DNA of 64,000 bases from an uncultured Lachnospiraceae bacterium. Its GTDB lineage: Bacteria > Bacillota > Clostridia > Lachnospirales > Lachnospiraceae. Shown in pieces: positions 1-64,000 of the stretch. The stretch lies in contig CACYTU010000006.1 in assembly GCA_902777355.1 (NCBI GenBank), forward strand, positions 18,962-82,961, written 5' to 3'. The translations under genes and the position numbers were made by a program. The stretch's first letter is position 1; every line of letters starts with the position of its first letter. Under the pieces are notes generated by a model. That model had not been told where the DNA came from. It ran no database searches and was given only the letters and a program-made list of their open reading frames with translations.

Positions 1-324
1 AGCGTCATTGATCACGACTCCTACCGGAGCTGCGGGATTGGTCTGCAGCTCATAGACGGTCATTCTGATCACGGCAAGTTCAACCTTTCCGATACGCTCC
101 GGCTTCCAGTTTTTCAGCCTCGATGCGATCTGGGAGTCGATCTCAGGCATGCGGTCCAGGATTGCACACAGTCTCTCCTCGATCTTTCCCCGGTCCTCTA
201 CGGAGACCGTCATGTCGCCCGCGTCAAAATAAAAGGGGAGCTGCTCAAGGAGTTCCTCTCTCGTATTAAATTCTGCCCTGAAAAGGAGCTTGAAAACCTG
301 TTCCTTAAATGCCCTTTGTTTCAT
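1..324 (-). CDS. nusB: Transcription antitermination factor NusB (partial, C-terminus cut by window edge)
   Basis: NusB binds boxA RNA together with ribosomal protein S10 and supports antitermination on rRNA transcripts. The 108 visible codons begin MKQRAFKEQVFKLLFRAEF, the typical NusB N-terminal helix. They run into RIGKVELAVIRMTVYELQ and end with VGVVINDA, the start of the conserved VINEAVELA helix, so the C-terminal third lies outside the window. It sits 54 bp downstream of an Asp23/Gls24 gene on the same strand, a usual Firmicute pairing. What is seen is the N-terminal sequence and context; the function is inferred from family membership. Confidence 0.9.
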   Translation of the reverse strand, partial: MKQRAFKEQVFKLLFRAEFNTREELLEQLPFYFDAGDMTVSVEDRGKIEERLCAILDRMPEIDSQIASRLKNWKPERIGKVELAVIRMTVYELQTNPAAPVGVVINDA

Positions 325-378
325 AATCACCTGTCAACAATACAAATACTGCCGCGCTGTTTAAGTATTTCGCAGCAT

Positions 379-744
379 TCAGTCCGGAATTGAGATACCG
401 GAAATATGAATATTTACATCGATCACGACAAGACCCGTCATCTCTTCGATCGCGTTCTTGACACGCTTCTGTACCCGGCTGCTGGTGGCCGGAATATTGT
501 AGCCGTACTCAACAATAACAGAGAGGTCCGCTTTGACTCCCTCTCTGGTCACATCCACCTTAACGCTCTTGGCGATTTTCTTCATGCCGCCCTTGCTGAT
601 CATCTCGCGGGTGACATCTCCGGGCATGCAGGCCACGCCCTCAACATCCAGAGCTGCGAACGCGGCGATCATCGCTACGACATCGTCCGCGATCCTGACA
701 GTTCCGATATCCTGCACTGTACTGATCTGTTTCTCCTGTGCCAT
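379..744 (-). CDS. Asp23/Gls24 family envelope stress response protein
   Basis: A 121-residue cytoplasmic protein of the Asp23/Gls24 (DUF322) family. Members are associated with cell-envelope homeostasis in Firmicutes, but their exact molecular role is not settled. Family landmarks are VRIADDVVAMIAAFAALDVEGVACM near the N-terminus, the central VDLSVIVEYGYNIPA-like strand (here LSVIVEYGYNIPATSSRVQ) and the C-terminal GLVVIDVNIHISGI. The start at MAQEKQ is chosen because a GGAGG lies five bases upstream; an in-frame start 14 codons earlier has no such site. It lies immediately upstream of nusB, probably in one transcript. Confidence 0.9.
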   Translation of the reverse strand: MAQEKQISTVQDIGTVRIADDVVAMIAAFAALDVEGVACMPGDVTREMISKGGMKKIAKSVKVDVTREGVKADLSVIVEYGYNIPATSSRVQKRVKNAIEEMTGLVVIDVNIHISGISIPD

Positions 745-926
745 ATAAACCTCCATCCCGGTCCTGGCCGGCGCATCTGTTTCCAATCCTTCATGCTCCG
801 CGCGTCCATATCACCAGAGTGAACATGAGCGCTGCGCAATGAAGCATCTGATATCTTTTTATCCGCCGGGGGTCCCGCCCGGCTCTGCAGCCGGAGCCTC
901 CTGCCCCACTGCTGTCAGACGAATTT

Positions 927-955
927 ATTGTAGCAGAATTCGCTATTTTTGCATA
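927..955 (-). promoter_or_regulatory. Candidate sigma-A promoter for gls24-nusB
   Basis: On the minus strand a TACAAT -10 box (927-932) is preceded after 17 bp by a weak -35 (TATGCA, 950-955), about 180 bp upstream of the gls24 start. The -10 is good and the -35 poor, so this is a plausible call only. Confidence 0.35.
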
Positions 956-1073
956 GGGCAAAACCGCAAAACGGATTTACACGGTTTTCATTGTGTTACA
1001 GTCATGCGATTCCGGAGCCCTGACAGGAACCTGCGAAAAAAACCTTCCAATGCCCGGCCCGTGCCGGACTATT

Positions 1074-1250
1074 GCCGGTCTGTGCAGGGCCATTCTCAAT
1101 TCCTGGAGAAATATTCAGGCTCAAATCTCTTTTGCCGGTCTGAACAGGGGTTTTCTCAGTTCCTGGAGAAATATTCAGGCTCAAATCTTTTATGCCGGTC
1201 TGAACAGGGGTTTTCTCAGTTCCTGGAGAAATTCTCAAGCTGCAGCCCCT
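1074..1250. repeat. 60-bp tandem repeat, three copies, overlapping the prfC stop codon
   Basis: Copies begin at 1074, 1134 and 1194, each with GCCGGTCTG, and have an exact 60-bp period; the second and third are nearly identical. The third copy contains the last codons and stop of prfC (TGA, 1216-1218 on the minus strand). The other two repeat that 3' end downstream of the gene, including the stop. The rest of the 745-1215 spacer shows no gene. Confidence 0.9.
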
Positions 1251-2808
1251 CGTTCCTGTCGAGAACCATGCCCACTGACCACGGATTGATGAAGAGCAGC
1301 AGAGGATTTCCCTTGAGGTCCTTTATGCGTTTCATATCCGTGGTGCCTGTGATCTTCATGACGTCGATATCGCGGTTTACGATCCAGCGGATGTGTTCAT
1401 AAGGAAGAGTCTCCAGAATGATCTCCACGTTATATTCACTCTTCAGACGGAATTTCAGCACGTCAAACTGCAGCATACCGACGACGCCGCAGATGATCTC
1501 CTCCATGCCCGTGTTGTATTCCTGGAAGATCTGGATGGCGCCTTCCTGGGCGATCTGGGTGATTCCCTTGACGAACTGGTCGCGCTTCATGGTGTCGACC
1601 TGCCGCACCCTGGCGAAATGTTCGGGTGCGAAAGTGGGAATGCCCTCATAACGGAAATTCTTTTTGGGCAGGCAGAATGTATCGCCGATCGAATAGAGAC
1701 CCGGGTCGAACACGCCGATGATATCCCCCGCGTATGCCTCCTCGAGGATCTTGCGGTCGCTGGCCATCAGCTGCTGGGGCTGGGACAGCCTCTGCACACG
1801 GCCCGACTGCACATGCCTGACTTCCATGCCGATCTCGTAGCGGCCGGAACAGATGCGCATGAATGCGATCCTGTCCCTGTGCGCCTTGTTCATATTTGCC
1901 TGGATCTTGAATACAAAGGCTGAAAAACCCTCTTCTACGGGGTCGATGGGACCTGCATCCGAATTTCTGGCTGAGGGCGGAAGCGCCATCTCCAGGAAAT
2001 TCTGCAGGAAGACCTCGACGCCGAAATTGTTCAGGGCCGATCCGAAAAAGACGGGGGTCAGCATTCCCGCCCGTACGGCACCCAGGTCAAAGTCAGCGCT
2101 GGCGCCGTCCAGAAGCTCCACCTCGCCGGACAGGGTCTCATAGGGATCCTCTCCGATCGCTTCCATGATTTTTTCCTCGTCCGCCAGGGCGATCCGTTCC
2201 TGCTTTCCTTCTTTCGTGCCCTTCTCTGTATCCGAATAGAGGATCACCTCGCCGCTGCTGCGCTCATACACGCCGCGGAAAGCTTTGCCGGATCCGATCG
2301 GCCAGTTCATGGGGCAGGTGTCGATGCCGAGGTTTTTCTCAATGTCGTCGAGCAGGTCAAAGGTGTCCAGCGCGTCCCGGTCCATCTTGTTGATAAATGT
2401 AAAAATAGGGATGTGGCGCATGGTGCAGACCTGGAAAAGTTTCCTGGTCTGGGCTTCGACACCCTTGGAAGCGTCGATGACCATGACCGCCGAGTCAGCG
2501 GCCATCAAGGTCCGGTAAGTATCCTCGGAAAAGTCCTGGTGGCCGGGGGTATCCAGCAGATTGACGCAGCAGCCGTCATATTCAAACTGCAGAACACTGC
2601 TGGTGACCGAGATGCCTCTCTGCTTCTCTATTTCCATCCAGTCTGAGACCGCATGCCTGGCTGTCGCTTTTCCCTTGACGCTGCCCGCAAGGTTGATCGC
2701 GCCGCCGTAGAGCAGAAATTTCTCTGTCAGTGTTGTCTTACCTGCATCAGGGTGTGAAATAATGGCAAATGTTCGCCGCCTGGCCACTTCGTCTTTGATC
2801 GATGACAT
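1216..2808 (-). CDS. prfC: Peptide chain release factor 3
   Basis: RF3 is a translational GTPase that recycles RF1/RF2 from the ribosome after termination. The 530-residue length fits the family. The G domain starts with SHPDAGKTTLTEKFLLYGG (P-loop), followed by the GISVTSSV switch I region, LLDTPGHQDFSEDTYRTL (switch II) and FINKMDRD. Domains II and III follow with TPVFFGSALNNFGV and the GVVGMLQFDVLKFRL stretch typical of RF3. The start has a GAGGA site five bases upstream. The gene stands alone between pnp and gls24. Its last codons lie inside a 60-bp tandem repeat that continues past the stop. Confidence 0.95.
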   Translation of the reverse strand: MSSIKDEVARRRTFAIISHPDAGKTTLTEKFLLYGGAINLAGSVKGKATARHAVSDWMEIEKQRGISVTSSVLQFEYDGCCVNLLDTPGHQDFSEDTYRTLMAADSAVMVIDASKGVEAQTRKLFQVCTMRHIPIFTFINKMDRDALDTFDLLDDIEKNLGIDTCPMNWPIGSGKAFRGVYERSSGEVILYSDTEKGTKEGKQERIALADEEKIMEAIGEDPYETLSGEVELLDGASADFDLGAVRAGMLTPVFFGSALNNFGVEVFLQNFLEMALPPSARNSDAGPIDPVEEGFSAFVFKIQANMNKAHRDRIAFMRICSGRYEIGMEVRHVQSGRVQRLSQPQQLMASDRKILEEAYAGDIIGVFDPGLYSIGDTFCLPKKNFRYEGIPTFAPEHFARVRQVDTMKRDQFVKGITQIAQEGAIQIFQEYNTGMEEIICGVVGMLQFDVLKFRLKSEYNVEIILETLPYEHIRWIVNRDIDVMKITGTTDMKRIKDLKGNPLLLFINPWSVGMVLDRNEGLQLENFSRN

Positions 2809-2888
2809 ATATTCCTCACTTGCGTTATTTTCGTTTCAAACTTGTGGTAATGATATTGTGTTCACAAACATGTATGTGTCAACGCCAC

Positions 2889-2921
2889 AAAGAGGCAGTT
2901 CCGCGGAGCTGCCTCTTTTTT
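2889..2921. terminator. Hairpin with 10-bp perfect stem between pnp and prfC
   Basis: AAAGAGGCAG (2889-2898) pairs with CTGCCTCTTT (2909-2918); the loop contains the palindrome TCCGCGGA. The T run (2916-2921) favours the plus strand. On the minus strand, where the flanking genes lie, the stem is followed only by TTTGTGG, so it may act as a weak or bidirectional terminator after pnp. Confidence 0.55.
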
Positions 2922-2944
2922 GACGTAATTTAAGATTTCCGCTT

Positions 2945-3025
2945 CCGGATCCTTAAGCGGATCCGGTGCGCTCCTCCCATAAAGAATACCTTAAAAAAGA
3001 ATACCTTAAAAAAGAATACCTTAAA
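2945..3025. repeat. 8-bp palindrome followed by three perfect 15-bp repeats
   Basis: CCGGATCC (2945-2952) and GGATCCGG (2959-2966) form a perfect inverted repeat with a 6-bp spacer. AAAGAATACCTTAAA is then repeated three times without a mismatch at 2981-2995, 2996-3010 and 3011-3025. Nothing coding is apparent in this pnp-prfC spacer. Confidence 0.9.
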
Positions 3026-3143
3026 AAGGAGGATTTCCATAATAGCAGCGCGATGAAGATCTCATACCTTTTTGTCCCCGGCAGTCCGGCACCTTCTTTT
3101 CAGGGCCGGCCCCGCCGCAGGTTTAAGGAAGGACCCGGACTTA

Positions 3144-5261
3144 TCATCTGCGCCTTCTGTCCCTGCCGCCGGAGGACTTCTGAGCGTCCTTGATGGAGAA
3201 GGAAAGCCTTCCCATGCGGTCCTTGCCCAGGCAGACCACGCGTACCTTGTCGCCCAGCGTCAGGACATCTTCGACATGCTCGATGCGGTGAGGGGCGATC
3301 TTGGAGATGTGGACCATGCCCTCTTTGCCGGGAGCGAACTCTATGAATGCGCCGAACTCCTTGATACTGACGACGACGCCGTCGAGGACCTGTCCTTCTT
3401 CAAATTCGGTCGTGATGATCTGGATCATGCGCTTGGCTTCATCCATGCCCTTCTGCTCACTGCCGCAGATAGAAACGCTGCCGTCATCATTGATATCGAT
3501 CTGGACGCCTGTGCGCTTGATGATCTCATTGATAGTCTTGCCGCGCTGGCCGACGACATCACCGATCTTCTCAGGATCGATCTGCATGAAGTCGATCTTG
3601 GGAGCGTACTCATTGACAGTGGGACGGGGCTCGGCAATGGCATCGTGCATAACGCCGTCCATGATGAACATTCTGGCTTCACGGCAGCGCGCGATGGCAC
3701 CGGTGACGATGTCCTTTGTCAGGCCGTGGATCTTGATATCCATCTGGATCGCGGTGATACCGTCTTTTGTGCCGGTCACCTTGAAGTCCATGTCGCCGAA
3801 GAAGTCTTCAAGGCCCTGGATGTCGGTGAGGAGAACGAAATCATCGTCAGTCTCGCCGGTGACAAGGCCGCAGCTGATGCCTGCGACGGGCTTCTTGATA
3901 GGGACACCTGCTGCCATAAGGGCCATGCAGGAAGCGCAGGTGGAAGCCATGGATGTAGAACCATTGGATTCGAAGGTCTCGGAGACCGCACGGATCGAAT
4001 AAGGGAACTCATCAACGGAGGGGAGCACAGGCATGAGAGCACGCTCAGCCAGTGCGCCGTGTCCGATCTCGCGGCGTCCGGGGCCTCTGGAGACCCTGGT
4101 CTCGCCTACGGAATAGGACGGGAAGTTGTAATGATGGACATAGCGCTTCTCAGTGATGTTGGGGTCGAGACCCTCGACGCGCTGTGCCTCGGAAAGAGGA
4201 GCCAGAGTGACAACGTCACAGATCTGGGTCTGTCCGCGGGTGAACATGGCACTTCCGTGCACACGGGGGATGATGTCGACCTCTGCTGCCAGAGGACGGA
4301 TCTGATCCAGAGCGCGGCCGTCGGGGCGCTTGTTGTCCTTCAGGATCATCTTGCGGACAGTCTTTTTCTCGTACTGATAAACCGCCTCGTCGAGAATGGC
4401 AAGCCACTCCTCGTTGTCTGCAAAAGCTTCACGAAGTTTTTCCTTAAAGACAGAGACATTGCCCTCGCGGGTCTGCTTGTCGTCTGTGAAGACAGCCTCT
4501 TCCATCTCTGCGGGAGGGACGATCTCCTTAATCGCAGCGAACAGCTCCTCGGGAACAGCGCAGCTCTCATATTCGCGCTTGGTCTTGCCGCACTCCGCGA
4601 CAATACCTTTGATCCACTCGATGATCTTCTTGTTCTGCTCGTCAGCCATATAGATGCAGCGGATCATTTCCTCTTCGGGAATCTCGTTGGCTCCTGCTTC
4701 GATCATCATGATCTTGTCTTCTCTGGAAGCAACTGTCAGCTGGAGATCACCCTTGTCCCACTGCTCCTGGCTGGGGTTGATGACGGGCTCGCCGTCGATC
4801 ATGCCGATCTGGGTCATAGCGACAGGGCCGTCAAACGGAATGTCGGAAATAACAGTAGCAATCGCTGCGCCCAGCATGCCGACCAGTTCAGGTCTGCAGG
4901 CGGGATCCACGCTCATGACCAGGCACTCGAGAGTGACATCATTGCGCATATCCTTGGGGAACAGCGGGCGCATGGGACGGTCGATGACACGGCTGGTGAG
5001 AATCGCGTTCTCACTGGGTCTTCCCTCGCGCTTATTGAAACCACCGGGCATCTTGCCGACAGCGTAGAATTTCTCGGAATACTCCACGCTCAGCGGGAAA
5101 AAGTCAATGCCGTCACGCGGTTTCTCGGATGCCGTCGCGGCGCAGAACACAGTGGTGTCCCCATAGTGCATGAACGCGCAGCCGCCGGCCTGCTTGCCGA
5201 CGCGGCCGATGTCTACGCTCAGTGTGCGTCCGCCGACTTCCATTGAAAAAGTCTTGTACAT
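3144..5261 (-). CDS. pnp: Polyribonucleotide nucleotidyltransferase (PNPase)
   Basis: PNPase degrades RNA 3'-to-5' by phosphorolysis as a trimer and is a core exoribonuclease of RNA turnover. Two RNase PH domains are visible: the first with SVEYSEKFYAVGKMPGGF and VIDRPMRPLFP, the second with RRPDGR-like KRPDGRALDQIRP and SVSEICMA-like SNGSTSMASTCASCMALM. A KH domain (DVVGQRGKTINEIIKRTG) and an S1 domain (FGAFIEFAPGKEGMVHIS) complete the C-terminus. I prefer the ATG at 5261 because AAGGAG lies ten bases upstream; the ATG three codons earlier sits one base from that site. It follows rpsO, the conserved rpsO-pnp arrangement. Confidence 0.96.
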   Translation of the reverse strand: MYKTFSMEVGGRTLSVDIGRVGKQAGGCAFMHYGDTTVFCAATASEKPRDGIDFFPLSVEYSEKFYAVGKMPGGFNKREGRPSENAILTSRVIDRPMRPLFPKDMRNDVTLECLVMSVDPACRPELVGMLGAAIATVISDIPFDGPVAMTQIGMIDGEPVINPSQEQWDKGDLQLTVASREDKIMMIEAGANEIPEEEMIRCIYMADEQNKKIIEWIKGIVAECGKTKREYESCAVPEELFAAIKEIVPPAEMEEAVFTDDKQTREGNVSVFKEKLREAFADNEEWLAILDEAVYQYEKKTVRKMILKDNKRPDGRALDQIRPLAAEVDIIPRVHGSAMFTRGQTQICDVVTLAPLSEAQRVEGLDPNITEKRYVHHYNFPSYSVGETRVSRGPGRREIGHGALAERALMPVLPSVDEFPYSIRAVSETFESNGSTSMASTCASCMALMAAGVPIKKPVAGISCGLVTGETDDDFVLLTDIQGLEDFFGDMDFKVTGTKDGITAIQMDIKIHGLTKDIVTGAIARCREARMFIMDGVMHDAIAEPRPTVNEYAPKIDFMQIDPEKIGDVVGQRGKTINEIIKRTGVQIDINDDGSVSICGSEQKGMDEAKRMIQIITTEFEEGQVLDGVVVSIKEFGAFIEFAPGKEGMVHISKIAPHRIEHVEDVLTLGDKVRVVCLGKDRMGRLSFSIKDAQKSSGGRDRRRR

Positions 5262-5531
5262 AATCTTCATTCTCCTTACGCTTCTTCTCTTCTCTTCGTT
5301 CGAAAATCTCAGGGAAGTTTCTGCATTCAGCGCTTTTTCTCCGACGGGAATCTGCCGGAAGTCCCGGCCCCGATCCTTTACCGCGAAGGGAAAAAGGATG
5401 TCCCTGCTCTTGAAAAAAGCATGCCGGCTCAGCGTGTGAAAAACGGCAGGAACCGGATACTGCCGGCTCCTGCCGCCCTTTACGCTTAAACAGGCATAAA
5501 TGCATCTTCCCTGATGCTGTCATGCATCGGA

Positions 5532-5798
5532 TTACTTTCTGATGCCGAGCCTCTTGATCAGTGCGCGATACTCCTCGATGTCGTTTCTCTTGACATAATC
5601 AAGAAGGCCTCTGCGCTTACCGACCATCTTCTGAAGGCCGCGGCGTGAGTGGTGATCCTTGGGATGAACCTTGATGTGCTCAGTGAGCTCACGGATACGC
5701 TCTGTCAGAACTGCGATCTGGACTTCGGGTGAGCCGGTGTCGCCTTCTTTACGGGCATATTCCTGCATGATAGCTGTTTTCTTTTCTTTGGAAATCAT
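5532..5798 (-). CDS. rpsO: Small ribosomal subunit protein S15
   Basis: S15 binds 16S rRNA at the 20/21/22 junction early in small-subunit assembly. The 88-residue length is standard. The family signature is complete: [34 protein letters not shown] and the C-terminal [27 protein letters not shown]. An AGGAGG lies eight bases before the ATG. It is followed by pnp on the same strand after a spacer of about 270 bp that holds no clear gene. Confidence 0.97.
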
Positions 5799-5981
5799 CT
5801 TAAATCCTCCTGTTGTAGGTCATTCACCGGATGCCGCGCGAAGGCCGGAGTGTCCGTTCGCAAAGCATCGGCATAGTGTTTCTCGTCAGTGTGCGGATGC
5901 ACACGAACCACCGTATATTAGCACATACTGTCAAATGTGTAAAGGGTAAAACGAAAATAATTCACGATAATTATGATCTTG

Positions 5982-6064
5982 GTTACTGTTTACGCCCTCT
6001 CAAGGGCGTAAACAGTAACTTGCGAAAATCCCATTCCAAATCGCTTACGCGATGGGATTTTCGC
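5982..6064. repeat. Two consecutive perfect inverted repeats in the ribF-rpsO spacer
   Basis: The first hairpin has 16-bp perfect arms (GTTACTGTTTACGCCC at 5982-5997 and its complement at 6004-6019) around a 6-base loop. The second has 13-bp arms (GCGAAAATCCCAT at 6022-6034, complement at 6052-6064) around a GC-rich loop. Neither is followed by a T run on the minus strand, so simple termination is not an obvious role. RNA processing or a palindromic element is possible. Confidence 0.85.
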
Positions 6065-6073
6065 CGTCAGACT

Positions 6074-6111
6074 CCGGTTTTTGCGCTGAAAACCGCGCAA
6101 AAACACGTCGA
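6074..6111. repeat. Dispersed 38-bp hairpin element, copy 1
   Basis: Stem TTTTTGCGC / GCGCAAAAA, followed by ACACGTCGA. A second copy lies at 10313-10350 with the same flanks (CCGG before, ACACCTCGA after). Its stem differs on both arms in a way that preserves pairing. Confidence 0.7.
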
Positions 6112-6190
6112 ATTCGAGGCGGTTTGAACAGTAACTGAACTTGCAGTAGAGACCTGCCTGAAACGCGAGGCGTTTTATACCCGGTCCTCC

Positions 6191-7111
6191 TCAGATTCCG
6201 TGGTATTCTCTTCCCGCCTGAATATCCTGTTCCATGGTCCTTTTGAGTTCATCCAGAGAATTGAATTTCATCTCGGGACGGCGGTGAGTCAGAAGCTGAA
6301 CGGTGGCAGTCTCCCCGTAGATATCCCCTTCAAAATTGTAGAGGAAAGTTTCTACGGTAACCCTTTTTTCATCGGATACAGTAGGCTTGACGCCGATATT
6401 GGTCATTCCGCAGAGCCTGCGGTCTCCCACGATCACGTCCGAATAATAGACTCCGAAGGGCGGAAGCAGTTTGTCTTCAGGAGGAGTCTGGTTCAAAGTC
6501 GGGATACCGATCGTCCTGCCCAGGGCTTTTCCGTGCACGATCTTACCCCGGACCATATAGGGCTCACCCAGATAGCGGGCAGCTGTAGTGACTTCACCGG
6601 TCTTGATCAGGCGGCGGATCAGTGTGGAACTGATGATATTATCATCCATGACGACTTTCTCGATCTTTTTCGCCTCGAATCCGTATTCCGGAGCCATCTC
6701 CTCAAGAAGCTCGAAATTTCCACTCCCGTGATCTCCAAAGGACAGATCAGGCCCTGCCGCAATAAAGCGGGCCCGCAGGTGATTGCAGAGAAAACGTCTG
6801 ACGAAATCCCTCGAGGGAGTAGCAGCAGACCTGGCGTTAAAGGGAAATTCCACAAGGATGTCGATTCCCATTTTTTCAAAAATCTCCCTTTTCTCCTCTT
6901 TTGTTGTCAGCATCTGGGTAGAGCCGTACCCGAAGAAGACCTCCGGATAGGGGTCAAAGGTGAACACTGTCGCCAACAGCCCCCTGTCCTTCTGATCCAG
7001 AAGTTCCTCCAGCAGCCTGCGATGTCCCAGGTGAATGCCGTCAAACTTGCCGATTGAGACCGCAGTCTCTCCGGGGCTTACAAATTCGTTTGTGTCTGTG
7101 ATAATCTGCAT
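6191..7111 (-). CDS. ribF: Bifunctional riboflavin kinase/FAD synthetase
   Basis: RibF phosphorylates riboflavin to FMN and adenylates FMN to FAD. The 306-residue protein has the N-terminal nucleotidyltransferase domain with SIGKFDGIHLGHRRLLEEL and DLSFGDHGSGNF. After ISSTLIRRLIKTGEV comes the C-terminal kinase domain with MVRGKIVHGKALGRTIGIPT and the catalytic region around TFLYNFEGDIYGE. AGGA lies five bases before the ATG. It lies between truB and rpsO, the usual Firmicute order. Flavin supply also suits the flavoenzymes elsewhere in the window. Confidence 0.95.
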   Translation of the reverse strand: MQIITDTNEFVSPGETAVSIGKFDGIHLGHRRLLEELLDQKDRGLLATVFTFDPYPEVFFGYGSTQMLTTKEEKREIFEKMGIDILVEFPFNARSAATPSRDFVRRFLCNHLRARFIAAGPDLSFGDHGSGNFELLEEMAPEYGFEAKKIEKVVMDDNIISSTLIRRLIKTGEVTTAARYLGEPYMVRGKIVHGKALGRTIGIPTLNQTPPEDKLLPPFGVYYSDVIVGDRRLCGMTNIGVKPTVSDEKRVTVETFLYNFEGDIYGETATVQLLTHRRPEMKFNSLDELKRTMEQDIQAGREYHGI

Positions 7112-7209
7112 AAGAGTCCTGCTTTATAATTCTGTCTGTCGAGGCCGGTCCTTTGGCCTGCGCACAGAGTTTCATGACCACACCCGGTCAGGGTGTGACG
7201 GTAACAAGT

Positions 7210-7449
7210 AAAGCGATCCTTTTTTCAATTCCCGGAAGAACAGCTTTTCAGGCGCCGCAGGGTTTTTTCTTTCAGTTCTCCGAAAGGAATATTTTTTTCA
7301 GTCCCTGCAGGGTATTTTTCTTCCAGTTCTCCGGAAGATAATTTTCTTTCAGTTCTCCGGAAGATCTTTTTCTTTCGGCTTTCAGGAAGATATTTTTCTT
7401 TCAGCTTTCAGGAAGATATTTTTCTTTCAGCTTTCCGGAAGGAACATTT
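7210..7449. repeat. 26-bp tandem repeat reaching into the truB stop codon
   Basis: Five consecutive units begin at 7320, 7346, 7372, 7398 and 7424 with exact 26-bp spacing (core CTTTCAGCTTTCAGGAAGAT). More degenerate copies extend back to about 7210. The truB stop (7427-7429) lies in the last unit, and the downstream units carry the same CTGAAAG context. The spacer otherwise holds no gene. Confidence 0.9.
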
Positions 7450-8593
7450 TATATGCCGAAAAGCGCGTCCGGCCCCTCTGCCCGGGGGAGCTTCGATATA
7501 GTCCGTAAAAACTGCCTGCCTCATCGTACATGCGAATGACCTGCTGACCAGTTTCAATGCCGGGAAGGGAAATATCTTCATCTCCGTCCCTGTCATAGCT
7601 TCTGTCGCAGTCCGCAGACGTGCCGGTCTCTTCACCCGAGTCTGCCGGGCTTGCGACAGACCTCAGGGGATCCTCTTCCGGGCACAGGAATCGCAGCTCG
7701 CCCTGTGTGAGCGGGTTTCCGTTTTTCAGCAGGCGGAGCGCATCATCCGTGCACACTGCAGCGGGCAGATCCGCGAAAAAGCTGTCAACAGGACGGATCA
7801 GACTCGAAAGGGAGAGCGGGTCCGACTTGGCGATTTCTTCCAGCTGATCCAGCGTGAGAGCCTCTTCGAGGGTAAAATTCCCAACGCGGGTCCGCAGGAG
7901 CGACTGCATGGCAGCGCCCGTTCCCAGAGCATTTCCAAGATCCTCGCAGAGCGTGCGGATATAGGTTCCCTTGGAACATCGCACACGCATTGTCACAAGA
8001 GGAAGTTCCACCTTTTCAATCCTCAGGGAATATATCGTGATGCGGCGCGGTTTTCTCTCCACGCTGATCCCCTTGCGCGCCATGTCATACAGACGCTTTC
8101 CGTTCACTTTAATGGCTGAGTACATGGGCGGGATCTGCTCGATCTCCCCGGTAAAAGAAGCAGCTGTGTCCAGGATTTTTTTACAGATCACCCTGCCCTC
8201 TTCCGGATCCGCGTCAAAGCCGTCCGCAGAGAGGAGCTGCTGCGCGTCCACGCCCGCCAAAGTTGCGGATCCGGCCGGGTCCCGGTCTTTCGACTTCAAT
8301 ATTTCAAGGACTTTTTCATCCGGGATCCGGGCAAGTATCTGTCCGCTCATATCCTGTGTATCAGTCCTCACCCCCAGCCTCATAACGGCCACATATTCCT
8401 TCTCACGGTCCGCGATCAGTTCGCAGATCCGGGTCGCGTTTCCCAGGCACATAGGGAGGACTCCCTCGGCATCGGGATCCAGAGTGCCGGTGTGCCCGAT
8501 CTTTCTCATCCTCATGATCCCCCGCAGTCTGGCCACCGCGTCGCTGGATGTATAGCCTTTTTCTTTATATACTGTCAGCATTCCATGATGCAT
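7427..8593 (-). CDS. truB: tRNA pseudouridine(55) synthase TruB
   Basis: TruB isomerises U55 in the T-loop of tRNAs. The catalytic aspartate motif GHTGTLDPDAEGVLPMCLG is intact near residue 40. The downstream IPPMYSAIKVNGKRLYDMARKG and RVRCSKGTYIRTLCEDLG blocks are characteristic. At 388 residues it is longer than the usual 300 or so. An insert of about 35 residues follows the first third (SKDRDPAGSATLAGVDAQQL), and a long acidic stretch lies before the final RGRTRFSAYKMFLPES. An AAGGTGA site precedes the ATG; a second ATG four codons on is possible. The final codons lie within a 26-bp tandem repeat. Confidence 0.93.
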   Translation of the reverse strand: MHHGMLTVYKEKGYTSSDAVARLRGIMRMRKIGHTGTLDPDAEGVLPMCLGNATRICELIADREKEYVAVMRLGVRTDTQDMSGQILARIPDEKVLEILKSKDRDPAGSATLAGVDAQQLLSADGFDADPEEGRVICKKILDTAASFTGEIEQIPPMYSAIKVNGKRLYDMARKGISVERKPRRITIYSLRIEKVELPLVTMRVRCSKGTYIRTLCEDLGNALGTGAAMQSLLRTRVGNFTLEEALTLDQLEEIAKSDPLSLSSLIRPVDSFFADLPAAVCTDDALRLLKNGNPLTQGELRFLCPEEDPLRSVASPADSGEETGTSADCDRSYDRDGDEDISLPGIETGQQVIRMYDEAGSFYGLYRSSPGQRGRTRFSAYKMFLPES

Positions 8594-8620
8594 AAATCAC
8601 CTTTTTGCTTTCATTTTTCA

Positions 8621-8692
8621 GGCCTGTCCTGCGCACCCTGCCTGATGAAGAATATGCTTCACATATCGGGCCTGTCCTGCACATCCTGCCTC
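8621..8692. repeat. 48-bp duplication of the nrnA 3' end
   Basis: GGCCTGTCCTGC begins at 8621 and again at 8669, followed in both by CA, one variable base and CCTGCCT. The copy at 8669 encodes the last residues of NrnA (stop at 8659-8661). The other lies in the nrnA-truB spacer. Confidence 0.8.
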
Positions 8693-9642
8693 AGCTGCTC
8701 TCCTGCCATTTCGACCATTTTCAGAATCGATGTGGTGATTTCCCTGTCGGGGCCTATAGTGCATCCGCTGGCCCGGATATGGCCTCCGCCTCCAAAGCGG
8801 GCTGCAATAGAGGCGACGTCAACGATCTGATTGGACCGGAGGCTCACACGCCACTCCCCGCCCTGACGTTCATGAGCAAAGATCGAGCAGTCGGCTCCTG
8901 TAGTAGAGACCAGGGCGCTGACGATGCCCTCGACGTCTTTTCCGACGCCTCCGAGAGCCTGGATCGCCATCCGGTCCAGTGTACTCACGATGCAACGTCC
9001 GCCCAGATAGCTTTTGGACTTGGAAAGGGCCTTTCCCAGGATTTTCTGCTGAACCCAGGTCTTTTCAAAATAAACTTCCCTGACGATCCTGGGAAACTCA
9101 AAACCAAAAGTGATCAGGTACCCCGCGATCTCCATAGTCCTCCGGGAGGTATTTGAAAAACGGAAGCATCCTGTGTCCGTCACCATGCCCACATAGAGGG
9201 CCTGGGCGATCCGGGCATCTATCAGATCATGGTCGATCACTTCAAAGACAAGCTCGCAGGCGCTGCTGGAAGACCCGTTTACATAATTGACCATGGCAGA
9301 CCCGGGATTGCTGATATGGTGATCGATATTGATCGTCCTGGCAGCTCTGTCAAAAAATGTTTTCGCTGCCGAGATCCGGTCCTTGGCGGAATCGAGGACA
9401 ATAAAAGCATCATAGCAGTCAATGTCTGTCCGGAAGTCAGCTCTGATCGTTTCCGTTCCCGGAATATTGCGGTACAGTTCATCCCGCAGAGGCTCCAGAA
9501 AAACATCGACTCTGGCTTCAGGCATGGCCTTCCTGAGAAACAGAGCAAGTCCCATACATGATCCCGCACAGTCTCCGTCAGGATTCTGGTGTCCGCTGAT
9601 GCCGATCGTGCCGCAGCCTTTCAGTTCATCCAATATCCGCAT
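8659..9642 (-). CDS. nrnA: DHH/DHHA1 phosphoesterase, NrnA type (oligoribonuclease / pAp phosphatase)
   Basis: NrnA-family enzymes hydrolyse nano-RNAs to mononucleotides and dephosphorylate 3'-phosphoadenosine 5'-phosphate. The 327-residue protein shows the metal-binding motifs ISGHQNPDGDCAGS, VLDSAKDR, the DHH signature NIDHHISNPG and VGMVTDTGCFRF. The C-terminal DHHA1 domain ends with the substrate-binding FGGGGHIRASGCTI. GGAGG lies six bases upstream of the start. It is placed between rbfA and truB, a conserved position in Firmicutes. Its 3' end is partly duplicated downstream. Confidence 0.93.
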   Translation of the reverse strand: MRILDELKGCGTIGISGHQNPDGDCAGSCMGLALFLRKAMPEARVDVFLEPLRDELYRNIPGTETIRADFRTDIDCYDAFIVLDSAKDRISAAKTFFDRAARTINIDHHISNPGSAMVNYVNGSSSSACELVFEVIDHDLIDARIAQALYVGMVTDTGCFRFSNTSRRTMEIAGYLITFGFEFPRIVREVYFEKTWVQQKILGKALSKSKSYLGGRCIVSTLDRMAIQALGGVGKDVEGIVSALVSTTGADCSIFAHERQGGEWRVSLRSNQIVDVASIAARFGGGGHIRASGCTIGPDREITTSILKMVEMAGEQLRQDVQDRPDM

Positions 9643-9692
9643 ATACTACCTCCGTGGAGCAGGAGCCGGTCATCTTATTATTCCGGTTTCTC

Positions 9693-10121
9693 TTATTCTT
9701 CCGATCCTTCCGGCTCTTCCATTTCCATCAGTTCTTCTGATTCTTCCCGCTCTTCCTCTGCCTTTTTGTCCGCCGCCCGCACCTCGTCAATACGGCGGCT
9801 CATCTCGACACCATAGGCGATCGAATCATCCAGAATAAATTTGAGCATGGGTGTATTTCTAAGGTTGACTCTGCGCGCGAGTTCACCGCGGATAAAGCCG
9901 GAAGCGCTGGCAAGGCCTTCCATGGTCTCCTTCTTCTTCTGGTCATCCCCGTATACACTGACCCATGCTTTACATGTCTTGAGATCCGGAGCCACTTCCA
10001 CCTGCAGCACGCTGGTCATAGGGCTGATGCGGGGGTCCTTGATTCCTCCCCGGATGATTTCTGCCAGCACGCGGTGTACTTCATCATTGATCTTTCTGTT
10101 TTTTACACTGTTTTTTCTCAT
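9693..10121 (-). CDS. rbfA: Ribosome-binding factor A
   Basis: RbfA is a KH-like protein that assists late maturation of the 30S subunit near the 5' end of 16S rRNA. The 142-residue protein opens with the family pattern NRKINDEVHRVLAEIIRGGIKDPRI. It continues with SVLQVEVAPDLKTCKAWVSVYG and GFIRGELARRVNLRNTPMLKFILDDSIAYG. The last 30 residues are a glutamate-rich tail (ESEELMEMEEPEGSEE) beyond the conserved fold. GGAGG lies four bases before the ATG. It follows infB and precedes nrnA. Confidence 0.95.
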   Translation of the reverse strand: MRKNSVKNRKINDEVHRVLAEIIRGGIKDPRISPMTSVLQVEVAPDLKTCKAWVSVYGDDQKKKETMEGLASASGFIRGELARRVNLRNTPMLKFILDDSIAYGVEMSRRIDEVRAADKKAEEEREESEELMEMEEPEGSEE

Positions 10122-10199
10122 TATTCCTCCATATAGGAGCGCTCTGACAGTTATTCCGTATCTACATTATGCGGCATGAGGCTTTAAAGCCCTGCCGTG

Positions 10200-10236
10200 A
10201 AAAAGAATCCGGCTGGAGATCGGCTCCCCAGCCGGT
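10200..10236 (-). terminator. Rho-independent terminator after infB
   Basis: On the minus strand CCGGCTGG pairs with CCAGCCGG (10209-10216 with 10228-10235), followed by ATTCTTTTTC. It lies 145 bases past the infB stop and just before rbfA, so it may attenuate rather than end the operon. Confidence 0.65.
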
Positions 10237-10312
10237 TTCATAGCGGAAATAACCGTAAATTCCTGTTTTTCATTCCCGGGCCTGCCCGGGTCAGCCGCAA
10301 AGATTATTAAAC

Positions 10313-10350
10313 CCGGGTTTTCGCGCAGAAATCGCGCGAAAACACCTCGA
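10313..10350. repeat. Dispersed 38-bp hairpin element, copy 2
   Basis: Stem GTTTTCGCGC / GCGCGAAAAC with a short A-rich loop, followed by ACACCTCGA. It matches the element at 6074-6111 in flanks and shape. Several stem differences are compensated on the opposite arm. It lies in the infB-rbfA spacer next to a CCCGGG-rich hairpin (10276-10291). Confidence 0.7.
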
Positions 10351-10379
10351 GGCTGGTGCTGGTGTGACTTGTAACAAGA

Positions 10380-13406
<3,027 letters not shown>

Positions 13407-13718
13407 CTTGAATGCGCCCTCCTCAATGATTTAATACGCTTTCCGTCAGCGTTTACAAACGCTTTTTACTCTCCCCGGATGACCGTCCTGCTTTACATAC
13501 TCACCTTGAAATCCTGTTATAAGATTCCATATACAGGCTCATTATTAAGATTATTAAGATTTATTATTAAGATTCATTATTAAAATAATCTTATCTGAAA
13601 TCTCATTGCCGGCGGCCAATCCCTTATGTATATGTATATGTATATGAATGAAAATTCTATGTGTATTAATTATGTATTTAAATCAGGAACCGGTCAGCTT
13701 TGATCTCATCTGCCGCTG
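13407..13718. other. AT-rich spacer between ylxQ and infB
   Basis: No gene is seen. It contains a short inverted repeat (AGCGTTT / AAACGCT near 13455-13470), clustered ATTATTAAGATT repeats around 13545-13595 and a GTATAT microsatellite near 13630. The AT-rich stretch could hold an internal promoter for infB, but I cannot name a convincing box. Confidence 0.5.
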
Positions 13719-14192
13719 TCAGGGTCCTGTTCCTTTCAAAGGATCCTCCGGCATAATATGGGGGCCGGCCTTTTTTTCCGGAGGTTTCTCTCTGGCAGGG
13801 GACCCCCTCTCCTGCATTTCATCAGAAACTGCTCCGGATCCCGGTTGTCCGGCAGCACAGTCCGCGCTCCCGCCTCCGCTTTCCCGGCCCGCATCCTGCA
13901 GTTTCTTCAGCAGGCTCTGAGCAAATCCTCTGTCCGTCACGGCCACGCAGGCCCTCGACTCCTTACCCAGTGCGCCCCCCAGTTGTTCCCGGGAACCGTA
14001 AAACCGGAGCGGGACATTATGGGAGCGGCATTTATCTGTAAATTTCTTCACGGTATTGTGCTGCGCGTCATCCGCCAGAATCAACAGGTGCGCCTTTCTG
14101 CTTTTGACAGCCTCTTCGGCGGAAAAACCGCCGGAAGCCGTCTTTCCCGCTTTCGCAGCAAGTCCGAGAAGAGAAAGTATTTTATCCTGCAT
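13719..14192 (-). CDS. L7Ae/L30e-fold RNA-binding protein (YlxQ family)
   Basis: The N-terminal 100 residues follow the ribosomal L7Ae/L30e/Gadd45 fold: ILSLLGLAAKAGKTASGGF, HLLILADDAQHNTVKKF and SREQLGGALGKESRACVAVTD. In Bacillus the homologue YlxQ binds kink-turn RNA in vitro; its physiological role is unclear. The remaining 55 residues (Gly/Ser/Pro/Lys-rich) are a lineage-specific tail. AGGAGG lies eight bases before the ATG. The gene overlaps the end of ylxR by 11 bp, so the two are translationally coupled. Confidence 0.9.
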   Translation of the reverse strand: MQDKILSLLGLAAKAGKTASGGFSAEEAVKSRKAHLLILADDAQHNTVKKFTDKCRSHNVPLRFYGSREQLGGALGKESRACVAVTDRGFAQSLLKKLQDAGRESGGGSADCAAGQPGSGAVSDEMQERGSPAREKPPEKKAGPHIMPEDPLKGTGP

Positions 14193-14457
14193 CTTCCGGA
14201 CCTCCTATCTCAGCCGCCAGGCGGGCTGCAGCCTCCGGGGGAACCTGTGTGCGGAAGGCTCTTCCAAGACTCTTTTTCCGGATCGCTTTCTCAAGGCAGG
14301 CGGAATCATCGCAGAGGTAAGCTCCGCGTCCGTTGGCTCTGCCGGTCCGGTCTGCAAGAAGTTCTCCTTCCTGCGTCAGGACGATTCGGATCAATTCTTT
14401 CTTGGGCTTTACAGCGCCGCAGCCGATACAGGTCCGCATCGGAATCTTTTTGGGCAT
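14182..14457 (-). CDS. YlxR family RNA-binding protein (DUF448)
   Basis: A small basic protein with the YlxR hallmark PMRTCIGCGAVKPKKELIRIV and the signature GRANGRGAYLC. YlxR proteins are predicted RNA-binding proteins encoded between nusA and infB; a role in RNase P control has been proposed in Bacillus. I use the ATG at 14457 because GGAG lies nine bases upstream. An ATG five codons earlier (14472) lacks a ribosome site. Its stop overlaps the ylxQ start. Confidence 0.9.
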   Translation of the reverse strand: MPKKIPMRTCIGCGAVKPKKELIRIVLTQEGELLADRTGRANGRGAYLCDDSACLEKAIRKKSLGRAFRTQVPPEAAARLAAEIGGPEDAG

Positions 14458-14527
14458 GTTACGATTCTCCATACAATGGTACGCGCTTTACTATTTCCGG
14501 ATATTGCTCCGATTCTTACGCTTCTTT

Positions 14528-15883
14528 TTATTCTTCAGAAATATCTTCTACGGAAATCTCTTCCCCGGAATCCTCATCTTCGGAAACTTCATCTTCGGAG
14601 ATTTCATCTTCGGAAATCTCATTTTCGGAAACTGTTTCCTCCCCGTCTTCCGCGGAATCAGATCCCGCCTCCGGCATCTCTTCTCCGCTCACGGGCTCTT
14701 CTTCAGAGAGATCCGCATTATCTTCAGGATTTAAGCCGGAGTATTCTCCGTCTGTCTCCTCGACCGACTCGCCATCATACTCTTCTTCATCATACTCATC
14801 ATCGTCGTCGATGTAGTCTGTATAACGGAATCCGGGAGCATCCTTTGCCTGGGTCTCGCTCTTGATATCGATCTTATATCCGGTCAGACGGGCTGCCAGA
14901 CGGGCGTTCTGTCCTTCTTTGCCGATGGCAAGGGAAAGCTGATAATCCGGGACCACGACCTTTGCTGTCTTCTCCTCCGGATCCGCGAAGACCGCGACTA
15001 CATTGGCCGGAGACAGAGCGTTCTGAATAAAGTTTCCGGGGTTCTCGTCCCAGACAACGATATCGATCTTCTCGCCCTTGAGCTCGTCCACGATATTGTT
15101 GACACGGACGCCGTTGCTTCCGACACAGGCGCCGATGGGGTCGACGTTGGCATCGTTGGAGCGGACTGCGATCTTGGTGCGGCTGCCCGGCTCACGGGCA
15201 ATACTCATGATATCAATGACACCGTCCTTGACCTCGGCGACTTCCTGCTCAAAAAGTCTGCGGACCAGATCGGGATGTGTGCGGCTCACCAGGATCCTGG
15301 GGCCGCGGTTGGTGGAGCGGACCTCGAGCACAAAGACCTTGATGCGGTCCAGCGGGAGAAGTTCCTCCCCGGGAACCTGCTCTTTTTCGTTGAGCATTCC
15401 ATCAGCCTTGCCCAGGTTGACACTGATGTTTTTCCCGATATATCTCTGTACGATACCGGTGATGATATCTTTCTGTTTATCAATGTAATAATCGTAAATA
15501 ACGCTGCGTTCTTCTTCCCTGATCTTCTGCATGATCACGTTCTTGGCGATCTGGGTGGCGATCCTGCCGAAGCCGCGGCTGTCGATATCCACACAGACTA
15601 TGTCGCCGACATTCACGGTCGGATCAATCTTCACAGCGTCCTCATAGGCGATGTCCTCAAGGTCGTCCATGACATCTTCAGGCGTTTCGACAACTTGCTT
15701 CTCCGCATAGCAGGAGTAGTCAAAGGAATCACGGTCAATTTTCACTTTGATGTTCTCCGCCTTGCCGAAATGGCTCTTGCAGGCGGTCATCAGCGCATTC
15801 TCGATCGCTTCAAAAAGCGTTCCGCTGCTTATATTTTTTTCCTTTTCCAGGGCGAGTATCGCCTCTTTCAACTCACTGTTCAT
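14528..15883 (-). CDS. nusA: Transcription termination/antitermination factor NusA
   Basis: NusA binds RNA polymerase and modulates pausing, termination and antitermination. The N-terminal domain (MNSELKEAILALEKEKNIS) is followed by S1 (VGDIVCVDIDSRGFGRIATQ). Two KH domains come next, with RGPRILVSRTHPDLVRRLFEQEVAEV, DPIGACVGSNGVRV and LSLAIGKEGQNARLAARLTGYKIDI. After about residue 345 comes a 105-residue acidic tail made partly of 15-bp DNA repeats encoding EISEDE-type units. AAAGGAG lies five bases before the ATG. It sits between rimP and ylxR as expected. Confidence 0.96.
   Translation of the reverse strand: MNSELKEAILALEKEKNISSGTLFEAIENALMTACKSHFGKAENIKVKIDRDSFDYSCYAEKQVVETPEDVMDDLEDIAYEDAVKIDPTVNVGDIVCVDIDSRGFGRIATQIAKNVIMQKIREEERSVIYDYYIDKQKDIITGIVQRYIGKNISVNLGKADGMLNEKEQVPGEELLPLDRIKVFVLEVRSTNRGPRILVSRTHPDLVRRLFEQEVAEVKDGVIDIMSIAREPGSRTKIAVRSNDANVDPIGACVGSNGVRVNNIVDELKGEKIDIVVWDENPGNFIQNALSPANVVAVFADPEEKTAKVVVPDYQLSLAIGKEGQNARLAARLTGYKIDIKSETQAKDAPGFRYTDYIDDDDEYDEEEYDGESVEETDGEYSGLNPEDNADLSEEEPVSGEEMPEAGSDSAEDGEETVSENEISEDEISEDEVSEDEDSGEEISVEDISEE
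14530..14645. repeat. 15-bp repeats encoding the NusA acidic tail
   Basis: ATCTTCGGAAATCTC-like 15-bp units recur from the nusA stop inward. They encode successive Ser-Glu-Asp-Glu-Ile/Val blocks in frame. Degenerate CCGGAT/TTCTT words continue for about 40 bp beyond the stop. Confidence 0.75.
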
Positions 15884-16015
15884 ACTGTCTCCTTTTGCTC
15901 AAAAGCTGTCATTTATATCTTCCGGTCTTTTACCGGACTATTGATCGAAGGCGGTCATCCGCCGCATCTTACAAACACATCTGTCTTTCCGCCGCCTGCG
16001 CAGGGGGGAAACAAT

Positions 16016-16684
16016 TCAAAAATCAAAGGCAAGTTTTACAGAGGCGATCGTTTTGCGGTCAAGCGCGATCCTGATCCTCCCGTCCGCCTGTACAGCAGGT
16101 CCGTCCTGCCCCTGTCCGGAAGCCTGCGGTGTGTCCTGAGGCTGCGCCGCGTCTGCCGATTCCTGATCCGCTTCAGCCATGGATACTTCGGCCATGGATG
16201 CCTGGGATTTTTTCTTTCCCTTTCCTTTACCTTTCCCCTTCCTGGGAACAGGAGGATCCGCCAGAATCACAATCTGTCCGGCATCGAATTCCACGAGTTC
16301 TCCGCGCAGATCCTTCTCACCTGTTTCAGGATGCGGCTTATAGAGATGGATCTCCACGTCCTCGCCGATACTCTGGCTCAGGTGGCGGTCCTTTGTCAGG
16401 GCCCTGCCAAGCCCGGGGCTGGACACGATAAGTGTATAGGGGTCCCTGATGAAATCGGCCTTGTCCAGTTCATCAGACAAAAGGCGGCTGACTGCCTCAC
16501 AATCATTGATGGTCACACCCCCGTCTTTATCGATGTAGACATTCAGGTAATATTCCTGACCTTCCCTTACATATTCAACATCGTAGATCCATATTCCAAA
16601 CTGCTCCGCGACAGGGGCGGCGATGGCCTCTGCCCGCTCCTCATACTGCTGCCTTCCGGATTTACCGGACTGTTTTTCTTTCAT
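16016..16684 (-). CDS. rimP: Ribosome maturation factor RimP with an internal low-complexity insert
   Basis: RimP assists 30S assembly. Family features are clear: AIAAPVAEQFGIWIYDVEYVREG, YLNVYIDKDGGVTINDCEAVSRLLSDELD, and SSPGLGRALTKDRHL. The C-terminal SH3-like domain is interrupted. After IVILADPPVPRK there is a basic run (GKGKGKGKKK) and about 45 Ala/Gln/Glu-rich residues, before the final strand RIRIALDRKTIASVKLAFDF. The result is 222 residues instead of about 150. Because the last strand survives, this is an insertion rather than a truncation. AAAGGA precedes the ATG. Confidence 0.93.
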   Translation of the reverse strand: MKEKQSGKSGRQQYEERAEAIAAPVAEQFGIWIYDVEYVREGQEYYLNVYIDKDGGVTINDCEAVSRLLSDELDKADFIRDPYTLIVSSPGLGRALTKDRHLSQSIGEDVEIHLYKPHPETGEKDLRGELVEFDAGQIVILADPPVPRKGKGKGKGKKKSQASMAEVSMAEADQESADAAQPQDTPQASGQGQDGPAVQADGRIRIALDRKTIASVKLAFDF

Positions 16685-16740
16685 ATGATCCTTTCAGATT
16701 CTTTTTTCAGATTTCTTTTTTTATTTCTTTTTACTATTTT

Positions 16741-16870
16741 TTCTCGACTATTTCCTGCGATTTTTTTCCCGCAGAACTTTTTTCCTGCGAATCTTTTTCC
16801 CACAGAACTTTTTTCCTGCGAATCTTTTTTCCGAGGAACTTATTTCCTTAAAATTTTTCCCGCGGAACCG
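16741..16870. repeat. ~31-bp T-rich tandem repeat upstream of rimP
   Basis: About four units of CAGAACTTTTTTCCTGCGAA type; the best pair begins at 16772 and 16803. It lies upstream of rimP, in the 16685-17301 spacer, which has no gene. Confidence 0.8.
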
Positions 16871-16978
16871 GGGGATACCGTTTCAGGCGTACCGTCCGCA
16901 CCGCACCGGTATCATACAAGCGGAAACCAGGGCGGCAAAAAGGCAGCAAAAAATCAGGAAACAAAGAATTTAAAACAA

Positions 16979-17008
16979 TAGAAAAAGTGGACTTGCAGGC
17001 CCACTTTT
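16979..17008 (-). terminator. Terminator after the zinc-ribbon gene
   Basis: On the minus strand AAAAGTGG / CCACTTTT (16983-16990 with 17001-17008) is followed by a T run. It lies downstream of the 17302-17685 gene and upstream of the rimP operon. Confidence 0.7.
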
Positions 17009-17179
17009 CATGATACTTATATATTAAATTCTTCATTATTGAAGCCTGCATTTTAAATTACAGTACATTCTAAGTATAAATAAAGCATATATTTATTACA
17101 TTAATGCTTTATACCATTAGGTAACATAGCACAGTTGTCAATAAAATGCAAGCATCGATTTATTTCATCTGTGTTTTTA

Positions 17180-17245
17180 CTTTATTTTACCTGCCTTTTC
17201 ACTTAGCACCCGCTTTATTTTACCTGCTGTTTCACTTAGCCCCCG
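17180..17245. repeat. 33-bp tandem duplication
   Basis: CTTTATTTTACCTGC begins at 17180 and 17213, each followed by a TTTCACTTAGC block. This is a local spacer duplication about 60 bp past the zinc-ribbon gene. Confidence 0.8.
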
Positions 17246-17301
17246 CTATTTTTCAGGATGGGATCATACTGTGCGCTGTTTCGCTCTTGCGGGCTCCCGC
17301 T

Positions 17302-17685
17302 TCACTCCCGGCTGAGTCTTTCTCCGCACTTGGGACAGAAATCGAAATCCTCATCGGTCTGATATCCGCAGGCCGGGCACCTGCGGATCATGCGAGCCGT
17401 TCTCCCGCCGCTGACCAGGGTCAGATCCTGTTGGCGTATCTCTCTGCCGGATCCCCTGGATATCTCTTCTCCCACTGCCGGATCCAGTTCGTAGACAGTG
17501 CCGCAGCAGGACATCTGAACATAATACTTACGCCCCCACCTGAAGCAGGGGATAAAAAAGAGCAGCAGCTGGCTGAAGGTCATAAAGACCTGGTATCTCC
17601 CGTACTGTCCGCATTGGCCGCATATAACCAGCTGATCCGAAGAAATATCTTTTCTTCCCTGTGAGATTCCAATCATCAAGAACAT
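17302..17685 (-). CDS. Zinc-ribbon protein of unknown function
   Basis: The 127-residue protein has two cysteine clusters. An N-terminal CGQCG and a CC pair flank a hydrophobic FSQLLLFFIPCFRW stretch. The C-terminal CPACGYQTDEDFDFCPKCG is a treble-clef zinc ribbon. This layout (membrane-adjacent hydrophobic centre between zinc ribbons) is common in small Clostridial proteins annotated only as zinc-ribbon domain proteins. Its own terminator lies downstream, so it is probably a single-gene unit ahead of the rimP operon. I cannot assign a function. Confidence 0.75.
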   Translation of the reverse strand: MFLMIGISQGRKDISSDQLVICGQCGQYGRYQVFMTFSQLLLFFIPCFRWGRKYYVQMSCCGTVYELDPAVGEEISRGSGREIRQQDLTLVSGGRTARMIRRCPACGYQTDEDFDFCPKCGERLSRE

Positions 17686-17768
17686 CTTTTACCTCCTCGT
17701 CCAGGCTCCGTGCGGGGACACGTGCAGAAAAACAAAAAGAAAATCTTCAAAAAACCTGCAGATTCCGC

Positions 17769-17814
17769 AGATCTGTCAGGAAATAAATATTAGATCTGTC
17801 AGGAAACAAATATT
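17769..17814. repeat. 23-bp tandem duplication
   Basis: AGATCTGTCAGGAAA begins at 17769 and 17792, each followed by TAAATATT or CAAATATT. It lies in the AT-rich divergent spacer 17686-18036, which otherwise shows no gene and no clear promoter box. Confidence 0.85.
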
Positions 17815-18036
17815 ATAGAAGTAATAATTATAAAAGATATTGGTGAAGATATCCAGATTATCATTTTTTAATACAAATTAATACATATTACCCGTTTCCA
17901 CCGTTTCCCACATCTGTTTTATCTGTTTTATTCAGCCCTTATTATGATATGATGATATCGTCAGAAGACCCGTACCGTACTCCTGTTGAAGGAGACGGTC
18001 CTCCAGTCACAGCATTTTCAGAAGGGGGAATATTAC

Positions 18037-19173
18037 ATGAAAAAAGTGAAATTCGGAATGGTCGGCGGCGGTCTCGGTTCATTCATCGGAGATGTGCACC
18101 GCCACGGTGCGCTGATGGATGATCTGGCGATTCTCTGCGCAGGCTGTTTTTCCAGGCACAGGGACAAAAACATTGAGACCGCACAAGCCTGGGACATCCC
18201 TGAAGACCGTGTCTATGAAAACTATAAAGAAATGGCAGACAGGGAGTCCGCCCGCGGGGACGGAATTGATTTTGTCACGATCGCGACTCCCAACTCCAGC
18301 CATTATGAGATTGCGAAATATTTTATGGAAAAAGGTTTTCACGTGGTCTGTGACAAGCCGGTCACTATGACAGTGGAACAGGCGGAGGATCTGAACCGCA
18401 TTGCAGAGGAGAAAAAGCTTCTCTTCGCGGTCCCTTACGCCTATACCGCCTATCCCGTGATCCGCCAGGCGCGCCGCATGATCGAAGACGGCGTCATCGG
18501 GAAACTGATCTATGTCCGCGCCGGACATCCTGAGGACTGGGTGATCTCCTCCGTTCCCGAGGAGCCCTCCGGCAGGCTTCCCTGGCGCTTTGACCCCAGT
18601 ATAGCGGGCGAATCCCTGTGCAGCGCCGACCTCGGCACGCACGCGGAACAGCTGGTAGAACAGTTTACAGGCCTGACCATCCGCCGCGTCCTGGCAAAGT
18701 TCAACACATGGCCGGCTTATCTTCCCCTGGAGACAAATGTCACTGCCCTCCTGGACCTGGGAGACGGCATATCCGGAGAACTCTGGGCATCCCAGATCGC
18801 CATCGGCAAGGAATGCAGCCCTTTTATCTATGCGGTCGGATCAAAGGGAGCTCTGGAATGGAACCATGAGACCCCTTCCATCCTGAAATATACACAGTGC
18901 AACGGTCCCACGCAGCTGCTCTCTGCCGGAAGAGATTACATGGGTAAAGAGAGCAACAGCATGGTCCGCGTGGCCGCAGCCCATCATGAAGGTTATTTTG
19001 AGGCCTTCGGCAATATCTACCGCCCCTTCTGCCAGAATCTTATGGCCGTGAAAGAAGGCAGAGCATATGACGGGCTTCCTTATCCGTCCATCCGCGAAGG
19101 ACTCAACGGCATGAAATTCGTCCACGCCTGCGTGGAGAGCAACAGACTGGGCAATGTCTGGGTCGATCTGTGA
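18037..19173 (+). CDS. Gfo/Idh/MocA family NAD(P)-dependent oxidoreductase
   Basis: The 378-residue protein has an N-terminal Rossmann domain (FGMVGGGLGSFIGDVHRHGA) and the family motif VVCDKPVTMTVEQAEDLNRIAEEKKL, with the catalytic Lys of the EKP-like box (here CDKP). A C-terminal substrate domain includes GRLPWRFDPSIAGESLCSADLGTHAEQL, where the Asp/His pair is typical. Relatives oxidise inositols or sugars, or act on sugar derivatives; the substrate cannot be read from sequence. I use the ATG at 18037, with AAGGGGG upstream, rather than an in-frame ATG 17 codons earlier. A terminator follows directly, so it is monocistronic. Confidence 0.88.
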   Translation: MKKVKFGMVGGGLGSFIGDVHRHGALMDDLAILCAGCFSRHRDKNIETAQAWDIPEDRVYENYKEMADRESARGDGIDFVTIATPNSSHYEIAKYFMEKGFHVVCDKPVTMTVEQAEDLNRIAEEKKLLFAVPYAYTAYPVIRQARRMIEDGVIGKLIYVRAGHPEDWVISSVPEEPSGRLPWRFDPSIAGESLCSADLGTHAEQLVEQFTGLTIRRVLAKFNTWPAYLPLETNVTALLDLGDGISGELWASQIAIGKECSPFIYAVGSKGALEWNHETPSILKYTQCNGPTQLLSAGRDYMGKESNSMVRVAAAHHEGYFEAFGNIYRPFCQNLMAVKEGRAYDGLPYPSIREGLNGMKFVHACVESNRLGNVWVDL

Positions 19174-19254
19174 TAAGCGCCCGGTATTATCGCCCGATTT
19201 AGAACATTATAGAATATGTAGACATTCATACTCGGAAAGCCGGGTGTCAATAAC

Positions 19255-19317
19255 AGACAGAGGCATCATTCGGATCGGGGTTCCGCCCTGCCGGATGAAT
19301 GCCTCTGTCTTTGTTTT
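19255..19317 (+). terminator. Terminator after the Gfo/Idh/MocA gene
   Basis: AGACAGAGGCAT (19255-19266) pairs with ATGCCTCTGTCT (19299-19310), with further pairing inside, then TTGTTTTT. The remaining spacer to 19571 shows no gene. Confidence 0.85.
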
Positions 19318-19571
19318 TCAAATCAATTTCAGTTTCAAATCAATTTTAGATTTATGATCAAATCAATGACCAGGTCAGCGTTCATGACTTTTCGCACTGC
19401 GGCATCATCCGCAGCCGCCAGGTCACTTCAGCAGACCGCTGTTTTTTATCATTTTTTATATCGATTTGATATCAATACGGCTGTTGTGCTTTCAGCCGGT
19501 CCTCAGTTCCTGCCGGCAGGCAGCCATGCCTGCAGCTGTTAAGAACCGGGCGATTAAAATCGAGCCGGCAA

Positions 19572-20555
19572 TTACCTTCCGCTCTCTTTGATATAAGCCT
19601 CGACCTCATCCACGGTGGGCATCACGCACAGGGCGCCCTTCTTAGTGGTCACGAGGGAAGCGGCAGCGTTGGCGAAGGTCAGAAGCTCATGGAGCTTAGC
19701 CTCATCAAAACCGTCCAGGCCGTATTTGAGCACGTGGTGAAGGGCACTCGCACAGAAAGTGTCGCCCGCGCCGGTAGTCTCAATGGTGTTGGGATTGATA
19801 AATCCGGGCTCAAAGGCCTCGATGCCCTTGAAATAAGCCTTGGATCCGTCAGGTCCGTAGGTCGCGAACACAAGCGGAATCTTGTACTCGTCTATGATCT
19901 TCTGAATGCCCTTGTCCAGGTCTTCCTCGCCGGTCATGAAAGTGATCTCATTGTCAGAGATCTTCAGAACATCACACTGTCCCAGACCCCAGGCGATCTT
20001 CTCTTTTGCCTTCTCCTCGCTGCTCCAGAGAGGGGGACGGAGGTTGGGATCGAAGGAGATGATGCAGCCGGCCTTCTTGGCGATCTTGATAGCCTCTTTG
20101 GTGGCTTTCTCCACTTCATCATCGGTCATGGAAAGTGTGCCGATATGGAAAATCTTCGCACCTTCGATGAGGTCCGCATGTGCCTTCACCTCATCCTTGG
20201 TCAGCATGATGTCCGCGCCGGGCTTGCGGTAGAAGGAAAAGTCTCTGTCGCCGTTGGGAAGCTTCTCAACAAAAGCGAGGGTGGTATGAACATCGTCATC
20301 CATCTCAAGACCGGTCATGTCGATGCCTTCGCCGCCGGCGCGCTGTTTCAGCAGACGTCCGAACATATCATTGCCGACTTTTCCGATAAACGCAGTCTTC
20401 CGTCCCGCCTTGGTAAGCATAGCCAGAACATTGCAGGGAGCACCGCCGGGGTTAGCCTCAAAGAGGTTGTTTCCCTGCTCACTCATGCCGTTCTGTGTGA
20501 AATCGATCAGAAGCTCTCCAAGTGCTGTCACGTCGTATTTCTTTTCAATACCCAT
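19572..20555 (-). CDS. PfkB-family sugar kinase, probably fructokinase
   Basis: PfkB kinases phosphorylate sugars with ATP. The N-terminal GELLIDFTQNG and NPGGAPCNVLAMLTKAG are typical of bacterial fructokinases (ScrK type). The catalytic and anion-hole motif ETTGAGDTFCASAL is intact near residue 255. The 327-residue length fits. No sucrose transporter or hydrolase adjoins it, so the substrate assignment rests on the N-terminal pattern alone. The ribosome site is weak. A plausible promoter overlaps the hairpin at 20823-20852. Confidence 0.85.
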   Translation of the reverse strand: MGIEKKYDVTALGELLIDFTQNGMSEQGNNLFEANPGGAPCNVLAMLTKAGRKTAFIGKVGNDMFGRLLKQRAGGEGIDMTGLEMDDDVHTTLAFVEKLPNGDRDFSFYRKPGADIMLTKDEVKAHADLIEGAKIFHIGTLSMTDDEVEKATKEAIKIAKKAGCIISFDPNLRPPLWSSEEKAKEKIAWGLGQCDVLKISDNEITFMTGEEDLDKGIQKIIDEYKIPLVFATYGPDGSKAYFKGIEAFEPGFINPNTIETTGAGDTFCASALHHVLKYGLDGFDEAKLHELLTFANAAASLVTTKKGALCVMPTVDEVEAYIKESGR

Positions 20556-20822
20556 ACCTTCAATCCGCCTTTCTTTTTTGCAGGCTGCAATTCCCTGCGT
20601 CAGCGCATGTTATCTGTGTGTCAGATATTAATACTCCCACACCTTCTGCGGCGCGAAGGACACACAGACCGGCCCGTTCCATTCCACGCGGAATGCCGCC
20701 CGGAGCCACAAGTCAACTCATATCCGAAAGATCCGCTCACCGATATGTCAATAAAAACAAAATGAAAACACGTATCTATTTCCATCGGGGTAAGCAGTTC
20801 TTTTACAGTTTGTAATTATACA

Positions 20823-20860
20823 ACAAACCGGCTCATTATTGAACCGGTTTGTAATCTTTT
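20823..20860. terminator. Bidirectional hairpin between UPF0210 and the PfkB kinase gene
   Basis: ACAAACCGG (20823-20831) pairs with CCGGTTTGT (20844-20852), followed on the plus strand by AATCTTTTT. On the minus strand it ends the UPF0210 unit. The bases just beyond (TGTATAAT, minus strand) look like an extended -10 for the kinase gene. The rest of 20556-21021 shows no gene. Confidence 0.6.
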
Positions 20861-21021
20861 TCTAAAAAATTAAATAGTGAAAAAGGCGAATTTGTGCAAT
20901 TTTACAGCAAAACCGGATGATTCCTTTCGCCCGGACCAACCTGTTTCAGTCTGCCCCTGTCCACGGACTCAGCATTCCTGATTTCTCTCTGTGTGGAAGG
21001 CCGGTCCGCTTGAAATAAGGA

Positions 21022-22389
21022 TCAGTTCTTAAAGCTGTGGATCGGGGCAGGGATCCGGCCTCTGCGGTTGACGAATTCATCGCAGCCGAATTTATTGACC
21101 GGAATAATCGGAGCATATCCCAGGAGACCGCCGAAATCCACCATCTCGCCAACGCCTTTGCCGATCACAGGGATCAGACGGACTGCGGTCGTCTTCTGGT
21201 TGACCATGCCGATCGCCATCTCGTCCGCGATAATGCCGGCGATGGTAGTCTCCTTCGTATCACCCGGGATCGCGATCATGTCCAGGCCGACCGAACACAC
21301 GCAGGTCATGGCCTCCAGTTTCTCAAGGGTCAGGCAGCCGGTCTGGGCAGCGTGGATCATGCCGCGGTCCTCACTGACCGGGATAAAAGCGCCGGACAGA
21401 CCGCCCACATAAGACGATGCCATGACGCCTCCTTTTTTGACCTGGTCATTCAAAAGCGCAAGAGCCGCCGTCGTGCCGGGTGCGCCCGCGCACTCCAGTC
21501 CCATCTCGCAGAGGATATCCGCGACACTGTCGCCGACGGCGGGAGTGGGCGCCAGGGACAGATCGATGATCCCGAAGGGTACGCCCAGACGGCGGGAAGC
21601 CTCCCTGGCCACAAGCTGGCCGACGCGGGTCACCTTAAAGGCAGTCTTTTTGACTGTCTCGCAGAGCACTTCAAAATCTTCTCCGTGGACTTTCTCCAGG
21701 GCACGTTTCACCACACCCGGTCCGCTGACACCGATGTTCAGGATCCTGTCAGCCTCGGTGACGCCATGAAAAGCCCCTGCCATAAAGGGGTTGTCGTCCG
21801 GGGCGTTGCAGAAGACCACCAGCTTGGCGCATCCGAATGAATCCCGGTCGGCAGTCCGCTCCGCGGTTCTCTTGATCACGCTGCCCATCAGGCGGACAGC
21901 GTCCATATCGATTCCGGTCTTTGTTGAGCCCACGTTGACACTGGAGCAGACGACATCCGTCTGGGCAAGTGCGTCAGGAATGGACTCGATCAGCATCCGG
22001 TCCGCCTGCGTCATCCCCTTGGAGACAAGGGCAGAATAACCTCCCAGGAAGTTTACGCCGACCTCTTTGGCGGCGCGGTCCAGGGTCTTCGCGACAGAGA
22101 CAAAATCGTCACTGCACTTGCAGGCGCTTCCAGCAGCAATGGCAATCGGAGTGACCGAGATCCGCTTGTTAACAATCGGGATTCCGTATTCACGGGTGAT
22201 CTCCTCACCTGTCCTTACCAGGTTGCAGGCACTTGTCGTGATCTTATCATATATCTTCTCGCGCAGACGGCCCAAATCCGAGTCCGCGCAGTCCAGCAGG
22301 CTGATTCCCATAGTGATCGTGCGCACATCCAGATTCTCGCGATCGATCATGGCATTTGTTTCAGCTACTTCTGCAAAATTTATCATCAT
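21022..22389 (-). CDS. PFL family protein, UPF0210 (DUF711)
   Basis: A 455-residue protein with the highly conserved UPF0210 blocks [53 protein letters not shown] and [22 protein letters not shown]. The family shares a fold relationship with glycyl-radical-like enzymes, but no glycyl radical motif is visible here and the function is unknown. GGAGG precedes two adjacent ATGs. It is paired with the upstream ACT-domain gene, a conserved two-gene unit in Firmicutes and archaea, which suggests amino-acid- or nucleotide-linked control of its activity. Confidence 0.92.
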
Positions 22390-22466
22390 CTTCCTCCGTA
22401 AGTCTGAAAACGGGGTTCTAAGTAAAGAGTTATATATAGAACAGGGTTCGGAATATCAAAGGAAAT

Positions 22467-22742
22467 TCAGATTCTGTGCATCAGATCAAATATTTCCTCT
22501 TTCTGGCAGCGAATCTGCACACCGATCTTCTCTTCGCCGATTTTGGCGAGTTCGTCTGCGATCACACCGAAAGGCCTCTCCAGCTCCGTGACATCTATGA
22601 TCATCATCATATTGAAATAACCCTGCACGATGGTCTGAGAGATATCCAGAATATTAATTTTGTTTTCCGCAAGATATGTGCAGACACCGGCGATGATTCC
22701 AATCGTATCCTTACCGACTACCGTGATGATTGCTCTCTTCAT
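22467..22742 (-). CDS. ACT domain protein, UPF0237 family
   Basis: A single 91-residue ACT domain: MKRAIITVVGKDTIGIIAGVC, NINILDISQTIVQGYFNMMMIID and the C-terminal GVQIRCQKEEIFDLMHRI. ACT domains bind small ligands, usually amino acids. It precedes the UPF0210 gene by about 75 bp and is likely co-transcribed. AGGAG lies three bases before the ATG. Confidence 0.92.
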   Translation of the reverse strand: MKRAIITVVGKDTIGIIAGVCTYLAENKINILDISQTIVQGYFNMMMIIDVTELERPFGVIADELAKIGEEKIGVQIRCQKEEIFDLMHRI

Positions 22743-22825
22743 TATCTCCTCCTCTCCGGCGGGGGCATACCGGACAATTTTCAGAACCGCTCCCTGCAGC
22801 GCCTGCCCCTTTAAAAATCAATTTT

Positions 22826-22957
22826 TATAACTCAGCCTTTAAAATTCAGCCTATAAAAATCCGGTCATTATAACTCAGCCTTTAAAATCCAGGTTGTAAA
22901 AATCCGGTCATTATAACTCAGCTTTTAAGTTCAAGCTGTTTAAAAATCCAGCCTTTA
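22826..22957. repeat. 43-bp tandem repeat adjoining the walJ stop codon
   Basis: TATAACTCAGCYTTTAA-type units begin at 22826, 22869 and 22912 with exact 43-bp spacing. The last one leads into CAGCCTTTAAAACTCAA, which contains the walJ stop (22955-22957). The downstream copies repeat the same TTTTAAAGGCTG context in minus-strand sense. Confidence 0.85.
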
Positions 22958-23752
22958 AAACTCAATAAGCGCAGAGGGTTCGCTCCTCTTTGCCACCTGA
23001 ATGGGAAGTTCCTCCGCTCTGTACCCGGACTCGGAAAACATGATCTCCACCCGCACAGTCTCAAATGCCAGTTCCGGAATATTGTTTTCCTTGCTCAGAT
23101 GGCCCAGGAAAATCGCCCTTATATGATCGTTCAGGACTCTGCTAAGCAGCTGGCCGCTGCTGGCATTGGACAGATGCCCCCTGTCCCCCAGAATGCGCTG
23201 CTTCAGCATATAGGGATAATGCCCGACCTGCAGCATATTGACATCGTGGTTGGACTCAAGGAGAAGGACATCCGAGTCCTTCAGGCACTCTGCCGTGTAG
23301 TCTGTAAAGCATCCGAGATCCGTGCAGACACAGGCTTTTTTATTTCCCTCATAAATCCTGTAGCCGACCGGGTCCGCGGCATCATGCGAGATCCGCATGG
23401 GATTTACCTTCAGATCTCCCACCGTGACAGGCTGGTCCGGACGCACGCACACAAAACGCGCAGGATCGATATTGCCGCACTTACTGCTGCGCAGAACCGC
23501 ATCGATCGTCCCTTTTGTTGCATAGATCGGCATGTCGGAATTTCTGGCGATCACAGGAAGCCCCGTGATATGATCCACATGCTCATGGGTGATAAAAATC
23601 CCGTCTATATCCTTCATGTCGAGACCGATCCCTCTGAGCGCTTCCACTGTCCTCTTCCTGCTGATCCCTACATCCATCAGAAGATGAGTGCGGTCAGATC
23701 CCACATAAATACAATTGCCGCTGCTTCCGCTGGCAATACTTTCAAAACGCAT
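22955..23752 (-). CDS. walJ: MBL-fold metallohydrolase, WalJ/YycJ type
   Basis: The metallo-beta-lactamase fold is clear: FESIASGSSGNCIYVGSDRTHLLMDVG, the zinc motif THEHVDHITGL, then ISHDAADPVGYRI and LLLESNHDVNML. This order matches the YycJ/WalJ subfamily, thought to have nuclease-like roles in DNA repair or cell-wall coordination. Here no walRK genes adjoin it. The ATG at 23752 is preferred; a TTG six codons upstream is possible, and neither has a strong ribosome site. Its 3' end adjoins a 43-bp tandem repeat. Confidence 0.88.
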   Translation of the reverse strand: MRFESIASGSSGNCIYVGSDRTHLLMDVGISRKRTVEALRGIGLDMKDIDGIFITHEHVDHITGLPVIARNSDMPIYATKGTIDAVLRSSKCGNIDPARFVCVRPDQPVTVGDLKVNPMRISHDAADPVGYRIYEGNKKACVCTDLGCFTDYTAECLKDSDVLLLESNHDVNMLQVGHYPYMLKQRILGDRGHLSNASSGQLLSRVLNDHIRAIFLGHLSKENNIPELAFETVRVEIMFSESGYRAEELPIQVAKRSEPSALIEF

Positions 23753-23863
23753 ATAATTCAGCTTCTTCAATTTCTATAATTATTAATATCCGTGAGTTTC
23801 CTTCGTATTATAGCACAGATACGCAAGACGGATACATTTGTTTACGTTTTTGATTTTATATCA

Positions 23864-24062
23864 GTTTCTATCGCTTTCCTGCCTTTTTCCTGTTGGTTTC
23901 TATCGCTTTTCGGCCTTTTTCCTGTTGTTTCTATCGCTTTTCGCCTTTTTTCCTGCAGGTTTCTATCGCTTTCCTGCCTTTTTTCCTGCAGGTTTCTGTC
24001 GCTCTCCAGCCTTTTTCCTGCAGGTTTCTGTCGCTTTTCAGTCTGTTTTCAATCGGTTTCCT
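23864..24062. repeat. 31-33-bp pyrimidine-rich tandem repeat, six to seven copies
   Basis: GTTTCTATCGC or GTTTCTGTCGC recurs at 23864, 23896, 23927, 23959, 23992 and 24024, followed each time by TTTTTCCTG(CAG)G; a decayed copy follows at 24056. The copies are contiguous without unique spacers, so this is not a CRISPR. It fills the divergent spacer between walJ and the OYE gene. Confidence 0.9.
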
Positions 24063-24126
24063 GTCACCCCCCATTCATTGTCCATCCCCTTGCCCGCCCC
24101 TGAGAAGCGTCTCAGGCAATAATAGC

Positions 24127-24187
24127 CAAAAACTATTAATCGGCAAGAAATTATGAATTAGTTTTTGAAAATCCTTTGTCGTATAAT
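24127..24187 (+). promoter_or_regulatory. Promoter region of the first OYE gene with an inverted repeat
   Basis: A TATAAT box lies at 24182-24187, 55 bp before the start. CAAAAACTA (24127-24135) and TAGTTTTTG (24159-24167) form a 9-bp inverted repeat just upstream, a possible operator overlapping the -35 region. No good -35 is seen, which fits an activator-dependent promoter. Confidence 0.45.
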
Positions 24188-24241
24188 TTAATTTAGCAGT
24201 AATGTACGTAGTAAGTCTTTACTTATCGGAGGTGTTGCAAT

Positions 24242-26257
24242 ATGCAAAACAACTACAAACATTTATTCAGTCCCATCACAATTAACGGGCTTACTCTCCC
24301 GAACCGTGTTGTCATGATGCCCATGGGAAGTGACCTGGCAGGACATACAGGTGAGCTTACCGACGAGCACATCAAGTATTATGAGAAACGTGCGCGCGGC
24401 GGGACAGGCCTCATTCTCGTTGAGAATGTATGCATCAAATATCCTGAGGGTTCCAACGGTACAACACAGCTCAGGATCGACCAGGACTGCTACATTCCCA
24501 GACTTTTGAATCTGACCGAAGCTGTTCACAAATACGGCAGCATGATTGGTGTCCAGATCAATCACGCCGGTGCTTCCGCCATGAGCTCCAGGATCGGCAT
24601 GCAGCCCGTTTCCTCCTCTACTCTTCCTTCCAAGCCCGGCGGAGAGATTCCCCGTCCCCTTTCCAAAGAAGAGCTTGAGAGCATCGCGAAGGATTACGGC
24701 AAAGCCGCAAAGAGAGCCCAGATCGCAGGTTTCGATGTCGTCGAGATCCACGCAGGCCACTCCTATCTGATCAGCCAGTTCCTTTCTCCTTCCATGAACG
24801 ATCGTACAGATGAGTTCGGTGGCTCCGCTGAGAACCGTGCCCGCTTCTGTCGTATGGTCATCGATGAAGTCCGCAAGGCTGTAGGCCCCAGAATGGTCAT
24901 CTCCCTGCGTCTGTCCGTCGATGAGTTCGTCGATCCCGGCAACCACGTGGAAGATACCCTCGAGTACCTCGAGTACCTCAACGACGGTGTCGACATGTTC
25001 GATACCTCTTCCGCCCTCAACCCCACCATCCAGTACCAGATCGACGCCAACTGGCTGGCAGACGGCTGGAGAGCATACATGGCCAAGGCTGTCCAGGACA
25101 AATTCCACAAGCCCTGCGTCGCTATCGGCAACATCCGTGATCCCCAGGTCGCTGAAGATATCGTTGCAAACGGAACAGCAGACCTCATCGGTCTGGGCCG
25201 CGGCCTGATCGCAGATCCCGACTGGTGCAACAAGGCCAAATACGGCGATGTCAATACCATCCGCAAGTGCATCTCCTGCAACATCGGATGTGTCGGCAAC
25301 CGTATCGGCGGCAACCGTCCTCTTCGCTGCACGGTCAACCCTGACATCATCAACGGCGATGAGTACAAGAAGAACCAGGTCTGGGAGCCCTGCAATGTCG
25401 TCGTCATCGGCGCCGGTACCGCTGGTCTGGAAGCTGCCTGCACCGCAGCGGAAGTCGGCTGCGATGTCACTCTGATCGAGAAGAAGGACGTTCTTGGCGG
25501 TCTTGCTACCGAGATCTCCAAGATTCCGGACAAGAAGAGACTGGGCGATCTGCCTAAATATCTCATCTATCGCGCAGAGCACCTTCACAACCTCAAGATC
25601 ATGACCGGCACAGAGCCCACTGCTGACTTTGTAAAGACCCTGAATCCCGATCTGATCGTCAACAGCACAGGTTCCGTAGCTCTCCTTCCTCCGATCAAAG
25701 GCCTGCATGACTGCCTGAACAATGAAGACGCAGATGTCTACACTGTCTTTGACGTGATCGAGAACGTTGAAAACGGCACATATCCCGAGAGCTTCGCGGG
25801 CAAGAAAGTCATCGTCATCGGCGGCGGCGCTGTCGGACTTGATGTCGTTGAGTACTTCGCTCCCAAGGGCGCGGAAGTCTCCATCATTGAGATGATGCCT
25901 ATCATCGGCAACGGTCTGGATGCCTCCTCCAAGGCAAGCACCAGTGCCTGCATGGAGAAATATAACGTCCAGCAGCTGACCAATACTGCTCTGCAGGAAG
26001 TCCGTCCTCACTCCTTCGTCGTCAAGACACCTCAGGGCGAGATCGTTGAGATGCCTTTCGACTACGGCTTCATCTGCCTCGGCATGAGAGCAAACGCTCC
26101 CGTCCTCGCAGAGATGACCGCACTGGCAGACAGCCTCCCCAACACCGAGCTGATCAACATCGGCGACTCCGTGCGCGCCAGAAGGATCATCGACGGCACA
26201 TGGGCAGGCAGACACCAGGTTCTTGCAACCCTCGAGAGAATGGGCTTCATCGACTGA
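24242..26257 (+). CDS. Fe-S flavoprotein of the old yellow enzyme / 2,4-dienoyl-CoA reductase family (copy 1)
   Basis: The 671-residue protein has the three-part build of 2,4-dienoyl-CoA reductase, 2-enoate reductase and BaiCD/BaiH: an N-terminal OYE TIM barrel (FSPITINGLTLPNRVVMMPMG, EIHAGHSYLISQFLSP, ADLIGLGRGLIADPDW), a [4Fe-4S] site (C343, C346, C350, C363) and a C-terminal FAD/NAD-binding half with VVVIGAGTAGLEAACTAAE and KVIVIGGGAVGLDVVEY. Such enzymes reduce carbon-carbon double bonds conjugated to a carbonyl. GGAGG precedes the start and a terminator follows. The substrate is unknown; a second paralogue lies at 33312-35285 in a shikimate-type cluster, so a related ring substrate is possible. 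Confidence 0.9.
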   Translation: MQNNYKHLFSPITINGLTLPNRVVMMPMGSDLAGHTGELTDEHIKYYEKRARGGTGLILVENVCIKYPEGSNGTTQLRIDQDCYIPRLLNLTEAVHKYGSMIGVQINHAGASAMSSRIGMQPVSSSTLPSKPGGEIPRPLSKEELESIAKDYGKAAKRAQIAGFDVVEIHAGHSYLISQFLSPSMNDRTDEFGGSAENRARFCRMVIDEVRKAVGPRMVISLRLSVDEFVDPGNHVEDTLEYLEYLNDGVDMFDTSSALNPTIQYQIDANWLADGWRAYMAKAVQDKFHKPCVAIGNIRDPQVAEDIVANGTADLIGLGRGLIADPDWCNKAKYGDVNTIRKCISCNIGCVGNRIGGNRPLRCTVNPDIINGDEYKKNQVWEPCNVVVIGAGTAGLEAACTAAEVGCDVTLIEKKDVLGGLATEISKIPDKKRLGDLPKYLIYRAEHLHNLKIMTGTEPTADFVKTLNPDLIVNSTGSVALLPPIKGLHDCLNNEDADVYTVFDVIENVENGTYPESFAGKKVIVIGGGAVGLDVVEYFAPKGAEVSIIEMMPIIGNGLDASSKASTSACMEKYNVQQLTNTALQEVRPHSFVVKTPQGEIVEMPFDYGFICLGMRANAPVLAEMTALADSLPNTELINIGDSVRARRIIDGTWAGRHQVLATLERMGFID

Positions 26258-26388
26258 TCCGCATCATAGTGTTCAGCGACAGCATTGAGAAAGAAGCACA
26301 GGAAGGCAGCGCAGTTCCTGCCTGTTTTAAAAATCCGCATTATAATGCTTCTTAATGCAAATCCTTAATACAAATAATAAAATCCAAA

Positions 26389-26432
26389 GAAAACCGGATG
26401 GATGCCAGTAATCCACCCGGTTTTCTTTTTTT
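26389..26432 (+). terminator. Terminator after the first OYE gene
   Basis: GAAAACCGG (26389-26397) pairs with CCGGTTTTC (26417-26425), with inner pairing ATGGAT/ATCCAC, followed by a T run. This separates the OYE unit from pyc. Confidence 0.9.
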
Positions 26433-26600
26433 ATGACAAGCCCGACTGGGGCAGCTTCTCACTGCCCTTCATGTGTTCCTCTTTTTCCGAATATGAATAA
26501 ATATACGCCGTCACAATAATTAGTATCCTAAAAATTAACCAAAAGTCACAATATTTATTGATATTTTTATGGATTATTTACAAAAGATATGGGTTTCAAT

Positions 26601-26629
26601 ATAACAATTATCCATAAAAAGGGTATAAT
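26601..26629 (+). promoter_or_regulatory. Sigma-A promoter of pyc
   Basis: ATAACA (26601-26606) and TATAAT (26624-26629) are separated by 17 bp, giving a leader of about 340 bases before the pyc start. Confidence 0.65.
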
Positions 26630-26667
26630 AGAAAGAGTAATGAAAAAAACGATTATGCGCAAATAAT

Positions 26668-26715
26668 TTATCACATCCAAAATGCAACCGGGGGGCCTGC
26701 ATTTTTTCGTGATAA
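26668..26715 (+). promoter_or_regulatory. Structured pyc leader with a terminator-like hairpin
   Basis: Nested pairs TTATCAC/GTGATAA (26668-26674 with 26709-26715) and AAAATGCA/TGCATTTT (26679-26686 with 26698-26705) form one long hairpin. Its inner stem ends in six T residues. About 30 bases past the promoter, it resembles an attenuator. It matches no riboswitch class I recognise. Confidence 0.5.
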
Positions 26716-26978
26716 GTCAGAGACGGGAAAGATCACTGTAATATCAATCGATTCAAGCTACGGCTTTTCCATTTCCGCTGTCCAGCAGAATCGACTAGTT
26801 TCCCTTAAAAAATACAGATGACAGGGAAGCCGCGTAATCATCATTACAAGAATATACAAGTCCGTTATACGGTCTGTGTATATTCGCCTGCTGCAGGCAT
26901 TGCGTCATGGACAGGTCATCTCTATGTCCGAGAGGCGTGATGCGGGATGTAATAATGTTTTTTAAAAAAGGAGGGACA

Positions 26979-29900
26979 ATGGCTAAATTCAAAAAAGTCC
27001 TGGTTGCCAACCGCGGTGAGATCGCGATGCGTATCTTCCGTGCCTGTCACGATCTGGGACTGCAGACCGTCGCTATCTATTCCAACGAGGATACCTACGC
27101 GGCTTTCCGCACAGCTGCAGATGAGTCTTATCTGATCGGGAAAAATGAGAGCCCTCTGGGTGCCTATCTCAATATCCCCAGAATCATTGAACTCGCCAGA
27201 ATGCACGATTGTGATGCGATCCACCCCGGCTACGGTTTCCTGTCCGAGAACGGTGAGTTTGCCCGCGCCTGCGAACAGGCCGGCATCAAATTCATCGGCC
27301 CCAAGTCGGAAATCCTCGATATGATGGGCGACAAGCTCAGTGCCAAGCAGATGGCGCTGGACTGTGATGTTCCCACCACTCCGGGTACAAAAGATCCGCT
27401 TAAGAGCCGCGAAGAAGCCCAGAAGCTGGCCATGGAATTCGGCTTCCCGGTCATTCTCAAGGCAGCTGCAGGCGGCGGCGGACGCGGCATGAGGCGCTGC
27501 GACAATGTCGAAGAAGTCGGCATCAATTATGATCTTGTCAAAGCTGAGGCGCTCAAATCCTTCGGCAATGACGATATTTTCATGGAAAAGTTCCTGGTCA
27601 ATCCCAAACACGTGGAAGTCCAGGTCCTGGCTGACGAACACGGCAATGTCGTCCACCTCTATGAGCGTGACTGCTCCCTGCAGAGACGCTACCAGAAGGT
27701 CGTCGAGTACACACCTGCCTTCTCCATCTCACAGGACGTCAAGGAAAAGCTCTATCGCGACGCCGTGGCGATCACTAAGCATGTCGGCTACACCAATGCC
27801 GGCACACTGGAGTTCCTGGTCGATAAGGACGAGAACTATTACTTTATTGAAATGAATCCCCGCATCCAGGTCGAGCACACCGTCTCCGAGATGGTCACCG
27901 GCATCGATCTGGTACGCGCGCAGATCGTCGTCGCCGAGGGTGCTCCTCTCTCCGACCCCAGGATCGGCATCAACAGTCAGGACGACATCAAGCTGGATGG
28001 CTACGCGATCCAGTGCCGCGTGACGACCGAGGATCCCACCAACAACTTCGCTCCTGACACAGGCCGCATCACCGGCTACCGGATCTCCGGCGGCTTCGGT
28101 ATCCGTCTGGACGAGGCGACTGCAGGAACGGGCTCCACGATCTCGCCTTATTACGATTCACTGCTGGTCAAGGTCACCTCCTGGGACCGCACCTTCGAAG
28201 GGGCTTATAAAAAAGCACTGCGTGCCATCCGCGAAGTCCGTGTCAACGGTGTCAAGACCAACATCGCCTTCATCACCAACGTCCTCAACAACAAGACCTT
28301 CCAGGAGGGCAAGTGCTACACCAAGTTCATCGACGAGACTCCTTCCCTCTTTGAGATCGAAGGCGGCGAGGACGCGGCAACCAAGATGCTCTACTACATT
28401 GCGGAGCGCACGATTGCCGAGAACAGCGCAAACTTCATCTATGAGCCGCCCAGATTCCCTCCTGTAACCGGGAACCGCAAGATGGGTCTCAAGCAGATGC
28501 TGGATGCCAAGGGTCCGGAAGAGGTCGCCAAGTGGGTCAAGAAGCAGCAGAAGCTTCTCATCACTGATACCACCTGCCGCGACGCCCATCAGTCACTTCT
28601 GGGCACGCGCGTACGTACCAGGGACATCGTCAAGTGCATGGACGGCACTTCCGAGATTCTGGCCGATGCCTTCTCACTGGAGTGCTGGGGCGGCGCCACC
28701 TTCGATGTCTGCTACCGTTTCCTGCATGAGTCTCCCTGGGAGCGTCTGGATATCATCCGCGAGAAGGCTCCCAATATCCTTCTGCAGATGCTGATCCGCG
28801 GTTCCAACGCCGTCGGATACACAAACTATCCCGACAACCTGATCCGCGAGTTCATCAAGGCCTCCGCCAAGAGCGGCATCGATGTCTTCCGCGTATTCGA
28901 CTCTCTCAACTGGGTCGAGGGCATGACCGTCGCCATGGACGAAGTCCTCAACCAGAACAAGATCCTGGAGGCAGCCGTCTGCTACACCGGCGATATCCTG
29001 GATCCCAAAAACGACAAGTACACGCTCAAATACTATGTCGAAATGGCCAAGGAACTGGAGCGCCGCGGCGCCCACATGCTGGCCATCAAGGACATGGCAG
29101 GCCTGCTCAAGCCCTATGCGGCCAAGAAGCTTGTCTCCACGCTGCGTCAGGAGATCGGTATCCCGATCCATCTGCACACGCACGACACCTCCGGCAACCA
29201 GGTCGCCACTTATCTGATGGCAGCCGAAGCCGGCGTCGATGTCGTCGACTGCGCGATCTCGTCCATGTCCTCCCTGACATCCAACCCGTCCATGAACGCA
29301 GTAGTCGCTGCCCTTCAGGGTCAGCCCAGAGACACCGGACTGGATCTTGACCAGCTCCAGTATCTGACAGATTACTGGGCAGATGTGCGTCTGCGCTACG
29401 ACAAGTTCGAGGGCGGCATCACAAGCCCCGCTACAGATATCTACCGCTATGAGATCCCCGGCGGCCAGTACACCAACCTCAAACCTCAGGTCGAAAGCAT
29501 GGGCCTCGGCCAGCGTTTCACCGAGGTCAAGGAAAACTACCGCAAGGTCGACAAGATGCTTGGCGGCATCACAAAGGTCACACCTTCCTCCAAGATGGTG
29601 GGCGACCTGGCTATCTTCATGACGCAGAATGACCTGACTCCCGAGAACATAGTGGAGAAGGGCAAGGATCTGGCATTCCCGGATTCCGCAATCACCTACT
29701 TCTCCGGTATGATGGGCCAGCCCGCATGGGGCTTCCCCAAGGATCTGCAGGAGGTCGTACTCAAGGGCAAGGAAGCTATCACCTGCCGTCCCGGCGAACT
29801 GCTTGAGCCGGTCGATTTCGACAAGCTCCGTCAGGAGATTTCGACCTTCCACTCAGACCAGACATGGCGCTCCGTTCTCTCCTACGGCCTCTACCCCAAG

Positions 29901-30392
29901 GTCTACAAAGATTTCTGCCGCAACAGAGAACAGTACGGCTACATCATGCGCCTGGGCAGCCATGTATTCTTCCACGGCCTTTCCATCGGCGAGACCAACC
30001 AGGTTACCGTCTCCGACGGCAACACTCTGGTCATCAAGTACCTTGGACCCGGCGAAGTGGACAAGGACGGCATGAGAACCGTTTCCTTCGAACTCAACGG
30101 CATCCGCCGCGAAGTCAAGGTTCCGGATCCCGAGGCACAGAAGCACATCGTCAAGGTTCCCATGGCCAACCCCGAGAACAAAGCCGAGATCGGTGCTTCC
30201 ATCCCCGGCGCTGTGGCGCAGATCAATGTCAAGGTCGGCGACACGGTCGAGGAAGGCCAGACCGTTATCACCATCGAGGCTATGAAGATGGAGACCGCAA
30301 CCAGTGCCCGCATGGCCGGTACCGTCAAGGAGATCCTCGTCGCAGAGGGCGACTCCGTCAAGGGCGGCCAGCTCCTCATGGTCATCGAATAA
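26979..30392 (+). CDS. pyc: Pyruvate carboxylase
   Basis: Biotin-dependent carboxylation of pyruvate to oxaloacetate, replenishing C4 acids. The 1137 residues contain all domains of the single-chain enzyme. Biotin carboxylase comes first (KVLVANRGEIAMRIFRAC, HPGYGFLSENGEFARAC, ATP grasp AAAGGGGRGMR). The carboxyltransferase domain follows, with TTCRDAHQSLLGTRVRT and FDVCYRFLHESPWERL. Last are the central allosteric region and biotinyl domain, with the biotin lysine in IEAMKMETAT near the C-terminus. The start at 26979 has AAAGGAGG. It is preceded by its own promoter and a structured leader, and followed by a terminator. With citrate synthase at 47547 it suggests a partial, biosynthetic TCA pathway. 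Confidence 0.97.
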   Translation: MAKFKKVLVANRGEIAMRIFRACHDLGLQTVAIYSNEDTYAAFRTAADESYLIGKNESPLGAYLNIPRIIELARMHDCDAIHPGYGFLSENGEFARACEQAGIKFIGPKSEILDMMGDKLSAKQMALDCDVPTTPGTKDPLKSREEAQKLAMEFGFPVILKAAAGGGGRGMRRCDNVEEVGINYDLVKAEALKSFGNDDIFMEKFLVNPKHVEVQVLADEHGNVVHLYERDCSLQRRYQKVVEYTPAFSISQDVKEKLYRDAVAITKHVGYTNAGTLEFLVDKDENYYFIEMNPRIQVEHTVSEMVTGIDLVRAQIVVAEGAPLSDPRIGINSQDDIKLDGYAIQCRVTTEDPTNNFAPDTGRITGYRISGGFGIRLDEATAGTGSTISPYYDSLLVKVTSWDRTFEGAYKKALRAIREVRVNGVKTNIAFITNVLNNKTFQEGKCYTKFIDETPSLFEIEGGEDAATKMLYYIAERTIAENSANFIYEPPRFPPVTGNRKMGLKQMLDAKGPEEVAKWVKKQQKLLITDTTCRDAHQSLLGTRVRTRDIVKCMDGTSEILADAFSLECWGGATFDVCYRFLHESPWERLDIIREKAPNILLQMLIRGSNAVGYTNYPDNLIREFIKASAKSGIDVFRVFDSLNWVEGMTVAMDEVLNQNKILEAAVCYTGDILDPKNDKYTLKYYVEMAKELERRGAHMLAIKDMAGLLKPYAAKKLVSTLRQEIGIPIHLHTHDTSGNQVATYLMAAEAGVDVVDCAISSMSSLTSNPSMNAVVAALQGQPRDTGLDLDQLQYLTDYWADVRLRYDKFEGGITSPATDIYRYEIPGGQYTNLKPQVESMGLGQRFTEVKENYRKVDKMLGGITKVTPSSKMVGDLAIFMTQNDLTPENIVEKGKDLAFPDSAITYFSGMMGQPAWGFPKDLQEVVLKGKEAITCRPGELLEPVDFDKLRQEISTFHSDQTWRSVLSYGLYPKVYKDFCRNREQYGYIMRLGSHVFFHGLSIGETNQVTVSDGNTLVIKYLGPGEVDKDGMRTVSFELNGIRREVKVPDPEAQKHIVKVPMANPENKAEIGASIPGAVAQINVKVGDTVEEGQTVITIEAMKMETATSARMAGTVKEILVAEGDSVKGGQLLMVIE

Positions 30393-30575
30393 TAATCGAC
30401 GCATGGCGGGGCCATGCTCCCGCAATCGCCCCCCTGTATTCGACAATCGCCCCGCTCATCCTTCGGATTTCGCGTGTCTTTTTGTCTCATACATGGGGTC
30501 CGATCAAATGTCTGCGCGTCTGTACGTGCGAGCACGCCCATCCGAGCAGCCGCTTGATCGGACTTTTACAGTAAA

Positions 30576-30620
30576 AAACAGGCAGGATCAGCTCAGAGCC
30601 GATCCTGCCTGTTTCGTTTC
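30576..30620 (+). terminator. Terminator after pyc
   Basis: AAACAGGCAGGATC (30576-30589) pairs perfectly with GATCCTGCCTGTTT (30601-30614). Symmetry suggests it can also stop transcription from the convergent MFS gene. A further 9-bp inverted repeat (30701-30709 / 30715-30723, TTCCGAAAC) lies nearer the MFS stop. Nothing else is seen in 30393-30789. Confidence 0.85.
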
Positions 30621-30789
30621 AAGCAGTTCTTCTATCTCCCGCGGTTGTTGGACATAGTGCCCGGAACCACATGTCAGATAGAAACTATGTATGCCCGGAA
30701 TTCCGAAACATTACGTTTCGGAAACTCTCAGCATTTTGTTCGGAAACCCGGAAATATACACGGAAATGTTTCCTTCCGCAAGCCCTTCT

Positions 30790-32076
30790 TTACAGCGGGC
30801 TCTCTCCGAATACCTTCTTGTGCTGTGAAATGAGGTACAGAGTGCTCAGTGTTGCAAGGATTGCAAGTACAAGCATCATGCCCATCAGAGTGTAAACAGC
30901 AGCGCCCTCACCCGAGATCACGGTCAGCTTGGCAGCTACGACGGGGATCAGGTAGGAGGCAGCACCCATGAAGGTGTAGTAGATACCGGTATTTCTTCCC
31001 TTGGGGCCGGGGTTGAACATCTGAACAACACCAAGTCCGGTCTGCAGAGCACCGCCTGCGGAGAAGAAACCGATGGCAAGGATCGCGATATAAACGATCA
31101 TGACATTGTGGATGAGCAGAACGATTGCCAGAGCGATCGCTGTCATCACGGAGTCAACGATGATAACCTTCAGCGGGTTCCATTTCAGCTTAGCCATCAT
31201 GAATGCCCAGAAGATAACTGCGCAAAGAGAGCCAAGTGTGTAGATGGTGGTCATACCTGCAGCCTGAACTTCAGTCAGTCCGGAATAAGCCTGGCCGAAA
31301 GCCTTGGTATACTGCTGTGCGCCGTACATGATGGCCATGCACAGGAAAGCATAGAAGTAAGCGCAGAACTTCGCGAAAGCGCTGGGCTTGACAAGCATGC
31401 GGTCCTTGGCGGCCTGGATCTCAGCTTCGATCTCATTGGAGCCCTTGCCGTCAGCTGCCTTGGCTGCCTTCTTCTCATCGTCATAGACATAAGGAGCGAT
31501 GATGGCAAGTGCAAGGACTACGAAGGACATAACCAGCGGAATATAGATGTTCATCTTCCACATGCCGGCATCTGTGTTGCGGACTGCAAGCAGAGGATAG
31601 ATCATACCGGAAAGGGATACGAAGAACTTGATACCGATCAGGGCAGCGCCGGGAGCTGCAGGATAAGCTTCCTGAACAGCGGGATAACCGGATGCATCCC
31701 AGAAACCGGAAGTGGCGACACCTGCCAGGAAGCCTGCGAAGGCTGCCAGTGTAGCATTGCCGGTCTTAAGCATTGTGATGAAGCAGATGACGTAGAGAAT
31801 TGCGCCGCCGATCATCAGTTTCTTACGGCCCACGCGGTCGGAAATCTCACCGCCGATCCAGACTGAGCAGAACTTACCGAATCCTGTCCAGGCGATTGCA
31901 GTACTGACTGCCGCAACACCTGCTGCATATGTCGCAGATTCGGGATTGGTCATGTCAAATCCCCACTGGGTGGCGAAATTGATCTTATTCTGTGAAAAGA
32001 TCAGAGCCTGGATACCATGGGTCAGATAAGCCATATAAACGGCTATCATAGAAAGTGCATATTTTTTCGCTTTCAT
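30790..32076 (-). CDS. MFS transporter
   Basis: A 428-residue inner-membrane carrier with about twelve hydrophobic segments and the MFS loop 2-3 motif GGEISDRVGRKKLMIGGAILYV. A charged cytoplasmic loop (KKAAKAADGKGSNEIEAEIQAAKDR) divides the two halves. It is the last gene of a minus-strand run TIM barrel - OYE - AroE-like - MFS. This suggests it imports the ring acid those enzymes process, such as shikimate or quinate. That substrate is inferred from context only. GAGGGAG lies four bases before the ATG. Confidence 0.85.
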   Translation of the reverse strand: MKAKKYALSMIAVYMAYLTHGIQALIFSQNKINFATQWGFDMTNPESATYAAGVAAVSTAIAWTGFGKFCSVWIGGEISDRVGRKKLMIGGAILYVICFITMLKTGNATLAAFAGFLAGVATSGFWDASGYPAVQEAYPAAPGAALIGIKFFVSLSGMIYPLLAVRNTDAGMWKMNIYIPLVMSFVVLALAIIAPYVYDDEKKAAKAADGKGSNEIEAEIQAAKDRMLVKPSAFAKFCAYFYAFLCMAIMYGAQQYTKAFGQAYSGLTEVQAAGMTTIYTLGSLCAVIFWAFMMAKLKWNPLKVIIVDSVMTAIALAIVLLIHNVMIVYIAILAIGFFSAGGALQTGLGVVQMFNPGPKGRNTGIYYTFMGAASYLIPVVAAKLTVISGEGAAVYTLMGMMLVLAILATLSTLYLISQHKKVFGESPL

Positions 32077-32188
32077 TTAACTCCCTCTTAATGAATAAAA
32101 AATTGTTGTTTCATCTATTTGTCCGGTTCCCATGAGCCGGAGCAATACTGTTCCGGCTCACAGGATCCGATAACAAATCAAATTGTTT

Positions 32189-32262
32189 GGCCTGTCAAAT
32201 CATCCGGCCTGTCAAATCATCCGGCCCGTCAAATCATCCGGCCTGTCAGATCATTTAATCAG
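32189..32262. repeat. 17-bp tandem repeat, four copies, downstream of the first AroE-like gene
   Basis: GGCCTGTCAAATCATCC units begin at 32189, 32206, 32223 and 32240. Degenerate copies continue toward the stop codon at 32287-32289, whose context (TTATTTGGCCTGC) resembles the unit. Confidence 0.85.
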
Positions 32263-32286
32263 TCCGATAATTCTTCAGCTGTCTGA

Positions 32287-33165
32287 TTATTTGGCCTGCT
32301 CTGCCTGCCATGCCTGATACTCTTCCACCGGCATCTCAAGTCCGGTAAAGAGTCCGTAGTTGACAGCGCCCTGATACAGAAGCATTCCCTTGCCGCCGAT
32401 CGCTTTCGCGCAGCCTGCTTCTTCCGCATCCAGGATCAACTGTGTCTTCTCAGGATTGTAAACGGTATCCGCTACCACAAGGTCTTTCCTGAGGAGAGCC
32501 TTGTCGATCAGGGAAATGCCATCCTGAGGCTTCATGCCGACAGATGTTGCATTGACAAGGATATCGCAGGCATTGACTGCTGCCGCGAGCTTGTCCGCCT
32601 CTTCGAGGTGCGTGACAGTGACCTTCACATCGGGTGTTTCCTTGGCGAGCTTTTCCTTTGTGGATTCCGCTCTTGCGTAGAACTCATCATCCCTGTTGAA
32701 GATCGCCACTTCAGCTGCACCGTCAAGTGCTGCCTGAACCTGGATTGCGGTAGCCGCGCCGCCTGCGCCCAGGACAACCATCTTCTTGCCTTTGACTTCA
32801 ACGCCGTTGACGGAAAGGTTCTTGATGAAACCGACACCGTCCGTTACATCGCCGTAAATCTTGCCGTCTTTGTTTACAAAGACATTGCAGGCGCCGATGA
32901 TACGGGAAGCAGGAGAAATCTCATCGCAAAGAGTCGCTGCGATATTCTTGACGGGCATTGTGAAGTTGCCGCCGCGAAGATTCCAGAGTCTCACTGTGCT
33001 CATGGTCTGTTCCATGTCATCGATATTGACATCAAATGCCATGTAGGAAAGATTGAGACCGTGTTTGCGGAAGCACCAGTTGTACATAGCGGGGGATCCG
33101 GAATGGCCAACGGGTGTGCCGAACAGGGCAAGGAGGCCGGTGTGGCCGTCGATTCTGTTTTCCAT
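32287..33165 (-). CDS. Shikimate/quinate 5-dehydrogenase family protein, YdiB-like (copy 1)
   Basis: The 292-residue protein shows the AroE/YdiB substrate motif (LFGTPVGHSGSPAMYN), the region around the catalytic lysine (GGNFTMPVKN) and aspartate (GDVTDGVGF), the Rossmann loop VVLGAGGAATAIQVQ, and the C-terminal GGKGMLLYQGA. Details such as FNRDDEFYARA and NATSVGMKPQDG recall E. coli YdiB, which uses quinate as well as shikimate, more than biosynthetic AroE. It lies in a minus-strand unit with an OYE, a TIM-barrel protein and an MFS carrier. It could therefore oxidise a ring hydroxyl to a ketone in catabolism. The start at 33165 has AAGGAG; an upstream in-frame extension is not conserved. Confidence 0.88.
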   Translation of the reverse strand: MENRIDGHTGLLALFGTPVGHSGSPAMYNWCFRKHGLNLSYMAFDVNIDDMEQTMSTVRLWNLRGGNFTMPVKNIAATLCDEISPASRIIGACNVFVNKDGKIYGDVTDGVGFIKNLSVNGVEVKGKKMVVLGAGGAATAIQVQAALDGAAEVAIFNRDDEFYARAESTKEKLAKETPDVKVTVTHLEEADKLAAAVNACDILVNATSVGMKPQDGISLIDKALLRKDLVVADTVYNPEKTQLILDAEEAGCAKAIGGKGMLLYQGAVNYGLFTGLEMPVEEYQAWQAEQAK

Positions 33166-33311
33166 TATGTTCTCCTTAGTAGCTGTGGTCCGGGCCGGAG
33201 GAAGGCTTCCTCCGGCTCGGATGTTAATATTGTCAGTCACCTGCGTCGGACGCAGTATAAGTCCGGCGGAAAGGTATGAGCTATGTCCCAAATATGTCCC
33301 AAAGGCTCGAA

Positions 33312-35285
33312 TTACAGTTTCAGAGCCGCATCGTAAGCTTCCTTGGTCGCATCCAGTGCTCTTCTGGCCTGAACCGCGTCACCGACGATATAGGTCTCTG
33401 GAACGACTGCCTTGATCTCATCACGGAAATCATAGACTACATTGCGGTCTGCGTCGCGATGGCTGTAGCGGGATACAAAGCCCATGGACAGGACTACTGT
33501 ATCGAATCCTCTTGCCTCGTATACAGTCTCGTCGGTCTTGTCTGCTGCGTTCTTGTAGCTGACGCCGTCGGAGAAGATCTCCTGGACTGCAGCATCGGTG
33601 AGTTCCTGCACACCGTACTCATTGAGGGCACGCATCAGGAAGACACGGTGCTCGTGAATGACATCGGGGCCGATCTCGTGGCGCATCTCAACGATGGAGA
33701 CATCGTGGCCGAGCTCTGCAAGGAACTCAGCGGTCTCAGCGCCGACCATGCCGCCGCCGACGACCAGGACTTTGTGGCCGACATGGCGCTTGCCTTCGAG
33801 GGCATCCATGCCGTGAACGATGTCAGGGTTGTGGATTCCCTTGATGAAAGGCAGGATCAGGGTCTCGGAACCGGTTGCAAGTATGACTGCATCGGGCTTG
33901 TCAGCCTTGATCATGTCGATATCGACCTTGGTGTTCATTTTGATCTCGACGCCGGTCTTTTCACACTTGGTGATGTAGCTGCGGATCATGTTGGAGATAT
34001 CGCCCTTTCCGGGAGGGAAAGCAGCAAGACGCATGTTGCCGCCGAGCTTGTCGGATGCCTCGAACAGGGTGACCTTGTGGCCGCGCTTCTGTGCGGTAAA
34101 GGCTGCGCACATACCTGCGACACCACCGCCGATGACATAGACCTTCTTGGAAACTTCCGCCTTGGGAAGGCCCTCGATCTCACGGCCCAGCACGGGGTTG
34201 GTCAGGCAGCAGATGGGCTGACCCTTGTACATGTTAGCCACGCAGCCCTGCAGGCATGCGATGCAGGGGGTCATGTCCTCAAGTCTGCCTTCCTGTGCCT
34301 TCAGAGGCATTGCGGGATCAGCCAGGGACTGACGTCCGAATGCTACCAGATCCGCGTAACCAAGTTTTACGACCTGCTCAGCGAACTGAGGCTCGGAATA
34401 ACGGCCGACGGTGATGACGGGGATGGAGACGCACTTCTTGATGTTGGCGACGAGTTCTGCGGAGAAACCGGCGTGGATACCGGTAGGCGCCCACATGTAC
34501 TCATCCTTGATATGGACTGCACGGGATACGTGCAGAGCATCCAGACCGCACTCCTCAAGATATGCAGCGACTGCGCACATATCGTGGTTGTCCAGACCGC
34601 CGAACATATCCTCGGTGCTGTTGATACGGGCCAGAACTGCGATCTTGCCTTCTGTTGCCTTTTTGACTTCCTCGATGATCAGGCGGGAGAAGCGCATTCT
34701 GTTCTCAAAATTGCCGCCGAACTCATCGACACGCTTGTTGGTTCTGGGAGACAGGAAGGAATTGACCAGATAGCCGTGTGCCATATGGATCTCAACGGCG
34801 TCTGCGCCGGCCTTCATGGCGCGTTTTGCAGCCTCGCCGTATCCCTTGACCAGCTCATAGACCTTCTCGGTGGAAACTTCCACGGGGATGTCTCTTCCGT
34901 CTGCAGCTGCAATGGGAGAAGCAGCCTCGATGGGAGCGCCTGCGTTCTTGGCATTTCCTTCGGGACCTGCGTTCTGCAGCTGGATGGAGACCTTTGCGCC
35001 TTCCGCATGACATGAATCGATGACCTTCTTGAAGCTCTCGATTGAGGAATCATCATAGAGGCAGGGCTTCCTGGGGCCGCCCTTAGCGCCCTTATGAACG
35101 ACAGTTGCCTCAAAGGTGATAAGGCCGAAACCGCCCTTTGCCCTTGCGGTATAGTATGCGCAGGACTGATCGCTCATGGTGCCGTCGGTGTTGGCAAAGT
35201 TGTTGCCCATCGGAGGCACGACAAAGCGGTTCTTTACCTGCATCGGTCCGATCTGAATCGGGGAAAACATGTTTTTGAATTTCAT
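33312..35285 (-). CDS. Fe-S flavoprotein of the old yellow enzyme / 2,4-dienoyl-CoA reductase family (copy 2)
   Basis: A 657-residue protein with the same architecture as the 24242 gene but clearly diverged. The OYE barrel (FSPIQIGPMQVKNRFVVPPMG, EIHMAHGYLVNSFLSP, ADLVAFGRQSLADPAMP) is followed by cluster cysteines CIACLQGC plus a fourth Cys about 12 residues on. The FAD/NAD half has VYVIGGGVAGMCAAFTAQK and VLVVGGGMVGAETAEFLA. It is flanked by a TIM-barrel protein upstream and a YdiB-like dehydrogenase downstream. I infer it reduces the double bond of an enone made by the dehydrogenase. AGAGG precedes the start. Confidence 0.9.
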   Translation of the reverse strand: MKFKNMFSPIQIGPMQVKNRFVVPPMGNNFANTDGTMSDQSCAYYTARAKGGFGLITFEATVVHKGAKGGPRKPCLYDDSSIESFKKVIDSCHAEGAKVSIQLQNAGPEGNAKNAGAPIEAASPIAAADGRDIPVEVSTEKVYELVKGYGEAAKRAMKAGADAVEIHMAHGYLVNSFLSPRTNKRVDEFGGNFENRMRFSRLIIEEVKKATEGKIAVLARINSTEDMFGGLDNHDMCAVAAYLEECGLDALHVSRAVHIKDEYMWAPTGIHAGFSAELVANIKKCVSIPVITVGRYSEPQFAEQVVKLGYADLVAFGRQSLADPAMPLKAQEGRLEDMTPCIACLQGCVANMYKGQPICCLTNPVLGREIEGLPKAEVSKKVYVIGGGVAGMCAAFTAQKRGHKVTLFEASDKLGGNMRLAAFPPGKGDISNMIRSYITKCEKTGVEIKMNTKVDIDMIKADKPDAVILATGSETLILPFIKGIHNPDIVHGMDALEGKRHVGHKVLVVGGGMVGAETAEFLAELGHDVSIVEMRHEIGPDVIHEHRVFLMRALNEYGVQELTDAAVQEIFSDGVSYKNAADKTDETVYEARGFDTVVLSMGFVSRYSHRDADRNVVYDFRDEIKAVVPETYIVGDAVQARRALDATKEAYDAALKL

Positions 35286-35327
35286 CCTGTAACCTCTCTG
35301 CTTATTAGACTAATCAATTATGCAAAA

Positions 35328-35376
35328 GAAGGATCAGCCGCAATATAATGCGATGTAATCCGGCTGCCGATCCTTC
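35328..35376. other. Hairpin between the TIM-barrel and OYE genes
   Basis: GAAGGATCAGCCG (35328-35340) pairs imperfectly with CGGCTGCCGATCCTTC (35361-35376). There is no T run. It could modulate expression within the operon or be an mRNA-stability element. No gene lies in 35286-35505. Confidence 0.5.
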
Positions 35377-35505
35377 GGCGGGACCGTCTGCACAGTCCCG
35401 TCTCAGGCCGCTTGCGCGGGTTTATCCGGGATGCTCCGCCCTGCGCCGGAGCGCACGGCGGAGCCGGGTATCAATTTGTGGCCTTCTGCTTCAGCAGAAT
35501 CCGGA

Positions 35506-36351
35506 TTACTCTTCGAGTGCCTCCGGCCATGCTTCCTTCAGTACAGCATAGCAGCCGTCGAAGGTCTCTTTTGCAGCCTGCTCGATGCCTTTGGCAAGGA
35601 TGGCGTCGCTGATGACCTCAACACCGAGAGCAGCGGGCTCGATGCCTTTCGCTTTGATCATCTTGACGAAAGGAATGGTGGCGCCGATGCCGGTTCCGGG
35701 CGCAAGACGATCATGCATGGACTCATCTCTGAGGATGCTCTTTGCATAAGGTCTCTCCCAGACATCGTTGATCTGGATGGAAACGATCTTGTCTGCGGGG
35801 ATATCTGCAAGGAGTTCCAGATCGCAGGGCTGATTCGCGCGGACCCAGTGCCATGTATCCAGGATCAGCTTTGCGTTCTCGCAGCCTGCTGCCTTGACGA
35901 CTGCCCAGCCCTTTTTGATATCCGGAATTCCGGAATAAGGCATGGGCTCAACGCCGATGATCCACTTGCCAGCTCTCTGGCAGAGTTCCCTGAGCTTCTG
36001 AGCTGTGTGCTCAACAGAATAGTTCTCCATCAGGCCGCAGTTGATCTGCTTGACGCCGAAGAGCTCGCACATATGGAAGCACATCTGCTCTTTGTACTTC
36101 TGCTCGTAGGAACGATTGTCCTCTGCCCACTGAACAATGTACTCAACCTCAGTACATTTCATGCCGTGCTTGTCAAGGATGGCAAGGATGTCCTCATCGT
36201 GAAGACCTTCCGCAAGGGCATCTACATAAGTCTCCGCACGAAGACCGATTCCATCGTAGCCCGCCTTCTTGGCCGCGATCACGCGGTCCTCAAATTTGCA
36301 CTGGTCTCCAAGTGTCCAGGAACTGACGGTGATAGGGTACTTTCTAGCCAT
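35506..36351 (-). CDS. TIM-barrel metalloenzyme of the sugar phosphate isomerase / 3-dehydroshikimate dehydratase family
   Basis: A 281-residue AP-endonuclease-2-fold (xylose isomerase-like) protein. The expected metal-ligand pattern is present: E135 (GVEPMP), D165 and H168 (LDTWHW), Q193 (SIQINDV) and E245 (LGVEVISD). That order matches AsbF/QuiC-type 3-dehydroshikimate dehydratases, which convert 3-dehydroshikimate to protocatechuate, but the same fold serves many sugar epimerases. Its place beside two YdiB-like dehydrogenases favours a shikimate-type substrate. The start at 36351 has AAAGGAG. It is the first gene of the minus-strand unit and is divergent from the LysR gene. Confidence 0.8.
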   Translation of the reverse strand: MARKYPITVSSWTLGDQCKFEDRVIAAKKAGYDGIGLRAETYVDALAEGLHDEDILAILDKHGMKCTEVEYIVQWAEDNRSYEQKYKEQMCFHMCELFGVKQINCGLMENYSVEHTAQKLRELCQRAGKWIIGVEPMPYSGIPDIKKGWAVVKAAGCENAKLILDTWHWVRANQPCDLELLADIPADKIVSIQINDVWERPYAKSILRDESMHDRLAPGTGIGATIPFVKMIKAKGIEPAALGVEVISDAILAKGIEQAAKETFDGCYAVLKEAWPEALEE

Positions 36352-36438
36352 AATAAACTCCTTTCTCATGCATATAAATTTGGGCAAAATATACCAAAGC
36401 CAACAGCTTTTTTACGCTATTTTCATTTTACCGCCTTG

Positions 36439-36458
36439 TGAATTTAAAGACAAATTCA
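36439..36458. promoter_or_regulatory. Candidate LysR operator in the divergent spacer
   Basis: TGAATTT (36439-36445) and AAATTCA (36452-36458) form a perfect inverted repeat with a 6-bp spacer. It lies about 90 bp upstream of the TIM-barrel start and faces the LysR gene, the usual place and size for a LysR-type box. Confidence 0.45.
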
Positions 36459-36498
36459 TATTATTCATACTATTGATAGATTTCTGCTATTAATTATT

Positions 36499-36505
36499 GT
36501 ATAAT
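36499..36505 (+). promoter_or_regulatory. Extended -10 (TGTATAAT), possible LysR promoter
   Basis: TATAAT at 36500-36505 is preceded by TG. No convincing -35 box is seen. The leader to the LysR start would be about 270 bases. Confidence 0.35.
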
Positions 36506-36576
36506 TTGTTAAAGCGCATTTTCAGGGCTGACAGGCCTTTTTCGCGTCTTCAGGCTGAGGAGCCAGTCCGCGAAAC

Positions 36577-36670
36577 CAGCAGCTCCGCTTCGGTAAAAAG
36601 CTGCCGGTCTCCCCGATCCTGCAGCAGCTCCGCTTCTGCAAAAGCTGCCGGTCTCCCCGATCCTGCAGCA
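36577..36670. repeat. 45-bp tandem repeat in the LysR leader
   Basis: CAGCAGCTCCGCTTC begins at 36577 and 36622, each followed by AAAAGCTGCCGGTCTCC; a third partial copy starts at 36666. GC-rich and self-complementary (GCAGCT). Confidence 0.85.
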
Positions 36671-36776
36671 GGGATCCAAATCAGACCAGGCGGACACATG
36701 CTGCCTGCCAATGTCCCTGTCAATGTCTCAATAAACTTTGAAGAAACAGTTTTAATTCCGGGAAAGGAATAAGGAT

Positions 36777-37679
36777 ATGAATCTGTACCACCTGAGATAT
36801 TTTGTGACTCTTGCTCATCTGGAGCACTACACCAAAGCAGCAAAACAGCTGTCGATCACGCAGCCTTCCCTCAGTCATGCCATCGCCTCTCTGGAAGAGG
36901 AACTGAATGTCCGCCTGTTTGAAAAGGACGGCCGCAATGTCGTCCTGACCAGATGGGGAAAGATATTCCTGGAAGACGTAGAGGATATACTGGCACATCT
37001 CGACAGCAGCGTCGCAAATCTCAAAATGACGGGAAGCGGCAACGGCGTTATAGACATTGGCTGTATCCGCATACTGGGCGCAAGTTATGTGCCATCCCTG
37101 ATGCGTGATTTTATAAAGGCCAACCCGGACAAAAACATCCGCTACCGCCTGCACGGTGTCGGCGGACTGTCGGCAGAAATCATCGAAGGCCTGAAAAACC
37201 GTCAGTATGACGTTGCCTTCTGTTCCAAATACAAGGACGATCCGATGATCGATTTTTTCAAGATCGCTTCTCAGGACCTGGTGCTGGTCGTTCCCCTGGA
37301 CCACCCTCTGGCCGCATACAATACTGTCAGACTACATGACACTCTTTCCTATCAGCACATTTTCTTTAACCAGCGGAGCGGCCTCAGGGACATTATCGAC
37401 AAACTCTTTATAAAAGCAGGCGGCTTTCCTGAATATGTCATGGAGATTGAAGAGGACATGGTGATCGCAGGTCTGGTCGCAAAAGGATTCGGAATAGCCG
37501 TTGTCCCGGACATGCATGTTCTCCAGGAAATGCCTTTAAAGTCACTCCGAATCATTGACCCGGTGCCGGAACGCAACTTCTACATGGCTTCCCTCAAAGG
37601 CATCTACTACGCGCCGCTTGTGACGACCTTCAAAGATTTCGCAAAATCATACCGGTACACATCACGTTATATTTTCTGA
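36777..37679 (+). CDS. LysR family transcriptional regulator
   Basis: A 300-residue regulator. The N-terminal winged helix is textbook: MNLYHLRYFVTLAHLEHYTKAAKQLSITQPSLSHAIASLEEELNVRLFEKDGRNVVLTRWG. A LysR substrate-binding domain follows (VIDIGCIRILGASYVPSLM, VLVVPLDHPLAAYNTVRL). It is divergent from the TIM barrel-OYE-AroE-MFS unit and upstream of a second AroE-like gene, so it probably controls both. In Listeria a LysR regulator (QuiR) activates shikimate-catabolic genes in response to shikimate, a useful precedent. The inducer here is unknown. Confidence 0.9.
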   Translation: MNLYHLRYFVTLAHLEHYTKAAKQLSITQPSLSHAIASLEEELNVRLFEKDGRNVVLTRWGKIFLEDVEDILAHLDSSVANLKMTGSGNGVIDIGCIRILGASYVPSLMRDFIKANPDKNIRYRLHGVGGLSAEIIEGLKNRQYDVAFCSKYKDDPMIDFFKIASQDLVLVVPLDHPLAAYNTVRLHDTLSYQHIFFNQRSGLRDIIDKLFIKAGGFPEYVMEIEEDMVIAGLVAKGFGIAVVPDMHVLQEMPLKSLRIIDPVPERNFYMASLKGIYYAPLVTTFKDFAKSYRYTSRYIF

Positions 37680-37842
37680 GAAAGGAATAAGATAAGAAAG
37701 GGAAAAGAAAAGTAAATTTAACCTCCTTTTTTCGTACCGGTGAACAAAAGCACTACAGTTTTGGGTAAATCTGTAACAAAAATCCTAAAAGGTGCTGCCG
37801 CAAAACAGGAGCCTTCCCGGGCCAGATTCGACCCCTTCTTTT

Positions 37843-37883
37843 ACCCGCCGCCCCCTGAAAGAGGTGCGGCGGGTGATTTTTTT
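37843..37883 (+). terminator. Terminator after the LysR gene
   Basis: ACCCGCCGC (37843-37851) pairs with GCGGCGGGT (37866-37874), followed by seven T residues. The remaining spacer to 38236 is AT-rich near its end and shows no gene or sure promoter. Confidence 0.9.
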
Positions 37884-38236
37884 ACACAGACTAGGGCCGG
37901 AGCCTTACGGAAATCTCTGTTGTTTCCTCCATACCTGTCCTGATTTCGTTATACACGTACTATTTTCGTTCTATCCGGGTTTTTCCCGAACAGAACCAGG
38001 CTTCGCACTGTCGAAAAAAATGCCCCGCTTTTCAGGCGGACAGGCAGCGGCCTGATTTCTCCTTCCGATTTACATTTTCATTTTAGGTCTTGTATATTCC
38101 GAACAATTCATTTATTTTATATTTTAGAGGTTTTTTTATAGTTGCATAAATGATTATTTGACAGCTTTTGTACATTATTCGGTAAACCGCCTCTTCAGGG
38201 GGGCATAAATGCACTCATATAAAAAAGGAGATCTCA

Positions 38237-39115
38237 ATGGAAAGACATCAGATTACCGGACATACTGAATTAACCTGTCTTCTGGCTTATCCGATCCGTC
38301 ACTCAAACTCTCCGGCAATGCACAATGCCGCGTATGAGAAACTCGGAAAAGACGTAGTCAACCTGGCCTTTGAAGTAGACGCAGAGCATCTTGAAGATGC
38401 GATGAAGGGCGTCCGTGCCATGAGAATCCTGGGTGGCAACATCTCCATGCCCAACAAGACCATCGTCCACAAATATCTGGACGAAGTGGATCCCGCAGCA
38501 CAGCTTGTCGGTGCCTGCAATACCTTCACAAACCGCGACGGCTATCTGAAGGGATATGTCACTGACGGACTCGGCTATATGGCCTCCCTCAAGGACAACG
38601 ACATCGATATCATCGGCAAGAAGATCACCATCGCAGGTTCCGGCGGCGCCGCAACTGCAATTCAGATCCAGGCTGCCCTTGACGGTGTTGCCGAAATGTC
38701 CATCTTCGCGCGTGATGACAAGTTCTATCCCAACGCTGTTGAGACTGTTGAGAAGATCAACACCAAGACCAACTGCAAGGCCACTCTTTTCCATCTGGAA
38801 GATCTGGATGCCCTCAAGAGGGAAATCGCTGACTCCGTTCTCTTCACCAACGCGACCGGCTGCGGCATGAAGCCTCTCGAAGGCTACACCTATATTCCGG
38901 ACAAATCCTTCTTCCGTCCCGACCTCGTCGTCACAGATGTCGTCTATGCTCCTACAGAGACCGCTATGCTCAAGATGGCCAAGGAAGTCGGCTGCAAGAC
39001 CATGAACGGCACCGGCATGATGCTCTTCCAGGGCCTGGCAGCAATCGAGCTCATCATGGGCGAGAAGGTCGACAGCGAGTACATGAAGGCTAAACTCGGC
39101 ATCAAGTACGACTGA
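38237..39115 (+). CDS. Shikimate/quinate 5-dehydrogenase family protein, YdiB-like (copy 2)
   Basis: A 292-residue paralogue of the 32287 gene. LLAYPIRHSNSPAMHN, NISMPNK with the catalytic lysine, GYVTDGLGY with the catalytic aspartate, and CKTMNGTGMMLFQGLA recall E. coli YdiB almost word for word (AYPIRHS, SMPNK, KPLE). The nucleotide loop is IAGSGGAATAIQIQ. Having two YdiB-like proteins near an OYE and carriers argues for catabolism of quinate/shikimate-type acids, perhaps one enzyme per substrate or direction. AAAGGAG precedes the start and a strong terminator follows, so it is transcribed alone. Confidence 0.88.
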   Translation: MERHQITGHTELTCLLAYPIRHSNSPAMHNAAYEKLGKDVVNLAFEVDAEHLEDAMKGVRAMRILGGNISMPNKTIVHKYLDEVDPAAQLVGACNTFTNRDGYLKGYVTDGLGYMASLKDNDIDIIGKKITIAGSGGAATAIQIQAALDGVAEMSIFARDDKFYPNAVETVEKINTKTNCKATLFHLEDLDALKREIADSVLFTNATGCGMKPLEGYTYIPDKSFFRPDLVVTDVVYAPTETAMLKMAKEVGCKTMNGTGMMLFQGLAAIELIMGEKVDSEYMKAKLGIKYD

Positions 39116-39317
39116 TTTTCTGCCTCTCAAAACAACATTCGGAAACCGCAGCAGAATAACAGCATAATTACATAATCAGCTGACCTGATTTTCGCTGCAG
39201 GTTCCCGAATCAGTTTCCTTTAGACAGGTCCTTAGCTCAGGGCGCCGGATCAGGTTCCTTTATTCATGTCCATGGATCTCCCTGGATCAGATCCCTGAGA
39301 CAGATCCCTCAGAAAAT

Positions 39318-39366
39318 AAAACAGGCACTGACAGTTCCTTCGGGGCTGTCAATGCCTGTTTTTTTC
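39318..39366. terminator. Terminator between the convergent AroE-like and DctP genes
   Basis: AAACAGGCA (39318-39326) pairs with TGCCTGTTT (39353-39361), with an inner TGACAG/CTGTCA stem, then a T run. It can serve both convergent genes. Degenerate GATC/CCTTTA repeats fill 39180-39300. Confidence 0.9.
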
Positions 39367-39367
39367 T

Positions 39368-40381
39368 TTATTCTTCCTTCACAATCGCAGTGTACTCGTC
39401 AAAAAGCTCTGAGCCGCAGTCCTCGCGGATCGTATCCCATACAGGCATGCACATCTCTCTCATCTGCGCATAGTCCTCATCAGAGGGTGTGACGATTTCC
39501 ATGCCGGCTTCCTCCAGATACTCTGTCGCCTGTGCGGCTTTCTGATCAGAGATCTTGTTGGCGTCCTCCTGTGCCAGACGTGCCGCCTCTTCAATAATAC
39601 CCGCCTGCTCCTCGGTGAGGCTGTCCATGAAGACACCGCTGGCAATCAGTGTGACGGGATCCGGCACGGCATTCGTGCGGATTACACGCTTCTGCTGCTC
39701 ATAGAGCTTTGCGGTCACGATCAGGGGAAGCGCATTTTCCTGGGCATCGATAGTTCCCTGCTGCAGGCCTATGTAGACCTCCGAAAAAGTCATGGGGGTC
39801 GGATTTGCCTTCACGCTCTTCCAGAACTGAATGTGATATTTGTTTTCCATGACACGGATCTTCTGCCCCGCGATGGATGAAAGGTCGGTGTAGGGCTTGG
39901 ACATGGTCATCACACGGAATCCCTGATCGGTGATTCCCAGGAAGCGATAGCCTGCCTTCTTATAGATCTCACGGAATTCGTTCATCAGTTCTTCATTCTG
40001 CATATTTTCGCGGAATGTTTCGATCTTTGTATATACGCAGGGTGTGTCAAAGACACACAGCTGGGGGATATAGCTGACCTGGGGGGATGGGGAAGCCGCG
40101 ATAAAAGGAATATCGCCGTCCTTCATGCTCTCCATCAGCTCGAGGTCTGTCCCCAGGGTGCTGTCCGTGTACACCTGGATCTTCATTTTTCCCCCGCTCA
40201 GTTCGCTCACATAGTCCGCGAACGTCTGCGCAAAGACATTTGTGACTGTCTCACCGGAACTGCAGGTGGCCAGCGGCCATGCAAATGTCTGCTCATTCTT
40301 TCTGCTGCTCAGCGCGCCGTAAATGATCGCACCGAATATGATCAAAACAGCGATCAGCTGCCTGATTCTTTTTCCACTCAT
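39368..40381 (-). CDS. TRAP transporter solute-binding protein, DctP family
   Basis: An extracytoplasmic binding protein of 337 residues for a tripartite ATP-independent uptake system. The N-terminus has a membrane segment (LIAVLIIFGAIIYGAL) without a lipobox cysteine, so it may stay anchored. DctP hallmarks are AQTFADYVSELSGGKMKIQVY, KIRVMENKYHIQFWKSVKANPTPMTFSEVYIGLQQGTIDAQEN and the conserved Arg of the RVMEN segment, which usually grips a carboxylate. It follows the DctQ and DctM genes in one unit. The ligand is probably an organic acid; given the neighbours, a ring carboxylate is plausible. GGAGG precedes the start. Confidence 0.92.
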   Translation of the reverse strand: MSGKRIRQLIAVLIIFGAIIYGALSSRKNEQTFAWPLATCSSGETVTNVFAQTFADYVSELSGGKMKIQVYTDSTLGTDLELMESMKDGDIPFIAASPSPQVSYIPQLCVFDTPCVYTKIETFRENMQNEELMNEFREIYKKAGYRFLGITDQGFRVMTMSKPYTDLSSIAGQKIRVMENKYHIQFWKSVKANPTPMTFSEVYIGLQQGTIDAQENALPLIVTAKLYEQQKRVIRTNAVPDPVTLIASGVFMDSLTEEQAGIIEEAARLAQEDANKISDQKAAQATEYLEEAGMEIVTPSDEDYAQMREMCMPVWDTIREDCGSELFDEYTAIVKEE

Positions 40382-40528
40382 ACTTACCTCCTATGCTCCT
40401 ATGCCGGAACTCCTTCTCCAGGCGGTTCCGGACATGACTGCCTTCCTGCTTCCCGTTTCATTTTCCTGCTGTTTCAAATCATACTTGTGGCCATGGGCGG
40501 GTGCCCGCAAACATATATGATTTTGATC

Positions 40529-41818
40529 CTACAGCAGAAACAGGCTGATGGCCGGAATAAAGGTGATCATCAGCAGGGCGATCAGGAACATGAAGATCAG
40601 CGGGATTGCCTTTCTGGAGATCTCCATGACAGGAATCTGCGTCATTGAACTGGCGACAAAGAGATTGACGCCGATCGGCGGTGTCACATATCCGATGGCA
40701 AGGTTGACGACCATCATCACACCGAAATGTATTCCGGTCATGCCGAACCCCTTGACGATCGGCAGAAGGATGGGGGTCAGGATCAGGATCGCAGGCGTAG
40801 TGTCCATAAACATACCCACGATAAGGAGGAAAACATTGATCACGAGCAGAACGATCACTTTGCTGGTAAAGTTGGCCAGAATCCAGGTGCTGACGTTCTG
40901 CGGAACCTGCATGAGAGTCAGGACCCTGGAGAAAGCGATCGCCGCAGCTATGATAAACAGGATAGGTGTGTAGGTTCCAACCGCCTCCAGGAACAGGCCA
41001 TACAGCTCAGACAGTTTGATCTCCCTGTATACTACCAGGCTGATCAGGAGCGCATAAAACACTGAGATAACCGCAGCTTCCGTAGGGGAAGCAATTCCGC
41101 TGTAGATACTTCCCAGTATGATGACCGGGGAGAGTACAGCCAGAAAGCTCTCTTTCATGACGCTGATAAATCCTCTGCCGCGCAGTTCATCAATGTACTC
41201 CGCGATCTTTTCCTTGTCCTCGCCATGTTTTTTGCAGTGATATACAGCATAGACCATCAGCAGAAGCGCGATGAGGACACCCGGAATGATACCCGCGGTA
41301 AACAGGTCGCTCACGGATTCTCCCGATGCCAGACCATACATAATAAAGGGAATGCTGGGCGGGATGATGACTCCCAGACTGCCCGCAACAGCAATAATAG
41401 CAACACAGAATTTTTTCTCATAGCCCAGGCGGAGCAGTATGGGGAGCGTCATACTGCCGACAGCAGCCACAGTCGCGACACCGGAACCGGAAATCGCCCC
41501 ATAGAAGAGACAGGTAACGATGACCGCGCAGGGAAGTCCTGCGGTCCTCTTTCCAATCAGGTAGGAGAAAAGGTCAAAAAGCCGGCGGGATATGCCGCCC
41601 TTGGCCATAAGGATGCCGGACAGAATGAACATAGGCACCGCCAGCATGGGAAAGCTGTTGAGTGCGTTGAACATAGCTCGCACGATATAGGTGGCGCTGG
41701 CCGTAAAGGAAGCGTCAAAAGCGCCGGGCAGAACACACGCAGCCGCAAGCGCCATGGAAATCGGTACGGCCAGAAGCAGGCATACCGCAAACAGGATCAT
41801 TACAAATGCAGCAGACAT
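40529..41818 (-). CDS. TRAP transporter large permease, DctM family
   Basis: A 429-residue membrane protein with about twelve hydrophobic segments and DctM signatures such as FPMLAVPMFILSGILMAKGGISRRLFD, GSGVATVAAVGSMTLPILLRLGY, GSLGVIIPPSIPFIMYG and VNLAIGYVTPPIGVNLFVASSMTQ. It is the sodium-coupled translocating subunit. Its ATG directly follows the DctQ stop codon, with GGGGAGG upstream, indicating tight translational coupling. Confidence 0.93.
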   Translation of the reverse strand: MSAAFVMILFAVCLLLAVPISMALAAACVLPGAFDASFTASATYIVRAMFNALNSFPMLAVPMFILSGILMAKGGISRRLFDLFSYLIGKRTAGLPCAVIVTCLFYGAISGSGVATVAAVGSMTLPILLRLGYEKKFCVAIIAVAGSLGVIIPPSIPFIMYGLASGESVSDLFTAGIIPGVLIALLLMVYAVYHCKKHGEDKEKIAEYIDELRGRGFISVMKESFLAVLSPVIILGSIYSGIASPTEAAVISVFYALLISLVVYREIKLSELYGLFLEAVGTYTPILFIIAAAIAFSRVLTLMQVPQNVSTWILANFTSKVIVLLVINVFLLIVGMFMDTTPAILILTPILLPIVKGFGMTGIHFGVMMVVNLAIGYVTPPIGVNLFVASSMTQIPVMEISRKAIPLIFMFLIALLMITFIPAISLFLL

Positions 41819-42343
41819 TTAAACCTCCCCTCTCTTATGGATCTCTTCCCTGACACCCTGTCGGATCATGCGGATCCGCTCGATAAATTTCTGGATAAGG
41901 CGGAATTCACACAAGGCAAAAGAGATCACGGTGATCGACTGAACAATCCACATGGGGATACCCACCGCGGGACTTGCTGCCTGCCCGATATAAGACTGTT
42001 TCACAAAATGGAAGGCAAACGGAAGCAGGTAGGCGAACAATACCATCTCGATCAGATAGCTGACCAGGCGGAAGACGTGCACGCCCTTTCCTCCGAAATC
42101 GTCTCCGAACCACTCTACGAACTGTTCGATCTTAATGGATTTGCTGTTTTTGACACAGTAGCTTATACTCAGAAATCCGGTCCAGATAAAGCAGAAGCGG
42201 GTGATCTCCTCCGACCAGGAAAGAGAATTGCCCAGGGCGTATCTGGCAAAAATCTGGATTCCCATAATGATCATCATCACAAAAAGAAGCAGTACCAGCA
42301 GGATTTCTTCAAAATGCCGGTCCAGCCATTTGATTCCTTTCAT
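41819..42343 (-). CDS. TRAP transporter small permease, DctQ family
   Basis: A 174-residue four-helix membrane protein. FEEILLVLLLFVMMIIMGIQIFARY and LSWSEEITRFCFIWTGFLSISYCVKNSKSIKIEQFV are typical DctQ. The start at 42343 is chosen for AAGGGGG five bases upstream; a longer in-frame reading to 42463 lacks a site. It is first in the DctQ-DctM-DctP unit. Confidence 0.92.
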   Translation of the reverse strand: MKGIKWLDRHFEEILLVLLLFVMMIIMGIQIFARYALGNSLSWSEEITRFCFIWTGFLSISYCVKNSKSIKIEQFVEWFGDDFGGKGVHVFRLVSYLIEMVLFAYLLPFAFHFVKQSYIGQAASPAVGIPMWIVQSITVISFALCEFRLIQKFIERIRMIRQGVREEIHKRGEV

Positions 42344-42666
42344 CTGTTCCCCCTTTGACATATTTGAGCACTGCAAATAGCGCTCCTGACACAAGAATGA
42401 TAAAAAAATAACGTTCAAATCATACAGAATTATAACGACATTATTCATGTTTTGCATATACACAAAGAGCTTTTATCCATGAATATTTCTTTTTAATCTA
42501 TAGACAAAATCAATATTAGTGTCCAAATACTACATATTAGCCACATTAATTACACTAACTGTGTCATTAGGGCAGAGTCGGCCATGCAGCCGTCTGCCCC
42601 CCGACCGGCCCGTGTCCGCCGCAAAGCGGGAAATACATTTCATGGGCAGTGTCACAAAAAGTGTCA

Positions 42667-42697
42667 TAAAAAACCCGGAAGGAATCTCCCTCCGGGC
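42667..42697 (-). terminator. Terminator after coaE
   Basis: On the minus strand CCCGGA and TCCGGG (42691-42696 with 42674-42679 in plus coordinates) form a hairpin with inner pairing, followed by TTTTTTATG. Confidence 0.8.
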
Positions 42698-42794
42698 GTT
42701 CGTAAAAATATACTATGAGGCATATATTATCAATTGTTTTCTCTTTTATTCTCTTTTATTCAAAAAATTCAACTGAGTGCAGATCGATATTGAC

Positions 42795-42938
42795 CCTGAT
42801 CCATTCAATCGATATGTGATATGCGCCTGGCCATTCAATTGACAAGTGAGATGCACCTGATCCATTCAATCAATATGTGATATGCGCCTGATTCATTCAA
42901 TCGATATGCGCCTGATTCATTCAATCGATATGCACCAG
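42795..42938. repeat. Tandem repeat with 31-bp and shortened 24-bp units after coaE
   Basis: CCTGATCCATTCAATC-type units begin at 42795, 42826, 42856, 42887 and 42911. The last two have lost 7 bp of the TGTGATATG segment. The array ends about 10 bp from the coaE stop. Confidence 0.85.
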
Positions 42939-42945
42939 ACGCGGT

Positions 42946-43593
42946 TCAGACAGTTTTCTTCCTGAATCCGCCTGCTGCGAGGACCTGATCCACCTGCCTG
43001 CAGGAATCTTCGATGGAGCCGCTGTTGTCGATCACGACGTCCACATTGCTGCGGAAAGCCTCCTCGCTGAGCTGGCTCCTGAGGATGTTGTCAATCTTCT
43101 CGTCACTGTAGCCGCGGGATGAGCGGAGTCTTCGTCTCCTCTCCTCTTCATCGCAGTAGATATACCACATATCGTCCACCAGTTCTCTGTAACCGCACTC
43201 GATCAGCAGCGCCGCCTCTATTACAAAAAAGTCCAGCCTTCCGGCCTCGCTCTCTTTTTTGAACTCATCCACGATATATTTCCTGACAGCAGGATGCACG
43301 AGATCATTGACTTTCTGCAGAAGGTCCGGCTCGGAAAAAATCCTGCGGGCCATCTCCGGATTATTGATCCTGCCGTCCCCAAGAGTGACCGCTGCCTTTT
43401 GGCCGGTCCCGCCGTCTGCCGGATACTGTTCCAGCAGCCGGATCAGACTCTCATAAATCGCCCCTCCGGGCGCCTCCAGAGCCCTGGCAATTTCGTCACT
43501 GAATTCGATCCTGCAATTGTAATTTGTTTCTATATAGCGGAGGACTTCCGATTTTCCGCAGCCCACACCGCCTGTCACACCAATCAGTTTCAA
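42946..43593 (-). CDS. coaE: Dephospho-CoA kinase
   Basis: CoaE phosphorylates dephospho-CoA, the last step of coenzyme A synthesis. The P-loop LIGVTGGVGCGKSEVLRYI is at the N-terminus, followed by EFSDEIARALE, RRIFSEPDLLQKVNDLVHPAVRKYI and FFVIEAALLIECGYRELVDDMWYIYCDEEERRRRL. The best start is TTG at 43593 with GAGAGGAG eight bases upstream, giving 215 residues. A longer reading from 43647 would overlap polA and add an unconserved N-terminus. It lies 16 bp downstream of polA, so the two are co-transcribed, a common Firmicute pairing. Confidence 0.93.
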   Translation of the reverse strand: MKLIGVTGGVGCGKSEVLRYIETNYNCRIEFSDEIARALEAPGGAIYESLIRLLEQYPADGGTGQKAAVTLGDGRINNPEMARRIFSEPDLLQKVNDLVHPAVRKYIVDEFKKESEAGRLDFFVIEAALLIECGYRELVDDMWYIYCDEEERRRRLRSSRGYSDEKIDNILRSQLSEEAFRSNVDVVIDNSGSIEDSCRQVDQVLAAGGFRKKTV

Positions 43594-43609
43594 CGCCCTG
43601 TCTCCTCTC

Positions 43610-46537
43610 TTATTTTGCCATGTACCAGTCGCTCCCGCTGTGCACATCCGTCTCCAGGCGCACTGAGAGTTCCGCCGCGTGCTCCATCTCCTCTTCGAGG
43701 ATGAGACGGACGGTGTCCTCTTCGCCGGGAGCCGTCTCGATCAGGAGTTCATCGTGGATCTGAAGAATCAGCCTGGATCTGAGCTGCTCGCGGGCGATCC
43801 TCTCCCAGACGCGGATCATGGCAATCTTCATAATGTCAGCCGCCGATCCCTGGATCGGAGAATTCATGGCGACACGTTCGCCGAAAGAGCGCTGCATGAA
43901 ATTGCTGGAGCTGAGCTCCGGCACAGGTCTGCGCCGCCCATACATGGTTTTGGCATAGCCGTTTTTCTTTGCGGACGCAACAAGGTCATCCAGGAATGTT
44001 TTGATCCCTGGATAGGTCTTGAAATAAGCTTTGATGTATTCAGAGGCCTCCTGCCTGGTGATACTCAGCCCCTGGGAGAGGCCGAAGGAGCTGATCCCGT
44101 AGACAATGCCGAAATTGACTGCCTTGGCATTGCGGCGCTGCAGAGGGGTGACCTCCTCAAAAGGTGTGTGGAAGACCTTGGAGGCCGTGATCCTGTGAAT
44201 GTCTTCACTTTCCCTGTAGGCATCGATCAGGCCCTGGTCGCCCGACATATGCGCCAGGATCCTCAGCTCAATCTGGGAATAGTCCGCGTCCGTGAAAATA
44301 TAGCCGTCCACGGGAATGAAGGCCTTGCGGATCTGTCTTCCCAGGTCTGTCTTCATGGGGATATTCTGCAGGTTGGGATCCGTTGAGCTGATCCTGCCGG
44401 TCGCTGTGATGGTCTGAGTCAGGGTGGTGTGGATCCTTTGGTCATCCGCCACATAAGCCATAAGTCCGTCGGCATAGGTCGAGCGGAGCTTTGTGAGCCC
44501 GCGGTATTCCAGTATATCATTTACCACCGGGTAGTCCGGAGCAAGCTTCTCCAGAACACCGGCAGCGGTCGAATGGCCGGTCTTGGTCTTCTTGCCCCCG
44601 GGAAGTCCCATTTTTTCAAAGAGGACCTCGCCCAGCTGCTTGGGAGATGCTATGTTAAAGACCGACCCGGTCTCTTTGTAAATCTGCTGCTCCAGCTCGT
44701 CGATCCTGCCGCCCAGCTGCGTGCTGTATTCCTTCAGTGACTCCGGCCGGATCCTGATCCCCAGTCTTTCCATATCGGCCAGAATAAAGGTCAGGGGGCG
44801 CTCGATCTCCCTGTAAAGATCCCACATCTCCTGCTCCGTCAGCTTTTCCCTGACAAGGGGAGCCAGCCGGCGAAGAGCGTCCGCAGCCCGGCAGGCGTAA
44901 TTATAGACGGCCTCCGGCTCCTCCGCTGCAGCTTCCGCCCAGGTCTTTTTGCCGAAGAGCTGTTTTCTGCTTTGCAGTGACAGACCCAGGTACTCGCTTG
45001 CTGCATCTTCGATTTCATAATCATTTTTCAGCGGGTTGGCCAGATAGCAGCACACCAGAAGGTCCATAATCCCCTCCATGTGCACGCCGTCCGAAAATTC
45101 CCCGCGTGAGTCGACAGCCCAAAGACCCATCTGATCTTTCTGGGCAAAGACAGCGAGACACGCCCCCTCGCTCTCCCCTGCGGCAGAGGCACTTTGCCTG
45201 ACCGCTATCCTTATTTTTTTCAAGAAAGCGATCAGATCCGCCGCCGTCAGACCAGAGGCAGACTTTTCTGCCCCGGAACCGCCGGATCCGGTACTGCTGC
45301 CTGAAGCCCCTCCGGACTCTTCCTCATCTGGAGAATCTTTATCCAGGGCACTTCCATCTATTGACTGATTGGAACCGGCCCATGGAGCTGACTGGTCAAA
45401 CTCTCCCTGCTCCACGGCGACAAAGCAATTGTGTACACCGGTTTTTTCTTTATAAGACACCGCGGCACCCGAGAGCATGGACTTTTTCTCCATCCCGTAT
45501 CCCGCGCGGTCCAGGACCGGCCAGATTCCGACCGTGAATCTGCTCTCCACGGAAATCCTGTCCAGAAGGGTCTTCTCCAGATCCGCCAACCCGTCTGCCC
45601 CGGTTATCTTATCTATTGAAAAAGTTTCCTCCTTCTCTTCCAGGACATCCCGGTCAAAACGGGGAAGGAAATTTTTAAATCCCAGTTCTGTGCAAAGTTC
45701 AAACGCTTCACGGGTATAATAGTCTCCCGCTGCCGCTTTCTCCAGGTCCAGTTCGACATCGCAGTCGGTCTTTATGGTCACCAGGAAGAGACTGAGCCTG
45801 GCCTTGTCTTCATTTTCCGCCAGATTCCTGTGCAGGGCGGGCTTTTTGATCTCCTCCAGATGCTGGTAGACGCCGTCCACCGAGCCGTAATCTTTGATCA
45901 GCTGGGTGGCAGTCTTCTCGCCCACCTTGGGGACTCCGGGAATATTGTCCGATGAATCACCCATCAGGGCTTTGACATCGATAAACTGCAGCGGGGTCAC
46001 TCCATAGCTCTCCAGGACCTGAGGAGCCCGGAAATCGTCAATTGATGTCTGCCCCTGCCTGGTTCGGGGGATCCGGATGCAGATTCGGTCCGTCGCGATC
46101 TGCAAAAGGTCGCGGTCGCCGGAGATCAGGACCACATCCATGTCCATAGCCTCCGCCTTGCGGGCCAGAGTTCCCAGTATGTCGTCTGCCTCCAGTCCGG
46201 CCTGCTCGCAGATCTCAATCTGCATGGCAGTCAGCATTTTTTTGATCAGGGGAACCTGCTGGCGCAGTTCATCCGGCATGGCGCTGCGGGTCCCTTTATA
46301 TTCCGCATAAGCCTCATGTCTGAAAGTCGGCGCGTGGACATCGAAGGCGACCACCAGATAATCCGGTTTTTCCTCATCCAGCTGACTGAAAAGAATATTC
46401 AGAAAACCATAGACGGCTCCTGTGTGGACCCCTTTCGAATTAGTCAGATCGGGCATCCCGTAGAAGGCCCTGTTCAAAATACTGTGCCCGTCGACCAGCA
46501 TTAATTTCTTTTTCTCTTCTGCGCTCATTTTTTCCAT
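43610..46537 (-). CDS. polA: DNA polymerase I
   Basis: Pol I removes RNA primers and fills repair gaps. The N-terminal 5' nuclease domain is intact (LVDGHSILNRAFYGMPDL, QAGLEADDILGTLA, LISGDRDLLQI). The C-terminal polymerase has motif A DADYSQIELRILAHMSGD, motif B RRNAKAVNFGIVYGISSFGLSQ and motif C QIHDELLIE. The middle 3'-5' exonuclease-like domain lacks the DxE and other carboxylates. It contains a Gly/Ser/Glu linker (about residues 395-430), so proofreading is not expected, as in several Gram-positive homologues. The 975-residue length is at the long end. The start could also be the ATG three codons on. Confidence 0.96.
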   Translation of the reverse strand: MEKMSAEEKKKLMLVDGHSILNRAFYGMPDLTNSKGVHTGAVYGFLNILFSQLDEEKPDYLVVAFDVHAPTFRHEAYAEYKGTRSAMPDELRQQVPLIKKMLTAMQIEICEQAGLEADDILGTLARKAEAMDMDVVLISGDRDLLQIATDRICIRIPRTRQGQTSIDDFRAPQVLESYGVTPLQFIDVKALMGDSSDNIPGVPKVGEKTATQLIKDYGSVDGVYQHLEEIKKPALHRNLAENEDKARLSLFLVTIKTDCDVELDLEKAAAGDYYTREAFELCTELGFKNFLPRFDRDVLEEKEETFSIDKITGADGLADLEKTLLDRISVESRFTVGIWPVLDRAGYGMEKKSMLSGAAVSYKEKTGVHNCFVAVEQGEFDQSAPWAGSNQSIDGSALDKDSPDEEESGGASGSSTGSGGSGAEKSASGLTAADLIAFLKKIRIAVRQSASAAGESEGACLAVFAQKDQMGLWAVDSRGEFSDGVHMEGIMDLLVCCYLANPLKNDYEIEDAASEYLGLSLQSRKQLFGKKTWAEAAAEEPEAVYNYACRAADALRRLAPLVREKLTEQEMWDLYREIERPLTFILADMERLGIRIRPESLKEYSTQLGGRIDELEQQIYKETGSVFNIASPKQLGEVLFEKMGLPGGKKTKTGHSTAAGVLEKLAPDYPVVNDILEYRGLTKLRSTYADGLMAYVADDQRIHTTLTQTITATGRISSTDPNLQNIPMKTDLGRQIRKAFIPVDGYIFTDADYSQIELRILAHMSGDQGLIDAYRESEDIHRITASKVFHTPFEEVTPLQRRNAKAVNFGIVYGISSFGLSQGLSITRQEASEYIKAYFKTYPGIKTFLDDLVASAKKNGYAKTMYGRRRPVPELSSSNFMQRSFGERVAMNSPIQGSAADIMKIAMIRVWERIAREQLRSRLILQIHDELLIETAPGEEDTVRLILEEEMEHAAELSVRLETDVHSGSDWYMAK

Positions 46538-46612
46538 TCTCTTTCAGAAATCGTATTGTTTTGTCAGATATCAGATTATAGTCCTCAGTTCTTCATGCCG
46601 GCAGCATGACTG

Positions 46613-46933
46613 TTACATAACATAGAGTATGGCCGTCACGACAGCAACGACAACTGCGGTCAGCTCCAGCACAAAAGCCGCGTTCACGAGTTTCGTGCGA
46701 TAAGCCAGCTGTCTCCTCTCATTGTTTATATACTCCGGCAGATCCTTTTCAAGATTTATGCCGTTATCAACTCTCTTATCATTAAAAACACGGTCAATCA
46801 GATACTGGATTTCGACCTCTTCCCGACATCCCTGGCAACCGTCATAGTGATCCAGAAATTCCTGGAGCGTCGTATCGTCCAGGCTGTCTTCCAGAAAAGC
46901 GGGTACCAGACCCGTGAATTCTTTACATTTCAT
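46613..46933 (-). CDS. Small membrane protein with an anti-sigma-type zinc finger
   Basis: A 106-residue protein. The N-terminal MKCKEFTGLVPAFLEDSLDDTTLQEFLDHYDGCQGCREE contains the HxxxCxxC motif of zf-HC2 anti-sigma factors. A charged linker leads to one C-terminal membrane segment (LVNAAFVLELTAVVVAVVTAILYV). No sigma factor gene adjoins it, which is unusual for an anti-sigma factor, so the partner is unknown. CAGGAG lies five bases before the ATG. Confidence 0.75.
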   Translation of the reverse strand: MKCKEFTGLVPAFLEDSLDDTTLQEFLDHYDGCQGCREEVEIQYLIDRVFNDKRVDNGINLEKDLPEYINNERRQLAYRTKLVNAAFVLELTAVVVAVVTAILYVM

Positions 46934-47226
46934 GATGACTCCTGAAAACATATCCTCAGGACTGAGCCTGATTTTTTCTCACAAGTAAAAACCGGAAAGC
47001 AGCGTTCTTTTATTCACAGCATATTCAGCAGCCGTCAATGTCAGACGCCCACCAGGAAAGCCGGAAAACATCCTTCTGCTGCTTCCATCCAGCATTTTTA
47101 TATTTTATCACACTACAGCAGCGTAAGAAAAGCTGTTGTTTTCCTGCCTGACTGTGCCTCATCGTGCCTCACCACAATCACCGGCACCAGCCTCTCACCT
47201 GCTCCCACTGCAGCTCTTCCCTGTTT

Positions 47227-47354
47227 ATCCCTCTGCAGCCTCCAGACCTTCCCTGCTTATCCCTCTGCAGCCTCCAGACCTTCCCTGCTTATACCTCTGC
47301 AGCCTGCAGACCTTCCCTGCTTATCCCTCTGCAGCCTGCAGACCTTCCCTGCTT
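47227..47354. repeat. Four perfect-period 32-bp tandem repeats
   Basis: Units of ATCCCTCTGCAGCCTCCAGA type start at 47227, 47259, 47291 and 47323 with exact spacing and few mismatches; partial units flank them. They lie between the anti-sigma-like gene and citrate synthase, with no unique spacers, so not a CRISPR. The rest of 46934-47546 shows no gene. Confidence 0.92.
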
Positions 47355-47421
47355 ACAGGCAAAATATATATTCGAATATTTATTAAGAAAAAAAATAACT
47401 GTACTTTTTCGTTTCCCATGT

Positions 47422-47511
47422 TATAATCATTAATACACTGTATTAATGTATACAATTTGAGTGCTATCTTTTTTCTCATTTCTGTTCAATACATTCACAA
47501 CACCAGTGTTG
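47422..47511 (+). promoter_or_regulatory. Citrate synthase promoter and palindrome
   Basis: TATAAT lies at 47422-47427 with a poor -35. CAACAC and GTGTTG (47498-47503 and 47506-47511) form a palindrome just upstream of the ribosome site, a possible repressor operator. Confidence 0.45.
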
Positions 47512-47546
47512 AAATATAAATCTTTTTTGTCACAAAAGGAGGAGAC

Positions 47547-48911
47547 ATGGCTGTAAGAAATCGTGCCCGCTTCAACGATGACAGTATTCTTGCAAGATAC
47601 TTTGGACGTTCGTCCAATTATACAGATATCCCCAACAATCTTTTTGCAGAATACAATGTAAAAAAAGGTCTGCGAAACGAAGACGGAACCGGTGTCCGGA
47701 TAGGTCTTACAAGGATTTCCGACGTCATCGGATATACAACAGACGAGCAGGGAAGGGTCATTCCCTGCGAAGGCGACCTGCTCTATCGCGGCTATTCCAT
47801 CAGGGATCTTCTGAAGAACCGCCAGAAAAACTACGGCTTTGAGGAAACCTGCTTCCTGCTGCTGTTCGGCTATCTGCCCGACCATGAAGAGTTTGAGAAT
47901 TTCAAACAGTGTCTTGCCCTGCGGTATGAACTGCCCGAAAGTTTTCTGGCCAATGAGCTCCTTCTCAAGCCCGCCCGGAACCTCATGAACAAGCTGCAGT
48001 CCTCGGTACTTTCTCTATATAACTATGATGAAACGCCCGATGAGACAGACGTGTACCAAAACCTTCTGAAGGGAATCAATCTGATTGCAAAGTTCCCTGC
48101 CCTCGGCTGCTATGCCTATTACACCAAAGTTCATTCCTTTGACCGGAGCTCGCTGATCATCCACTATCCCCGTCGGGACTATTCGATTGCTGAGAACATT
48201 CTCTACATGCTTCGCCCCGATGGCAAATTCACTGATCACGAAGCCAACCTGCTCGATGCCATCCTGCTGATCCATGCGGATCACGGCGGTGGTAACAACT
48301 CGACTTTTACCAATGTCGTCGTAGGTTCAACCGGCACAGACATTTACTCCGCACTCAGTGCCTCCATCGGCTCCCTCAAGGGTCCCAAACACGGCGGAGC
48401 CAACATTTCCGTCTCCAGAATGATGCAGCAGGTTATTGCGGACCTTGACTATACGGCTGACAAAGACCAGATCCGCAAGATCGTCAATTCGATCCTCGAT
48501 CACAATTATTACGATTACAGCGGCCTGATCTATGGCTTCGGACACGCAGTGTATACCCTGAGTGATCCACGTGCCGAGCTCCTGCGCAAACTCTGCCGCA
48601 ATCTCGCTGAGGAACAGGGCTGTATGTACAAGTTTACCTTCTACAAGCTGTTTGAGGATACAGTCCGCGAAGTGGTCCAGGAGAGAAAGGGCTTAGTCTT
48701 CCCTTCCAATGTAGACTTCTATTCCGGCCTCGCCTACCGCATGCTGGGCATTCCCGAAGAGCTCTTTACCCCGCTCTTTGCCACCGCCCGCGTAGCCGGC
48801 TGGGTCGCCCACAATCTGGAAAACAAGCTCTACGACGGAAAGATTATGCGCCCCGCAACGAAATACGTGGGAGACAAACAGGATTTTGTTCCCATGGAGC
48901 AGCGCAGGTAA
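47547..48911 (+). CDS. gltA: Citrate synthase
   Basis: Condenses oxaloacetate and acetyl-CoA. The 454-residue protein shows LLYRGYSIRDLLKN, ILLIHADHGGGNNSTFT with an active-site histidine, GSLKGPKHGGANISVSRM, the GFGHAVYTLSDPRAELL block with a second histidine, and the C-terminal RVAGWVAHNLEN with the substrate-binding arginine region nearby. The sequence order matches type I citrate synthases. A methylcitrate role cannot be excluded. GGAGG precedes the ATG and a strong terminator follows. With pyc it would feed 2-oxoglutarate and glutamate synthesis. Confidence 0.93.
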   Translation: MAVRNRARFNDDSILARYFGRSSNYTDIPNNLFAEYNVKKGLRNEDGTGVRIGLTRISDVIGYTTDEQGRVIPCEGDLLYRGYSIRDLLKNRQKNYGFEETCFLLLFGYLPDHEEFENFKQCLALRYELPESFLANELLLKPARNLMNKLQSSVLSLYNYDETPDETDVYQNLLKGINLIAKFPALGCYAYYTKVHSFDRSSLIIHYPRRDYSIAENILYMLRPDGKFTDHEANLLDAILLIHADHGGGNNSTFTNVVVGSTGTDIYSALSASIGSLKGPKHGGANISVSRMMQQVIADLDYTADKDQIRKIVNSILDHNYYDYSGLIYGFGHAVYTLSDPRAELLRKLCRNLAEEQGCMYKFTFYKLFEDTVREVVQERKGLVFPSNVDFYSGLAYRMLGIPEELFTPLFATARVAGWVAHNLENKLYDGKIMRPATKYVGDKQDFVPMEQRR

Positions 48912-48943
48912 AGGGTGCCTGTGACTTATAGCTCTGACTGAAG

Positions 48944-48983
48944 AAAGGAGCTGTTCTCACGGCCGGGAACAGCTCCTTTTTTT
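48944..48983 (+). terminator. Terminator after citrate synthase
   Basis: AAAGGAGCTGTTC (48944-48956) pairs with GAACAGCTCCTTT (48967-48979), followed by a T run. Confidence 0.92.
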
Positions 48984-49084
48984 ATCTGGAAAATATTATA
49001 CAAAAAATCTTAGACAGGGAAGTAAGTTTGGACTGCTCCGGCACAGACATCCAGGAGCGAAAAAAAACATGAGGACAAGATTTA

Positions 49085-49792
49085 TTATTCTTCTTTAAAG
49101 AGTTCCTCAACCTCGTCCGGTGTCTCCTCAAATTTCTCAGCGATATCGGCAGCTTCCTCAGCGGGGGCAGCTTCTTCAGCCGCTTCAGCTTCCTCAGCGG
49201 GAGCAGCTTCCTCAGCGGGAGCAGCTTCCTCAGCCGCTTCAGCCTCCTCAGCCGCTTCAGCGGGGGCAGCTTCCTCAGCCGCTTCGGTTTCCTCTTCTGC
49301 CAGTTCCTCTGCTACAGCCTCATCAACTGCTTCAGCTACCGCTTCGTCCAGCTCATCTTCATCGGACTCCACGAAATCCTCATCAAAGATATCCTCTTCA
49401 GGCTCTTCCTGCAGTGCCTCTTTAACTTTTTCGGCTCCGTCCGCAAAAACATCCTTTACCTTGCCGGCTGTCTCACCGACCACTTCAAGAACAGTTTCAC
49501 CCTTGGGACCGATTGCCTCTTTGATCCTTGTATAAGCCTGGGCTGAACCGTTTTTGATCGTAGTGTAGGTCCTGGAAGCAGCTGCTTTCACTCTTGCAGC
49601 CTTCTCTTCCTGGTCGGATTTGGCAGGCTCTTCTGTCTCTTCATCCTCATCATCGTCGAAATCATCATCAAAAATATCGTCATCATCGTCAAGGACGAAT
49701 TCTTTTTCTTTCTCTTCCAGATAATAGTAGACCGTCGCTGCCGTAACGCCAAGCACCGTACATCCGAATAACAATCTGCCTAATCTGCTCAT
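49085..49792 (-). CDS. Membrane-anchored acidic protein with Glu/Ala repeats
   Basis: A 235-residue protein. One N-terminal membrane segment (LGRLLFGCTVLGVTAATVYYYL) is followed by an aspartate run (FVLDDDDDIFDDDFDDDEDEE). A helix-forming middle (YTTIKNGSAQAYTRIKEAIG, VVGETAGKVKDVFADGAEKV) resembles YtxH-type proteins. About 100 C-terminal residues are built from EEAAPAEEA-type repeats. The real start is MSRLGRLL with GGAGG six bases upstream. The composition suggests an extended, highly negative tail. No function can be assigned. Confidence 0.7.
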   Translation of the reverse strand: MSRLGRLLFGCTVLGVTAATVYYYLEEKEKEFVLDDDDDIFDDDFDDDEDEETEEPAKSDQEEKAARVKAAASRTYTTIKNGSAQAYTRIKEAIGPKGETVLEVVGETAGKVKDVFADGAEKVKEALQEEPEEDIFDEDFVESDEDELDEAVAEAVDEAVAEELAEEETEAAEEAAPAEAAEEAEAAEEAAPAEEAAPAEEAEAAEEAAPAEEAADIAEKFEETPDEVEELFKEE

Positions 49793-49914
49793 CTTGATCC
49801 TCCATCTAAACATCAAAAAATGTCCGCAAATGCCCGAGAATGTGCGGCATTGCAGCCGCTTTTCCCGCTGCTTTAATCATGCTTACAGCCATGAGCAGAA
49901 CTCACAGACTCACA

Positions 49915-49968
49915 TGTAAGAAGCACCGCATTGCTAAGCGCCAAAGCGCTTTTGCTCTGCTTCTTACA
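49915..49968. repeat. Nested inverted repeat (11-bp outer arms)
   Basis: TGTAAGAAGCA (49915-49925) and TGCTTCTTACA (49958-49968) flank an inner AAGCGC/GCGCTT hairpin. It lies in the gene-free 49793-50118 spacer. Confidence 0.85.
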
Positions 49969-50032
49969 TACTAACTCATTTCTTATGAAAATAAAAGAGA
50001 AAAGTCGGCATGCCCGAAACTCTTTCAACACC

Positions 50033-50103
50033 GCTGAAGTGAAAAGTTAACTTCCAGTCCCCAAAGCGTCTGGAAGTTAACTTTTCACTTCAGCTGTTTT
50101 TTT
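50033..50103. terminator. Perfect 25-bp inverted repeat with a T run
   Basis: The left arm (50033-50057, beginning GCTGAAGTGAAAAG) is fully complementary to the right arm (50070-50094) across a 12-base loop. Seven T residues follow on the plus strand. It starts just past the stop of the minus-strand 50119 gene, so a 3' barrier role is plausible despite the orientation of the T run. Confidence 0.75.
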
Positions 50104-50118
50104 GAAGGAGAATGACGC

Positions 50119-51117
50119 TCACCAGGGCAGGTCCTCGTCGGCTGCCTGCCATCCATCTCCCATGGTCTCAAATTGACTGAAACCGTCATCTTGCGCGTCA
50201 TATAAGTCTCCGCCGGAAATATTGGACAGCAGCGATGCCAGATCAGGGTCATCCCCGCCTTGGCTCTGCTGACCGGATCGATCATTAGTCCGGGTGCCCG
50301 GGCGGGACTGTCCGCCTCTTCCTGCCCTGCCTGTTCCTGTTACTCCGGATCCTGTTTCTCCGGATCCTGTTACTATAGATCCTTTTTCTCTGGATCCTGT
50401 TACTCCGGATCTTGTTTCTCCGGATCTTGTTTCTCCGGATCTTGTTACTCCGGAAGAGATGAATACAGAATCTGCAGATTTAGTCTGTTCAGCCTTGTCA
50501 GCAACCGGCTTTTTCGCGGTTTTCCTGCCGCGTGCGCGGATTTCCTCATATTCTGTGAGAATCCTGCGGAAATTATCTACGATAAACCTCTGCGCTTTTT
50601 CATTGTAATAAACACGATAATACATGTTTTGACCCATACCGGCTTTCTCGGAATACAGACCCAGCTGCATGCCTTTTTCGGTGGGCACAGAGTTTTCCTT
50701 ACCTATATCCTGCATCATGCGCTTTTCCAGATATCCGTTTTCCCGCATCCAGTTTGTGATCACCGTAGCGGCAACGGGCATCTTCTGATCCTCCGGCAGA
50801 GGACGTCCGATCTGGTTCAGCAGATAAGAAATCTGCTGGTCCTGCTCATAGTGAAACTCAGACAGAATTTCATAGGGAAAAGTCTCGGCCAGAGAAGGCC
50901 TGGGGGCGGATTTCCGGGGAAGGGCGCCTACCTGACCGCCTGCTTTGTGGACGTCAGTGAGGATTTCCTCCACAAACTTCAGGCAGCGGTTCACATTTAT
51001 ATTTGTCAGTACGTCATTATCCGGAGCAGGTCTGTTTGTAACAGGGTTCCTTCCCTCTGCCATCCTTCTGATGTACTGAATCGCGACTTCCAGCCGCTTG
51101 AGATCATAGCTGCCCAT
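50119..51117 (-). CDS. Hypothetical protein with a winged-helix-like N-terminal half and a repetitive C-terminal half
   Basis: A 332-residue protein not recognised by family. Residues 1-205 are well ordered (LKRLEVAIQYIRRMAEGRNPV, DNDVLTNINVNRCLKFVEEIL, PVAATVITNWMRENGYLEKRMMQD, YYRVYYNEKAQRFIVDNFRRIL). The ITNWMREN-YLE pattern suggests a nucleic-acid-binding helix pair. Residues about 225-285 are Ser/Gly/Thr repeats (SGVTRSGETR type) encoded by 15-bp DNA repeats, and the acidic C-terminus ends in EDLPW. The start has GGAGG four bases upstream. It lies directly downstream of hydF on the same strand. Confidence 0.65.
   Translation of the reverse strand: MGSYDLKRLEVAIQYIRRMAEGRNPVTNRPAPDNDVLTNINVNRCLKFVEEILTDVHKAGGQVGALPRKSAPRPSLAETFPYEILSEFHYEQDQQISYLLNQIGRPLPEDQKMPVAATVITNWMRENGYLEKRMMQDIGKENSVPTEKGMQLGLYSEKAGMGQNMYYRVYYNEKAQRFIVDNFRRILTEYEEIRARGRKTAKKPVADKAEQTKSADSVFISSGVTRSGETRSGETRSGVTGSREKGSIVTGSGETGSGVTGTGRAGRGGQSRPGTRTNDRSGQQSQGGDDPDLASLLSNISGGDLYDAQDDGFSQFETMGDGWQAADEDLPW
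50335..50460. repeat. 15-bp coding repeats in the hypothetical gene
   Basis: TCCGGATCCTGTTAC / TCCGGATCTTGTTTC units recur about eight times in frame, encoding SG(V/E)TR/TG blocks. Confidence 0.85.
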
Positions 51118-51229
51118 CTTCCCTCCTGTCCTGCTGTTAGAGCTGCAAGATATCACTATATATATGATGTATTGTCGTCAGTTTATCGTAAATTTGTGGC
51201 AGCTTATCAAGCATTAGCCTGACACAAGT

Positions 51230-51395
51230 CTTCTGTCACAAAAGCGCTGCAAGATCCGGGAATTGGAATTACCGTACTCCCGTCTTCTATCACAAGAGCG
51301 CTGCAAGATCCGGGAAATTGAATCACCGCTCCTCCCGGTCTTCTGTCACAAGAGCGCTGCCAAATCCGGGAACATTGCCACGCTTCTCTTCAGGA
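51230..51395. repeat. 54-56-bp tandem repeat containing the hydF stop codon
   Basis: Copies start at 51230, 51284 and 51340 (CTTCTGTCACA or CTTCTATCACA, then AGCGCTGC and CCGGGAA). The third copy encodes the last residues of HydF (FPDLAALL) and its TGA. The first two repeat this 3' end, with the stop and the ribosome-unlike flank, in the spacer. Confidence 0.93.
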
Positions 51396-52572
51396 TTCCG
51401 TTCATGTATGCGATGGCAGTTCCGTAATTGGTCACCGGAACATTCTGCCGTACGGCGCGTCCGATCCTGCTCTGCATCTCACGTTCATTCAGCATGCATC
51501 CGCCGCAGTGGATGACCAAAGCGTAAGGCGTGAGATCCTCCGGAAACCCCGTTCCTGAAGAAGTCTCGATCGTGATGTCCTTCCCGGTCTTTGTATGCAG
51601 CCAACGGGGAATCTTCACTGTCCCTATGTCGTCACACTGACGGTGGTGGGTGCAGCCCTCCGAGATCAGGACGCGGTCTCCGTCCTTCAGATGTTCGATC
51701 TGCGCCGCGCCTTCCACTGCCGTCTTCAAAAACCCCTTGTAGCGCGCCATCAATATGGAAAAAGATGTGAGCGGAATGCTCTCCGGCACGTCTTTCTGCA
51801 CCCGGGCGAAGGCCTGGCTGTCGGTGATGACAATGGCAGGAGGTCTGCGCAGACTCTCCAGAGTCGCGGTCACTCCCTCCGTCTGTGTGCAGATCGATGT
51901 ACACCCGGCATCCAGTATATCCCTGATCACCTGCTGTTGAGGCAGGATCAGCCTGCCTTTGGGGGCAGCCTTGTCAATGGGAATGACCAGAATGACCTGG
52001 TCTCCCGCTGTGAGAAGATCCGATACCAGCCTGGGTTCCCGGCCCTGCTGTGCTTTCCATGCCCGATAAATCTCCCCGATTGTCTCCTTGATCTCCGTGA
52101 TTCCCTCTCCGGTCAGGGCACTGGCCCGGACAAAAGCCGGTCCAGAAGATTTGACCGCTTCGGTCGACAGAGGGGCCGACAGATCCGATTTGTTCCAGAC
52201 GATCACATAGGGGATTTTTTTCTCCTGAAACAGGCCCAAAAGTTCGCGGTCGCAGCCGCACATTCCCCTGCTTCCGTCTACGACCAGAACTGCAATATCT
52301 GTCTGAGCCAGAATCTTTCTGGTCCTCTGCACACGCAGCTCACCCAGCATGCCCTCGTCATCAAAGCCGGGGGTATCTATGATCACGACAGGTCCCAGGG
52401 GCAGGAGCTCCATCGCTTTTTTTACAGGGTCGGTTGTCGTTCCTTCCACTTGTGAGACAACTGCCAGGTCCTGTCCCGTGACAGCGTTTACAACGCTGGA
52501 CTTTCCGGCGTTGCGGCGCCCGAAAAAGCCTATATGTATCCGTTCTCCCGAAGGAGTGTCATTTAAACTCAT
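51346..52572 (-). CDS. hydF: [FeFe]-hydrogenase H-cluster maturation GTPase HydF
   Basis: HydF is the scaffold on which the di-iron subcluster of [FeFe]-hydrogenase is assembled before transfer. The 408-residue protein has the GTPase domain (IGFFGRRNAGKSSVVNAVTGQD, IDTPGFDDEG, VWNKSDL). After a dimerisation region comes the Fe-S domain, with CTHHRQC and HCGGCML, the CxH...HCxxC cluster ligands. The start at 52572 has GGAG; a longer in-frame reading is only repeat DNA. HydE and HydG are not in this window. The 3' end is part of a tandem repeat. It indicates an H2-metabolising anaerobe. Confidence 0.95.
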   Translation of the reverse strand: MSLNDTPSGERIHIGFFGRRNAGKSSVVNAVTGQDLAVVSQVEGTTTDPVKKAMELLPLGPVVIIDTPGFDDEGMLGELRVQRTRKILAQTDIAVLVVDGSRGMCGCDRELLGLFQEKKIPYVIVWNKSDLSAPLSTEAVKSSGPAFVRASALTGEGITEIKETIGEIYRAWKAQQGREPRLVSDLLTAGDQVILVIPIDKAAPKGRLILPQQQVIRDILDAGCTSICTQTEGVTATLESLRRPPAIVITDSQAFARVQKDVPESIPLTSFSILMARYKGFLKTAVEGAAQIEHLKDGDRVLISEGCTHHRQCDDIGTVKIPRWLHTKTGKDITIETSSGTGFPEDLTPYALVIHCGGCMLNEREMQSRIGRAVRQNVPVTNYGTAIAYMNGILKRSVAMFPDLAALL

Positions 52573-52600
52573 CTTTATTCTCCACAAAAACCAAATCGAG

Positions 52601-52663
52601 ATGGATATATGTTCATCTATCCAGACAAACCGCGCCGGGACGGATATATGTTTATCTATCCAG
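52601..52663. repeat. 39-bp tandem duplication upstream of hydF
   Basis: GGATATATGTTCATCTATCC (52603 on) recurs at 52642 with one change, spaced 39 bp apart, in the spacer between the FAH-family gene and hydF. Confidence 0.85.
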
Positions 52664-52733
52664 GCATGTCTTACCTGGGCGAAAAAAAAATCAATATTTC
52701 CCTTCATCCCATACCGATTCTGTTGTAATTTCA

Positions 52734-53693
52734 TTATTCCGTAATCACATTTGTCAGCGCACCGATTCCCTCAATCACACAGCTGACCGTGTCGCCGGGC
52801 TTGAGGAATCTGGGCGGGTCAAAGCCCATTCCGACTCCCTTGGGAGTGCCTGTGGAAATAATAGTCCCTGCCCGGAGTGTCATTCCGGCGCTGAGCTCGG
52901 AAATAATGCGCTCCAGACCGAAAATAAGCATATCTGTCGTGCTGTTCTGACGTATCTCTCCATTAACAATGCTGGCGATCCTGAGCTTGGGCGGCCATGC
53001 AAACTCATCCGCCGTCACGATACAGGGACCCATAGGGGTGAAGCCATCCAGGCTCTTGCCCAGGTACCACTGTGTGTGTCTGGTCTGGATGTTGCGGGCA
53101 CTGATGTCATTGAGGATCGTATATCCGAATATGCAGTCCTTCACCTCTTCCGGAGCGATCCCCTTTATGTCTTTCCCGATAATCACTGCAAGCTCGGCCT
53201 CATAATCCAGGGAATCAACCAGGTCCGTATAGGCGGGAACCGGCTCCCCGTCTCCGGGTGACCGGTATACACGCTTGGAAAAATACACGGGATAGCGGTC
53301 TTTTGATACAAAGGACTCACTGGAATAGGCCGCAGCTTCCTCCGCATGCTCAGTGTAATTAAGTCCCAGGCAGATCACATCCTGCAGAGGACAGGGAATC
53401 GGGGAGAGCAGCCTGCAGTCCTTGCCCACCACCAGTCCGGCTTCCTCTTCGGACTCATTGAATCTCTGGGCGATTCCGCTCAGATCCTGCATAATCTCCG
53501 GAGTGGCCTCGGCGATCATTGTATTCATATCCGGAAAAGAATATGCCGTATCTGCCAGCGGCAGAATCTTTTTGCCGTCAGACGAAATGATTCCGACTTC
53601 CTCAAGAGCCCGCTTAACATACATCCTGATTATCTCACTGGGATTGTATTCAGGTTCGTCTTCAAAATTTCTCTTGAATGTAACTAATCTCAT
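52734..53693 (-). CDS. Fumarylacetoacetate hydrolase (FAH) superfamily protein
   Basis: A 319-residue protein with the FAH fold: ICLGLNYTEHAEEA, YPVYFSKRVYRSPGDGEPV, the metal-binding LDYEAELAVIIGKD (two glutamates), GYTILNDISARNIQ and GTIISTGTPKGVGMG. Members include acylpyruvases, oxaloacetate decarboxylases and 2-hydroxyhepta-diene-dioate isomerases. The MRLVTF start fits the family, although no strong ribosome site adjoins it. It lies upstream of hydF on the same strand. A role in cleaving or isomerising ring-derived diketo acids is possible but not shown. Confidence 0.87.
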   Translation of the reverse strand: MRLVTFKRNFEDEPEYNPSEIIRMYVKRALEEVGIISSDGKKILPLADTAYSFPDMNTMIAEATPEIMQDLSGIAQRFNESEEEAGLVVGKDCRLLSPIPCPLQDVICLGLNYTEHAEEAAAYSSESFVSKDRYPVYFSKRVYRSPGDGEPVPAYTDLVDSLDYEAELAVIIGKDIKGIAPEEVKDCIFGYTILNDISARNIQTRHTQWYLGKSLDGFTPMGPCIVTADEFAWPPKLRIASIVNGEIRQNSTTDMLIFGLERIISELSAGMTLRAGTIISTGTPKGVGMGFDPPRFLKPGDTVSCVIEGIGALTNVITE

Positions 53694-53944
53694 ATTCAGC
53701 AGCGGGGCAGCTTCTCTTTCAGCCCCTTCCTCCTTTCCGGTTGATGCTGTTTAAAGATTCTCTTCCGCAAAAATCATGCGCAGCAAGACGGAGATTCCCT
53801 CTATAGTCTGCTATAGTCTTCTATCATGTTCGCCCGTAAAACAAACAACCAGAAACTCCTCTGTAATTTCGTGGCAAAAAAATCATGCCCGGCTTTCCGG
53901 TATCCATACCGGTATTTAATACCGGCATCATTATCATTATATAA

Positions 53945-53987
53945 TGAAAAAGCGACTTTCTGCCACAATAGAGGCAGAAAATCGCTT
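53945..53987 (-). terminator. Terminator after the surface protein gene
   Basis: AAGCGACTTTCTGCC (53950-53964) and GGCAGAAAATCGCTT (53973-53987) pair with one mismatch; on the minus strand a T run follows. No gene is seen in 53694-54177. Confidence 0.8.
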
Positions 53988-54177
53988 ATTCTTTCAGATG
54001 ATCTTTTTAAGCAGAACACAACCCTTTATATCTGGTCATGGCCTGTCTGCTTCAGGTGCTGTCTGATGGTTATCCAACCTTAAGCTCTGGCGGTGATATT
54101 GCCTTTGACGTTTCTCCGTCCGCTTAGCTGTTTTTGATGGTTACCATCCTTCTATCTTTCATTCAAATGATTTTGGA

Positions 54178-57100
54178 TCATTTTTTTGTGGAATCTGATC
54201 CATTATCTTTGTCCTGATCTTTCTTTTTATTGTTCTTCTTGTAGCGCTGAATCAGGACAACTGCGGCGCCGGCTGCACACAGTGTCAGCACCCACAGGAA
54301 AATGTTGGTTGTATCTCCGGTCTTGGCGGAAGTCGTACCTTTCTGCGAAGTTCCGGACGATGTCTTGGAGTTCGAGTTGGATCCCGTTGCGTTCTTGATC
54401 ACCAGTGTGGACTTGGGATTATCGCCGTCCTCAAATCCGTAGGTCAGCGTATGTGTTCCGACCGCGAGCTTGCTCAGAAAATCCTTCTTGAATGTGATGA
54501 CGACGCTGCCGGATTTCGCCTTGTAGTAATCCTTCTTCAGGACCTTTCCGTCTACCAGGATTCCCTGGAAATGGCTGAAGGCAGTCTTATTTTCGGTCTC
54601 TCTTATAATCTTGACTTCCAGGCTCTTGCCGGAACCCTTGGTCCAGGAAAGACTTGCGCCTTTTTCGACCTTATAGGTACCCTTGGTCAGTTTGGGGATG
54701 ACCGCGGTTTCAACTTTCTTACAACGCTCGCAGGTGTGCTCCTTTTTGCCTTCTGCAGTCAGGGTAGGTCTTGTGATTATCACCCATTCACCGAATTTGT
54801 GGCCAAGAGCTTTACCTGTATCCACAACCTTTGTCTGTTTTTCAAAAACACTGTTTTTGAATACTGCCGTGTAAGTGGTCTGAGCCTTTTCCGTACAGGT
54901 GGCTTCTTTCGTCTTCTTTGAGGTGGTCTTGACAGTCTCTGTCAGCTTATGCGATTTGTAGTTCTTACAAACTACCTGGGCTTTAACAGTGCTGTTATCC
55001 TTCGACCATGTATATGTAGGCTCACCCCATTCATGTTTAGTTGATTCAAAGCGGACGCCTGTCACAGGTGCAGCAGTTTCACCCTTCTTATAAACAGTTT
55101 CGACGTAAATATACTTGGAACCATCCTTGATGCTTCCGGTGCTGATCTCATGAGCAGAGGGGAATAAAATATCGGCCGTTTCAAATGTGATCTTCTTGGG
55201 AGTATAGTTTTCCTGATAACCCTGTTCTTTATTCCCGCTCTCTCCGGTAAGGGCTGCAAAAGCAATTCCGTCTGCCACTTTACACTGCACTACATATTTC
55301 TTTTCTTTAGAGAGGTTGATCTTGGAACTGCCGCAGACCACACCATAGGCCTTACTTGTTCCGTCAGCGGGTCCCGCCGTAATATTCATATTTGAATCTT
55401 TCAGGCTGAGTTCACCGGCAGCTTTTATCCCGTAAACAGCACAGGGAGCATTTACTTTTACGTCACTGTCCCCTGAAATAACTATATCTCCTGCAGTTTC
55501 TATGCCGCTGAAGGTTTTTACAGTGCTTTCATCCCCGGGGTTGGCGATTACAGTAATAACCGCGCCATCAATAGAAATCTTTTTTCCTGCATAGAGGACT
55601 GAATTCTTAACAGGCGGTTTATAAACATACGACTGCAAGGTGGCTTTTGCACCAGACTCCATCTTGAATTTGTCATGAGCATAGACACCGGTCCCATAAA
55701 CATCAGTTGTCAGGTTGGATCCCTTGCTCAAATTCAGATTTTCGCATTCGATTCCGTTAAGAATATCGTCAGTCTTTTCGTGATTAATTGTAATTGTGGT
55801 ACTGATGTCAAGATTGCCATCAGAGACAATGGCAGTTTTCCCACTTTTAGTGGTCAGCGTTCCTTTTCCTTTGATCTTTATTTCAGACTTCTTCTTTGAG
55901 TCTCCGGAAATGAATCGAAGAGCGCTTGCCTTCTCATCTCTTACAGATTCAAGATTTGTAAGTGTGATTTTATTCGTGCCTACAAGATTGATCGTATATT
56001 CTTTTTCACCTGTACCGGAAAGATAAATGCCTGCTGCAGGGGAATATGCATGATCATAGACAGCATTTGTGTTGATCACATAAACATTGTTGAAAGTAAT
56101 TATTTTTTTATCAAAATCAAACTCAATAAAGTTTCGATCATGCTTACCTACAGCATTTTTCCCATCAGAATCAGTATCGTTAAATGCGTACCCAATGTCA
56201 TTTATATACAGAGATGAGGACGCAGCATTCTTTGAAAGGTCCAGAGCATAATTGCCAACATAAAGAACTGGTTTGTTCTTGTCTTTGTTAGAGATTTTCA
56301 GGGTTGCCTTTTCCGACTTTACGGTTTTGCCGCCTTCATTTATCTCGCAGAAAAATTTCTGCCCATCATCATCCTTTGTCGTGGAAGGAATGCTCAGAGT
56401 AGCTGTTGTGGCAGACAAACCATCCAGTTTGACATCCTTACCCGTGGATTTATCATGAATATACCACTGGTAAGTAGCGGTTTCCGAGGGCGTTACGCTG
56501 AACTCAGCACCTGCCGGATACTCTACAGTCTGATCCTGAGGCTGAGACATAGCTGTCAAATCAGGAGTAACAGTCAGATCCGCCGAAGCTGAGTCTTCAG
56601 GCTCCCTCCCTTCATAAGATACCCTGCAGAAATAACTGCCTTCGTCATCCTTCTTTACAGATTCAATGACAAATTTAGGAGTTTTCGCGGTATCATTGCC
56701 GGTGATTGCAACTGCTTTTGCTGCTTCTTCTCCGTCCCCGTTTTCTTCGTTTTCTTCGTCTTCTTCCTCTTCTCCAACGTCGGAGACCTTATACCACTGG
56801 TATGTCGCCTTGGAGGGATCTATACCTTCTATATTGTCATTCAGCTCTACTTTGAATTCAGCCTTCTCAGACTCTTTTACCTCAACATCCTCCGGCTGGG
56901 TCTTTATAATGGAATCTTCGGCTCCCTCATCTGCAGCTTCCTCAGAGACATTCTCATCATCGCCTTCTTCCGCGATTTCCTGCGTGGTCGTGCCTGCGCT
57001 GCCTGTATTTTCCGAAGGGGCACTGTTCCCGTCGTCAGCCTGTGCCGCCTGTTCATCGGTTTTGGCAGCATTTGCGCCTTCTTCCTGTCCGGCAGCTCCC

Positions 57101-57657
57101 GCTGCTTCTTCAGTTGCCTCGGTCTCACCGCTTCCGGCATCTTCTGTCTGCTGCGGAGTCTCGATTACTTCGGGCTCCTCAGGAACTTCCGGCTCTTCAG
57201 GTTCCTGGGGAATCTGCTCCCATCCCGCATAAACCGTCATATTGGAAGTGACCAAGCCGTCCCAGGGAGTCTGGCATTTTTTGTCAGTAAACCAGCCCAG
57301 GAACTCATAACCATCGTCCATGGGGGTATCTGCCAGGCCTTCAGCAGGATATCCTTCTTCGACATCTTCAATATAGGACTCCCCGTGGCCGTTCAGGTCA
57401 TATGTCACTGTATAAACAACCGCCGGCTGCTCAATATCCCCCGAGCCATCCGATTCTCCCGAATAATCGTCTTCAGAATAATCCTCTTCTGAATAATCAT
57501 CAGCTCCGGTATACATGGCATCTTCATATGTTTCCGTGTCTCCCGACCCTGCATTGTCGAAAAAATCGGTTCCGAAAGCAGTTAAAGGAGAGGATACAGC
57601 CAGTGTTGTACTGAGAACCATTCCAGCGATTAAAGTCACGATGCGATTTCTCTTCAT
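54178..57657 (-). CDS. Large secreted surface protein with InlB B-type repeat, Ig-like regions and KTGD anchor
   Basis: A 1159-residue exported protein. It opens with a signal peptide (IVTLIAGMVLSTTLAVSSPLTAFG). A Listeria-Bacteroides InlB B-repeat follows near residues 85-145 (VTYDLNGHGESYIEDVEEGYP, YEFLGWFTDKKCQTPWDG), then a Glu/Ala linker, two Ig-like segments (IIKTQPEDVEVKESEKAEF; LTAMSQPQDQTVEYPAGAEF), and a long beta-helix-like region resembling carbohydrate-active or adhesin domains. The EATCTEKAQTTYTAVF/EKKEHTCERCKKVE module is common in Lachnospiraceae surface proteins. The C-terminus has SAKTGDTTNIFLWVLTLCAAG plus a basic tail, a sortase-like KTGD anchor without a clear LP. It is probably a host- or fibre-facing adhesin; the ligand is unknown. 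Confidence 0.82.
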   Translation of the reverse strand: MKRNRIVTLIAGMVLSTTLAVSSPLTAFGTDFFDNAGSGDTETYEDAMYTGADDYSEEDYSEDDYSGESDGSGDIEQPAVVYTVTYDLNGHGESYIEDVEEGYPAEGLADTPMDDGYEFLGWFTDKKCQTPWDGLVTSNMTVYAGWEQIPQEPEEPEVPEEPEVIETPQQTEDAGSGETEATEEAAGAAGQEEGANAAKTDEQAAQADDGNSAPSENTGSAGTTTQEIAEEGDDENVSEEAADEGAEDSIIKTQPEDVEVKESEKAEFKVELNDNIEGIDPSKATYQWYKVSDVGEEEEDEENEENGDGEEAAKAVAITGNDTAKTPKFVIESVKKDDEGSYFCRVSYEGREPEDSASADLTVTPDLTAMSQPQDQTVEYPAGAEFSVTPSETATYQWYIHDKSTGKDVKLDGLSATTATLSIPSTTKDDDGQKFFCEINEGGKTVKSEKATLKISNKDKNKPVLYVGNYALDLSKNAASSSLYINDIGYAFNDTDSDGKNAVGKHDRNFIEFDFDKKIITFNNVYVINTNAVYDHAYSPAAGIYLSGTGEKEYTINLVGTNKITLTNLESVRDEKASALRFISGDSKKKSEIKIKGKGTLTTKSGKTAIVSDGNLDISTTITINHEKTDDILNGIECENLNLSKGSNLTTDVYGTGVYAHDKFKMESGAKATLQSYVYKPPVKNSVLYAGKKISIDGAVITVIANPGDESTVKTFSGIETAGDIVISGDSDVKVNAPCAVYGIKAAGELSLKDSNMNITAGPADGTSKAYGVVCGSSKINLSKEKKYVVQCKVADGIAFAALTGESGNKEQGYQENYTPKKITFETADILFPSAHEISTGSIKDGSKYIYVETVYKKGETAAPVTGVRFESTKHEWGEPTYTWSKDNSTVKAQVVCKNYKSHKLTETVKTTSKKTKEATCTEKAQTTYTAVFKNSVFEKQTKVVDTGKALGHKFGEWVIITRPTLTAEGKKEHTCERCKKVETAVIPKLTKGTYKVEKGASLSWTKGSGKSLEVKIIRETENKTAFSHFQGILVDGKVLKKDYYKAKSGSVVITFKKDFLSKLAVGTHTLTYGFEDGDNPKSTLVIKNATGSNSNSKTSSGTSQKGTTSAKTGDTTNIFLWVLTLCAAGAAVVLIQRYKKNNKKKDQDKDNGSDSTKK

Positions 57658-57673
57658 TTTAGAAATACCCTCT

Positions 57674-57750
57674 TTCCCCCCGACATATATTTACAGCATA
57701 TGTTCCGGCATATGCTTACAGAATATATCCAGGCATATGTCTGACGGGGG
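57674..57750. other. Leader of the surface protein gene with GCATATG repeats
   Basis: Two 25-bp units built on GGCATATG (around 57695-57742) sit between CCCCCG and CGGGGG arms that could pair across the whole leader. The site overlaps the ribosome-binding region of the surface protein gene, so a structure here could affect translation. Confidence 0.45.
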
Positions 57751-58086
57751 CGTCATATTGTGATAGTAGTCATAAATCACAAATCCGTAATAAATCTGCT
57801 CTGACCCGCCTTACATGCTGCCGTATTTTTCCGCAGGCATGCGAAAAAACACAGCCGTGACCGACGGTGTCTGAAAAATTTCCCCTGTTCAATTATTTTT
57901 AACCAATCTGTCCGACCAGGGGTCAATCTGACAGACCTCTGTATGAACAATCATGATTATACCAGACAAAAAGTGTATTTGTCATTTTTTATAAAAAAGA
58001 TTCACTAAATTTTTGCATTATAATAAGTACGTTTCATAAAACAGGTCACTGTAAAAGTTATTGCCTGTAGCATGTCTTAAAATAAG

Positions 58087-58131
58087 AGGGTGTGAAGATA
58101 ACACGGATTTGCTTCTTCACACCCTTTTTTG
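58087..58131. terminator. Hairpin terminator downstream of the nitrogenase-like unit
   Basis: AGGGTGTGAAG (58087-58097) pairs with CTTCACACCCT (58115-58125), followed by a T run on the plus strand. The minus strand has only CTCTTATTTT, so a bidirectional stop is plausible. No gene lies in 57658-58223. Confidence 0.75.
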
Positions 58132-58153
58132 TTATTTATTGTCCCTGTCTGTT

Positions 58154-58275
58154 CATTTCGGGCACAATTCTTCTAATCATTTTCTCTGTCCCTTCCGGGC
58201 AGGATTGTTTCAGCATTATTCTTTCAATTCCGGGCAGGATTTTTTTCACCATTGTCCCTGTCCCTTCCGGATAAA
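58154..58275. repeat. 35-39-bp tandem repeat over the 3' end of the second component-1-like gene
   Basis: TTCCGGGCAGGATT-type units begin at 58193, 58228 and 58265, and a decayed one near 58154. The stop (58224-58226) lies between the second and third, so the gene's 3' end and its downstream flank share the unit. Confidence 0.8.
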
Positions 58276-59822
58276 AATGATTGGAGCCGGGAAACCACGC
58301 TTTCATCCATGAGATCAGGTATTTCCCGAAGGAATATCCTGCCGGAAAAAGCCAGGTGGGGCAGGCGGATGATCGTATATCCCTGGGGAATGGCGTCCTC
58401 ATAGCAGGGATCAGCGATGACCCCGATTTCACTTTCTGCGGCATGCAGGACGGAAGCATCGCCTTCGCTTTGGCCGGTAATATTCCGGAGCCGGGCATTC
58501 AGTTCCTCTTCACCAGCGGGAGCAAAGTCATTTCCACCCAGGAAAAGGCTGCTGCCTGCCGGTTCGCCTCTGCCCTCTTCCGTCATGCCGAAAACGTGAG
58601 TGGGCACTCCTGTCAGAGTCTGCATGGAAGCCGCCAGCGATGTCATCACAACAGGCTCCCCAATCAGGCAGACAGGTAGTTTTTTTTCATCAGGCCCGTC
58701 AGCGGCAGCGGCCTTTCTCTCCCGGAAAGGAAACTGATTTTCTCCTGTTTCTGCCGCTGTTCGCACAGCTTCAAAATAAAGCTCTTCTGTCCCGCAGGCA
58801 GGTATTCCTGCCACGAAAGGAATCCCGAATCGTTCCTTCATGTACTCAGCTGCCGGAAGTCCGGTGGACGACAAAAGCAGGTTCACGTCGGCCGAAGCGC
58901 TGCGGCATATATCAGACAGCTGCTGATTGTACCTGTTGTCATTACTGTGCCCGGAAAAGCCATTCTCAGGAGTATCAGCTGAAGATTCTGCTCCACCTTT
59001 TGGGGCGTGGACAAGTTCTTCTGCCTCAGTCCGGTCCTCAGTCAAATTTCTGTCTGTACTAATGGGTGAAATGGATGAAGAACTGTCTCTTCCGTCTGAG
59101 ACCATGTCTTGGTCCATAGCCCAGTTGGAGACGATTTCTATTCCTGCGGACGCAAGCTTTTTGCGCAGGCTCTGTTCTGTTGAGGGAGCGTAAAAGTCAA
59201 GAGGAGTCATGCCAAGGAGGTTGACCCTGATCTTTTTTCTGCCTGCACGGTTCTCCTCTTTAGAAAAGTCCTTTTCAACTTTTTCCCTACAGTCTTTTCC
59301 GTTTTTTTCCTTATGATCATTCTCGGCTTTTTCCTTACAGACTTTCTCGCCCTTTTCTTTTTCCGAATCCACGGGGACACCTGCAAACCGCTTCGCGATC
59401 TGCAAAAAAGCAAGTCCCGCTCCCCGGGTATAGTCGTGCATTCCGTTGGTGCTGATATAAAACGATGGAATTCCAGTCTCTTTCTCGATAATACGGGTGA
59501 TGGCATCAAAGTCCATTCCGACTATATAGGGAATGGGGGAATTGGCGATGGCAATAAAAGAAGGCGAATAGATGCGGGCCGCCTCCGTGATATCCCGGAT
59601 CAGCTTCTCGTCATTTCCCAGCATGGCGTCCGTATCATTGAGACCTGACAGGAAGATCAGGCTGTCATGGTCGTACCACCTGATCTCATCGTGAGTATTG
59701 TAGGTGGAGTTGCAGCCCGAGGGATCGTGCATGACAACCATGCCGCCAAGTTCAAAAAGAGCGCTGCAGACGCCCGATACGTCTCCGGTGTAAACCGGTA
59801 TTTTCCTGAAAACCTGTCGCAT
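58224..59822 (-). CDS. Nitrogenase component-1-like protein (subunit B)
   Basis: A 532-residue protein of the NifD/NifK/BchNB superfamily. YTGDVSGVCSALFELGGMVV followed by DPSGCNSTYN gives C19 and C37 in the positions of the first two P-cluster ligands. The expected third cysteine is replaced in IANSPIPYIVG. LLSSTGLPAAEYMKERFGIPFVAG and VCLIGEPVVMTSLAASMQTL fit the later Rossmann-like domains. An insert of about 50 Lys/Glu-rich residues (150-200) and another Ser-rich insert near 260-310 are unusual. The partner is the adjacent 60025 gene; the electron donor would be the NifH-like protein. The substrate is unknown. GGAGA precedes the ATG. Confidence 0.82.
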   Translation of the reverse strand: MRQVFRKIPVYTGDVSGVCSALFELGGMVVMHDPSGCNSTYNTHDEIRWYDHDSLIFLSGLNDTDAMLGNDEKLIRDITEAARIYSPSFIAIANSPIPYIVGMDFDAITRIIEKETGIPSFYISTNGMHDYTRGAGLAFLQIAKRFAGVPVDSEKEKGEKVCKEKAENDHKEKNGKDCREKVEKDFSKEENRAGRKKIRVNLLGMTPLDFYAPSTEQSLRKKLASAGIEIVSNWAMDQDMVSDGRDSSSSISPISTDRNLTEDRTEAEELVHAPKGGAESSADTPENGFSGHSNDNRYNQQLSDICRSASADVNLLLSSTGLPAAEYMKERFGIPFVAGIPACGTEELYFEAVRTAAETGENQFPFRERKAAAADGPDEKKLPVCLIGEPVVMTSLAASMQTLTGVPTHVFGMTEEGRGEPAGSSLFLGGNDFAPAGEEELNARLRNITGQSEGDASVLHAAESEIGVIADPCYEDAIPQGYTIIRLPHLAFSGRIFLREIPDLMDESVVSRLQSFLSGRDRDNGEKNPARN

Positions 59823-59914
59823 TCTCTTCTCCTGTTACAATCATCAGAAGCATTGTGGCGGAGTATTGCCGCTTTCGCTTAATCTGACTGCTGCCATCTT
59901 TCAGCATGTCTTTG

Positions 59915-60032
59915 CATCTGCTGAGACGCGCCGCAAAAAACCTTTTATTATTCCTGCCGGGTGCTCTTCTTCTCATCTCCAGAGGCACGCCGCAAAAATA
60001 TCATCTGTTTTTCCTGCCAGGTGCTCACAGCA
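59915..60032. repeat. 59-bp tandem duplication over the 3' end of the first component-1-like gene
   Basis: CATCTGCTGAGACGCGCCGC (59915 on) matches CATCTCCAGAGGCACGCCGC (59974 on), and both continue to CCTGCCRGGTGCTC. The stop of the 60025 gene lies in the second unit. Confidence 0.85.
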
Positions 60033-61371
60033 CGCAGGCACAGCCCAGTCCCTTTCTGGGAACGATTGACCGCGTATCTTTTTCGTGAAGGAAGGCATCT
60101 TCCATGAGTCCGGCCAGTTTCTCTACCCCGGAAAAGCCCCACATACCGCCATATTCCACAAGATTCACAAAGCGGGCTGTTCCTCCAAACCAGGCAGCCT
60201 TGGGTCCGATGGCCAGCATATTACCTTCGTTTTCCTTTCCGTGAAGGACTCTCATTTTAGGATGAACCGTAGAGTTAAGAATCAGTTCCGGGTGATGTGA
60301 TCTCAGCCAGTCAAAGTCCTTTTTTTCTTCAGGGGAAATCGCATCAATGTAGATGCGGGTCACTCGAAAGCCATGCTCAAGCAGCAGTCTTGTCAGCCCC
60401 AGGGTCCTGGGATTAGCTATATAGTCAACGGTGATCTCTGTATCTCCGATCAGCTGCAGGGCATGGTCAAGAGCATTTTCGGCCGCCTTCTGTCCGGCCT
60501 GCATCAAGTCTGTCCCTTCTTTTGAGGAAAGCGCCTTCCGCAGTTCTCCGATTTCCTCGCGGATTTCCCCGGCGCCAACAGAAGGGGGAAGGTATAGAAA
60601 AGGCCTGCCCAGTCTTTTGGCCAGCTGTTTGATTCCGTGGACTCCGCTCGGACTCCTGGTAATGAAAAGAGAGGCCGCTCCGATCCTCAGATAATCGTCA
60701 TAGGTCCTGCACTGCTGCAGGCTGAGATAAGTAAACCCGGCTTCGGTGATCTCTTTGGCAAGGTCGCTGTCGGGATCCACAGGCTGGTTATCTCCCAGGA
60801 TACAGACCAGGCCCGGATCGACCGGAAGGGGACGAACTGGCCTGAACATGGATTCCTTGAGCTTCTGTTCCGGAGTGAGGCCGGTTTTCTGCATGACAGG
60901 ATCCATCCAGCAGCGCATAAAATCGATATCCGGAAAACGCTCCTCCAGATTCCTGTAGACCCATGCGGCATCGGTTCCCACAAAATGATGGAGACAGACC
61001 AGGAAGACGGCAACTGCCCTTGGACGGTAAGGAAGCCGGTTGATCGCATCAGTCACTCCCTCGACCGTGATGTCCTCAAGACTCCCCTCATAAAGGTCTT
61101 CCTCTTCCAACAGTACACATGAAAAGCGGTCCGCAGCGTCCATTTCAGCAGCTGTCAGGACGACGCCCCGCATGCAGTTGTCAGAGCATACATAGATCTG
61201 ATGACAGTCGGGGACCAGCATTCCAATATGTACGATATTCCAGGTTTCGTGGACAGGCGCGTTAAATTCCAGCACCTGGGCAAAGGGGGCCGGAAAGGCC
61301 GCCTCCGAAATCCTGAGGACAGCACCTTCTTCGCTTACAGACCGCAGCCCTCCGGGACGTATTTTTTTCAT
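60025..61371 (-). CDS. Nitrogenase component-1-like protein (subunit A)
   Basis: A 448-residue protein, highly diverged from NifD/K but of the same superfamily. Candidate cluster cysteines are C56, C62 and C66 in VPDCHQIYVCSDNCMRG and C126 in VFLVCLHHFVGTD, where nitrogenases have their third P-cluster ligand. Later blocks YLPPSVGAGEIREEIGELRKAL and LTRLLLEHGFRVTRIYID fit the C-terminal domains. The FeMo-cofactor His/Cys pair is not recognisable. The start at 61371 has GGAG. It lies between the NifH-like gene and subunit B, consistent with an alpha/beta partner pair. Confidence 0.8.
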   Translation of the reverse strand: MKKIRPGGLRSVSEEGAVLRISEAAFPAPFAQVLEFNAPVHETWNIVHIGMLVPDCHQIYVCSDNCMRGVVLTAAEMDAADRFSCVLLEEEDLYEGSLEDITVEGVTDAINRLPYRPRAVAVFLVCLHHFVGTDAAWVYRNLEERFPDIDFMRCWMDPVMQKTGLTPEQKLKESMFRPVRPLPVDPGLVCILGDNQPVDPDSDLAKEITEAGFTYLSLQQCRTYDDYLRIGAASLFITRSPSGVHGIKQLAKRLGRPFLYLPPSVGAGEIREEIGELRKALSSKEGTDLMQAGQKAAENALDHALQLIGDTEITVDYIANPRTLGLTRLLLEHGFRVTRIYIDAISPEEKKDFDWLRSHHPELILNSTVHPKMRVLHGKENEGNMLAIGPKAAWFGGTARFVNLVEYGGMWGFSGVEKLAGLMEDAFLHEKDTRSIVPRKGLGCACVL

Positions 61372-61560
61372 TATCAATCTCCATTCATAGATCAACACCG
61401 GACAGAATCTTTTCCTGTGCAAAGAAAAATTCCTCTGCATCCACAGGTATTCTGCTTCACTGCCCGGCAGGCAGCGAGCTGCTGATCTGCTGTCGTTCCC
61501 GCAGATACCCTGTTTGTATCTGTCATTCCTGAACCGGGGTATGCCTGCAGCCGGTCTGGC

Positions 61561-62403
61561 TCACTTCCCGGCAGGGGCCATTGCCTGACCTGCTATTACT
61601 TCCGCAAGCATCCTGTATTCTTCCGCCATTTCCGAATCGGGGAATGCCTGAAGGACGCTCTGCCCCCGCTCTTCAGCCTCAAGGACGGTGGCGCTTCTCG
61701 AAAGACATCCTGTCAGTTCGGTGCCGAGTTCCGCAGCAAGTGCACGGACCTTGTTCTCCTCATCGGGCACATCTCTGCGGTTGAGGATGAGGCCGCCAAG
61801 CCTGGCGTACCCTCTTCCCTGAAAGTGCTCCAGGGCAAGTCCAATATTGGCAGCTGCATAGAGGGACATGGTCTCTCCGGAAGTAAGGATATAAACATAA
61901 TCGGCGTATCCTGCCCGCATGGGCATGGCAAATCCTCCGCAGACGACATCGCCAAGGACATCGAAAAGCACTATGTCGGGGCGGTATTTTTCATAGATTC
62001 CCAGTTCTTCCACTTTTTCAATGGCTGTGATCACTGCTCTTCCGGCACAGCCCTGGCCGGGCAGAGGGCCTCCGGCTTCCGCGCACAGCACCCCTGAAAA
62101 GCCTGTCCTGATCACCTGCTCAGGGCCGAAAGGCTTCCTGGCACGAACATAGTCCATGATCGTCTGAGGAGATCCGGAGCGGACTCTCTTCATGATCAGC
62201 TGAACCTCTCCGGCACTGCTGCTTCCATCTTCCATGTTCTGAAAAAAAGAATTCTCCCGGCACAGGAGCCTTGTGGAGTCAGCCTTTGGATCACAGCCCA
62301 CCTGCAGAACTCTGAGTCCCTTCTGCGCAAATACAACTGCAAGATTGGAAACCGTCGTGGATTTGCCGATCCCGCCTTTTCCGTAAAATGCTATTTTAAC
62401 CAT
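61561..62403 (-). CDS. NifH-like iron protein (nitrogenase reductase family ATPase)
   Basis: A 280-residue ATPase that should be a homodimer with one bridging [4Fe-4S] cluster. The P-loop [19 protein letters not shown], switch region [14 protein letters not shown], and both cluster ligands C119 ([12 protein letters not shown]) and C155 ([14 protein letters not shown]) are intact. It is therefore a true NifH/BchL/CfbC-type reductase rather than a MinD-like protein. Its downstream neighbours are two component-1-like genes. No nifB, nifEN or molybdate genes are in the window, so nitrogen fixation is unlikely. GGAGG precedes the ATG. Confidence 0.9.
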
Positions 62404-62477
62404 TTTTCCTCCATGCAGCTGCTCCCTGCAGATACACTCTGCAAAACCACTGCTGTCCCGCTGCTGCAGGCTTACTG

Positions 62478-62726
62478 TTATTTGATCCTGGAGTATGCCG
62501 TTTTGGTGCTGACTCCCGCCAGACGGCCAATTTTTCCGGAGAGGGCCGTGATCTCATTCTCCGGGGCATCGACGGCCACGCTTATGATATTGATTCCCTT
62601 TTCCCGATAGGGAATTCCCATTCTCCCGATTATATACTGGCGGTAAGAATGCAGGATGCGGTTGATATCCTCAGGGGATTCCTGATCTTCCACAATGATT
62701 GAAATGACTGCAACTCGTGTTTCCAT
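62478..62726 (-). CDS. TM1266-type iron-only hydrogenase system regulator
   Basis: An 82-residue ACT/NikR-C-like domain protein: [56 protein letters not shown], ending [14 protein letters not shown]. This matches the family often encoded with HydE/F/G and named for Thermotoga TM1266. It is predicted to be regulatory, with unproven ligand. The start at 62726 has a GGTGA site. It lies between HypE and the NifH-like gene on one strand, tying the nitrogenase-like group to hydrogenase-type metabolism. Confidence 0.85.
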
Positions 62727-62811
62727 AAATGTCACCATTTGAGATTCTTATCTTACATTGCCGGGTTATAGGCATACCCGGCAGGCTCATATTCAGAAAG
62801 CCGCGCGGACT

Positions 62812-62864
62812 GCTTTTCCAGCATTTCAGCTTTTTTCGGCATTTCAGCTTTTTTCGGCATTTCA
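62812..62864. repeat. 17-18-bp tandem repeat starting at the hypE stop codon
   Basis: On the minus strand TGAAATGCCGAAAAAAGC is repeated, the first TGA being the hypE stop (62862-62864). Three units start at 62864, 62846 and 62828 reading leftwards, the last one slightly changed. Confidence 0.92.
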
Positions 62865-63866
62865 GCAGATTCTGGGAAGAAGCTCGTTTCCTGGCTGGGG
62901 CAGGATGGTCTGAGCACCAATCTCGGTGTTGAGGACGACGCGTCCGGGATGGTCTGAAGTAACTCTGCCGATACAGACAGCACCCTCCGTGTGGGGGCTT
63001 CTTCTCAGCGCTTCCAGGACCGCATCCCTGTCCTTCTCCGGGGCGATGATCACAAGTCGGCCTTCGCATGCCAGATAAAGAGGTTCGAGGCCCAGCATAC
63101 CGCACACTCCCCTTACGCCGGGATCTACAGGGATTTTTTCAGCTTCCAGGGAGAAGCCGACATTGCTCTGACCGGCGATTTCATAGAGGACTGTTCCCAC
63201 GCCTCCTCTTGTGGCATCGCGGATCACGTGGATACCGGGGGCGTCGGTCAGGGCGTTCTGCACAGCTGCCCACAGGGGGGCGCAGTCACTTGTGACATCT
63301 GCCTCAATCCCGTATTCATCTCTGGCCAGCAGGATGGTACAGCCGTGTCTGCCGACATCTCCTGTGACGATCACGCAGTCGCCGGGCTTAGCCAGGGCTC
63401 CGCCTGTGCATACACCATCCATGACGCGTCCGACCGCAGTCGTGGTGATAAAGACTCCGTCCACCTGACCCTTGCCGGCCACTTTCGTATCGCCCGCAAC
63501 AATGCAGACTCCTGCCTCAGCCGCGGTCTTTTCCATCGCAGCGGCGATCTCTTCGAGCCTGTCCATGGGAAAGCCCTCTTCGATCACAAAAGCACAGGTC
63601 ATATAGAGAGGCTGAGCGCCCATGCAGGCCAGGTCATTGACTGTACCGCAGATAGAAAGCTTGCCGATATTTCCGCCCGGAAAAAAGGCAGGGGAGACGA
63701 TAAAACCGTCAGTTGACATGGCCAGCCTGCCCGCCGGAATATCCAGGAGGGCTGCGTCATCGGGTGTGAAGTGAGGATTTTCAAAATGCGCGCGAAATAC
63801 TTTTTCTATCAGTTCCGAAGTCTGTTTTCCCCCTGCGCCGTGGGCCAGGGTAACTGTTTCCTGCAT
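62862..63866 (-). CDS. hypE: Hydrogenase expression/formation protein HypE
   Basis: HypE dehydrates a carbamoyl group carried on its C-terminal cysteine to a thiocyanate, donating cyanide to the iron of [NiFe]-hydrogenase. The 334-residue protein has LAHGAGGKQTSELIEKVF, DDAALLDIPAGRLAMSTDGF, the ATP-binding KLSICGTVNDLACMGAQP and VAGDTKVAGKG. It ends exactly in PRIC, the conserved C-terminal cysteine. The second ATG is preferred, with AGGAAGGA nine bases upstream. Rest of the hyp set (hypABCDF) is not in this window. It is first in a run with the TM1266-type regulator and the nitrogenase-like genes. Confidence 0.92.
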   Translation of the reverse strand: MQETVTLAHGAGGKQTSELIEKVFRAHFENPHFTPDDAALLDIPAGRLAMSTDGFIVSPAFFPGGNIGKLSICGTVNDLACMGAQPLYMTCAFVIEEGFPMDRLEEIAAAMEKTAAEAGVCIVAGDTKVAGKGQVDGVFITTTAVGRVMDGVCTGGALAKPGDCVIVTGDVGRHGCTILLARDEYGIEADVTSDCAPLWAAVQNALTDAPGIHVIRDATRGGVGTVLYEIAGQSNVGFSLEAEKIPVDPGVRGVCGMLGLEPLYLACEGRLVIIAPEKDRDAVLEALRRSPHTEGAVCIGRVTSDHPGRVVLNTEIGAQTILPQPGNELLPRIC

Positions 63867-63926
63867 ATCGTTCATTCCTTCCTGAGCTTATCTGTCCTAT
63901 TAAATGATGTCGGGGTCAAAAGGTGG

Positions 63927-64000
63927 TTAAAGATAATCCGTCTCGTCAATATGCACAAACACCTTGGACACGCTCTCGCTCAATCCTCGCTGGCAGCGGT
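63927..64000 (-). CDS. C-terminal end of an unidentified protein (cut by window edge)
   Basis: The last 23 codons before a TAA (63927-63929) read RCQRGLSESVSKVFVHIDET and end in DYL. It lies about 60 bp upstream of hypE on the same strand, so it could be another maturation gene, but the fragment is too short to name. Confidence 0.4.
   Translation of the reverse strand, partial: RCQRGLSESVSKVFVHIDETDYL

Follow-up and report, generated by a model that had tools for sequence, protein, structure and literature searches.

HydG, a radical-SAM tyrosine lyase, acts in [FeFe]-hydrogenase maturation. In the maturation of [NiFe]-hydrogenases, carbamoyl phosphate is the source from which HypF and HypE form cyanide. 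In this study, we analyzed a window of 64,000 nucleotides (the whole stretch of DNA) from an uncultured Lachnospiraceae bacterium. We believe that a nitrogenase-like system encoded there, acting with Hyp proteins, probably replaces HydG in H-cluster maturation, a reading with good backing from comparative genomics. The Nfl/Hyp system is predicted to work at the same step as HydG, furnishing HydE/HydF with iron that bears CO and CN, and the background of HydA, HydE, and HydF is shared in the family set. However, there is no homology to HydG, and carbamoyl phosphate, ATP, and chemistry driven by a reductase would stand in for tyrosine and SAM.

By NCBIfam cut-offs the cluster Hyp proteins are genuine members of the HypCDEF families, with catalytic cysteines intact in the cluster alignments, but unlike HypCDEF of [NiFe]-hydrogenase they share an operon with nitrogenase-like genes and belong mostly to genomes that have no [NiFe] large subunit. 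NflD2 and NflK2 share fold and distant sequence similarity with component 1 of NifEN, NifDK, and DPOR (BchNB), whereas they lie far below the family cut-offs, show 10–16% fold identity, and have hydrogenase genes as neighbors. MarHDK and IsrHDK are likewise nitrogenase-like HDK sets, and the Mar chain 9fmg_A is among the NflD2 fold matches. According to passages of PMC11423573, the Mar and Isr sets are accompanied by a radical-SAM B partner; HydE is the only radical-SAM gene recognized in the Nfl core operon, in which not every ORF is labeled.

Nitrogenase-like genes in the window

The relevant features, all on the minus strand, are as follows.
51346..52734, minus: HydF, H-cluster maturation GTPase (TIGR03918, 561 bits, cut-off 325.6)
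58078..58134, minus: inverted repeat just past NflK2 (21-nt arms, 86% complementary, 15 nt apart)
58224..59822, minus: NflK2, nitrogenase component-1-like, 532 aa, with low-complexity inserts (PF00148, Oxidored_nitro, 75.8 bits)
60025..61440, minus: NflD2, nitrogenase component-1-like, 471 aa as listed (PF00148, Oxidored_nitro, 51.9 bits, cut-off 28.6)
61561..62403, minus: NflH2, NifH-like ATP-dependent reductase, 280 aa (PF00142, Fer4_NifH, 267.8 bits, E 1.4e-79)
62478..62738, minus: TM1266-family putative regulator of the [FeFe]-hydrogenase system, 86 aa (TIGR03959, 114.6 bits, cut-off 60.8)
62862..63875, minus: HypE, cyanide-forming maturation protein (TIGR02124, 400 bits, cut-off 251.6)

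The initial annotation had placed a nitrogenase-like three-gene set here, and three minus-strand ORFs with Fer4_NifH and Oxidored_nitro matches do lie at that place. The three genes of its unit (58224-62403) stand, but its boundary does not, because the TM1266 and HypE genes belong to it: they lie directly upstream of NflH2 on the same strand, TM1266 at 74 nt. The contig stops where the window stops, and the cluster is therefore incomplete in it. HydF is 5.5 kb downstream of NflK2 in the window and close to NflK2 in many relatives. The inverted repeat may act as a transcription terminator. A promoter scan gave 6 hits against 5.0 expected, which is not above chance.

In NflH2, the P-loop GKGGIGKST starts at residue 8, and the cluster cysteines reported by the annotation (C119 and C155) were both located in the window translation; the cluster pair (140 and 176 in reference-row numbering) is kept in 40/40 aligned NflH2. 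NflD2 probably starts near codon 24 (~61371). In a 51-row alignment its Cys89 and Cys149 are invariant, and Cys85 and the C-terminal Cys467 are at least 90% conserved. NflK2 has a conserved motif of the HDPSGCNSTYNTHDE type, within which Cys37 is invariant in the alignment. HypE of the window ends in PRIC, and all 40 of 40 aligned cluster HypE likewise have the C-terminal cysteine. The AlphaFold models had a mean pLDDT of 87.9 (NflD2) and 79.1 (NflK2). Over most of its length, the NflD2 model matched nitrogenase, NifEN, DPOR, and Mar chains (best E 4.8e-14), and the NflK2 model matched nitrogenase, NifEN, and DPOR chains including BchB/NifE (best E 6.1e-15). Profile and fold matches together indicate that the nitrogenase-family assignment is real and far beyond chance.

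Against the NCBIfam equivalog models, NflH2 scored 278.0 bits for nifH (cut-off 394), 277.6 for CfbC (402), 173 for BchL (345), and 146 for BchX (331). NflK2 scored 39.7 bits for NifE (505), 20 for nifD (654), 15 for nifK (427), 25 for BchB (490), and 11 for BchN (420); the CfbD model gave 26 bits (268), and for NflD2 no nitrogenase-type NCBIfam model matched at E<=1. In agreement with the annotation, the set is thus a nitrogenase homologue that scores under the cut-offs of all characterized nitrogenase-type equivalogs in NCBIfam, its clade being judged by these cut-offs alone. Roles in nitrogen fixation (NifHDK) and chlorophyll synthesis (BchLNB, BchXYZ) were rejected on the missed cut-offs, and a CfbCD (F430) role was rejected both on these and because two different component-1 proteins are present instead of a single D subunit. 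Among solved structures, the sequence closest to each of the two component-1 subunit profiles was NifE; the NflK2 profile gave 42 bits to the Mar chain versus 80 to NifE. As a test for NifEN genes, PF00148 gave 4 matches in the window genome (84% complete), all of them inside two nitrogenase-like loci.

A cluster shared with hydrogenase-assembly genes

The second of these loci, at the end of another contig, holds a NifH/component-1 set, whose component-1 pair is one fused protein of 942 aa, together with HypF (692 bits, cut-off 466.1), HypC (57.4, cut-off 48), and HypD (364, cut-off 192.8). The operon of the relatives reads NflH1-D1-K1-HypF-C-D-E-(TM1266)-(NflH2)-NflD2-NflK2-(HydF-HydE), and that of the window genome seems to be split over two contig ends. 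The Nfl genes are part of a conserved cluster that is common among bacteria of the gut and rumen and lies beside hydrogenase-assembly genes. The annotation had stated that no cofactor genes were present; this is not supported, since the window itself has HypE and TM1266, the second contig has HypFCD, and relatives have HydE/HydF.

The locus survey covered the best 80 of 552 relatives, a sampling that favors close relatives of the window protein, and locus types and gene labels were assigned by BLAST comparison with a small number of reference sequences. Within it, a hyp gene was labeled in 63/80 loci, and in all 63 the recognized hyp and NFL genes were co-stranded; HydF was labeled in 48 of the 80 loci, HydF or HydE in 54, and HydG in none. 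At one locus (L162), HydE and HydF sit between NflD1 and NflK1. Comparison of the genomes shows two nitrogenase-like enzymes, NFL1 and NFL2, tied to HypF-HypC-HypD-HypE, with HydF and HydE joining them in many relatives.

The idea of a lone reductase with an unknown substrate was dropped on account of HypE and TM1266 and, next, of HypFCD and HydE/HydF, all seen around relatives. The annotation's own view, an undescribed metabolite reduction unrelated to hydrogenase, now seems very improbable. It would fit the scores below the cut-offs of characterized families, and a nitrogenase-like isethionate reductase is known and is said, in passages of PMC11423573, to occur in intestinal bacteria too. 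Yet the recognized recurrent neighbors, which were identified mainly close to the Nfl genes, are Hyp, Hyd, and TM1266, and between NflH1 and NflK2 five loci (L037-L041) held no gene beyond the Hyp, Hyd, TM1266, and Nfl types, with neither HypA nor HypB.

The Hyp proteins of the cluster have, judging from gene content, no [NiFe]-hydrogenase to serve in most hosts. The [NiFe] large subunit (PF00374) was found neither in the window genome nor in 14/16 family genomes with both HypD and NflD2. HypD without this subunit occurred in 17 family genomes, of which 14 carry NflD2 and a 15th (G167) has an NFL1-Hyp contig. Where NflD2 hosts do have the subunit (10 genomes), 9/10 carry a second HypD on its contig.

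HypCDEF adjoining two nitrogenase-like enzymes without a [NiFe]-hydrogenase could also mean that the Nfl enzymes carry a new cofactor, for example a cluster with Fe(CN)2CO made by HypCDEF, and reduce some small molecule, in which case the connection with HydG loss would be indirect. The NFL3 group (NflHDK with a substrate-binding protein, a FecCD permease, and an ABC ATPase), which has no recognized Hyd/Hyp neighbors, speaks for this reading and leaves room for a role in metabolite reduction somewhere in the wider group. Still, we consider it unlikely, because HydE/HydF inside the operon, the TM1266 gene, and the exchange with HydG would be left unexplained.

Rarity of HydG in NflD2 hosts

P0002 matched in 32 of the genomes; the 22 at at least 35% identity were counted and the 10 at 23–32% were counted apart, so that NflD2 occurs in 22/250 family genomes. 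The [FeFe]-hydrogenase HydA was present in 22/22 of these, HydE in 22/22, and HydF in 21/22, while HydG exceeded its cut-off in 1/22. Among the 138 HydF+ genomes, HydG was found in 1/21 with NflD2 versus 107/117 without (Fisher p 9.6e-16, kinship ignored). The window genome has HydE (contig C106), HydF (in the window), and HydA (contigs C38 and C3), and its best HydG match (E 7e-51) was below cut-off in this 84% complete genome.

From the best 80 loci, 50 genomes (named isolates and diverse MAGs, including Actinomycetota) were tested for HydG, HydF, HypD, and the [NiFe] subunit, HydA and HydE figures being those of the family set. HydG was found in 3/50, HydF in 47/50, HypD in 44/50, and the [NiFe] subunit in 8/50. 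L078, L096, L121, and L130 were left out because their genomes had already been tested. The 50 genomes and the family set may share a few species. Coprococcus comes, Roseburia faecis, Blautia luti, Eubacterium ramulus, Clostridium carboxidivorans, Olsenella species, and rumen lineages all carry the operon and HydF with HydG undetected, and those of the family set keep HydA and HydE too. Taken together, neighbors that are metal-ligand and hydrogenase-cofactor genes and an occurrence that tracks HydG absence point to cofactor assembly rather than to reduction of a metabolite.

A published puzzle concerns clostridial acetogens of industrial use. Passages of PMC9431212 report that hydG was not found in 5/8 acetogens and that 5 acetogens have HypCDEF without HypAB, with no straightforward explanation given there; the missing hydG fits a replacement of HydG. 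The same passages name an atypical HydG-like radical-SAM candidate. An unrecognized radical-SAM enzyme might therefore do HydG's job, with NFL/Hyp performing a separate step, for instance the supply of iron, an activation by redox chemistry, or an altered [2Fe] ligand, and genomes G142 and G181, which lack both HydG and NFL, agree with this. We give this reading slightly less weight than the new-cofactor one. Sub-threshold TIGR03955 (HydG) matches were seen in 14/22 NflD2 family hosts; the 12 with coordinates stay inside model positions 10-389 of 470 and so miss the C-terminal domain, which is what ThiH would be expected to give, and 7/22 hosts had no match at E<=1e-30. A radical-SAM substitute would also give the Hyp cyanide machinery no role.

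The proposed replacement of HydG by the Nfl/Hyp system has exceptions. HydG and NflD2 occur together in G224, Oliverpabstia intestinalis (G255), C. drakei (G264), and a MAG (G299), and HydF was not found in four NflD2 genomes (G175, G258, G274, G292). Neither HydG nor a strong NflD2 was present in 10/138 HydF+ genomes: G047 carries a fragment of HydG and lacks HydA; weaker nitrogenase-like homologues occur in G048, G167, and G245; HydE is also missing from G114 and G122; and HydE, HydF, and HydA are present in G011 and G128 (86% and 69% complete) and in G142 and G181 (94% and 97% complete). The last two suggest some third solution there, or missing genes.

The HydF tree of all 138 HydF+ genomes contains 14 changes of the NFL label. 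When pairs were chosen greedily in the best tree, over supported and unsupported branches alike, 14 independent pairs were obtained, of which a median of 11 were opposite in HydG, 0 the same, and 3 undecided; well-supported branches alone gave 4 pairs (3.6 opposite, 0 same, p 0.125). This analysis replaced a pairs test with hand-chosen HydG+ rows, which was biased. The exchange of NFL and HydG seems to recur across the HydF tree.

Possible route to the H-cluster and its variants

On the best explanation of these genome patterns, the H-cluster would get its iron precursor, already carrying CO and CN, from the Nfl/Hyp system instead of from HydG. HypF and HypE would make cyanide from carbamoyl phosphate, and iron held by HypC/HypD would receive it. 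Driven by the NflH ATPases, electrons of low potential would reach the NflDK clusters. These clusters may generate the CO ligand(s), in the simplest case through reduction of CO2, and/or turn a Hyp-type Fe(CN)2CO unit into an Fe(CO)x(CN) synthon richer in CO. HydE/HydF would accept the product where that of HydG would enter, and HydF would insert the [2Fe] unit into HydA. The CO2-to-CO step by NflDK, taken alone, is doubtful. Only tentatively do we speculate that the Nfl pair and HypCDEF form a complete second H-cluster pathway, with cyanide from carbamoyl phosphate and CO from ATP-driven reduction of CO2 or bicarbonate on the Nfl clusters, both being assembled on iron and handed on to HydE/HydF; this would be the first nitrogenase homologue to build a hydrogenase cofactor, repeatedly exchanged with HydG.

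If the replacement of HydG is true, it would be a second, so far unrecognized way of building the [FeFe]-hydrogenase metal center and a new H-cluster route, with a second client for HypCDEF and a new job for the nitrogenase superfamily. It would explain the hydG puzzle stated in passages of PMC9431212, and it bears on how CO arises for hydrogenase metal centers. In open-access full texts, a body that leaves bioRxiv and most subscription journals outside, we found no paper that names nitrogenase-like genes together with HypD and HypF, the listed titles on nitrogenase-like genes with HydG were unrelated, and by titles and abstract openings only PMC9431212 treated genomes without HydG. Type I mlp clusters (PMC10418091) and the C. 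indolis nif annotation (PMC4149025) were set aside as nitrogenase-like sets with no Hyp/Hyd linkage in the passages concerned. Transposon essentiality data exist for C. autoethanogenum (PMC9004356), and PMC11370222 has nothing on the nfl cluster genes.

NFL2 would be the common step, with NFL1 plus Hyp or, in the second cluster type, a BtuCDF-like importer as alternative suppliers. The importer-type cluster has no evident cyanide source, and such clusters might take up a ready-made precursor instead. HydG is kept by 1/60 HypD-bearing NflD2 hosts, namely C. drakei, versus 3/12 HypD-less ones, so the HydG link is weaker for the importer type. NFL3, seen at L145, L156, L157, L158, and L164 and also on the Treponema saccharophilum plasmid pTS1 (L225), was first counted in the NflD2 family and then moved to the weak homologues (25–29% identity to NflD2). 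In the HydG+ genomes G072 and G143 it stands with an importer like that of the second cluster type and without recognized Hyd/Hyp genes, which suggests that a nitrogenase-like set with an importer can serve another purpose. A plasmid search, with 60 of 264 matches listed, gave no Cfb, Mar, or Isr among these and gave NifH, BchL, and an NFL3.

The nitrogenase-like genes of the window

The three nitrogenase-like proteins reported by the initial annotation at 58224-62403, a NifH-like reductase and two component-1-like proteins, were real and correctly described according to sequence and profile checks. They form the set NFL2 (NflH2, NflD2 and NflK2) and follow genes for a [NiFe]-hydrogenase maturation protein and a regulator, as listed here in order of transcription:

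63875-62862, minus strand, HypE, first in the window (400 against an NCBIfam cut-off of 251.6)
62738-62478, minus strand, TM1266-type regulator, second
62403-61561, minus strand, NflH2, the NifH-like reductase, third
61440-60025, minus strand, NflD2, component-1-like protein, fourth
59822-58224, minus strand, NflK2, component-1-like protein, fifth
58134-58078, 3' of NflK2, inverted repeat, putative terminator
52734-51346, downstream of NflK2, the H-cluster maturase HydF (561 against an NCBIfam cut-off of 325.6)

The gaps between the five genes are 123, 74, 120 and 202 nt, respectively, and the inverted repeat may terminate their transcription. Between NflK2 and HydF lie a fumarylacetoacetate hydrolase-like protein and a surface protein (54178-57657; 1159 aa), which has Ig-like domains and weakly matches a sortase signal; an ORF near HydF in the relative locus L055 is related to this surface protein. 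NflK2 carries charged low-complexity inserts at residues of about 155-200 and 240-295 that most aligned relatives do not have, and a 24-nt tandem repeat lies within its gene at 59267-59338.

The AlphaFold models of NflD2 and NflK2 have the component-1 fold of nitrogenases; their identity to solved chains is 10-16%, and no one family is foremost. In the profile comparison, NifE was the best solved match for both. In the alignments, Cys89 and Cys149 of NflD2 were found in 51/51 rows, Cys85 in at least 90%, and Cys37 of NflK2 in 52/52 rows. DPOR holds a bridging iron-sulfur cluster at its subunit interface, and the three conserved cysteines on NflD2 and one on NflK2 suggest a similar cluster between these proteins. 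In the companion set NFL1 (NflH1, NflD1 and NflK1), the conserved cysteines are a CC pair, a CxxC motif and one more on NflD1, and two on NflK1. Among related functions, PMC12552129 describes methylthio-alkane reductase and PMC11423573 isethionate reductase.

A third nitrogenase-like group, NFL3, consists of NifH, two component-1 proteins, a substrate-binding protein, a FecCD-type permease and an ABC ATPase. It was seen at L145, L156, L157, L158 and L164 (genomes G048, G072, G143, G059 and G004, respectively) and at L225 on plasmid pTS1 of the spirochaete Treponema saccharophilum. No Hyd or Hyp genes were recognised near these loci, and NFL3 occurs also in HydG-bearing genomes.

Gene order in the host and its relatives

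The contig of the window (C6, 82,961 bases) ends at the same point as the window. Another contig of the same genome, C57, carries NflH1, a fused NflD1-K1 (942 aa), HypF, HypC and HypD before its own end. Because the unbroken contigs of L037 to L041 show the order NflH1-NflD1-NflK1-HypF-HypC-HypD-HypE-TM1266-NflH2-NflD2-NflK2, the two contig ends probably adjoin in the genome, with the break between HypD and HypE. A similar short stretch lies in inverted orientation at both ends, perhaps a repeat at which assembly stopped.

A scan with the NflD2 alignment, one genome per species, gave at least 596 candidate stretches, of which at least 552 encode a relative; the best 80 of these were kept, and their genes and types were assigned by BLAST. 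By title, these best 80 loci belong to Lachnospiraceae, Oscillospiraceae, Clostridium, Pseudoramibacter and Actinomycetota (Olsenella, Atopobiaceae); 63 have a hyp gene (hyp type), 8 an ABC importer without hyp (importer type), and 9 are untyped. Within the best 80, all recognised hyp and NFL genes share the strand of NflD2 in 63/63 hyp loci, NFL1 genes are present in 52/63 hyp loci versus 0/8 importer loci, and TM1266 is found in 45/63 hyp loci. NflH2 was labelled in 36/63 hyp loci and NflH1 alone in 21/63, so a single NifH may serve both sets. HydF or HydE lies inside 54 of the best 80 loci, and the BLAST labels included HydG in none of the 80. At L162, HydE and HydF, both above their NCBIfam cut-offs, stand between NflD1 and NflK1. 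Large ORFs, perhaps mobile elements, lie in the operon beside NflH2 and NflD2 in L065 of Sarcina sp. DSM 11001 and in L103 (607, 931 and 609 aa; 965 aa).

Rarity of HydG in genomes with the NFL/Hyp cluster

PMC9431212 examined eight acetogenic Clostridium species, did not find hydG in five, and reports HypCDEF without HypAB in five; it has no straightforward explanation, though it raises an atypical HydG and scavenged diatomics. For C. autoethanogenum, that paper lists the HypFCDE genes as CLAU_RS01730-01745 and names an atypical HydG candidate. In the same species, for which transposon data exist (PMC9004356), fdhA is required on CO, and the fdhA product forms a complex with the Hyt [FeFe]-hydrogenase. 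Genome content and gene order strongly support the view that the NFL/Hyp cluster replaces HydG.

The family set comprised 250 genomes of the host family, one per genus, and NflD2 (at least 35% identity) was present in 22 of them, with weaker homologues in 10 more. The [FeFe]-hydrogenase HydA and the maturase HydE were encoded in 22/22 of these hosts and HydF in 21/22 (exception G175), versus HydG above its curated cut-off in 1/22 (G224). Among the 138 HydF-bearing family genomes, HydG was present in 1/21 with NflD2 versus 107/117 without it (Fisher p = 9.6e-16, uncorrected for kinship). Contigs missing from the assemblies do not in general explain why HydG is absent, because the HydG-less hosts G191 and G232 are single-contig genomes and 99-100% complete. 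As for an atypical HydG, sub-threshold matches to the HydG model occurred in 14/22 hosts; in the 12 with coordinates they lay within positions 10-389 of 470 and missed the C-terminal domain, as would be expected for ThiH. In 7/22 hosts there was no match at E<=1e-30.

The second set held the genomes of 50 of the best 80 loci (by title, 16 isolates and 34 others, mostly MAGs). HydG was found in 3/50 (Oliverpabstia intestinalis, Clostridium drakei and one MAG), HydF in 47/50, HypD in 44/50 and the [NiFe] large subunit in 8/50. The chromosome of Clostridium carboxidivorans P7 (G260) is closed; it encodes HydF and HypD, and no HydG was found in it at E 1e-60. With both sets pooled, HydG occurred in 1/60 NflD2 hosts with HypD versus 3/12 without; strict replacement therefore characterises the hyp type, of which the window is an example.

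Ten of the 138 HydF-bearing family genomes lack both HydG and a strong NflD2. HydA is missing from one of them, G047, which encodes a fragment of HydG, and HydE is missing from G114 and G122; three more, G048, G167 and G245, encode weaker homologues of the nitrogenase-like proteins. HydA, HydE and HydF are all present in G011 and G128 (86 and 69% complete) and in G142 and G181 (94 and 97%). At the loci L150, L151 and L152 of G142 and G181, HydA, HydE, HydF and TM1266 were found; HydG was not, and the surroundings of HydE and HydF showed no nitrogenase-like gene. These two genomes perhaps hold a further HydG-free solution, or sequence is missing.

A quick HydF tree of all 138 genomes, which is a gene tree and not a species tree, required 14 changes for the NFL label and 20 for the HydG label, and its well-supported branches alone forced at least 4 changes for the NFL-without-HydG group. 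Genomes differing in NFL were then paired along paths with no branch in common. On all branches of the best tree, HydG was opposite in a median of 11 of 14 pairs, the same in 0 and without difference in 3 (sign test p = 0.001); on well-supported branches only, it was opposite in 3.6 of 4 pairs and the same in 0 (p = 0.125). The exchange has thus likely been repeated, partly as judged from weak branches of a gene tree. HydF of NFL genomes and HydF of HydG genomes did not form separate clades, a pattern suggesting that both systems hand HydF the same type of precursor.

Hyp proteins and a proposed route to the H-cluster

In the family set, HypD was found in 46 genomes and the [NiFe] subunit (PF00374) in 31. 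Seventeen genomes have HypD without the [NiFe] subunit: 14 carry NflD2, a fifteenth (G167) has a contig with NFL1 and Hyp genes, and the remaining two are G043 and G051. Ten NflD2 hosts do have the [NiFe] subunit (G069, G230, G256, G260, G261, G264, G273, G275, G287 and G294), and in 9/10 of them (not G264) a second HypD lies on the contig of that subunit, the other copy being at the NFL locus. It appears that the two Hyp sets have divided the work between them. In C. carboxidivorans, one HypD copy is at the NFL operon (2215876, L113) and the other (1482411) adjoins the [NiFe] subunit (PF00374 at 1485678), which places the duplicate HypC, D and E noted in PMC9431212. The cluster Hyp proteins keep the C-terminal Cys of HypE (40/40), the CGT, CPVC and C-terminal cysteines of HypD (56/56) and the CxxC zinc-finger cysteines of HypF (52/52). 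In the Hyp family, as PMC6802093 and PMC9431212 state, HypE and HypF make cyanide from carbamoyl phosphate, and HypC and HypD are the scaffold.

For the chemistry of the cluster we offer a proposal. HydG makes CO and CN from tyrosine. Compared with the Fe(CN)2CO unit made by Hyp proteins, the H-cluster requires additional CO and less CN, and CO can be formed from CO2 by nitrogenases and by their Fe proteins. On these grounds, we propose that ATP-driven NFL chemistry would supply CO or rebuild a Hyp-type iron unit, and that HydE and HydF would use the product. We know of no system in which nitrogenase homologues make a hydrogenase cofactor; each part alone belongs to a known superfamily. Within the open-access full texts searched, no published tie of nitrogenase-like proteins to HydG or Hyp was found.

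The importer type has NFL2 and no Hyp, often with HydE and HydF adjoining, and 9/12 HypD-less NflD2 hosts are without HydG. Our guess is that this type takes in an iron- or cyanide-containing precursor. Its clearest example, L052, reads TM1266-FecCD permease-ABC ATPase with TM1266 domain-HydE-NflH2-NflD2-NflK2-substrate-binding protein-HydF. The ATPase with a C-terminal TM1266 domain (L052 13214-14353, by Pfam; also L053 and L055, by BLAST only) hints at a ligand-sensing role for the TM1266 domain in the NFL system.

The nickel-pincer cofactor genes larB and larC (and larE) were seen near NFL clusters in three genomes (L006 12386-14727, L051 1-2067 and L109).
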